From positions 1 through 38,166 of the forward strand of contig SHWX01000004.1 in assembly GCA_009693615.1 (NCBI GenBank): a DNA stretch of 38,166 nucleotides, given 5' to 3'. Within the stretch, counting starts at the first letter, position 1. Every line of letters begins with the position of its first letter. The notes beneath the pieces were generated by a model. That model saw only the letters and a program-made list of their open reading frames with translations. It was not told the DNA's origin and searched no databases. This DNA is from Chitinophagaceae bacterium. Lineage in GTDB: Bacteria; Bacteroidota; Bacteroidia; Chitinophagales; Chitinophagaceae. This document shows, one piece after another, positions 1 through 38,166 of the stretch. The translations under genes and the position numbers were made by a program.

Positions 1-10
1 CTACCTCGCG
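1..10 (-). tRNA. 5' end of a tRNA, probably initiator tRNA-Met, cut by the window edge
   Basis: Reverse complement of 1-10 is CGCGAGGTAG, identical to the 5' end of the tRNA-fMet-like remnant at 1551-1585. It is preceded on the - strand by a TTG-N20-TATCTTTG promoter. Confidence 0.6.
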
Positions 11-22
11 ATGTTTGGACGG

Positions 23-53
23 CAAAGATAGGCGTTTATTGCTTCTTAAACAA
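23..53 (-). promoter_or_regulatory. Bacteroidota-type promoter of the truncated tRNA at the window edge
   Basis: On the - strand: TTG (51-53), 20-nt spacer, TATCTTTG (23-30), matching TTG/TAnnTTTG. Shares TTGTTTAAGA with the tRNA-Gly promoter at 12811-12840. Confidence 0.65.
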
Positions 54-154
54 GTTTATACCTATCAAATTGAAACTAGCGCAGAACGGGGAAATATGGG
101 GTTTTTTATGGTTTCTTTAGGTCATTATCTAGCGCAGTATAATTGAAATTATTT

Positions 155-1030
155 TTATTGTAAAGTCAGATTCATTCTATTTTTTAAAATTTGTATTAAT
201 TTTTTGTCATCATTCAATTTCTTTATCTCTTTAGCTAATTTTCCAAAGACCCAGATTGAAAATGATAAATCTTCGTTTATTATTTGATTATATGATGATA
301 GTGATTCTAAATCTTTTTTTGTTTTAATCAATACAACACCATTTGCTCCTCGAACTCCATAAAATGATGTTGCAGAAGCGTCTTTAAGTATTTCAACAGA
401 AGCAATATCATCAGGATTAATTATATTTATATTCTTAATCGGTACGTCATCTACAATATAAAGTGGATCATTATTTGATAAAATTGAAGTTATCCCTCTT
501 ATACGAACTTTTGGGATCCCCCCGGGGGAATTATCTCCACCCACATTTACTCCTGCAATTTGTCCATTCATTTTTTGAGAAATATTAGCTCCATTTATCT
601 GAGATAATTCCTTCATATAATTTTTTCCACTATTAGAAATTGATAATCTTTCATATTTTTTTTTAAAAAATTCAACTGCTATTGCTGGACTTTCATCATT
701 ACCGACACCTTTTTGCAATAATACTTTATGAATCTCATTAAATGGAATAATGCTAGTATCACTTAAAGTCAGGCCTGTTAAAAAATCTTTTTTATCTTGA
801 AAATAGATAAATAGAGTATCGTTTTTTATTTTAAATTCTCGTGTCGCTAAAATAGGATTACCACCAGAATTTTGAGATAAAATAGAAGATGAAGAAATTG
901 TTGTACTAAAATATTTGTTTAACAAACGAAGAATTTCTTTATCTAAATTTTCTTTATTTTTTTGAGAATAAGATATAATACTTAATACTAAAAAAATGAA
1001 TGTAAAAATAGGTTTCATTAATTTAATCAT
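155..1030 (-). CDS. Secreted or outer-membrane protein with a standalone TonB-dependent receptor plug domain and no barrel
   Basis: N-terminal signal peptide (MKPIFTFIFLVLSIISYSQ). SusC-like plug motif PKVRIRGITSILSNNDPLYIVDDVPIKNINIINPDDIASVEILKDASATSFYGVRGANGVVLIKTKK. Only about 50 aa follow it. Confidence 0.75.
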   Translation of the reverse strand: MIKLMKPIFTFIFLVLSIISYSQKNKENLDKEILRLLNKYFSTTISSSSILSQNSGGNPILATREFKIKNDTLFIYFQDKKDFLTGLTLSDTSIIPFNEIHKVLLQKGVGNDESPAIAVEFFKKKYERLSISNSGKNYMKELSQINGANISQKMNGQIAGVNVGGDNSPGGIPKVRIRGITSILSNNDPLYIVDDVPIKNINIINPDDIASVEILKDASATSFYGVRGANGVVLIKTKKDLESLSSYNQIINEDLSFSIWVFGKLAKEIKKLNDDKKLIQILKNRMNLTLQ

Positions 1031-1153
1031 AATTACTATAATTTTAATAAGTCAAATAAATCTACTTTTGTGAATTTACTAATTCTTTATCAATTTAGAT
1101 CAGATTTAATTTTCTTTATTAAAAGTATTAGATCGCTAACTTAATTTGAATAC

Positions 1154-1290
1154 TTAAATATTTTTAAAATAAATAGAAGCTCCAGCATGTCTACCCTGTA
1201 ATCCAATATGACCCCTTAACTCAAGAGTTGACATTGGATTTTTTTACCACGATGGCATATTAAAGCCATCAGGTTTTATTTTATTAGAAG
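1154..1290 (-). pseudogene. C-terminal remnant of a DUF1080 (3-keto-disaccharide hydrolase-like) gene
   Basis: - strand translation ...DYTSNKIKPDGFNMPSW*KNPMSTLELRGHIGLQGRHAGASIYFKNI*. The G-HIGLQ-x(6-7)-ASIYFKNI ending is characteristic of DUF1080. One in-frame stop and no start. Confidence 0.55.
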
Positions 1291-1473
1291 TATAGTCATT
1301 GATATTACATATTAGCCAAAGTACTATTTAATACTATATATATCTTTTTTTCCTTACATGTAATTTTGAACTGGATTGAATTCCCTGCAGGTTTTAGTAA
1401 TTTATTTTATTTAAGATGAATTTGAGAAAATACTAGCATAAAAATCTAGCGCAGACATCTAGCACGGACATAA

Positions 1474-1500
1474 AAAAACCACTTGGGGATTATCCAAGTA
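1474..1500 (-). terminator. Intrinsic terminator downstream of the tRNA-fMet remnant
   Basis: - strand ACTTGG-ataatcc-CCAAGT followed by GGTTTTTTT. Confidence 0.55.
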
Positions 1501-1550
1501 GTTCATTACCAATATTTTAATTTCAACCTTACAATATATCTAAACTCGTT

Positions 1551-1585
1551 ATGAGCCCGACGAGCTACCGCTGCTCTACCTCGCG
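1551..1585 (-). pseudogene. tRNA-fMet(CAT) 5'-half pseudogene
   Basis: - strand CGCGAGGTAGAGCAGCGGTAGCTCGTCGGGCTCAT contains the acceptor 5' strand, D-arm and TCGGG-CTCATAA anticodon arm. The continuation CGAGTTTAG cannot close the anticodon stem, and there is no T-arm or 3' acceptor strand. Confidence 0.75.
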
Positions 1586-1673
1586 ATGTTTGGACGGCAA
1601 AGTTTCGCCAATATTAATTCCTAACCAAGTTTATTGGGGTCTATGTGGGTTTAGCGCAGAATGGGGTAATTAG

Positions 1674-2462
1674 TTAATTCCTACGTCGAATACTTGACGC
1701 ACCTGAAGTAGAAGATTCTTTTACATTTGGGTTGCCTCTATAATTAATATTGCTAGCACCACTTGAACTAGCTCTTAAAATTTCTGTAACAGTAACACCA
1801 ATATTACTAGCGCCAGAGGCACGAAGTATTGCTCCTTTTGAAGTTAAATTATATAATTTGGCATCGCTAGCACCCGATACTTCTATAGCTAAATCATCTA
1901 CATTTCCTATTAATTCAATGTTTGATGCACCACTTCCATCAATATCAATACTATTTGCAGATACTTCCCCTTTGTAATCTGAAGCGCCCGTTAATTGATA
2001 CATTAAAACACCTGCCTTTATATTTCCTTTAAAGTCTGAAGCACCCGATAACTTAATTCTTATTTTAGGTGACTCAATAGTATTTACTAAATGTACAGTA
2101 CTAGCACCTGAGGCTGTTAATGCATCTATATCTTTAATACTAACATAGGCCTTGGTTTTATAATTGCCCCATTTTCTCCAACTAAACCAAGTTCTATCTC
2201 TATCTCCTAATCGTATAATTAAAGTACCTCCTACTACTTCTGTAATAATATGATCTCTGATTTCATCATTCGTAGCACTTACTGCCACTTCATTTTTATT
2301 GGACTGAGTTAAATACAAATCAATGGCGCTTGACACACTAATGGCAGTAAAACTAGGCACTTTTCTTACCTGTGCATTTTCATCATATACAATGGCGGTT
2401 TTCTCCTGGGCATTCAAGGCAAAGCCCGCAAGTAAGAGGATGGCAAAAAGTAACTTTTTCAT
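1674..2462 (-). CDS. Head GIN domain-containing protein (DUF2807, putative auto-transporter adhesin)
   Basis: Signal peptide; N-terminal FTAISVSSAIDLYLTQSNKNEVAVSA; repeated SGASD/SGASN motifs typical of the GIN-domain beta-solenoid. Confidence 0.85.
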   Translation of the reverse strand: MKKLLFAILLLAGFALNAQEKTAIVYDENAQVRKVPSFTAISVSSAIDLYLTQSNKNEVAVSATNDEIRDHIITEVVGGTLIIRLGDRDRTWFSWRKWGNYKTKAYVSIKDIDALTASGASTVHLVNTIESPKIRIKLSGASDFKGNIKAGVLMYQLTGASDYKGEVSANSIDIDGSGASNIELIGNVDDLAIEVSGASDAKLYNLTSKGAILRASGASNIGVTVTEILRASSSGASNINYRGNPNVKESSTSGASSIRRRN

Positions 2463-2534
2463 AATATGTATTGTTTATTACTTAAAACGTAAATATTAGT
2501 ATAAAGTTACAGCGCTTTGTATCATTTTACTGCT

Positions 2535-2542
2535 TATTTTTG
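2535..2542 (+). promoter_or_regulatory. Candidate -7 element (TATTTTTG) for the TPP-riboswitch transcript
   Basis: Match to TAnnTTTG just upstream of the aptamer. A TTG lies at 2517-2519 but with a short 15-nt spacer. Confidence 0.4.
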
Positions 2543-2545
2543 CAT

Positions 2546-2622
2546 CGTCCTCGGGGTGCTGTAAAAGGCTGAGAAAAACCCGTTGAACCTGAACAGGGTA
2601 ATGCCTGCGAAGGGAAGGTCAT
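2546..2622 (+). promoter_or_regulatory. TPP riboswitch (thi box)
   Basis: Canonical blocks TCGGGGTGC, GGCTGAGA, ACCC, GAACCTGA, CAGGGTAATGCCTG and GCGAAGGGA in the right order, upstream of the receptor at 2699. Confidence 0.95.
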
Positions 2623-2698
2623 CGCAATTTCTGCGCCACTTCTCATAGCTATTCCCTGTTCCCAGTATTTAAATTTTGAAACAATTAAAACTTTAGTA

Positions 2699-4909
2699 AT
2701 GACTAAGTTATTGGGAACGTTTGCCTTTTTATTTATGGTAGCCAATAGTATGGCTCAAACTAAGCCTTTGTCTATTCCAAAGAGAAAGGACAGTATTAGT
2801 AAGTATACAGATAGTATTAATAAGTATACGGACAGTATTAGAAGCCTACCCCCTCTTGAAGTGAAAGCCATTAGAGTAAGTGAACAGGCCCCTTTTGCGA
2901 AAACGAATATCAGTAAAGCACAAATTGCATTGAACAATGTAGGACAAGACCTCCCCTTTTTACTGGAGAATACCCCTTCAGTGGTTGTGCATGCAGATGC
3001 AGGCATTGGGGTTGGTTATACAGGTATTCGAATTAGAGGTACAGATGCAACAAGAATAAATTTTACATTAAATGGTATTCCTTATAATGACCCTGAGAGT
3101 ATGGGTACTTTTTTTGTGAACATACCAGACTTTAGCTCCAGTGTTAATAGTATACAAATTCAAAGAGGTGTGGGTACTTCTACTAATGGTGCTGGATCAT
3201 TTGGAGCTAGTGTTAACTTAATGACCAACGACTATAATCCAAGCGCTTATTTATCCTTACAAAATACAGCTGGTTCATTCAATAGCTTTAAAAATAATAT
3301 AGTTTTTGGTTCAGGACTACTCAATAATAAATTCACTATTGACGGAAGACTTAGTTCAATCATGAGTGATGGATTTATTGACAGAGCCAATTCTGATTTA
3401 AAAAGCTTTTATCTAAGTACCACTTATTGGGGCAATCAATCTTCCCTAAGATTGAATGTATTTACTGGTAAAGAAAGAACCTATCAAGCATGGTATGGAG
3501 TGCCTCAGGAATTACTAGCCATCAATAGAACGTTTAATCCAGCAGGAACAGAAAAAGCAGATGCTCCTTATGAGAATCAAACAGATAATTACAGACAAAC
3601 GCATTATCAATTGTTTTACAATAAGAACATCAATAGTAATTGGAAATGGAATACTGCATTTTATTTAACCACTGGAAAAGGATATTACGAAGAGTATAAA
3701 GCAGGGGTCAATTTTTCAGATTATTTTATTGATATAGCGCGTAAAATGAATGTGCCTTCTGACTTAGTGAGAAGAAGATGGTTAGATAACAAATTTTATG
3801 GACAGATTACCGCTCTCTCTTACGTGGATAGTTTAAATGATGTAACTATAGGTGGTGGTTGGAGTATTTATGATGGACTACATTTTGGTACTCTACCCTA
3901 CCTCGATATAAGACTTGCACCAGCAGATTATAGATACTACGACAATGATGCCCTCAAAAAAGAAATGAATACCTATGTGAAATGGGAAAGAAAATTGACA
4001 AAAACATTTAGAAGTTTTTTAGACTTACAATATAGAAATGTAAATCATCAAATGAATGGGTTTACAAAAAATACCAACTTAACCATTCAAAGAAAATTTG
4101 ATTTCTTTAACCCCAAAATGGGATTAACCTATCAAGCAAAAAATATTTTTTACTATACCAGTGTTGCTGTCGCCAATAAAGAGCCCAATAGAGACGATTT
4201 TGAAACAAGTTCAACAGAACAGCCGAAAAAAGAACAATTAATAGACTGGGAGACGGGATTAGAGTTTAAAAAACCTACATATGTGATTAATGCGAATGTT
4301 TATTATATGGATTATAAAGACCAATTGGTATTAACAGGTAAGATTAATGATGTGGGCGCCTATACTAGAACCAATGTTCCAAAAAGTTATAGAGCTGGAA
4401 TAGAATTACAATTGAAATATTCATTGAATAAAAAATATAGCACAAGTTATAATATCACATTGAGTCAGAATAAGATTAAAGAGTTTACTGAATACATAGA
4501 TGATTATGATCAATTCACGCAAGTAGCTATTCAGCATAAAAATACCAATATTGCTTTATCGCCTAGTTTAACAATGAACCGTACTTTTAATTGGAAACCA
4601 AATGACAAGTTTAGTTTTTTCTGGACTACAAAATATACTTCTAAGCAATTCCTTGATAATACACAAAACGAGACTAGAATTTTAGATGCTTATTTTATCA
4701 ATGATATCAATGCGCATTGGACTATTTTAAATAAACCAAAATTCACAATGTTACTACAGCTTTATGCCAATAATATATTAAACGTAGAATATGCGCCTAA
4801 TGGATATACTTATAGTTATATCTATGATCGCAGTGTTACCACTTCTAATAATTACTACCCAATGGCTGGAAGAAATTATTGGATTAGTTTAAAGATTGAT
4901 CTTAAATAG
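2699..4909 (+). CDS. TonB-dependent receptor, probable thiamine-related uptake (TPP-regulated)
   Basis: Plug (LPFLLENTPSVVVHADAGIGVGYTGIRIRGTDATRINFTLNGIPYNDPESMG), long beta-barrel, terminal YWISLKIDLK; downstream of a TPP riboswitch. Confidence 0.9.
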   Translation: MTKLLGTFAFLFMVANSMAQTKPLSIPKRKDSISKYTDSINKYTDSIRSLPPLEVKAIRVSEQAPFAKTNISKAQIALNNVGQDLPFLLENTPSVVVHADAGIGVGYTGIRIRGTDATRINFTLNGIPYNDPESMGTFFVNIPDFSSSVNSIQIQRGVGTSTNGAGSFGASVNLMTNDYNPSAYLSLQNTAGSFNSFKNNIVFGSGLLNNKFTIDGRLSSIMSDGFIDRANSDLKSFYLSTTYWGNQSSLRLNVFTGKERTYQAWYGVPQELLAINRTFNPAGTEKADAPYENQTDNYRQTHYQLFYNKNINSNWKWNTAFYLTTGKGYYEEYKAGVNFSDYFIDIARKMNVPSDLVRRRWLDNKFYGQITALSYVDSLNDVTIGGGWSIYDGLHFGTLPYLDIRLAPADYRYYDNDALKKEMNTYVKWERKLTKTFRSFLDLQYRNVNHQMNGFTKNTNLTIQRKFDFFNPKMGLTYQAKNIFYYTSVAVANKEPNRDDFETSSTEQPKKEQLIDWETGLEFKKPTYVINANVYYMDYKDQLVLTGKINDVGAYTRTNVPKSYRAGIELQLKYSLNKKYSTSYNITLSQNKIKEFTEYIDDYDQFTQVAIQHKNTNIALSPSLTMNRTFNWKPNDKFSFFWTTKYTSKQFLDNTQNETRILDAYFINDINAHWTILNKPKFTMLLQLYANNILNVEYAPNGYTYSYIYDRSVTTSNNYYPMAGRNYWISLKIDLK

Positions 4910-4923
4910 AAAAATTTACATCT

Positions 4924-5952
4924 TTACTTTCTCGCATGCACCCCTTTAATGAACTTCACTAAGCCAGTGAAATAAGTAAACTGATCGTCGTACATAGACA
5001 TATGCGACCCTTTAGAGCAGTATAAGAATTGACCATCCTTTACTAGCTTAGAAAGCTCTTCCATAGCCTTAGGGTCCATGGTATCGAACTCGCCACCAAT
5101 ACTTAAAGTAGGAACTGTAATAGTTTTTAAATCGGCTTTACGATCCCAATTCTTTAAAACAGCATCACCTACTACTCCAAATTCTGAAGGACCTTGCATT
5201 TTTAAATACAAAGGATAGTTCATTCTTGCAAAGGCACGCTTCACTGGATCAGGCCAATTGGCTGCAGGCATTCTTAAAATATGTTCTGGATAATAATAGT
5301 CTGTAATAATTTTTAAATAAGCTGGATTTGTATAATCGCCCTTGGCTTCAAAGGCACGAATTGTTGCAAGTACATCAGTTGGTAATTTTGGCCCCAATAC
5401 TTCATTGGCATATTTTACATAATCAGGTATAGAAGGAACCATATTTGAAATAACTAAACCTTTTAAATGCTGTTGATACTTAAGTGCATATTCGGTGGCT
5501 AGTATACCACCCCAAGAATGTCCTAATAAAAAGAAATTAGAAGAGTCCATACCCAGGGCCTTTCTCACTGTTTCTACTTCTTCAACAAACCTTGGTATAT
5601 TCCATAAACTAGAATCCTCAGGATTATCGGAATAAGCCGAACCTAATTGATCATAGTAATAATATTCTATTTCTGCTTTAGGGAAATAAGAATCAAAACA
5701 TTCAAAATATTCATGGGTAGAACCTGGTCCACCATGTAATAATAAAACCTTTATTTTGGGATTATTACCCACTCTCTTTGTCCATACATTAAATACCCCC
5801 TTACTTGTTGTAATGGGTATTAGTTTAACGCCACCAGAAAGTGTGTCTTCTCTGTTGGAATTGTCGAGGTAAGCCGATGGTTTATTATTATCAAAATTAC
5901 AGGCGCTAAATGTTAGCGTAGCCATTAATAATAATAAACTTAATTTTTTCAT
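4924..5952 (-). CDS. Proline iminopeptidase-family alpha/beta hydrolase, probable lipoprotein
   Basis: Lipobox-like FSAC; LLHGGPGSTHEY; YYDQLGSAYSD; GHSWGG nucleophile elbow; C-terminal GSHMSMYDD. Confidence 0.85.
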   Translation of the reverse strand: MKKLSLLLLMATLTFSACNFDNNKPSAYLDNSNREDTLSGGVKLIPITTSKGVFNVWTKRVGNNPKIKVLLLHGGPGSTHEYFECFDSYFPKAEIEYYYYDQLGSAYSDNPEDSSLWNIPRFVEEVETVRKALGMDSSNFFLLGHSWGGILATEYALKYQQHLKGLVISNMVPSIPDYVKYANEVLGPKLPTDVLATIRAFEAKGDYTNPAYLKIITDYYYPEHILRMPAANWPDPVKRAFARMNYPLYLKMQGPSEFGVVGDAVLKNWDRKADLKTITVPTLSIGGEFDTMDPKAMEELSKLVKDGQFLYCSKGSHMSMYDDQFTYFTGLVKFIKGVHARK

Positions 5953-5996
5953 TTTAAATTATTTAGAAGTATAAGATACAAATAAAGTGTCAAAAA

Positions 5997-6305
5997 TTAT
6001 CCTGGAAATTTTTCCTGCCAGTCTAGCATACCGCCAGACACATTCACCACATTTTTAAACCCATAAGGCTCTAACATTAGACAGGCTTGACCACTTCTAT
6101 TGCCACTTCTGCAATAAATATATATGATCTCTTCTTTCATGTCCTCTATATCATCTAGTTGTAAAGTTTGTACTTGACCTAATGGAAGTAGTATGCCGCC
6201 AATATTAAATGCAGCATGCTCATGTGGCTCGCGCACATCTACTAAATTTATTTTTTCGCCTGCGTCTAATTTTGCTTTTAAAGCTTCTACTGTAATGGTT
6301 TGCAT
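5997..6305 (-). CDS. Rhodanese-like domain protein
   Basis: NLVDVREPHEHAAFNI and active-site loop YCRSGNRSGQA. Confidence 0.9.
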   Translation of the reverse strand: MQTITVEALKAKLDAGEKINLVDVREPHEHAAFNIGGILLPLGQVQTLQLDDIEDMKEEIIYIYCRSGNRSGQACLMLEPYGFKNVVNVSGGMLDWQEKFPG

Positions 6306-6415
6306 CTTATTATATTTAAAGTGAATTATTTATAGAATTTATACAATTGGAATGGGTCTATTTATATTTCTATTGTTATTATTAAAATATACTAGTATTA
6401 TAATAAGTACTAGCC

Positions 6416-7240
6416 TTACTTAATGGTATCTCTTTTTATAATAACGGGGGCAACTTTATCAATGACTAAGTCAATGGCTACCCCTTGAATGGTTACATTT
6501 TTAACAGGCATACCTAATGAATCTAATTCGGAAGAATAAGTACCTGGGTTTTGTTGAATTACAAAGGCAGTAGCTGTGTCTTGTATAGCTCCGTTTGAAA
6601 TAATATTTCCAACAAGTAGTCCCATACTCGCAATTTGCATTTTAGCCATCGCCACTGTTAAACCAATTAAGTCTGGCACTTCCATACCAATACTAGCACC
6701 ACCATCTCCTACGGTAAAATTAATTAAGGTACCCGATACAATTTTAGTACCAGGTGCTATGGGCGTATTACCTACTAACTGTTCTACAATTACATTTTTA
6801 TTTCTATCGGCTACTAAATTAATGGTACCAATTCTTAAGCCTAATACTTTTAAATAAGTTTGCGCACTCTTTAAAGAAAAGCCAATTAAGTTTGGCATGT
6901 CTACCTGCGGTGCTATCACACGATTAACGGTTAAAAAAATAGTTCTTCCTTTTTTAACTACCTCGTCTGCTTCTGGGGTTTGTCTTAATACTGAATTTCT
7001 AGCGAGGGTATCTACATATATAGAGTCTTGTAAAACCAAATCAAAACCTAGGGCTTTAATATTTTTTTCAGCAGCTGTAACATCTAATCCTAAAACATTG
7101 GGTACTTTTTCTGTCTTACCATTGCCTGTAATCCAACCTAAGGAAAAGAAAAACAATACTAATAATACCAATACAAGACCAATACCCGTTAAGATATTCA
7201 CCCATAAAGGCTTTTTTAATAATTTATCTATGAATTCCAA
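6416..7240 (-). CDS. PASTA domain-containing membrane protein
   Basis: One N-terminal TM segment, then three PASTA repeats (VPNVLGLDVTAAEKNIKALGF, MPNLIGFSLKSAQTYLKVLGL, VPDLIGLTVAMAKMQIASMGL). Confidence 0.9.
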   Translation of the reverse strand: MEFIDKLLKKPLWVNILTGIGLVLVLLVLFFFSLGWITGNGKTEKVPNVLGLDVTAAEKNIKALGFDLVLQDSIYVDTLARNSVLRQTPEADEVVKKGRTIFLTVNRVIAPQVDMPNLIGFSLKSAQTYLKVLGLRIGTINLVADRNKNVIVEQLVGNTPIAPGTKIVSGTLINFTVGDGGASIGMEVPDLIGLTVAMAKMQIASMGLLVGNIISNGAIQDTATAFVIQQNPGTYSSELDSLGMPVKNVTIQGVAIDLVIDKVAPVIIKRDTIK

Positions 7241-7288
7241 AATATCGGATATTGTTTAAAGGCTATTTAAAAATATATACTGTGCTCA

Positions 7289-8275
7289 TTATTTCGAAGC
7301 TAAACTATCTTCTATAATACTTGCATAAAAATCGGTTAAATTCAAGCCCATGGCCCTTACTTGTTGAGGGATAATACTCGCTTCACTTTGCCCTGGTACC
7401 GTATTCACTTCTAATAAAAAGGCCTTCTGTACTTTTTCATCATAAATAAAATCAATTCTTACAACCCCTCTGCAATTTAAAGTAGCATATACTTGCTTAG
7501 CTGCTTCAGATAAATCCTTGAACATGGTCTCTGTAATAATTGCAGGTGTGATTTCTTCACTCTTGCCTTCATACTTTGCTGCAAAATCAAAAAATTCGTT
7601 TTCAGTTTTAATTTCAGTAATGGGTAAAACTGTGGTTACCCCTTTTGATTTAAATACCCCAATGGTGAATTCTCTTCCACTTATAAATTCTTCTACTAAT
7701 ACTTGTGTATCTTCTTTAAATGCTTTTTCTAAGGCAGGCGCTAATTCAGCAGCTGTATTTACTTTACTAATTCCAAAACTGCTTCCTCCATTATTAGGTT
7801 TCACAAATAAAGGAAGTTTAATCTGAGTTAATATTTGATCGGGGGTAAGTTGAGTGGAAGAAATTAAATGTAATGACTTTGCTACCGCAACTCCACCAAA
7901 ACCAGCCACGGCCACTGTGTATCTTTTATTAAATGTTAAAGCCGATGTGGCTGTATCGCAACTTGTATAAGGCAAACCAATTAAATCGAAATAGCCTTGC
8001 AATTTTCCATCTTCCCCTGGTGTACCATGGATACACATTAAAGCAATATCAAAATTAATTTTAAGACCGCCTTCCATAATGCTAAAGTCGGCTCTGTCCA
8101 CCGCTACTTCTTCGCCTACTATATTTTCATACCACCAGCCTGTAGGATGAATATCTATTAAATACACATCATATTTATTTTTGTCCAAGGCATTCATTAC
8201 AGTTTGAGCACTCTTATAACTAATTTGTGCTTCAGAACTTAAACCGCCTGTAACAAGTGCTACCCTTTTTTTCAT
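7289..8275 (-). CDS. ddl: D-alanine--D-alanine ligase
   Basis: ATP-grasp motifs KRVALVTGGLSSEAQIS, CIHGTPGEDGKLQGY, VKPNNGGSSFGISKV, EVNTVPGQSEAS. The upstream 14 aa of the ORF look spurious, so the start is set at MKKRV. Confidence 0.92.
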   Translation of the reverse strand: MKKRVALVTGGLSSEAQISYKSAQTVMNALDKNKYDVYLIDIHPTGWWYENIVGEEVAVDRADFSIMEGGLKINFDIALMCIHGTPGEDGKLQGYFDLIGLPYTSCDTATSALTFNKRYTVAVAGFGGVAVAKSLHLISSTQLTPDQILTQIKLPLFVKPNNGGSSFGISKVNTAAELAPALEKAFKEDTQVLVEEFISGREFTIGVFKSKGVTTVLPITEIKTENEFFDFAAKYEGKSEEITPAIITETMFKDLSEAAKQVYATLNCRGVVRIDFIYDEKVQKAFLLEVNTVPGQSEASIIPQQVRAMGLNLTDFYASIIEDSLASK

Positions 8276-8317
8276 GTATACTAATTGATGTCCAAATTTA
8301 CTTAATAGAAGGCACAA

Positions 8318-8342
8318 AAAAAGGGAAATTAATTCCCTTTTT
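8318..8342. terminator. Hairpin terminator between ddl and the ferredoxin gene
   Basis: AAAAAGGGAA-attaa-TTCCCTTTTT stem with flanking A/T tracts. Confidence 0.55.
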
Positions 8343-8366
8343 AAAATATGAGTCTATGCGTTAATC

Positions 8367-8714
8367 TTAAGCGTGTAGTCTGTCTTTTTTAGCTAACAAT
8401 ACTTCTACTGTTTCTACATACATTTCATCAGGTATGCAACAATCCACTGGACAAACAGCAGCGCACTGAGGCTCTTCGTGGAAACCTTGACACTCTGTAC
8501 ATTTATTGGGTGTAATATAATAGGTATCTGCAGCTACTGGCGCAATTCTTTGTCCAGCATCTACTGAAGATCCGTCTAATAAAGTGAAAGCACCTTTAAC
8601 GGTTGTACCATCAGCGACAGCCCATTCTACACCACCTTCGTAGATAGCGTTATTTGGACATTCTGGTTCACAAGCACCGCAGTTAATACATTCATCCGTA
8701 ATTTTGATAGCCAT
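8367..8714 (-). CDS. 4Fe-4S dicluster ferredoxin
   Basis: Two clusters: [15 protein letters not shown] and [21 protein letters not shown]. Confidence 0.93.
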
Positions 8715-8771
8715 AAAAAATTATTTAAAAATTAGTAACGTAATTTTGCCCTACAAATATATAGAACAAGC

Positions 8772-9767
8772 ATGAACTTACAAGCAAGAATGGAGCATTT
8801 TTTTACACTAGGCGAGACCTTTTTTGACCCCAAAAATGAGGCGCTTCAATTGGCTAAAGAAAGAGCCTTTCAACAAAATTCTTGGTTTTTACCGGTTTTC
8901 ATGCATCATGCCATCACCCAAATAAGAGATTCTTTTTTATCCTTAGATGCCCTAAAACACTGGGCGAATAGCTATCCTAGCCTTTCAGATGCCCCCACTG
9001 GCAAAAAGGTAGGTATAGTAATGGCGGGTAATATTCCTCTAGTGGGTTTTCATGATTTACTCAGCACTTTAATTGCAGGCCATACAGCCGTGGTGAAGCT
9101 TTCCTCAAAAGATACCATACTTATGAAGTATGTGATTGAATCGCTTATTGAAATTAACCCCGCATTTGAAAAACTAATTATACAACAAGAGCAGCTTAAA
9201 AACTGCGATGCCTATATAGCAACAGGTAGTAATAATTCAGGACGCTATTTTGAACAATACTTTGGTAAATACCCTCATATTATTAGAAAAAATAAAACCT
9301 CTATTGCCATTTTAAATGGAAAGGAGTCCAAGGCTGAACTTGATTTACTTGCCGACGATATGCTTCTGTATTTTGGTATGGGATGTAGAAATGTGACTCA
9401 AATTTGGGTACCCGAGGGCTATGATTTTATACCTCTACTTGAATCCATGAAAAAATATAACTATTTAGGGGACGAACATAAATACAAGCATAATTATGAC
9501 TATCAGTTAGCCCTGCTTATGATGAACCGACAATTTTACATGGATACTGGCGGTATATTATTAAGTGAGAACCCTTCTCCCTTTGCGGCTCTATCCCAAA
9601 TTCATTACCAGTTCTACACCCCTGGGAAATTACCCACTATTGACAGTACCGAAGTTCAATGTATTGTTGGCATAAACGGGATTGCTTTTGGAGGGCCTCA
9701 GAAACCAAGCCTTTCAGACTATGCCGACGGGGTGGATACCCTTGAATTTTTAAGTAAAATTCCATAA
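8772..9767 (+). CDS. Acyl-CoA reductase (LuxC-like family)
   Basis: VGIVMAGNIPLVGFHDLLSTLIAGHTAVVKLSSKD, GMGCRNVTQIWVPEGYDF, YANGVDTLEFL-like end. Confidence 0.85.
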   Translation: MNLQARMEHFFTLGETFFDPKNEALQLAKERAFQQNSWFLPVFMHHAITQIRDSFLSLDALKHWANSYPSLSDAPTGKKVGIVMAGNIPLVGFHDLLSTLIAGHTAVVKLSSKDTILMKYVIESLIEINPAFEKLIIQQEQLKNCDAYIATGSNNSGRYFEQYFGKYPHIIRKNKTSIAILNGKESKAELDLLADDMLLYFGMGCRNVTQIWVPEGYDFIPLLESMKKYNYLGDEHKYKHNYDYQLALLMMNRQFYMDTGGILLSENPSPFAALSQIHYQFYTPGKLPTIDSTEVQCIVGINGIAFGGPQKPSLSDYADGVDTLEFLSKIP

Positions 9768-9909
9768 AAACGAATATTTTCGTAAATATTTTGTTAAAGC
9801 TGCTTAAACGGTTTTGTGATAAAATTTCAGCTTCGTTAATTTGTAGCTGAATTGGTATCAAATTTGTAAAGTATATGTAGAACAAATTTTTTATTATAAA
9901 AATTAAAGC

Positions 9910-11433
9910 ATGAATATGAACTTAAAAAATGTAGCAGCCATTATTGGTATTAGTGCAATGACTACCGTGGCAAGTATGTGGGCCTATGGAAAAATTACCG
10001 AGAAAAATTCAAGTTTTGAAACAGATGGTAAACTGCCTGCCAATTATGCCAATTTTTTTAATGGGACTGCCCCAGCATCTACTGTGGACTTCACCCCTGC
10101 TGCCAATGCAGCCGCCCCTGCTGTGGTGCATATTAAAACAAAGACCAACGCCAAAAAAGTAGAGACCAATCAAAGAAGACAAAGAAACCCATTTGGTGAT
10201 TTGTTTGGCGATGAAGATATGTTCGGAGATTTTTTTGGTGGCCCAAGAATGCAACCAGAACAAAGAGCAAGTGGTAGTGGTGTATTAATTACAGCAGACG
10301 GATACATTGTAACGAATAACCACGTAGTCAACGGTGCAGATGAAATTAATGTAACGCTAACGAATAAGAAAACTTATAAAGCAAAAGTAATTGGAGTAGA
10401 TGCCAGCAGCGATATTGCGGTGATAAAAATTGAAGGAAGTGGATTGCCTTATTTAGTTTATGGCAATAGCGATGAAATTAAATTAGGACAGTGGGTACTT
10501 GCTATTGGTTATCCCTTAAACTTAGATGTAACTATTACCGCAGGTATTATTAGTGCTAAAAACCGCTCAATTGATATTAACTCAAGACAGAGTGATAAAC
10601 CAGTAGAATCGTTTTTGCAAACAGATGCTGCGGTGAACCAAGGCAATAGTGGTGGCGCCTTAGTAAATACCAGTGGTGAACTAGTTGGTATAAACTCTGC
10701 CATAGCCTCTCCTACTGGTTCTTATGCAGGTTATGCTTATGCTATTCCTGTAAATATGGTGAAAAAAGTAGTTACTGATATTGTAAAATACGGCACAGTG
10801 CAAAGAGCTTACTTAGGTATTAGTTATCCTAGGGATGGTTTGTCTGAAGAAGAATTGAAAAAAGTATTGGTAGAACTAAATACAAAATACAAAGAAGGAG
10901 AAGGTATTTTAATTACCGATGTATTAGACGGAGGTGCCGCTAAAGCTGCAGGTATTAAAAAAGGTGATGTACTTTTAAAAATTAATGGAGTAGCTGTGAA
11001 AACTTCTCCTGAATTACAAGAACAAGTTTCTAGATACAAGCCAGGAGATAAAATGAATTTAATAATAAAGCGTGAAGGCAAGGATATGACCATGGTTGTA
11101 ACCTTAAAAGCAAAATTAGGTACTACCGACTTAGTAAAAAGTTCTAAGGCCGCTGAAAAATTAGGTGGTAAATTAGAAACTATTGATAAAGCCACTGCTG
11201 AAAAGAACGATTTAGAAGGCGGTGTTTTAATTAAAGAATTAGGAACTGGTATTATTGGTAAAAGCAGAATTGAAAAAGGCTTTGTGATTACACATGTAAA
11301 CGAAGAACCTGTTAAAACAGTAGAAGAGTTTTATGAGGCTTTGAAAAAAGCTACATCAAGTAGTGTTAAAATTTCAGGAGTCTACCCTGGTTATTTTGGT
11401 AACTACGCCTTTATTTTAAACTTAAATGAATAA
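9910..11433 (+). CDS. Do-family periplasmic serine protease (HtrA/DegP-like) with PDZ domains
   Basis: ASGSGVLITADGYIVTNNHVV, SDIAVIKIE, QTDAAVNQGNSGGALVN catalytic motifs, and PDZ segments. Confidence 0.93.
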   Translation: MNMNLKNVAAIIGISAMTTVASMWAYGKITEKNSSFETDGKLPANYANFFNGTAPASTVDFTPAANAAAPAVVHIKTKTNAKKVETNQRRQRNPFGDLFGDEDMFGDFFGGPRMQPEQRASGSGVLITADGYIVTNNHVVNGADEINVTLTNKKTYKAKVIGVDASSDIAVIKIEGSGLPYLVYGNSDEIKLGQWVLAIGYPLNLDVTITAGIISAKNRSIDINSRQSDKPVESFLQTDAAVNQGNSGGALVNTSGELVGINSAIASPTGSYAGYAYAIPVNMVKKVVTDIVKYGTVQRAYLGISYPRDGLSEEELKKVLVELNTKYKEGEGILITDVLDGGAAKAAGIKKGDVLLKINGVAVKTSPELQEQVSRYKPGDKMNLIIKREGKDMTMVVTLKAKLGTTDLVKSSKAAEKLGGKLETIDKATAEKNDLEGGVLIKELGTGIIGKSRIEKGFVITHVNEEPVKTVEEFYEALKKATSSSVKISGVYPGYFGNYAFILNLNE

Positions 11434-11483
11434 GTAAATTATTTAATAAAAATGTTTTTGGTTGGGTTAGGTGGATGAAAGAA

Positions 11484-11516
11484 AAAGCCTCTCGATTTTC
11501 GGGGGGCTTTTAATTT
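11484..11516 (+). terminator. Intrinsic terminator between convergent htrA-like gene and mazG
   Basis: GCCTCTCGA-TTT-TCGGGGGGC pairs with G-U wobbles, followed by TTTTAATTTT. Confidence 0.7.
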
Positions 11517-12310
11517 TATTTCATCTTTTGCCAAATAGCTTCTTTTTCAGCAAGACTTAGGGAAGCCAAGTCTAAGCCATTGTCCTTGGCATAGGCCTCC
11601 ATGAGTTCAAAACGCTTTTTAAATTTCTTATTGGTTTTCTCAAGGGCAGTTTCTGGGTCAATTTTTAGAAAACGTGCATAGTTGATGAGGCTAAAAAATA
11701 CGTCTCCCAATTCATCTTCCATCTTCTCCATGTCGTTTTGGGCTATTTCATGCTGCAGTTCTCCTATCTCCTCATTCACTTTATCCCAAACCTGTTCCTT
11801 ATTCTCCCATTCAAAACCTACTTGTTTTACCTTTTCTTGAATTCTTAAAGCTTTTACCATAGAAGGTAAACTATTGGGCACTCCACTTAATATAGTTTTT
11901 TTACCATCCCCTTCTTTTAACTTAAGCTGCTCCCAATTTAATTTCACTTGCTCTTCCGTCTCAGCCTTTACATCACCATAAATATGCGGATGTCTATGAA
12001 TTAATTTTTTTGAAATACCTGCTATGACTTCTTCTAAAATGAATTCATTTTTTTCAGAAGCTATTTTGGTATAAAATAAAATATGTAATAATAAATCGCC
12101 TAACTCTTCTTTAATGCCTTGCCAATCCTCTTCAATAATAGCATCTACTAATTCATACAACTCTTCAATGGTATTACTTCTTAAACTATGTATAGTTTGC
12201 TTTTTATCCCAAGGGCATTCTGCTCTTAGTCGGTCCATAATGGCCACTAGTTCTAAAAAGTTTTTGGAAATATTTTCTTGAGACATAATTAAATTCTGTT
12301 TTTCAGTCAT
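11516..12310 (-). CDS. mazG: Nucleoside triphosphate pyrophosphohydrolase
   Basis: RLRAECPWDKKQTIHSLRSNTIEELYELVDAI, EELGDLLLHILFY, EDELGDVFFSLINYARFL. True start probably at MSQEN. Confidence 0.93.
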   Translation of the reverse strand: MTEKQNLIMSQENISKNFLELVAIMDRLRAECPWDKKQTIHSLRSNTIEELYELVDAIIEEDWQGIKEELGDLLLHILFYTKIASEKNEFILEEVIAGISKKLIHRHPHIYGDVKAETEEQVKLNWEQLKLKEGDGKKTILSGVPNSLPSMVKALRIQEKVKQVGFEWENKEQVWDKVNEEIGELQHEIAQNDMEKMEDELGDVFFSLINYARFLKIDPETALEKTNKKFKKRFELMEAYAKDNGLDLASLSLAEKEAIWQKMK

Positions 12311-12321
12311 CTAAAGTAAGC

Positions 12322-12353
12322 AAAAAAAATCCCTCTCGAAATAATCGAGAGGG
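12322..12353 (-). terminator. Intrinsic terminator of tRNA-Leu
   Basis: Perfect stem CCCTCTCGA-aataa-TCGAGAGGG (12331-12353) followed on the - strand by about 8 T. Confidence 0.85.
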
Positions 12354-12357
12354 ATTG

Positions 12358-12661
12358 TGCCTCAGGCGGGAATCGAACCCGCACGGGCGTTGCGGCCCAC
12401 AGGATTTTCTTACTACTATGGTTTTCACCACCCTACTCTGGTTTGTAGTCTGGACTATGCCTTCACCATATCTTTCGATTTAGGTGCTCCGTGTCTAGTC
12501 TCTACACGTTCCCTTTCGGGCTTCGCTCGGTATTCCCATCTTAAAGGGTTCGCCGAATTTACGGAGTTCTACATCTTCAATTTCTCGAAGTGCACTCAAA
12601 TTTTGTTCAACCAAAGAACAATGTCTAAGTCCTGCGTGTCTACCAGTTCCACCACCAAGGC
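12358..12661 (-). tRNA. tRNA-Leu(UAA) interrupted by an intron (5' exon 12627-12661, 3' exon 12358-12408)
   Basis: Joined exons give GCCTTGG...CAGGA-CTTAAAA-TCCTG...GGGTTCGATTCCCGCCTGAGGCA. Acceptor, anticodon and T stems pair, a long variable arm is present, and the anticodon is UAA. Confidence 0.93.
12409..12626 (-). ncRNA. Group I intron in the tRNA-Leu(UAA) anticodon loop, 218 nt, no ORF
   Basis: Insertion after U34. P1 exon ACUU pairs with GAGU (U.G at the splice site). P3 CUCCGU/ACGGAG, P4 UUCGG/CCGAG, P7 GACUA/UAGUC, P8 CACC/GGUG, P9 ACUAC/GUAGU with a GAAA loop. Terminal omega-G. Core GAGACUAGAC...AUAGUCC. Confidence 0.92.
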
Positions 12662-12676
12662 GTCTTCATCAGACTT

Positions 12677-12709
12677 AAAAAAAATCCCTGTCCGAAGAAC
12701 GGGATTTTT
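12677..12709 (-). terminator. Terminator-like hairpin between tRNA-Gly and tRNA-Leu
   Basis: - strand AAAAATCCC-gttcTTCGgaca-GGGATTTTTTTT. Confidence 0.65.
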
Positions 12710-12711
12710 GG

Positions 12712-12784
<73 letters not shown>

Positions 12785-12810
12785 TTGTATAAGAACTATT
12801 TTTAGGACTG

Positions 12811-12840
12811 CAAAAATAACGAAACAGCGCTCTTAAACAA
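12811..12840 (-). promoter_or_regulatory. Promoter of tRNA-Gly
   Basis: - strand TTG-N19-TATTTTTG. Confidence 0.7.
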
Positions 12841-12850
12841 ATTTTTTTTC

Positions 12851-13054
12851 TTACTTATACTCAGGCTTGTACTGTGAGCTAGGTTGCACTTCTGGATTGG
12901 GTTTAACGAAACGGCTGTTGTAAAGTTGACTACAATTACCTAAAACCAATGCTAGTATAGCAAAAATAGACACATAAAAAAAGAATCGAGACGAACTTAC
13001 CCAATTAGTGGCGATATCTTTTTCTGCTGTATTATCTTGTAAATCTTGTGACAT
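12851..13054 (-). CDS. Small single-TM hypothetical protein (67 aa)
   Basis: Plausible ORF with one TM segment (RFFFYVSIFAILALVLGNC). Confidence 0.6.
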   Translation of the reverse strand: MSQDLQDNTAEKDIATNWVSSSRFFFYVSIFAILALVLGNCSQLYNSRFVKPNPEVQPSSQYKPEYK

Positions 13055-13091
13055 ATTGTTTATTTACGGATGCAAAAATAGCAACAAGTTC

Positions 13092-14120
13092 TTAATAATG
13101 AACTAGTTTGGTCACTATTTTACTAAAATACTGCTTGTTTTTAATAAAGTATTGATAAACCACGGATCCAGCATAAACACCTTCTAGTTTTTCTAAGGCT
13201 TTAGGATTTGGACTTCTTTTCAGTTTACCAGACAATACATAACCTATATAGGCAAAATGCGCTTTGCCAATAGCAAAAAAGAAGCTCGTATCACCACTTA
13301 ATAAGCCCTTATAGGCTGAAATAGCATCTAAACTAAACCTAGCAGGTAATTTCCAAATAAGCGATGATAAAGGCAAATTCTTAGAAAGCATGATTAAGTT
13401 GTTTCTAAAATTTAAAAACACCTTACGACCCCCTCTTGGTAAGGTGCCTGCTCCTACATGATAAACTATGGCTTCAGGACAAGCATAAATTTTATAACCT
13501 GCTAATTGTAATCTCCAAGATAAATCTATTTCTTCTTGATGTGCAAAAAAGCTTGCATCAAAACCATTCATTGCATGAAATAATTCAGAACGAATCATCA
13601 TGCAAGCACCGGTTGCCCAAAATATAGGCGCTGCAGTATCATACTGCTTATTATCTTTTTCACATACATCAAAAACACGCCCTCTTGAAAATGGATAACC
13701 CAATGCATCTATCCAACCTCCTGCCGCCCCTGCATATTCAAATACTTCCTTATTATTATAAGATAATATTTTTGGCTGACAAGCCGCAATGGTTTTATCT
13801 AACTCCAATAAATTTACCATGGGCTGTATCCAATGAGGATCCACTGCCACATCTGAATTTAATAAAACATAATAATCGGCCTTTACTTTTTGCAAGGCCC
13901 AATTATAGCCGCCCGCAAAACCTTCGTTTGTATTATTCGTAATTATTTTAACTGCGGGGAATTTTTCTTTAACGAGAGTAATAGAATTATCGGAAGAACC
14001 ATTGTCGGCCACCACCAGTTCAAAATTTTCATATTGAGTGGCTAAAACGGATGGCAAGAATTTTGCTAAATAACCGGCCCCGTTATAATTTAATATGACT
14101 ATGGAGACTAGCGGTTTCAA
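13092..14120 (-). CDS. Glycosyltransferase family 2
   Basis: VSIVILNYNGAGYLAKFLPSVLAT, VADNGSSDNS, LNSDVAVDP, HQEEIDLSWRLQLAGYKI. Confidence 0.92.
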   Translation of the reverse strand: MKPLVSIVILNYNGAGYLAKFLPSVLATQYENFELVVADNGSSDNSITLVKEKFPAVKIITNNTNEGFAGGYNWALQKVKADYYVLLNSDVAVDPHWIQPMVNLLELDKTIAACQPKILSYNNKEVFEYAGAAGGWIDALGYPFSRGRVFDVCEKDNKQYDTAAPIFWATGACMMIRSELFHAMNGFDASFFAHQEEIDLSWRLQLAGYKIYACPEAIVYHVGAGTLPRGGRKVFLNFRNNLIMLSKNLPLSSLIWKLPARFSLDAISAYKGLLSGDTSFFFAIGKAHFAYIGYVLSGKLKRSPNPKALEKLEGVYAGSVVYQYFIKNKQYFSKIVTKLVHY

Positions 14121-14348
14121 TGTAATTGTTTTTGCGAATGTAAGCCCAAAATATGGGAAATTGAAGTAAAAAAACTAACTTTCACCTATGAATACGGGAA
14201 GTTTTTTACATAGAAACCTAGATTTACTCAATCATCCCTTGGGGTAGTTAAACTACCTCCTATTTTTTTGTATGCAAGCGAAATTTATTTTTCGCTTTTG
14301 TATCCAGTTTTCAGAACAATTTAATTTCCAATAATTCAATTTATAGAA

Positions 14349-15581
14349 ATGACTCAATCAACTATTAGTTCCTATGCTGCTAAATATTTAGCACTAGAGG
14401 AAAAATATGGCGCTCATAATTACCACCCACTTCCAGTAGTACTTGAAAGAGGGGAAGGTGTGTACTTATACGATGTAGATGGTAAAAAATACTTCGATTT
14501 TTTAAGTGGTTATTCTGCGGTGAACCAAGGCCATTGCCATCCAGCCATTATTGATGCTTTACAAAAACAAGCAAGCAAACTCACTTTAACTTCTCGTGCT
14601 TTTCATAATAATTTATTGGGCGAGTATGAAAAATACATCACCGAGTATTTTGGATACGATAAAGTACTTCCTATGAATACAGGTGTGGAAGGTGGAGAGA
14701 CCGCAATTAAATTAGCGCGTCGTTGGGGATATAATGTAAAAGGTATTGCTGAAAATAAAGCCAAAATAATTTTTCCTGAAGGTAATTTTTGGGGCCGCAC
14801 ATTAGCAGCTATTTCTTCATCTACCGATCCTAGTAGCTTTAAAGGTTTTGGCCCTTATATGCCGGGCTTTGGCTTAGTACCTTATAACGATTTAGTAGCT
14901 TTAGAAGAAGCTTTAAAAGATAAAGAAGTGGCATCCTTCATGGTAGAGCCCATTCAAGGCGAGGCCGGCGTAGTCATTCCCGATGATGGCTATTTAAAAG
15001 CAGTGCGTGATTTATGTGATAAGTACCATGTTTTATTTATTGCAGATGAAATTCAAACTGGTTTAGCAAGAACGGGAAAGATGCTAGCCTGCGATCATGA
15101 AAATGTTAAGCCCGATATTTTAATATTAGGAAAAGCATTAAGCGGTGGCACACTTCCTATTTCTGCAGTACTTGCTAGCAATGAAATTATGATGCAAATT
15201 TTACCAGGCGAACATGGTTCTACTTATGGAGGAAACCCATTGGCTTGTGCAGTGGCTATAAAATCTCTGGAAGTATTGAAGTCGGAGAAGATGGCGGAGA
15301 ATGCAGCAAAAATGGGCGAAAGATTAAGACAAGGTTTAGCCAATTTAAATTCTCCCTTTATTACCACCATTCGTGGTAAGGGTTTATTAAATGCTATTGT
15401 AATTAAACACGAGAACCCTGATGCGAGTTGGGATTTATGTTTACACTTAAAAGATTTAGGCCTTTTAGCAAAACCTACTCATGGAGATAAAATAAGATTT
15501 GCACCTCCTTTAATTATAACTGAAAAACAAATTGATGAAGCCGTTCAAATTATTGGCGCTGGTTTGAAACTTTTATCTTAG
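14349..15581 (+). CDS. rocD: Ornithine--oxo-acid transaminase
   Basis: Class III aminotransferase; [58 protein letters not shown]. Confidence 0.95.
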
Positions 15582-15945
15582 GTAAAAAAGTCATGACTAA
15601 TATGCCTGCAGAAATTAGTATGCAAGCATATAATGCCCACTTCTTCTGTGGACACTCTCCCATTAGACAGGTAGACATGATTAAAAAATTTCTATAGCTC
15701 CATGCCAATAGCATAGCAGCAAATACCATATTAAACCGCTTTGCCCATATAAAAGGTAAAGCGAAAAAAGCTGAAGATATTACCGCGAAAAAACTTAAGA
15801 ACTTGCCTGCCTGACCAAAACTACTTCCTGCAGGATCCCATCCTGTAATTGTCCAATTTCTACTTTCAATAACTACTAAAGGTTGTGTAGTACAATAAAT
15901 AAGTACTAAGCAAAGTATAATTCCAATAGGTTGAGAATATTTCAT
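15550..15945 (-). CDS. Hypothetical membrane protein, 131 aa
   Basis: ORF with four predicted TM segments; its 3' end overlaps rocD by 32 bp. Confidence 0.6.
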
Positions 15946-15952
15946 AATGATT

Positions 15953-16003
15953 AATTATAGATTCGATTACAGATTCGATTACAGATTCGATTACAGATTC
16001 AAT
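15953..16003. repeat. 12-bp tandem repeat (GATTCGATTACA), about 4 units
   Basis: attataGATTCGATTACAGATTCGATTACAGATTCGATTACAGATTCaatc. Confidence 0.9.
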
Positions 16004-16013
16004 CATAAAAGGC

Positions 16014-16046
16014 AAAACCCATACAAATTGTAAGGGTTTTACTTTT
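16014..16046 (-). terminator. Hairpin terminator downstream of tRNA-Cys
   Basis: AAAACCC-atacaaattgtaa-GGGTTTT stem immediately 3' of tRNA-Cys. Confidence 0.5.
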
Positions 16047-16051
16047 TAGTG

Positions 16052-16122
16052 AGGTCGAGAGCGGATTCGAACCGCTGTGGGAGCTTTTGCAGAGCTCTGC
16101 CTAGCCACTCGGCCACCCGACC
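16052..16122 (-). tRNA. tRNA-Cys(GCA)
   Basis: - strand GGTCGGGTGGCCGAGTGGCTAGGCAGAGCTCTGCAAAAGCTCCCACAGCGGTTCGAATCCGCTCTCGACCT; anticodon GCA, U73. Confidence 0.95.
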
Positions 16123-16218
16123 TAATCTAGTATGCAAAAATAACGCAAAGAACTTAATTATAAAAGAATTTTACAGCTATTCCTATTTAAACGACATTTG
16201 TGTCATAAATGAAACAAT

Positions 16219-17094
16219 ATGCAGGCAATTGGCGCATCAGAACTCATCATTAACGACCGCGGAGCCATTTATCACTTAAATGTACGTCCAGAAGAGATTG
16301 CGGATACCATTATTACTGTGGGCGACCCTGAAAGAGTTGCATCAGTGAGTAAATACTTTGACCGCATTGAACATAAGCTAGCACATAGAGAATTTATTAC
16401 CCATACCGGTTATATTGGTCAAAAAAGAATTTCAGTGTTAAGCACTGGTATTGGCCCTGACAATATTGATATTGCCTTAAATGAAATAGATGCACTAGTG
16501 AATATTGATTTCACTACCAGAACTATTAATGATCAAAAAAAATCGGTCTCTATTATTCGCATGGGCACTTGCGGTTCTTTGCAAGGCGAAGTAGGCGTGA
16601 ATGAATTAGTAGCGGGCACACATGGCTTAGGCATTGACAATGTTTTACATTTTTATGCTCAAGAAAATAACGAAGAAGAAAAAGCCATCTTAGACGCTTT
16701 TGAAAAACATACCTCTATTCATGCACATAAAATTCAACCTTACATTGCTTCGGCAAGTGCAGGTTTATTAAAACATTTTACAGAAGGCTATAGTCATGGG
16801 ATAACAGTTACTTGTCCTGGTTTTTATGGCCCTCAGGGACGCATCTTAAGACTTCCTTTAAAAATGCCTAACCTAGTAGACCAAATGACCAGCTTCAGAT
16901 ACGGCCAACATAGAATCGCTAATTTTGAAATGGAAACCAGTGCTATTTATGGTTTATGTAATTTATTAGGGCATCAGTGCTTAAGTATTAATGTAATTAT
17001 TGCCAACAGAGTAAAGAAAGAATATAGCAAGGATATGGGCAAGGCCGTAGATCATATGATTCAAAAATCTTTAGGCATAATTGCAACAATTTAA
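16219..17094 (+). CDS. Nucleoside (uridine-type) phosphorylase
   Basis: VGDPERVASVSKYFD, VLSTGIGPDNIDIALNE, RMGTCGSLQGEVGVNE, FEMETSAIYGLCNLLGH. Confidence 0.9.
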   Translation: MQAIGASELIINDRGAIYHLNVRPEEIADTIITVGDPERVASVSKYFDRIEHKLAHREFITHTGYIGQKRISVLSTGIGPDNIDIALNEIDALVNIDFTTRTINDQKKSVSIIRMGTCGSLQGEVGVNELVAGTHGLGIDNVLHFYAQENNEEEKAILDAFEKHTSIHAHKIQPYIASASAGLLKHFTEGYSHGITVTCPGFYGPQGRILRLPLKMPNLVDQMTSFRYGQHRIANFEMETSAIYGLCNLLGHQCLSINVIIANRVKKEYSKDMGKAVDHMIQKSLGIIATI

Positions 17095-17103
17095 AATAGT
17101 AAA

Positions 17104-17892
17104 ATGAATATTCCGTTTTCAAAATACCAAGGCACGCAGAACGATTTTGTAATTATAGACAACCGCTCTGGCAATATACATTTAAGCGAAGCGCAAATTG
17201 AATTTATTTGCGATAGAAGAAAAGGTATTGGCGCCGATGGTTTAATGCTACTAGGCACTGCAGCAGGCTATGATTTTTCTATGACTTATTTTAATGCTAA
17301 TGGCAAGGAAGGTTCTATGTGTGGTAATGGTGGACGCTGTTTAACCCAGTATGCATTTGACCAAGGTATTAGAAAAGATACTTATTCATTCGTTGCTATT
17401 GATGGCCCTCATGAGTCGAAGTTAGATGCAGCCGGTTGGGTGCATCTAAAAATGACTGATGTAAAATCAGTAGAGAAAAATATTGAAGGCGATGTAACTT
17501 ATTATGTATTGAATACAGGCTCTCCTCATTATATTGAATTTGTTGATAATGTCAATAGTGTGGATATACTGGGACTAGGCCAAATGATTCGCTATAACGA
17601 AAGATTTAAAGCAGAAGGTATAAATGTAAATTTTATTCAACAAGACGAAGGACAGCTATTTGTTAGAACCTATGAACGCGGCGTGGAGAATGAAACTTTC
17701 AGTTGTGGCACCGGGGTAACCGCTGCTGCCTTAATTGCAGGTATAGAAAAATTAGGCGAGCAAAAAATAAATATTGAAACCCTGGGTGGAAAACTAGCAG
17801 TAAGTTTTAACAATAGAGGAGATAATATATTTGATAATATTTATTTAATGGGTCCTGGAACCTTTGTTTTTAGCGGTGCTTTAGATATTTAA
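17104..17892 (+). CDS. dapF: Diaminopimelate epimerase
   Basis: FSKYQGTQNDFVIIDNR, GADGLMLL, MCGNGGRCLTQYA, ENETFSCGTGVTAAALIA. Confidence 0.95.
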   Translation: MNIPFSKYQGTQNDFVIIDNRSGNIHLSEAQIEFICDRRKGIGADGLMLLGTAAGYDFSMTYFNANGKEGSMCGNGGRCLTQYAFDQGIRKDTYSFVAIDGPHESKLDAAGWVHLKMTDVKSVEKNIEGDVTYYVLNTGSPHYIEFVDNVNSVDILGLGQMIRYNERFKAEGINVNFIQQDEGQLFVRTYERGVENETFSCGTGVTAAALIAGIEKLGEQKINIETLGGKLAVSFNNRGDNIFDNIYLMGPGTFVFSGALDI

Positions 17893-17975
17893 AAAAAGTA
17901 ATTGAAAGATTTACTGAAAAATAATAATAGAAAATTTAAATACTGATAATTTAATTCAAACTCTAATAGTTTTTT

Positions 17976-18434
17976 ATGGCTTTATTTAATGTTCGTGTGT
18001 ATGGCTTACTACTAGACTCTCAAAATAGATTACTCGTGAGTGACGAATATATTAAAGGAGAGTTTTTTACCAAACTTCCTGGTGGAGGGCTTGAATTTGG
18101 AGAAGGTACCCGAGAAGGATTAGCAAGAGAGTTTATTGAGGAAACTGGCATAACAGTATCTGTAGGAGCGCATTTGTATACCACCGATTTTTTTCAAATA
18201 TCGGCCTTCAATAAAAAAGACCAAATCATCTCTATTTATTACATGGTGCAAAGTACTGAATGCGAAAAGATTAAAACCAGTGAGAAAAATTTTGACTTCA
18301 GCCCAGACCAAATTGCGGACAAAAAAAGCACTTTTGAGTCCTTTAGGTGGGTAAATTTTGAAGATTTGAATGAAGACAGCATGAGCCTACCTATTGATAA
18401 AGTAGCTATTCAAATATTGAAGCAAAGCTTCTAA
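17976..18434 (+). CDS. NUDIX hydrolase
   Basis: Nudix box GGGLEFGEGTREGLAREFIEETGI. Confidence 0.93.
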   Translation: MALFNVRVYGLLLDSQNRLLVSDEYIKGEFFTKLPGGGLEFGEGTREGLAREFIEETGITVSVGAHLYTTDFFQISAFNKKDQIISIYYMVQSTECEKIKTSEKNFDFSPDQIADKKSTFESFRWVNFEDLNEDSMSLPIDKVAIQILKQSF

Positions 18435-19216
18435 ACCTCATTCTCCAAGCCCATTGCTTGCAATTTCATTTTCTTAGCTAAATCATGCCCAACATAATTT
18501 TCAATTCTGCCTTGTATAAAAGAAATTAAAGGTGTTAAAATAATGGCCATGGTAAACTTGTACATATAGTTAACCACGCCAACAGCAAGCACTGTAGACC
18601 AACTCCATCCATTACCAATTTTAAAAGCAATAAATAAAACCACAAAGCTGTCTACTAATTGAGAGACAACAGTGGAACCAGTGGCGCGCAGCCATATCAT
18701 TTTCTCTCCAGTCATTTTTTTAATTCTATGAAAAACATATACATCAATTAATTGGCTTACTAAAAAAGCAACTAGGCTTCCAAGTATTATCCACATACCT
18801 TGTCCAAAAATAGATTCAAATGCCAATTGCATACTAGGTATGCCATTAGATGTTCTAGATTCTATCCAAAATTCTGCAGGTGCAACATGAATAGCTACAT
18901 AAAACATTATAAAAGCATAGCTAATTAAAGCCACGGCAGTATAACTAATTCTACGCACCGCCTTTGGCCCAAAATATTCATTCACTATATCTGTTATAAC
19001 AAATTCAAGCGGCCATAATAAAACACCACAGGTTAAATTAAAAGAAAGATTAGGCACTCCAAACAAAGTAAAATTGGAAGGTGCTAGCCCAAATACTTTT
19101 TCTAAAGAAAATATTTTACCTCCAATACATTCTGCAATTAAGGCATTGGCCACAAAAAAAGCCGTGATGCCTAGAAATAATTTAGTGGGCTTGTCTTTTA
19201 AAATAGAATGAATCAT
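18431..19216 (-). CDS. Queuosine precursor transporter (YhhQ/DUF165 family)
   Basis: AECIGGKIFSL, LLWPLEFVITDIVNEYFGPKAVRRISY, AFLVSQLIDVYVFHRIKK, STVVSQLVDSFVVLFIAF. Confidence 0.92.
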   Translation of the reverse strand: MIHSILKDKPTKLFLGITAFFVANALIAECIGGKIFSLEKVFGLAPSNFTLFGVPNLSFNLTCGVLLWPLEFVITDIVNEYFGPKAVRRISYTAVALISYAFIMFYVAIHVAPAEFWIESRTSNGIPSMQLAFESIFGQGMWIILGSLVAFLVSQLIDVYVFHRIKKMTGEKMIWLRATGSTVVSQLVDSFVVLFIAFKIGNGWSWSTVLAVGVVNYMYKFTMAIILTPLISFIQGRIENYVGHDLAKKMKLQAMGLENEV

Positions 19217-19224
19217 AATTCAAT

Positions 19225-19512
19225 TTAAATAATAAGTAAGATAATTTGTAATAATAACATCAAAATGTTAATGATTGTTTGCCAATGGGGTAAATCAATG
19301 CTCTTTTTTCTAATTAAATTAATGATAAGCCATATAACAAAGAGTAGATTCACAAAAGGGGCCATTTCAAGTCCTAAAACGGCCATAAAATTGGCTATAT
19401 CAGCGGGTATTTTTAACCAAGATAAAAACAGAAAAGCAGTTGTAAATAAATAGAAGGCATTACATATAATGGCAAGCTTAGCGGTAAAGGCAAACGAGGT
19501 ACTATTTTTCAT
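19225..19512 (-). CDS. Hypothetical small membrane protein, 95 aa
   Basis: Three predicted TM helices; placed 8 bp downstream-strand of the queuosine transporter start. Confidence 0.6.
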   Translation of the reverse strand: MKNSTSFAFTAKLAIICNAFYLFTTAFLFLSWLKIPADIANFMAVLGLEMAPFVNLLFVIWLIINLIRKKSIDLPHWQTIINILMLLLQIILLII

Positions 19513-19588
19513 TCTATTTGTTAATATTTACAAGGTACTAAAATTACTTAAAAAGCCTATTTAGTCGTAGGTTTGTTAGTATAAATAT

Positions 19589-22084
19589 ATGAATATGTTG
19601 AAGTCTATTTTCAAGTCGGCCCTACCCCATATTATCGCAGTAGCCATTTTCGCCATTGTAGCCATAATTTATTGTAAGCCTGCTCTTGAAGGCAAGGTTT
19701 TGCAGCAATCAGATATTACCCAGTGGAAAGGAATGGCGCAGGACGCAATGGTTTATGCAGAAAAGAACGGACAACACCCTCTATGGACCAATAGTATGTT
19801 TGGAGGTATGCCTACTTATCAAATTACAGGAGTACCAGGTTTTGCTTTCACAATTGGCTTAATAGATAATTTATTGACTTTACATTTCCCAGAACCTATT
19901 AATTTATTTTTCCTAGCCTGTATTTGTTTTTATTTCTTAGCACTGGTACTTGGTTTTAATAATATCATTAGTGTAATTGGTGCCTTAGCTTATACTTACG
20001 CAACTTACAACCCTATTATTGTAACCGTTGGTCATATTACAAAAATGCATGCAATTGCTTACTTACCTTTTTTTATTGCAGCTATTCTATTAATTTTCCA
20101 AAAGAAGTATTTATGGGGAAGTCTGCTCACAGGAATTGCGACTGCATTATTTGTAGGTGCCAATCATATACAAATAACTTATTACGGTTTAATTATTGTC
20201 GCCTTCATGTCTATTTTCTTTTTAGTTAAATGGATCATTGAAAAAGATTACACACATATTTTAAAAACGTTTGCAGCAGCTTGTATTGGTGGTTTATTAG
20301 GAGTTGCAGTGAATGCTCCATTATTGGCTAGCACATATGAATATGGGAAGGAATCTATAAGAGGTGGAAGCGTTTTAGTAAATAAGGATAGTAAATCTAC
20401 CGCCACTGGATTAACAAAAGACTATGCTTTTAGCTATAGCATGTATAAAACAGAATCATTGGTTTTAATGTTCTCTGGAATTTACGGTGGTGCTAGTGGG
20501 TTGAATCAAATGGATCCAGCAAATTCAAAAGCATTAGAAACCTTGCAACAAATGCAACCACAAATTGGGCAACAACTACAAGGCTTTGCCTCTCTTTACT
20601 GGGGTGGTATTGGTGGCACTTCAGGCCCACCGTATGCAGGATTAGTTATTTGTTTATTTGCTTTAATAGGCTTATCAAGCTCTACTAACTTACATCGCTG
20701 GTGGATTAGCGCCACTATTGTTTTTACATTAATGCTGAGTGCTGGAAGTTATTTCGAAGCATTTAATGTTTTCATGTTTGATCATTTGCCTCTTTACAAT
20801 AAGTTTAGAGCCCCAAGTATGATAATGATTATCCCTACGCTATTATTAGGTGTGATGGCTTTATATGGAATGGCAGCAATCAGTTCAGAGACCGATTTTA
20901 AAACTGTATTAAAAAAATACAAGCCTAGTTTTATTGTTACTGGATTAATTTTAGCTACTGTATTATATATTTATTTCACTAGTAGCTTCAAAAGCGAATC
21001 TGAAATTAATTTATTATCTCAAATTGCAAAAATTCCAGACACGAATCAAAAAGCAGCCTTTGAAACTCCAGCAAATGATTTAGTCAACGCTATTGTTACC
21101 GATAGAAAATCATTAATAGAAGGAGATATTATAAAATTCTTTTTATTCTTAGGCTTAATTATTACCCTAGTATTTTTAGCTATTAAAAAAGTAATTAACC
21201 AAACCATTTTATTAGTTTGCTTTGGGGGTTTATCCATGATTGATTTATTCCAAGTGAATGTCAAATATTTAAAACCGGATAGTTTTGTAGAAGCCAATGA
21301 AAATGACAATGTTTTTGCCTTAAGTCCATTAGATCTTGCTTTAAAAAAAGATACCACTCAATACAGGGTATTAGATATTAGAGGCGGCATTAGCAATGCC
21401 TTTAATGGTGGGGCCTTAATAGCCTACCACCATAAAACAGTGGGCGGTTACAACCCTGCTAAACTTAGCATTTACCAAGACCTTATCGAAAACCAATGGT
21501 ATAAGTTTCCAAATTGTATGCCTACTATGAATATGTTAAATACAAAGTATCTTATCTCTGGTGATCCCGCTTTAGATACTATTGTTAATAAAGCCGCACT
21601 AGGCAATGTTTGGTTTGTAAAAGGTATTCAATATGAAAAAGGCCCTGCAGAAGTAATGAAACGATTGGATAATTTTAATCCAAAGGATACTGTCATCATT
21701 GAACTAAAAGATAAAATTGAGGGTCTAAATGATATTCAAGTAGACGAAGTTGCTGAAATTGCTTTAGTCAATAATAATAACGATGAAGTCAATTACAAAA
21801 GCAGTAGCACTAAAAAGCAATTAGCCGTATTTAGTGAAATTTATTATAAGCAAGGATGGAAAGCCTACATTGATAATGTAGAAGCCCCTATTGTAAAAGC
21901 CAACTATGTATTAAGAGCCTTAGTGGTTCCTGCGGGCAGCCATTCAATTCGTTTTGAATTTAAACCTGTCATTGTGAATACTGCACAAAAAGCATCAGCT
22001 GCAGCTTCTATTATACTTTGGGGTTTATTAGTAGGTCTAGTTTTTAGTAGTTTAAAAAGTGGAAAAGCAAAACCAAATAAATGA
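19589..22084 (+). CDS. YfhO family membrane protein (GT-C-like)
   Basis: ALEGKVLQQSDITQWKGMAQDA, NSMFGGMPTYQI, multi-TM body, C-terminal YYKQGWKAYIDNVEAPIVKANYVLRALVVPAGSHSIRFEFKP. Confidence 0.92.
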   Translation: MNMLKSIFKSALPHIIAVAIFAIVAIIYCKPALEGKVLQQSDITQWKGMAQDAMVYAEKNGQHPLWTNSMFGGMPTYQITGVPGFAFTIGLIDNLLTLHFPEPINLFFLACICFYFLALVLGFNNIISVIGALAYTYATYNPIIVTVGHITKMHAIAYLPFFIAAILLIFQKKYLWGSLLTGIATALFVGANHIQITYYGLIIVAFMSIFFLVKWIIEKDYTHILKTFAAACIGGLLGVAVNAPLLASTYEYGKESIRGGSVLVNKDSKSTATGLTKDYAFSYSMYKTESLVLMFSGIYGGASGLNQMDPANSKALETLQQMQPQIGQQLQGFASLYWGGIGGTSGPPYAGLVICLFALIGLSSSTNLHRWWISATIVFTLMLSAGSYFEAFNVFMFDHLPLYNKFRAPSMIMIIPTLLLGVMALYGMAAISSETDFKTVLKKYKPSFIVTGLILATVLYIYFTSSFKSESEINLLSQIAKIPDTNQKAAFETPANDLVNAIVTDRKSLIEGDIIKFFLFLGLIITLVFLAIKKVINQTILLVCFGGLSMIDLFQVNVKYLKPDSFVEANENDNVFALSPLDLALKKDTTQYRVLDIRGGISNAFNGGALIAYHHKTVGGYNPAKLSIYQDLIENQWYKFPNCMPTMNMLNTKYLISGDPALDTIVNKAALGNVWFVKGIQYEKGPAEVMKRLDNFNPKDTVIIELKDKIEGLNDIQVDEVAEIALVNNNNDEVNYKSSSTKKQLAVFSEIYYKQGWKAYIDNVEAPIVKANYVLRALVVPAGSHSIRFEFKPVIVNTAQKASAAASIILWGLLVGLVFSSLKSGKAKPNK

Positions 22085-22983
22085 TTTTATCCATTGTTAT
22101 TTGCAGTTATAATAGAGCCAGCTATATTAGCGGTGCATTAGATAGTTTATACAATCAATCTGCAGGCTTGGATAATTTCGAGGCTATTATAGTAGATAAT
22201 AATTCAACCGATAATACAGCTGAAGTTTTTAAGCAGTGGAGATCTTCCCATGCAAATGGAAGCTTCACTTATTTAACTGAAACAAAACAAGGTGCTTCCT
22301 TTGCGCGTAATACAGGTGCTAAGGGCGCAAAAGGTCAATGGCTTTGTTTTATGGACGACGATGCCATAGCCAATTCAAATTATGTTGAAAATATAATAAA
22401 ACATATTAAAACTAAACCAGAGGCTATTGGCTTTGGTGGACGCATCATTCCTAAATACATTCCTTCAGAACCTGAATGGATGAGTTACTATGTCTCTTCT
22501 TTAGTAGGCAACTTTGATTATGCCCCTACTGCCTGTGCCTTTGAAAATGGCAAGTACCCTTTAGAGTCCAACATGATTGTTAAAAAAGATATCTACGATT
22601 CTATTCGTGGATTTAACACTCAATTACCCGGCGTAGTAGGTACATTAAGAATTGGAGGAGAAGGCAAAGAATTATTTTACAAACTACTAGCACTAGGGCA
22701 TACTATTTATTACGACCCTGCTATTTGCGTGCATCATGTGGTAGAAGTGAAAAAGTTAACACCCGAATATATGTACCGAGTGGCTAGTGGAATTGGTAGA
22801 GGAGAAAAAACAAGAACTTTAAGTATTTCTAAAGGATCTTATTTTAAAAAAATAATAGAATATTTATTTAAATTAGGAGCGGCTTTTGTAATTGGATTTA
22901 AATATCTTTTACAATGCAAGCCTGCTAAAACCTGGCCCATCATTCAATTTAGAATTGACGCCTTGAAAGGTTTATTGGGCTAA
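22081..22983 (+). CDS. Glycosyltransferase family 2
   Basis: LSIVICSYNRASYISGALDSLYNQ, VDNNSTDNT, FMDDDAIA. ATGA overlap with the YfhO gene. Confidence 0.92.
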   Translation: MILSIVICSYNRASYISGALDSLYNQSAGLDNFEAIIVDNNSTDNTAEVFKQWRSSHANGSFTYLTETKQGASFARNTGAKGAKGQWLCFMDDDAIANSNYVENIIKHIKTKPEAIGFGGRIIPKYIPSEPEWMSYYVSSLVGNFDYAPTACAFENGKYPLESNMIVKKDIYDSIRGFNTQLPGVVGTLRIGGEGKELFYKLLALGHTIYYDPAICVHHVVEVKKLTPEYMYRVASGIGRGEKTRTLSISKGSYFKKIIEYLFKLGAAFVIGFKYLLQCKPAKTWPIIQFRIDALKGLLG

Positions 22984-23936
22984 TTTTTAATAGCATAAAT
23001 CATCCCGCTATTTTCAGTTACATGATGCTCATGTCTTAGTTGGAATTTATTGTCTATCAAAACTTTTTCAATGGTGGTTGATCCTTTTTCATGCCATTCA
23101 ATAATGGCCACCACTACATTATTTAAATAAGTAGTTTCTTTTAGCATATCGAAAATTATATATTCTTCCCCTTCACAATCTAGCTTGAGTAATATTTTAG
23201 CATCTGGGTTTTCAGCCATTACCAATTCAAACACTTCTTTTATAGATACTAATTGTACCTCAATAACCTGACCTATTTTTTTCCCATACTCATTTTTCTG
23301 CTCAATAGTAGAAGCCGACAATAATCCACTTTCAAATAAAGGAATGGATCTTGTTTCACGCAGATTACTCACACCCTCATTAATTAATTTTAATTTACTA
23401 GCCATAGCAGGGTTAGCTACTACATTTATACTTGCTTCTGCAAAAGTTTCTGGGAAGGGTTCATAGCCATACACCTTTTTCACATAGGGTTGAGAAGCAA
23501 AATACAAAGAAGCCACCCCTACATTCATTCCAATATCAATAACTACTAAATTATCATGGGCGGTTTCAATGTTATAAATTTTTTCTATAAATATTTCATA
23601 CAAAACAGCCATATTAGATAAGGATGCTACCTTAAACAGAAGTCCCTCCACTTCTACCATAAAATAGGTATTCGTAGTTTCCGTTACCTTACATAATGGG
23701 TTAGCTAATAATTCAATGAGAAAATGCATACTAAACTCAAATTGATCTAAATGTGCTATGCATATTGTATTACCAGAATTTGTAAATAATAAAATTCCAT
23801 TACTTACTTGCAGACTAGCCGCCCAATGTTTAGGTAGTTTGTAAAATGCAAATAAATAGGCAAGCTTAAAATGCTTTAACTTAAATAAGAAAAAACAAAA
23901 AGAAATAAATTTATTTATAATTCTAGTTACACTCAT
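22980..23936 (-). CDS. FkbM family methyltransferase
   Basis: VVIDIGMNVGVASLYFASQPYVKKVYGYEPFPETF, LLKLDCEGEEYIIFDML. Confidence 0.88.
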   Translation of the reverse strand: MSVTRIINKFISFCFFLFKLKHFKLAYLFAFYKLPKHWAASLQVSNGILLFTNSGNTICIAHLDQFEFSMHFLIELLANPLCKVTETTNTYFMVEVEGLLFKVASLSNMAVLYEIFIEKIYNIETAHDNLVVIDIGMNVGVASLYFASQPYVKKVYGYEPFPETFAEASINVVANPAMASKLKLINEGVSNLRETRSIPLFESGLLSASTIEQKNEYGKKIGQVIEVQLVSIKEVFELVMAENPDAKILLKLDCEGEEYIIFDMLKETTYLNNVVVAIIEWHEKGSTTIEKVLIDNKFQLRHEHHVTENSGMIYAIKN

Positions 23937-23995
23937 TATTATTCAATATTTACCAATCATTCTTTTTTTTACCCTTTTATTATTCCCTAATTCTT

Positions 23996-24841
23996 TTATT
24001 TTTTCCCTTTTTTATTACTTAGAAAAGCGAATATACCTGAAAATAAATTTTTATACACCGAAACTAACTCCGGATTATAGATTAAATCGTTTTTTAGAAT
24101 TTTAATGCACCTAAGTACATCTTTTTTCATAATAGCATTTAACCCTTTGGCCTTAAATAATAAATATAAGCCATTACGAATAATATAATACACTCGAATG
24201 GGTGTATGTGTAATGCGTAATGTTTTATTGAAATTAGCCAATGACCTTCCTTCTATTAATTTCCCAAGCGCATGATTTAATATAATATTTGAAAACATTA
24301 AATTGATATGCCCATTCTGTATCACTCTATATGAAAATTCTGCGTCTACAAAGTCTATAAATAAATCTTCATTAAAAACTCCCACCTTTTTGAGTAAGGA
24401 TACATTCAAAATAGAACCGGAAGTGATTAAGGTAAGGGCTTCTTCAGGTTGCTCTTTAGGTATAGTTAAATTAGGTTGGCAGTTTACACCAAACTGAGCC
24501 ACATTAGTATAAGCAGCTGACTGAATTTGTGATTTATACTTTTCAAAATCGCCCTCTTTGAAAGATGAATCCTGATCTATGGTCAATAAATAATCATAAT
24601 TATTCTTAGCCGCATCCTCCACTGCCCTATTTAATCTCTTGGCGATGCCTTCATTGGCATTGAAATAATGGTATTGAATAAAGGGGTGCAGTTTAGATAA
24701 GGCCTCTTCTATGCCTGGGGTCTTGGTTTCGCTATTGTCATATATATATAATTGCTTTACGCCCTGAACATAGGTTTTTATGTTTTCGGACAAAAGTTGA
24801 ATATCAGGATGATATAATATGACTACCCCGGCAATGTTCAT
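23996..24841 (-). CDS. Glycosyltransferase family 2 (rhamnosyltransferase-like)
   Basis: GVVILYHPDIQLLSENIKTY, YIYDNSE, LLTIDQDSSF, GVFNEDLFIDFVDAEFSYR. Confidence 0.9.
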   Translation of the reverse strand: MNIAGVVILYHPDIQLLSENIKTYVQGVKQLYIYDNSETKTPGIEEALSKLHPFIQYHYFNANEGIAKRLNRAVEDAAKNNYDYLLTIDQDSSFKEGDFEKYKSQIQSAAYTNVAQFGVNCQPNLTIPKEQPEEALTLITSGSILNVSLLKKVGVFNEDLFIDFVDAEFSYRVIQNGHINLMFSNIILNHALGKLIEGRSLANFNKTLRITHTPIRVYYIIRNGLYLLFKAKGLNAIMKKDVLRCIKILKNDLIYNPELVSVYKNLFSGIFAFLSNKKGKK

Positions 24842-24958
24842 CCGATGAATGATTTAGTAGGTTCAAATTTAAGCCAATTAGATAAAACCACCTTCTTTTG
24901 AACTGCAAATATTGATAATGCTTAGATTTTAAGCATAAATATTTATCTTGTACTAGCT

Positions 24959-25975
24959 ATGAGTGGTAAAACAAATAATTTTTCGATTCTTATTCCTTTT
25001 AAATCGGGCAAGAAATATCTATTAGATTGTTTGCATTCGGTTTTAGCACAAGACTACCCCCATTTTAACATTCTTATTTTAGCAGACAATACTAGTAATA
25101 TCGATGATTCATTAGACGCAGTGCATGCACTTCAAAATAATAAAATTAGCGTTCATGTTTCCAATCAAAATTTAGATATTCTTCAAAATTGGGGACGCAT
25201 TAAAGGCCTTGATAAAAATGAATACATGACCATACTAGGTTATGACGATTTATTAGAAAAAACATTTCTTTCTACGATTAACGAATTAATAAATCAAGAA
25301 CCAGAAGCAAGTTTATACCATACACATTTTAAATATATCAATAGCAAGAGTGAATTTATAAAAGTCTGCCAACCTCTATCATCTTCATTAAACGAAAGCG
25401 AATACCTTGAACATGCTTTGAATGAAACTATTGATATCATGGCAACAGGTTATGTTTTTAAATCGAGCGACTATGATGCACTAGGTGGCATACCTACTCA
25501 ATATCCAAATTTAATTTATGCCGATTTACATTTATGGCTAGCTCTTACTAGAAAATCTTATCTCGCGGTACACCCTAGCTCACAATTTTCATTTAGAATT
25601 CACGCCTCTACCACCAAAACCTCTAAGGATAAAATTTTATTAGAAGCTTTTTTACTATTCTTAGGTTATTTGAATCAATTAAAAAACGAGTCAAGTACGC
25701 TTGCAAGTATTATTCAAGAAAATGGCAAAAGATTTACAGAAAGCACTACCAAGGCCATTGCCCACAGACTATTAAGAACGCCCAAAGCACTAAGAAAAGG
25801 ATTAACTATAGATACAATGATTAGCGAGATTGACGAAAAATCGCAACTGCTAGGCATTGATTATACCCCTCTTCAAATAAATTCGATTCGCATGGCTAAA
25901 CTCATTGAAGCGGTTCCATTATTCAATAATTTGTTTCTACTTTTCAAGAAAGTTTATAAAAAACCGGTTTTATAA
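24959..25975 (+). CDS. Glycosyltransferase family 2
   Basis: FSILIPFKSGKKYLLDCLHSVLAQDYPHFNILILADNTS; ILGYDDLLEK. Confidence 0.87.
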   Translation: MSGKTNNFSILIPFKSGKKYLLDCLHSVLAQDYPHFNILILADNTSNIDDSLDAVHALQNNKISVHVSNQNLDILQNWGRIKGLDKNEYMTILGYDDLLEKTFLSTINELINQEPEASLYHTHFKYINSKSEFIKVCQPLSSSLNESEYLEHALNETIDIMATGYVFKSSDYDALGGIPTQYPNLIYADLHLWLALTRKSYLAVHPSSQFSFRIHASTTKTSKDKILLEAFLLFLGYLNQLKNESSTLASIIQENGKRFTESTTKAIAHRLLRTPKALRKGLTIDTMISEIDEKSQLLGIDYTPLQINSIRMAKLIEAVPLFNNLFLLFKKVYKKPVL

Positions 25976-25984
25976 ACTATTTAG

Positions 25985-26758
25985 CTATTTTAAATTGCTA
26001 GCCTTTATAGCATATAAGAATTTTCCAAATTTGGATTGTAGTAGATAATATATAAAACTTAATCTACACTGCCATACACGCGCTGCCATAGAAAAGCCAA
26101 AATAAGATTCATATACTTTAACATTCTCCTTAAGCGAATCTACATATTGATTTGTGCTTACTCCCCCATCATCAAACTTCACAATGGTTTCATTCATATA
26201 CCCATAGGGCTCTTTTTTCAGTCTACACATTAAATCATAATCCATGGCAATTTTAAAGTCTAATGAAAAATTACCCACTTTATTATAAAGTTCTTTTCTT
26301 AGAAACCAGGTTGGATGTGAAACCGCCCTCATGCCCTTGAATAATTGCTTTGCGTCAAAAGGAACTCCAATTTGCACCCAAATACCTGCTCGCTTCATGA
26401 ATATATTACCACTTGCCCATTGCACAGCAGTATTTTTATAAAAATAGGCTAGCACATTTTCAATCACCGAATTGGAATAATAAATATCGGCCGAATTTAA
26501 AATATGAATAAGGCTACCAGTGGTAAGTGCAATTCCTTTGTTAAAAGCATCTGAAATGCCTTTATCTCTTTCACAAAGCCATTTTCGATAAGAAGGTTGT
26601 GGTGTATTTTGCAACCATTCAGCAATTTCCTTATTACTTGATCCATCTATAATATAATGCTCATATGGCTTAGCCGACTGCGCGTCTACCGAGCTGCAAG
26701 TAGTTTGCAAGTCGCTTAAATTGTTAAAACATATTGTTATGACCGACAATTGTTCCAT
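25985..26758 (-). CDS. Glycosyltransferase family 2
   Basis: LSVITICFNNLSDLQTTCSSVDAQSAKPYEHYIIDGSS, WLCERDKGISDAFNKGIALTTG, HPTWFLRKELYNKVGNFSLDFKIAMDYDLMCRL. Confidence 0.92.
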   Translation of the reverse strand: MEQLSVITICFNNLSDLQTTCSSVDAQSAKPYEHYIIDGSSNKEIAEWLQNTPQPSYRKWLCERDKGISDAFNKGIALTTGSLIHILNSADIYYSNSVIENVLAYFYKNTAVQWASGNIFMKRAGIWVQIGVPFDAKQLFKGMRAVSHPTWFLRKELYNKVGNFSLDFKIAMDYDLMCRLKKEPYGYMNETIVKFDDGGVSTNQYVDSLKENVKVYESYFGFSMAARVWQCRLSFIYYLLQSKFGKFLYAIKASNLK

Positions 26759-26821
26759 ATTGTAAAAATAAGCTCATTTCATTACATATTTACTTTTACC
26801 AAATTACAATATATTTGTACT

Positions 26822-28342
26822 ATGGGCATTATTCAAAAACAAGGGGTAAAATCATCGTTCTTTATTATGATGGGCTTTATTATAGGCGCTGTCAACCTCC
26901 TAATATTGTTTCCCCTATTTTTCTCCAAAAATGACCAAGGCCTTGTAAGAGCCATGATAGATATTGGTGCTACCTTTTCTTTATTCTGTACTTTAGGCAC
27001 TTTACCGGTTATTTATAAATTTTTCCCCTTTTATAATCATTATCTAGGCCCCAAAAAATCTGAGCTTCCACTTATTACCCTTATTATCAATTTAATTGGA
27101 TTTAGTATTCTTTTATTTATTGGATGGCAGCAAAAAGATTTTATCATTCGTAAACTTGGAAAGTCTCCCAGCCTAGCACATTATTTCAATTATTTATATC
27201 CCTACGCCTTTTTCTTATTATTATTTTATTGGCTAGAAGCATTTGCTTGGGGATTAAGAAAAGGTGTTTACTCCAATTTCTTAAGGGAAACTTTAATTCG
27301 CATTTTAACCACGGTGTTAATTTTAGCCTTTGGTTTTAAATTTATTGACCTCATCACCTTTCTAACCTTGTTCAGTTTCTTATACGCAGTTCCTGCAGTA
27401 CTATTATTAATTAACTTAATAGGGTCGAGTGGTTTTTCATTTCAGAGTTTTAAAATTAGTAATGTTACAAGAAGGCTCAAAGGAAAGATGATTAGCTTTG
27501 CCTTATTTGTTTTTGCTGGACAATTTTTCAATTTACTAGCACGCACCACCGATACTTTTTTTATTGTAGGCCTAAGGGGTTTGAGTGATGCAGGTATATT
27601 CGCCATTGCCACATACGTTTCAGCTATTTTAGAAATTCCTCAAAGAAGCTTGAACTCCATTAGTATTCCCATTCTTGCTACATCATGGAAAAATAAAGAC
27701 TTTGCTAATATTAAAAACATTTACCATAAAAGTGTTTCTAACCTACTGGCCATTGGCCTATTGCTATTTGGTTTAATATGGCTAAACATAGATAACCTAA
27801 TTAATTTTTTAAACTGGATTAGCCATAAAGAAGCCGGCGGCTATGATGCCATAAGTAAATTAATATTCATATTAGGTATTGCTAAATTAATTGATTTAGC
27901 CACGGGCGTGAACAGTCAAATTATTGGCACTTCTAATTATTGGAAATTCGATTTTTACACAAATTTATTTTATATCATTATTTCTATTCCACTAAATTAT
28001 TTTTTAATTACGAATTATAATTTAGAAGGGCTAGCCTTTTCTAATTTAATTGCACTTACACTTTACAATACGGTAAGGTTTATATTTATTTATAAAAAGT
28101 TCAATTTACAACCCTATACCTATAAACACGGTTTGTTTTTAGTATCAAGCATTGGCTTAATGCTACTCATTCATTTAATCCCTAGTATTAATAATATACT
28201 TGCCAATATTTTAGTGCAGTCCTTTGCTTTTGGAATTGGCTTCTATGTAATAGTGAATTGGTTAAACCCTGCTCCAGAAATATTGAATATGGTGCATGAT
28301 TTTGTTAAAGTAAAATTACCGGGCTTCTTTAAAAAGAAATAA
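26822..28342 (+). CDS. Oligosaccharide flippase / polysaccharide biosynthesis membrane protein
   Basis: Multi-TM MOP-like protein starting MGIIQKQGVKSSFFIMMGFIIGAVNLLILFP. The upstream extension of the ORF covers the -7 element, so the start is moved to 26822. Confidence 0.85.
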   Translation: MGIIQKQGVKSSFFIMMGFIIGAVNLLILFPLFFSKNDQGLVRAMIDIGATFSLFCTLGTLPVIYKFFPFYNHYLGPKKSELPLITLIINLIGFSILLFIGWQQKDFIIRKLGKSPSLAHYFNYLYPYAFFLLLFYWLEAFAWGLRKGVYSNFLRETLIRILTTVLILAFGFKFIDLITFLTLFSFLYAVPAVLLLINLIGSSGFSFQSFKISNVTRRLKGKMISFALFVFAGQFFNLLARTTDTFFIVGLRGLSDAGIFAIATYVSAILEIPQRSLNSISIPILATSWKNKDFANIKNIYHKSVSNLLAIGLLLFGLIWLNIDNLINFLNWISHKEAGGYDAISKLIFILGIAKLIDLATGVNSQIIGTSNYWKFDFYTNLFYIIISIPLNYFLITNYNLEGLAFSNLIALTLYNTVRFIFIYKKFNLQPYTYKHGLFLVSSIGLMLLIHLIPSINNILANILVQSFAFGIGFYVIVNWLNPAPEILNMVHDFVKVKLPGFFKKK

Positions 28343-28344
28343 TC

Positions 28345-29103
28345 CTATTTCTTTTCTGCTACTGATACCAAATGAAAGGGCGGATATGTTTGCTGATGGA
28401 CCATTTCAAAATCACAATACACTAAGATTTCTTTTACCAAATCCAAATTAAAAACATGGTGATGCACTGCCCTGTTCTCAATATTGAGATTAGTTCTTTT
28501 TATTAAGTCTTCTTTCGACTGTACAAATGCATCGTGCTTAAAATCGTGCAGCGCTATTACTTCTTCAAAATGAGTACTGTCTTCTTCTGTGGTATTATTT
28601 TTATAATCTTGAATTAAATGGGCTAATGTGGTGACAGGCCTTTTGTTATCAAATGTAAATTCTTTGTCTGGAAGTACTAAAACCAATCGGCCTTTGATTT
28701 TCATTACCCTAGACCAATCCTTTAAAGCCTTAATAGGATTCGCTACATGCTCTAATGAATGACAAGAAAGCACAAAATCATAAGAAGCATCATTCACTTC
28801 TTTTAAATGGGCAGCCTCGCTAATAAACTGAAAGCCCTTTTTATTTTTATAATAATTATATAAATTACCTTCTTTAATTTTTCCTTCCCAAAGCGTATTA
28901 TTTGAAAAATTAACTCCATCAATTTTATTGGCATATAAATAAATAGGGAAAGTACTTTTAAAACTAAAAAAAGCACTAGGGCCGCCTACTTCAATGCCCT
29001 CTTGTCCTTTAAATCTAGCAGCTAATTGAATCATTCTTCTTTTAGTTGGCTGCTTTAAATAAGAAATAGTAGTAATTATTTTTTCAAATAAAGTCATGCT
29101 CAA
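28345..29103 (-). CDS. Class I SAM-dependent methyltransferase
   Basis: GIEVGGPSAFF, YDFVLSCHSLEHVANPIKALKDWSRVMKIKGRLVLVLPDKEFTFD. Confidence 0.88.
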   Translation of the reverse strand: MSMTLFEKIITTISYLKQPTKRRMIQLAARFKGQEGIEVGGPSAFFSFKSTFPIYLYANKIDGVNFSNNTLWEGKIKEGNLYNYYKNKKGFQFISEAAHLKEVNDASYDFVLSCHSLEHVANPIKALKDWSRVMKIKGRLVLVLPDKEFTFDNKRPVTTLAHLIQDYKNNTTEEDSTHFEEVIALHDFKHDAFVQSKEDLIKRTNLNIENRAVHHHVFNLDLVKEILVYCDFEMVHQQTYPPFHLVSVAEKK

Positions 29104-29108
29104 ATTAA

Positions 29109-29855
29109 TTAAGGTTGAATTAATTTTAAAAAGCTATCAAGGCCTTTCTTTTTTTCTGCTGTAAACGCGTAGCTAATATTTTCAGTATAATATTTATGCA
29201 AATCATATACTTGCTCAGCAGCAGGTATCAATGCAATTACTTGCTCCAAATGTGACAACCCATAACCATTGGCTGCATCAAAGGCCTCCATAAATGCTGC
29301 AGGAATGGGTTTATTCGCTACCCAGGCAGCAAAAACAAAAGGAAGTCCAGAATACGCTTTCCATGCTAAGCCTAGGTCATAAATATGCTCAAAACGGTTT
29401 AAACTTGCAAGCGCCCTGTCTCCAATGATTATTCCAGCCGTTGTGCCTGAAATTTCATTTATATACCCCTCAGTGGCTATTAAAAACTCCACCTCTTTTT
29501 TCCAATGCTGCTTAAATAGAATTTTCGCAAGTGCTACCGAGGTTCTACTTTGATAATCTAAATACACCTTTTCAATTTGATCCATGGGTACTTGGCTAAA
29601 TAAAGCCACTGAAGCCACTTCTCCCTCGGTACCAATCACATACTTCGAAATAATCTGCGGGTTCTTTAATAAAGGCATAATGGCCACAGGAATAAGGCCT
29701 ATATCAATGGTGTCATCTAATAAAGCTTGGGCTATTTGAGCAGGGTAAGACTTCACTAAATGAATGCTGTCACAAAAAGGACTTTGCTCCATTCCTAGTA
29801 ATAATGGGCGGGTATTTAAATAACTTACCGCGCCTATGCGCCATTTTTTGTCCAA
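29109..29855 (-). CDS. mqnA: Menaquinone biosynthesis protein MqnA (futalosine pathway)
   Basis: WRIGAVSYLNTRPLLLGM, DIGLIPVAIMP, IIIGDRAL, YDLGLAWKAYSGLPFVFAAWVANKPI. Confidence 0.9.
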   Translation of the reverse strand: MDKKWRIGAVSYLNTRPLLLGMEQSPFCDSIHLVKSYPAQIAQALLDDTIDIGLIPVAIMPLLKNPQIISKYVIGTEGEVASVALFSQVPMDQIEKVYLDYQSRTSVALAKILFKQHWKKEVEFLIATEGYINEISGTTAGIIIGDRALASLNRFEHIYDLGLAWKAYSGLPFVFAAWVANKPIPAAFMEAFDAANGYGLSHLEQVIALIPAAEQVYDLHKYYTENISYAFTAEKKKGLDSFLKLIQP

Positions 29856-29924
29856 TTGAATTAACTTTGCACAAAGAAAAACCTTTTTTCTAATAATCTA
29901 ACTACTTGTTTAAATTATCAGCCA

Positions 29925-31265
29925 ATGTCAAAACTTACAGCTATCTCTCCCGTTGACGGTCGTTACCAAAAACAAACCGCCGCTTTAAGCTCCTATTTTT
30001 CTGAATTTGGCTTAATCAAATACCGCGTTTTAGTGGAAGTGCATTATTTCTTATTTCTTGCAGATAAGAAATTTTTTAAACTTACACCTGCATTAAGAAA
30101 ATCTCTACTTGCCGTTGTAAAAAACTTTAGCGAAGCAGATGCCGAAAAAATAAAAACCATTGAAGCTAGCACCAACCACGATGTAAAAGCCGTTGAATAT
30201 TTTTTGAAAGAAGTACTAGATAAAAACAAGGCGAGTGAATTGAAAGAATGGATTCACTTTGGTTTAACTTCTCAAGACATTAATAATACAGCTATTCCAC
30301 TTAGTTGGAAAGAGGCGATGGAAAATATAGTACTGCCTTCTTATATTAATTTGCAAAATAATTTATATCAGTTAGCCAAAAAATGGAAGAAGGTTTCTTT
30401 GTTAGCACGCACACATGGCCAAGCGGCCTCTCCTACAACACTTGGAAAAGAACTAATGGTATTTGTGGAAAGACTACATCATCAAGTGGAATTATTTACA
30501 GCCATCCCTTATGCTGCAAAATTTGGTGGTGCCACGGGTAATTTTAACGCACACCATATTGCTTTTCCTAAAAAGAATTGGATAAGCTTGGGTAATGAAT
30601 TTGTAGATGATATATTGGGTTTACAAAGAATGCAGTTCACTACGCAAATTGAACACTACGATCATTTCGCTGCACAGTGTGATACCTTGAAGCGTTTGAA
30701 TAATATCTTAATTGATTTAAGCCGCGATATCTGGACCTATATCTCCATGGATTATTTCAAACAACAAACTAAGAAAGGCGAAGTTGGCTCTAGCGCTATG
30801 CCACATAAGGTGAACCCTATTGATTTTGAAAATGCAGAAGGTAATTTAGGCATGGCAAACGCAATACTTGAACACTTGGCTGCTAAGCTTCCTATTAGTC
30901 GTTTACAACGCGACTTAACCGACTCTACCGTACTTAGAAATATTGGAGTTCCAGTAGGACATATTACTATTGCGTTGAACTCTTTAGAAAAAGGATTAGG
31001 CAAATTAATTTTGAATGAAGAAAAAATGCAGGCCGATTTAGAAAACAATTGGGCAGTAGTAGCTGAAGCCATTCAAACTATTTTACGCCGTGAAAAATAT
31101 CCTAACCCTTACGAGGCTTTAAAAGATTTAACAAGAGGTAAAAATAAGATTGATAAAAAACTGATGCATAAATTTATCGATGGCTTAAAAGTAACTGCAG
31201 CTATTAAAAAAGAATTGAAAGCCATCACACCGCATAATTATACAGGTGTGAACGCGGAGTACTAG
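29925..31265 (+). CDS. purB: Adenylosuccinate lyase
   Basis: SPVDGRYQ start, HFGLTSQDINNTA, ARTHGQAASPTTLGKEL, GSSAMPHKVNPIDFENAEGN. Confidence 0.96.
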   Translation: MSKLTAISPVDGRYQKQTAALSSYFSEFGLIKYRVLVEVHYFLFLADKKFFKLTPALRKSLLAVVKNFSEADAEKIKTIEASTNHDVKAVEYFLKEVLDKNKASELKEWIHFGLTSQDINNTAIPLSWKEAMENIVLPSYINLQNNLYQLAKKWKKVSLLARTHGQAASPTTLGKELMVFVERLHHQVELFTAIPYAAKFGGATGNFNAHHIAFPKKNWISLGNEFVDDILGLQRMQFTTQIEHYDHFAAQCDTLKRLNNILIDLSRDIWTYISMDYFKQQTKKGEVGSSAMPHKVNPIDFENAEGNLGMANAILEHLAAKLPISRLQRDLTDSTVLRNIGVPVGHITIALNSLEKGLGKLILNEEKMQADLENNWAVVAEAIQTILRREKYPNPYEALKDLTRGKNKIDKKLMHKFIDGLKVTAAIKKELKAITPHNYTGVNAEY

Positions 31266-31858
31266 TCTTCAGCATCCGACCTATCATTAGTAATTTCAGA
31301 GCGCGGTAGTATTTTCTTCCTAGGCTCTTTCTTGGCTAATAAATTATGTATGGGTTGCATGCCCTCTTTTTCAATAGCCATGGTTAACACTTGAGCGGTT
31401 GCCGCAGCATCTCCCCAAGCGCGGTGTCTTCCTTCTATCTTAATTCCTAAATCACGGGTCAAAGAACCTAGCCCATATTTCACTAGTCCTGGAAACACCC
31501 TGCGACTTAATTTAATGGTACATAATTTAGGAGCCGACCATTGAAAACCCGACCTTCCTAATAAATAATGTACAAAGGAATAATCGAAGCTAACATTATG
31601 GGCCACAAACACACGGCCATTTAATAAATTGAAAATTTGAGGAGCTACTTCTTCAAATAAAGGGGCGCCAGCCACCATCTCATCGCTAATACCCGTCATA
31701 TTTACAATAAAGGGAGGTATTTTATGTCTAGGGTTAATTAAAGTCACAAATTTACCCGTCACTTCAACCCCATTGTGTATGACAATAGCAATTTCAGTAA
31801 TCCCTGCCGATTGAGGGGTACTGCCTGTGGTTTCAATATCTACAACTGCAAATTCCAT
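31262..31858 (-). CDS. DnaQ-family 3'-5' exonuclease
   Basis: FAVVDIETTGSTPQSAGITEIAIV, FVAHNVSFDYSFVHYLLGR, HRAWGDAAATAQVL. Confidence 0.92.
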   Translation of the reverse strand: MEFAVVDIETTGSTPQSAGITEIAIVIHNGVEVTGKFVTLINPRHKIPPFIVNMTGISDEMVAGAPLFEEVAPQIFNLLNGRVFVAHNVSFDYSFVHYLLGRSGFQWSAPKLCTIKLSRRVFPGLVKYGLGSLTRDLGIKIEGRHRAWGDAAATAQVLTMAIEKEGMQPIHNLLAKKEPRKKILPRSEITNDRSDAED

Positions 31859-31945
31859 AGAGTGGCTAAGTTCGTATTTTTTAGCAACTTATTGCTTGTC
31901 CCTTTTCCTTATTTTTGTGGCTCATTATAGGAAAAGACGCAAAGC

Positions 31946-34558
31946 ATGGAATTGAGTAAAAATTACATACCGGGTGAAGTAGAATTGAAGTGGTACAAGC
32001 ATTGGTTAGACAGTGGTTATTTCCACAGCACGCCTAACGATAAAAAGGCCTATACCGTTGTTATACCTCCTCCGAATGTTACCGGCGTGTTACACATGGG
32101 GCATTGTTTAAATAATACTATTCAAGATATATTAGTGCGTCGTGCGCGCATGCAAGGGTTTAATCCTTGTTGGGTTCCTGGCACAGACCACGCTTCTATT
32201 GCTACTGAGGCAAAGGTAGTTGCTATGTTAAGAGAAAGAGGCATTGCAAAGTCTTCTTTAACAAGAGATGAATTTTTAGGCTATGCTTGGGAATGGAAAG
32301 AAAAATACGGTGGCATTATTTTGCAACAATTAAGAAAGATGGGTTGCAGTTTAGATTGGGAGCGTACTTCTTTCACCATGGACGCAGACTATTACGAATC
32401 GGTTATAAAAGTATTTGTTGATTTATACAAGAAAGGAAAAATTTATCGCGGCAAAAGAATGATTAACTGGGATGTGCGCGCCAAAACTGCTTTAAGCGAT
32501 GAAGAAGTAATACATAAAGAAGTAGCGGGTAAAATATATCACCTGCGTTATAAATTAGATGTTCCTGGTGAAGAGTATATAACTATTGCCACTGTGCGTC
32601 CAGAAACTATTTTAGGTGATAGTGCAATTTGTGTGCACCCTAAAGATGCTCGTTATAAAAACCTAGTAGGTAAGTTTGCTTTTGTGCCCTTAATTAATAG
32701 ACGCATACCCATTATTGCAGATGATTATGTAGAAATAGAATTTGGAACAGGTGCTTTGAAAGTTACACCTGCACATGACATGAACGATTTTGTTTTAGGA
32801 CAAAAATATAATTTAGAAGTTATTGATACCATGAACGATGATGGTACTTTATCAGAAGCGGCGGGTATGTATATTGGACAAGATAGAATTGAGGTAAGAA
32901 AAATTATTACCAAGGATTTAGAAGCGGCTGGAAATTTAGTAAAGATAGAAGACTATACACACCAAGTAGGCTTTAGTGAAAGAACCGATGCCATTGTGGA
33001 ACCAAGATTAAGTTTACAGTGGTGGGTGGATATGAAAAAGTTAGCAGCGCCTGCTCTTGATGCAGTAATGTCTGATGAAATTAGTTTTCATCCTGCTAAA
33101 TTTAAAAACTTATACCGCCACTGGATGGAAGGCATTAAGGACTGGTGTATTAGTAGACAATTATGGTGGGGACACCGTATACCTGCATGGTATGATGAAG
33201 AAGGCAATTTTTATGTAGCACATAATGAAGCAGAAGTAAACGAGAATCATCCAGAAACTGTTGGAAAAAAATTAATACAGGATGCCGATTGTTTAGATAC
33301 ATGGTTTAGTAGTTGGTTATGGCCTTTTGAAGTATTTAAAGGTTTGTCTAAGCCAGGTAATGCTGAAGTAAATTATTACTACCCTACTAGCACACTTGTA
33401 ACTGCCCCTGAAATTATTTTTTTCTGGGTAGCTAGAATGATTATGGCTGGCGAAGAGTACATGGGTAAGATTCCTTTTAAAGATGTTTACTTCACAGGTA
33501 TTGTGCGCGATAAGCAAGGACGTAAAATGAGTAAGAGTTTAGGAAACTCTCCAGACTTATTAGGACTCATTGACCAATATGGTGCTGACGCTGTTCGTTT
33601 TGGCATTATGATTGCCTCTCCTGCAGGAAACGATTTACTATTTGATGAATCGACCTTAGAACAAGGAAGAAATTTCAATAATAAATTATGGAACGCCACT
33701 AAGTTATTGAAGATGTGGGAAGCCCGTCAAAATAATGAAGGCGCTATTCCAGAAGATGCGAAGTTTGCGATGGATTGGTTTGAAGCAAAATTAAATACGA
33801 CTCAAATTGAAGTAGATGAAATGCTAAAGACTTTTCGTTTAAGTGAAGCACTAAAAACTATTTATGGTTTAATATGGGATGATTTTTGTAGTTGGTATTT
33901 AGAATGGATCAAGCCAGGATTTGAGCAACCCATGCATGCAGGGGTTTATGAAAAGACGGTGGAGTTTTATGATGCTTTATTACAATTGCTGCATCCTTTC
34001 ATGCCTTTTATTACAGAAGAGATTCACCATACTTTAAAAACACAGTATGAGGATTTATGTGTGAAATTGTATACTCCTAATGTGCAAGTAAATAAAGAAG
34101 TTTTAAACGCAGGGGCATTATTACAAAATGTAATCTCTACTTTAAGAGACGCGCGTAATAAAAATCAGATCAAACCAAAGGATGCAATTGAACTGCATAT
34201 TCAAACTGCGAATAACGCACCTTATCAAACTATTCAAAATATATTAGCGAAGCAAATAAACGCTTCAAGCATACAATATACTTCAAGCACTATTGCCTCC
34301 TCTATTGTAGTGGCCTTAGAAAAAGATAAATTTTACATTGTAGCCAACCAAGCCATTGATACTGCTAGCTTAAAAGAAAACTTATTAAAGGACCTAGCCC
34401 ATCAACAAGGTTTCTTGCAAAGTGTAGATAAGAAATTACTTAATGAAAAGTTTGTTCAAAACGCGAAACCAGAAGTATTAGCCATTGAACAAAAAAAGAA
34501 AGCCGATGCTTTAGCTAGAATTCAAACCATTGAAGAAAGCTTGGCTCAGTTAGGGTAG
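31946..34558 (+). CDS. valS: Valine--tRNA ligase
   Basis: PPPNVTGVLHMGHCLNNTIQD, WVPGTDHASIATEAKV, GRKMSKSLGNSPDLL. Confidence 0.97.
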   Translation: MELSKNYIPGEVELKWYKHWLDSGYFHSTPNDKKAYTVVIPPPNVTGVLHMGHCLNNTIQDILVRRARMQGFNPCWVPGTDHASIATEAKVVAMLRERGIAKSSLTRDEFLGYAWEWKEKYGGIILQQLRKMGCSLDWERTSFTMDADYYESVIKVFVDLYKKGKIYRGKRMINWDVRAKTALSDEEVIHKEVAGKIYHLRYKLDVPGEEYITIATVRPETILGDSAICVHPKDARYKNLVGKFAFVPLINRRIPIIADDYVEIEFGTGALKVTPAHDMNDFVLGQKYNLEVIDTMNDDGTLSEAAGMYIGQDRIEVRKIITKDLEAAGNLVKIEDYTHQVGFSERTDAIVEPRLSLQWWVDMKKLAAPALDAVMSDEISFHPAKFKNLYRHWMEGIKDWCISRQLWWGHRIPAWYDEEGNFYVAHNEAEVNENHPETVGKKLIQDADCLDTWFSSWLWPFEVFKGLSKPGNAEVNYYYPTSTLVTAPEIIFFWVARMIMAGEEYMGKIPFKDVYFTGIVRDKQGRKMSKSLGNSPDLLGLIDQYGADAVRFGIMIASPAGNDLLFDESTLEQGRNFNNKLWNATKLLKMWEARQNNEGAIPEDAKFAMDWFEAKLNTTQIEVDEMLKTFRLSEALKTIYGLIWDDFCSWYLEWIKPGFEQPMHAGVYEKTVEFYDALLQLLHPFMPFITEEIHHTLKTQYEDLCVKLYTPNVQVNKEVLNAGALLQNVISTLRDARNKNQIKPKDAIELHIQTANNAPYQTIQNILAKQINASSIQYTSSTIASSIVVALEKDKFYIVANQAIDTASLKENLLKDLAHQQGFLQSVDKKLLNEKFVQNAKPEVLAIEQKKKADALARIQTIEESLAQLG

Positions 34559-34571
34559 TCAAAAAAATCTA

Positions 34572-35093
34572 ATGACCGAAATTCAAATAACACGCGCTGG
34601 ATTAACTGACAGAGATTTTATCAGATCTGTTTCCGAGCGCACCTGGCCCAGCACTTATGGGCATATTATATCCCAAGCACAAATCAATTTCATGATGGAC
34701 TGGATGTACAGTAATGAATCCTTAGAAAAACAAATGAATACGGGTTCTGAGTTTTATATAGCAAGTATAAAAAAAGAAAATGAGCTATGGGATGCTGTAG
34801 GATTTTGTTCGGTAAGCCCTGAGAAAGAAGACGCAAATGAGATGGCGCATAAACTCAATAAATTATATGTACTCCCCGAAGCGCAAGGTACAGGCGCAGG
34901 CAAGGCCTTATTAAATAAATGCATTGAGGTTGCCAAGGCAGCAGGATCAAACTCTTTATTCTTGCAAGTAAATAAACTAAACAACGCTTATACTTTTTAT
35001 TTAAAAAAAGGATTCATTAAAGAACGCGAATTTAAATTCGATATTGGTAACGGCTTTTACATGGACGACTATGTAATGCGGTTGAACTTCTAA
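34572..35093 (+). CDS. GNAT family N-acetyltransferase
   Basis: LNKLYVLPEAQGTGAGKALLNKCIEVAKAAGSNSLFLQVNKLNNAYTFYLKKGF. Confidence 0.92.
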   Translation: MTEIQITRAGLTDRDFIRSVSERTWPSTYGHIISQAQINFMMDWMYSNESLEKQMNTGSEFYIASIKKENELWDAVGFCSVSPEKEDANEMAHKLNKLYVLPEAQGTGAGKALLNKCIEVAKAAGSNSLFLQVNKLNNAYTFYLKKGFIKEREFKFDIGNGFYMDDYVMRLNF

Positions 35094-35629
35094 ATCTTAG
35101 GTTTTTTATCTTCTTTAAACCCAATAATATTTCTTTCATTCCATTTAACTCTATTGATAGTCAAATCTAATAAGTGTTCAATAGTATCATAAATTTTATT
35201 GAGCTGAACATCGTGTTCTCCAATTCTTTCCCTCATCTCTTGAAGCTGCCCTTTTATTGATGCATTTTTAATTAACACTCTTTTCATTTCAATAAACATT
35301 CTAATTATTGAAATATTCATCATTAGAGCTTTTTCACTTTTCAAAACTCCTGATATCATTGCAACACCGTGTTCTGTAAATGCGAATGGTGTGGCATTCT
35401 TTTTTCTTCTTCCCGCTGATGATACCGTATTTTGCGATATCATCACCTCCCATTCTTTTATAGTTAATCTAAACATGAAGTCAATTGGGAATCTTTCAAT
35501 ATTTCTTTTGACTGCCTGATTTAAACTACGAGTATCCACTTCATAAAGCATCGCCAAATCAAAATCAAACATTACCATCTCCCCTCTTACTTCATGTATT
35601 TTTTGTTGAATCAAATTTATTTCTGTCAT
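35090..35629 (-). CDS. ORF6N domain-containing protein
   Basis: VRGEMVMFDFDLAMLYEVDTRSLNQAVKRNIERFPIDFMFRLT and PFAFTEHGVAMISGVLKSEKA. Confidence 0.93.
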   Translation of the reverse strand: MTEINLIQQKIHEVRGEMVMFDFDLAMLYEVDTRSLNQAVKRNIERFPIDFMFRLTIKEWEVMISQNTVSSAGRRKKNATPFAFTEHGVAMISGVLKSEKALMMNISIIRMFIEMKRVLIKNASIKGQLQEMRERIGEHDVQLNKIYDTIEHLLDLTINRVKWNERNIIGFKEDKKPKI

Positions 35630-35700
35630 TATTTAAAATTTGACAAGTAAAATAGACTTTATAATAATTGAAGATTTAAGTATAAATACCTTTTCAGGGT

Positions 35701-35725
35701 ATGATGTCACAAATTGTGATATCAT
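35701..35725. promoter_or_regulatory. 25-bp imperfect palindrome, candidate operator
   Basis: ATGATGTCACAA-A-TTGTGATATCAT, one mismatched pair. Confidence 0.6.
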
Positions 35726-35742
35726 GCCTTAAAATTCACCTG

Positions 35743-35767
35743 ATGAGGTCACAAATTGTGACCTCAT
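35743..35767. promoter_or_regulatory. 25-bp perfect palindrome, candidate operator
   Basis: ATGAGGTCACAA-A-TTGTGACCTCAT, all 12 arm pairs complementary. Confidence 0.65.
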
Positions 35768-35794
35768 ACACTTAGAAAATAAGCTATGAAGTAA

Positions 35795-36247
35795 TTAAAT
35801 CTTAGAAATCACCACCCTTTTTAAACTTGTTTGGCGGTCGCCTGTATTGATTAAAATATCAATCTTGTTTTTGTATTTTTTATTCATTAAATCATGAATA
35901 AACCAAATACCATTAAACTTTCCGGCATTGGTCAATTCTACTTTATCTCCAAAAGCAAATAATTCTTTTAAATCACGGCTAATGGCAATCACTCTATGTC
36001 TTTTAGGATTAGCGCTGTCTAATTTAAAACCACTCGCCGTTATTAAAGGCGTGCTATCGGTTTGAGCTGTATCTGCATTATAAGTACTTAATGAAACTAA
36101 ATTCATTGACTTTAAAACAAAAGGGTATTGCATGGCAATGGCCCTTGATTCATGACTTGGTCTTAATAAATTAAAACCGCCCACGAGCATTAATAGGAAA
36201 ACCCCCATACCTAGATACTTATTATATTTCATAATGAAGTGTTTCAT
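35795..36247 (-). CDS. 3D/double-psi beta-barrel domain protein, membrane-anchored
   Basis: TPLITASGFKLD...VIAISRDLKELFAFGDKVELTNAGKFNGIWFIHDLMNKKYKNKIDIL; N-terminal TM/signal. Confidence 0.75.
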   Translation of the reverse strand: MKHFIMKYNKYLGMGVFLLMLVGGFNLLRPSHESRAIAMQYPFVLKSMNLVSLSTYNADTAQTDSTPLITASGFKLDSANPKRHRVIAISRDLKELFAFGDKVELTNAGKFNGIWFIHDLMNKKYKNKIDILINTGDRQTSLKRVVISKI

Positions 36248-36260
36248 AAGTTGATGATAA

Positions 36261-36764
36261 TTATACTATTAAATGGGTTTGTTTAACGATACCCATTATA
36301 AAAACGCTTTGTACCTGACTTATATTGTCGGCCTGGCTTAATTTGTTCACGTGGAAATTGTAATAACTGTTCATATCCTCGGTCACAATTTTCAACATAA
36401 AGTCAAATTCTCCCGATATACTATAACATTCCACCACATCGGGTAAGTCATTTATTAGCTTAATAAACTGGCCCCCAGACTGCTTACTATGCTGATTTAG
36501 AGACACATAACAAATAACCATCAGCCCCTTTTTCACTTTCGTCCCATCAATTAAAGTGGCATACTGCTTAATCACCCCACCCGCCTCAAGCCTTTTAATA
36601 CGCTCATGCACCGGCGTGGTACTTAAATGAATTTGGTCGGCAATTTCTTTTACCGTGATCCTCGCGTTCTCCTGTAAGAGGCGTAAAATGGCTAAATCCT
36701 TATCGTCTAAAGAGATAGATTGTTGAAGACTAGCCGAATCTACTGATGGAGTACTGTTTTTCAT
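36261..36764 (-). CDS. Lrp/AsnC family transcriptional regulator
   Basis: LDDKDLAILRLLQENARITVKEIADQIHLSTTPVHERIKRLEAGGVIKQYATLID plus RAM domain. Confidence 0.95.
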   Translation of the reverse strand: MKNSTPSVDSASLQQSISLDDKDLAILRLLQENARITVKEIADQIHLSTTPVHERIKRLEAGGVIKQYATLIDGTKVKKGLMVICYVSLNQHSKQSGGQFIKLINDLPDVVECYSISGEFDFMLKIVTEDMNSYYNFHVNKLSQADNISQVQSVFIMGIVKQTHLIV

Positions 36765-36832
36765 GTTATTTTAGCATAAATCATCACAAAAATATAATAT
36801 AATAGCCGAATATCCTAAAAATATCAAATATT

Positions 36833-36861
36833 TTGTTATTTTATCCTATTTCATACCTTTG
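36833..36861 (+). promoter_or_regulatory. ahcY promoter
   Basis: TTG (36833-36835), 18-nt spacer, TACCTTTG (36854-36861), ATG at 36881. Confidence 0.7.
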
Positions 36862-36880
36862 ACCTCTAAACAAAATATAT

Positions 36881-38166
36881 ATGTCTAACCTAGAAAACAT
36901 CGATTTTAGCCTACCTTATAAAGTAGCCGATATCACATTAGCAGATTGGGGTCGTAAAGAGATTCGTTTAGCCGAAGCAGAAATGCCAGGTTTAATGAGT
37001 ATCCGTGCTGAATATGGACCAAGCCAACCTTTAAAAGGTGCTCGTATTGCGGGTTGCTTACACATGACTATTCAAACAGCTGTATTAATTGAAACTTTAA
37101 CTGCTTTAGGCGCTGAAGTAAAATGGAGCTCTTGTAATATCTTCTCTACACAAGATCAAGCCGCTGCTGCTATTGCTGCAACAGGTGTGGGTGTATTTGC
37201 TTGGAAAGGTCAATCTATCGAAGAGGGTGACTGGTGTATTGAACAAACTTTATTCTTTGGTGGTGCAGACCGTCCTTTGAATATGATCTTAGATGATGGT
37301 GGCGATTTAACCAATATGGTTTTAGATAAATATCCTCAATTCGTTTCTGGTATTAAAGGTTTAAGTGAAGAAACAACTACAGGTGTTCACCGTTTATATG
37401 AGCGTATGGCGAAAGGTACTTTACCAATGCCTGCTATTAACGTAAACGATTCTGTTACGAAATCTAAATTCGATAATAAATATGGTTGTCAAGAATCATT
37501 GGTGGATGCCATTCGTCGTGCTACCGATGTTATGATGGCTGGTAAAGTAGCAGTAGTAGGTTCATACGGAGACGTAGGAAAAGGATCTGCCGCTTCTTTA
37601 CGTGGTGCTGGTTGTCGTGTAATGGTAACTGAAATCGATCCTATCTGTGCTTTACAAGCTGCGATGGATGGTTATGAAGTTAGAAAAATGATTGACGCAG
37701 TAAAAGAAGCAGACATTATTGTTACTGCATCTGGTTGTCGTGATTTAATCAACGAAAAACATTTCAGAGTGATGAAGGATAAAGCTATTGTATGTAATAT
37801 TGGTCACTTTGATATTGAAATTGATATGGCTTGGTTAAATAATAACTATGGTCATACAAAAGATACTATTAAACCACAGGTTGATTTATACAATATCGAT
37901 GGTAAAGATGTTATCGTTTTAGCAGAAGGCCGTTTAGTAAACTTAGGTTGTGCTACTGGCCACCCAAGCTTTGTAATGAGTAACTCTTTCTCTAACCAAA
38001 CATTAGCTCAAATAGAATTATGGAAAAACCATAAAAACTACGAGAACAAAGTGTATGTGTTACCTAAGCATTTAGATGAAAAAGTAGCGCGTTTACATTT
38101 AGCGAAAGTAGGTGCTGAATTAGATGAATTAACGACTGAGCAAGCAGCTTATTTAGGTATACCTGT
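36881..38166 (+). CDS. ahcY: Adenosylhomocysteinase (3' truncated by the window end)
   Basis: [87 protein letters not shown]. Not in the ORF track because no stop lies inside the window. Confidence 0.97.

Follow-up and report, generated by a model that had tools for sequence, protein, structure and literature searches.

ORF6N proteins are probably dimeric, sequence-specific regulators that bind palindromes situated in their own gene and promoter, and the twin palindromes upstream of the ORF6N gene in the window (the whole 38,166-nucleotide stretch of Chitinophagaceae DNA that was analysed) are very probably binding sites of the ORF6N protein itself. The palindromes, their conservation, their symmetry at the DNA level and the co-variation of a helix residue with palindrome bases, which includes a test on held-out genes, are read directly from sequences, whereas binding, dimerisation and repression are inferred and no binding or expression data are available. 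The roles of the widespread ORF6N, Bro-N and RhuM proteins are mostly unknown. The analysis was computational only, and many of the sequences come from metagenome assemblies.

Twin palindromes upstream of the ORF6N gene

The proximal palindrome ATGATGTCACAAATTGTGATATCAT (35701..35725, 11/12 arm pairs) and the distal palindrome ATGAGGTCACAAATTGTGACCTCAT (35743..35767, 12/12 arm pairs) are both proposed as ORF6N operators. A 17-bp spacer (35726..35742) sets their period, so that exactly 42 bp lie between the centres at 35713 and 35755; no strand is assigned to these three features. The twin 25-bp palindromes had been described in a first-pass annotation and were found as written there, but the distance from the ORF6N start, given as 76-140 bp, has to be corrected to 72-138 nt before the ATG. 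The window contains four odd palindromes in which 11 or 12 of the 12 pairs match, compared with 0.3 expected from Markov simulations, and two palindromes of one family spaced by 42 bp are not a product of chance. A palindrome at 16015-16039 of the window, AAACCCATACAAATTGTAAGGGTTT, has a CAAATTG centre and 11/12 pairs and resembles the Bro-N type. Dispersed repeats, which the same annotation had named as an outcome that would speak against operators, were rejected, REP-like ones included, because with one mismatch allowed the palindrome core occurred in the host genome only at the ORF6N locus (with one further place at two mismatches, in an assembly that is 74% complete), and because in 150 genomes of the family most symmetric copies lay within or beside ORF6N genes.

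The ORF6N gene itself (35090..35629, reverse strand) encodes 179 aa and meets family membership, with a PF10543 score of 103.9 bits (E 5.5e-30) against a curated cut-off of 27.8. A winged-HTH-like N-domain and long helices are predicted for the protein, and the AlphaFold2 model (pLDDT 78) places a helix at residues 33-42 (TRSLNQAVKR; codons at 35504..35533, reverse strand), which is the predicted recognition helix and contains Gln38 (codon at 35516-35518, reverse strand). A structure search with ORF6N gave no PDB match below E 0.001. The proximal palindrome is adjoined by a TATA-like A+T-rich stretch, GGTATTTATACTTAAATC (35673..35690, reverse strand), which is conserved in most orthologous upstream regions and is a candidate ORF6N promoter; a generic promoter scan does not pick it out, and its promoter role is an inference.

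The neighbours of ORF6N in the window are chromosomal genes (ValS, GNAT, Lrp-type), and of 50,697 phage records only 3 gave close matches; the idea of a phage antirepressor gene was therefore rejected for want of a phage or prophage context. The upstream gene (35795..36247, reverse strand; 150 aa, function unknown) is missing beside the array in L010, L011 and L016 and is outside the ORF6N-palindrome system. The direct repeat CTAAGATTTA has its right copy at the end of ORF6N (35091..35100, reverse strand) and its left copy at that of the upstream gene (35796..35805, reverse strand).

The array in orthologues and in relatives without the gene

Thirteen close ORF6N orthologues (79-97% identity) were compared, and in all 11 with enough upstream sequence an array of one to four 25-bp units was found upstream of the gene, with adjacent units at a period of 42 bp and once 43 bp. 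The absence of palindromes upstream of orthologues, the other outcome held to count against the proposal of a candidate autoregulatory operator pair, was thus not observed, and that proposal is supported by the array together with the helix-base co-variation described below, binding and repression being inferred. The 29 orthologue units hardly vary in their inner core, whereas the +-9 pair differs among them (AT 6, TA 11, CG 10 and, as a mismatch, TG 2). The changes at +-9 are symmetrical and no helix residue stands out there; dimer binding alone does not require such symmetry, which counts against the proposed reading. In each of two orthologues, one unit has its core swapped for GGTCCCGA...TCGGGACC with palindromy kept. 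The ATGATATC arm of the proximal palindrome occurs among the orthologues only with Arg34 (the window and L004), in contrast to the GG units seen in all Lys34 orthologues; L009 is an exception, having Arg34 yet no ATGATATC unit.

Near relatives without ORF6N are also without the array. In L286, which has no ORF6N, the counterparts of the upstream gene and of GNAT, with 93 and 92% identity, nearly abut, and the flanking repeat CTAAGATTTA is single at such empty sites (L286, L293 and L294, for example). The one array-only exception is L295 (1364-1573, reverse strand), where a three-unit array, including one unit with the GGTCCCGA...TCGGGACC core, is kept and ORF6N is gone, apparently by a deletion between short repeats.

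A palindrome within the ORF6N coding sequence

The commonest copy of the site, which the first-pass annotation overlooked, is inside the ORF6N coding sequence, where a palindrome of the same type occupies codons ~62-71 (residue 67 in the protein of the window). A matching internal palindrome is present in almost all ORF6N genes examined, in several bacterial phyla and one archaeon, and examples come from Bacteroidota, Elusimicrobia, Parcubacteria, Woesearchaeota, Myxococcales, Arcobacter and others, as well as from Legionella, Treponema, Butyrivibrio, Sulfuricurvum and a small Segatella plasmid. The window copy ATGATATCGCAAAATACGGTATCAT (35419..35443, reverse strand; encoding MISQNTVSS) is decayed, and several orthologues have it intact as ATGATATCACAAAATGTGATATCAT. 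The only annotated genes of the 2955-bp Segatella copri plasmid (L178) are those for a replication protein and for ORF6N with its internal palindrome, and on a Treponema plasmid (L175) ORF6N is flanked by a DNA methyltransferase/regulator pair on one side and by a restriction subunit S gene on the other.

In a synonymous-shuffle test of 146 distinct ORF6N genes, the mean best loop score was 10.9 compared with 3.9 in the shuffles, and 92% of the genes exceeded 95% of their shuffles. A score of at least 9 was reached by 79% of the loops and by only 1.2% of windows elsewhere within the same genes, and an internal palindrome was present in 68 of 71 held-out genes. Eight genes have the palindrome in another reading frame, encoding TNCD and not SQIV, and the constraint must therefore act on DNA; protein-level constraint alone is ruled out by the synonymous nulls and this second frame. 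Family-wide, the internal unit spans 25 bp and ends fairly sharply at +-12/13; pairing amounts to 89-98% from +-2 to +-12, and a single position may show as many as four pair types. The 133 internal copies contain 15 G.T and 20 A.C mismatches, and this near balance indicates a DNA-level feature and no selection for an RNA hairpin. Within the ORF6N domain, AlphaFold2 confidence is lowest at the loop that the palindrome encodes.

The units are doubled or tripled in frame in some ORF6N loops and are 42 bp apart in several genes. The duplicated or triplicated units of one loop differ from each other in L080, L164, L037 and L067. ORF6N paralogues at the same locus carry unlike palindromes (L021, L022, L040).

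Co-variation of residue 38 with the palindrome core

Residue 38 of the predicted recognition helix is encoded outside the palindrome and co-varies with palindrome bases -5,-4, so that Q is found with CA (81/83), E with CG (20/20), K with TC (9/11), R mostly with GC, and L with TT or TG. For base -4 alone, the pairs are Q-A (81/83), E-G (20/20), R-C (11/13), K-C (9/11) and L with T or G (9/9); on the opposite strand this means E-C and R/K-G, and the code fits the usual chemistry of contacts between side chains and bases. Both upstream sites of the window have A at -4, as Gln38 predicts.

Among ORF6N gene pairs that are only 28-50% identical, a shared residue 38 raised core sharing by +0.82, column 35 by +0.61 and other columns by at most +0.22. 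Columns between helix and loop were weaker than column 38, which speaks against simple transfer of a shared tract. On a tree made without helix and loop, parsimony gave 38 changes of residue 38 and 41 core changes, 35 branches being common to both (p 3e-34), and Q->E accompanied by CA->CG occurred 11 times. The code was then applied, as fixed beforehand, to 71 further genes, where base -4 was right in 65 of 68 cases (shuffled labels: mean 25, maximum 40) and Lys34 was joined by G at -7 in 47/47; this held-out set comes from one phylum and is not fully independent. The co-variation strongly supports binding of ORF6N to the palindrome, which remains to be seen in binding data.

Palindrome copies outside the gene

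In the window, L013, L016, L109, L079, L151 and L167, the internal copy is lost and the outside copies fit the gene's own helix (E38 with CG in L079, L151 and L167; Q38 with CA in L109). Outside copies are lacking in a few other genes whose internal copy is weak, and the Fisher test in this survey (p 0.03) ignored relatedness. Of 118 genes with a strong internal copy, 90 have no upstream copy, and a promoter operator is therefore not the rule. Beyond the window clade, the helix of the gene itself was matched by 19 of 33 external sites, compared with 13.0 by shuffling (19 of 5000 shuffles were as good), and the misfitting ones may serve paralogues or be remnants. Several external copies are downstream of the ORF6N gene.

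Individual loci show further arrangements. In L079 (827-1366), the upstream palindrome occurs five times with a 128-bp period, and L151 has three downstream palindromes at ~120 bp spacing. In an 8.4-Mb genome, exact 25-bp copies surround one ORF6N gene. L172 has its internal and outside sites intact, and in genome G087 a 24/25 copy of its palindrome (L283:2586-2610) is situated 1.85 Mb from the gene, a few bases beyond the stop codon of an 858-aa ORF. An ORF6N-type palindrome just past a RhuM stop (L112:209) has an ORF6N remnant upstream.

Palindromes in RhuM and Bro-N genes

Analogous intragenic palindromes were found in RhuM and in part of Bro-N, at a place comparable to that in ORF6N but with another sequence and frame and with outside copies almost absent. 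They exceeded the synonymous null in 19 of 26 RhuM genes (PF13310; loci L199-L229) and in 19 of 44 Bro-N genes (PF02498; loci L183-L196 and L233-L248), the latter being non-DinD ones, whereas the palindrome was missing from DinD-like Bro-N. KilA-N was rejected as a further member, with only 1 of 19 genes above the null. The core class of RhuM agrees with the helix residue that precedes a conserved His (mutual information of 1.63 against a permuted maximum of 1.2), in a test of 23 genes that did not control for relatedness. The corresponding listing for Bro-N looks suggestive, the alignment is ambiguous, and no Bro-N code is claimed. It is likely, if a little less so than the proposal for ORF6N alone, that ORF6N, RhuM and part of Bro-N form a superfamily in bacteria and at least one archaeon whose members carry their own site in the codons of the DNA-binding domain, site and helix changing together by a simple residue-base code.

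Discussion

We propose that the recognition helix (residues 33-42) of an ORF6N dimer would read the 25-bp palindrome, the usual target being inside the protein's own gene, at the codons that begin a flexible loop ~200 nt past the start, and some ORF6N genes have additional copies in their promoter region or shortly beyond the stop codon. In the window, the two promoter-side copies may act in place of the decayed internal copy, and dimers bound there would sit on one face of the DNA, as 42 bp corresponds to four helical turns, beside the TATA-like stretch. Bound dimers would then control ORF6N expression, most likely by repression.

The main rival to autoregulation is a selfish or recombination role, in which ORF6N does bind the palindrome, but the palindrome is a selfish or REP-like element, or else a site of recombination through which ORF6N genes with their sites are spread, duplicated and shuffled. 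We consider this unlikely, yet it deserves attention, as it would account for the in-frame unit duplications in loops, often mosaics of paralogue types (L080, L107, L164), for the exact copies around one gene and the remote 24/25 copy, for the downstream copies, and for the patchy, often fragmentary occurrence of ORF6N, which is there or missing as one block bounded by short direct repeats. However, no nuclease or recombinase domain was found, copies are few per genome, and the upstream copies of the window clade hold their position and 42-bp phasing beside the TATA-like stretch.

Two explanations in which ORF6N need not bind DNA appear very improbable. If the palindromes were RNA hairpins serving as terminator, attenuator or mRNA control element, the good RNA folding of the upstream stretch (z -4.4) and the arms of 17-22 pairs in proximal units of some orthologues would be expected, but G.U pairs are not favoured in the internal copies, there is neither a terminator-like tail nor an Rfam family, and the link to residue 38 is left unexplained; a hairpin or terminator was rejected on these mismatch, terminator and Rfam results. 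Just as hard to maintain is the suggestion that the symmetry stems from mutation only, by template switching that perfects quasi-palindromes, or that a host factor binds while ORF6N has no role. Symmetric +-9 changes among units of one array would suit this explanation, but it has to contend with the family-wide 25-bp unit and its edge, the invariant core bases, the unlike sites of paralogues at one locus, and the residue-38/base -4 code with its held-out test.

The dimeric regulator proposed here has partial counterparts among known systems. In the LacI family (PMC2978694) and in GntR subfamilies (PMC4494728), a palindromic site is described near the regulator gene, with bases that correlate with residues of the recognition helix. 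ORF6N is like them in that the site is near its own gene and its bases track the recognition helix. It differs in having its main site within the coding sequence of the regulator, at homologous codons in different phyla and not always in the same reading frame. Among intragenic operators, lac O2 and gal OI lie in enzyme genes of an operon; ORF6N shares with them a regulator site within a coding region, unlike them in that the site is in the DNA-binding protein's own gene, in its DNA-binding domain and family-wide. Rickettsia palindromic elements are palindromic DNA lying in frame within coding sequences, sometimes repeated, as in ORF6N, but the ORF6N palindromes belong to one gene family and one site and are linked to the encoded protein's helix. 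A gene flanked by its own palindrome type is likewise found in REP sequences with RAYT transposases, whereas ORF6N has few copies, no HUH nuclease and its main copy within the gene. In the open-access literature on ORF6N and related queries, mostly not in full text, we found no earlier report of the ORF6N palindrome.

If the proposal is true, the specificity of a regulator would be readable from its own gene and binding would become predictable for a large family, autoregulation of ORF6N-type genes would be directly testable, and natural matched pairs of helix and site would be available for the study of specificity change in regulators. The internal palindrome also shows that a DNA-level element has persisted within coding sequence for a very long time and has outlasted a switch of reading frame.
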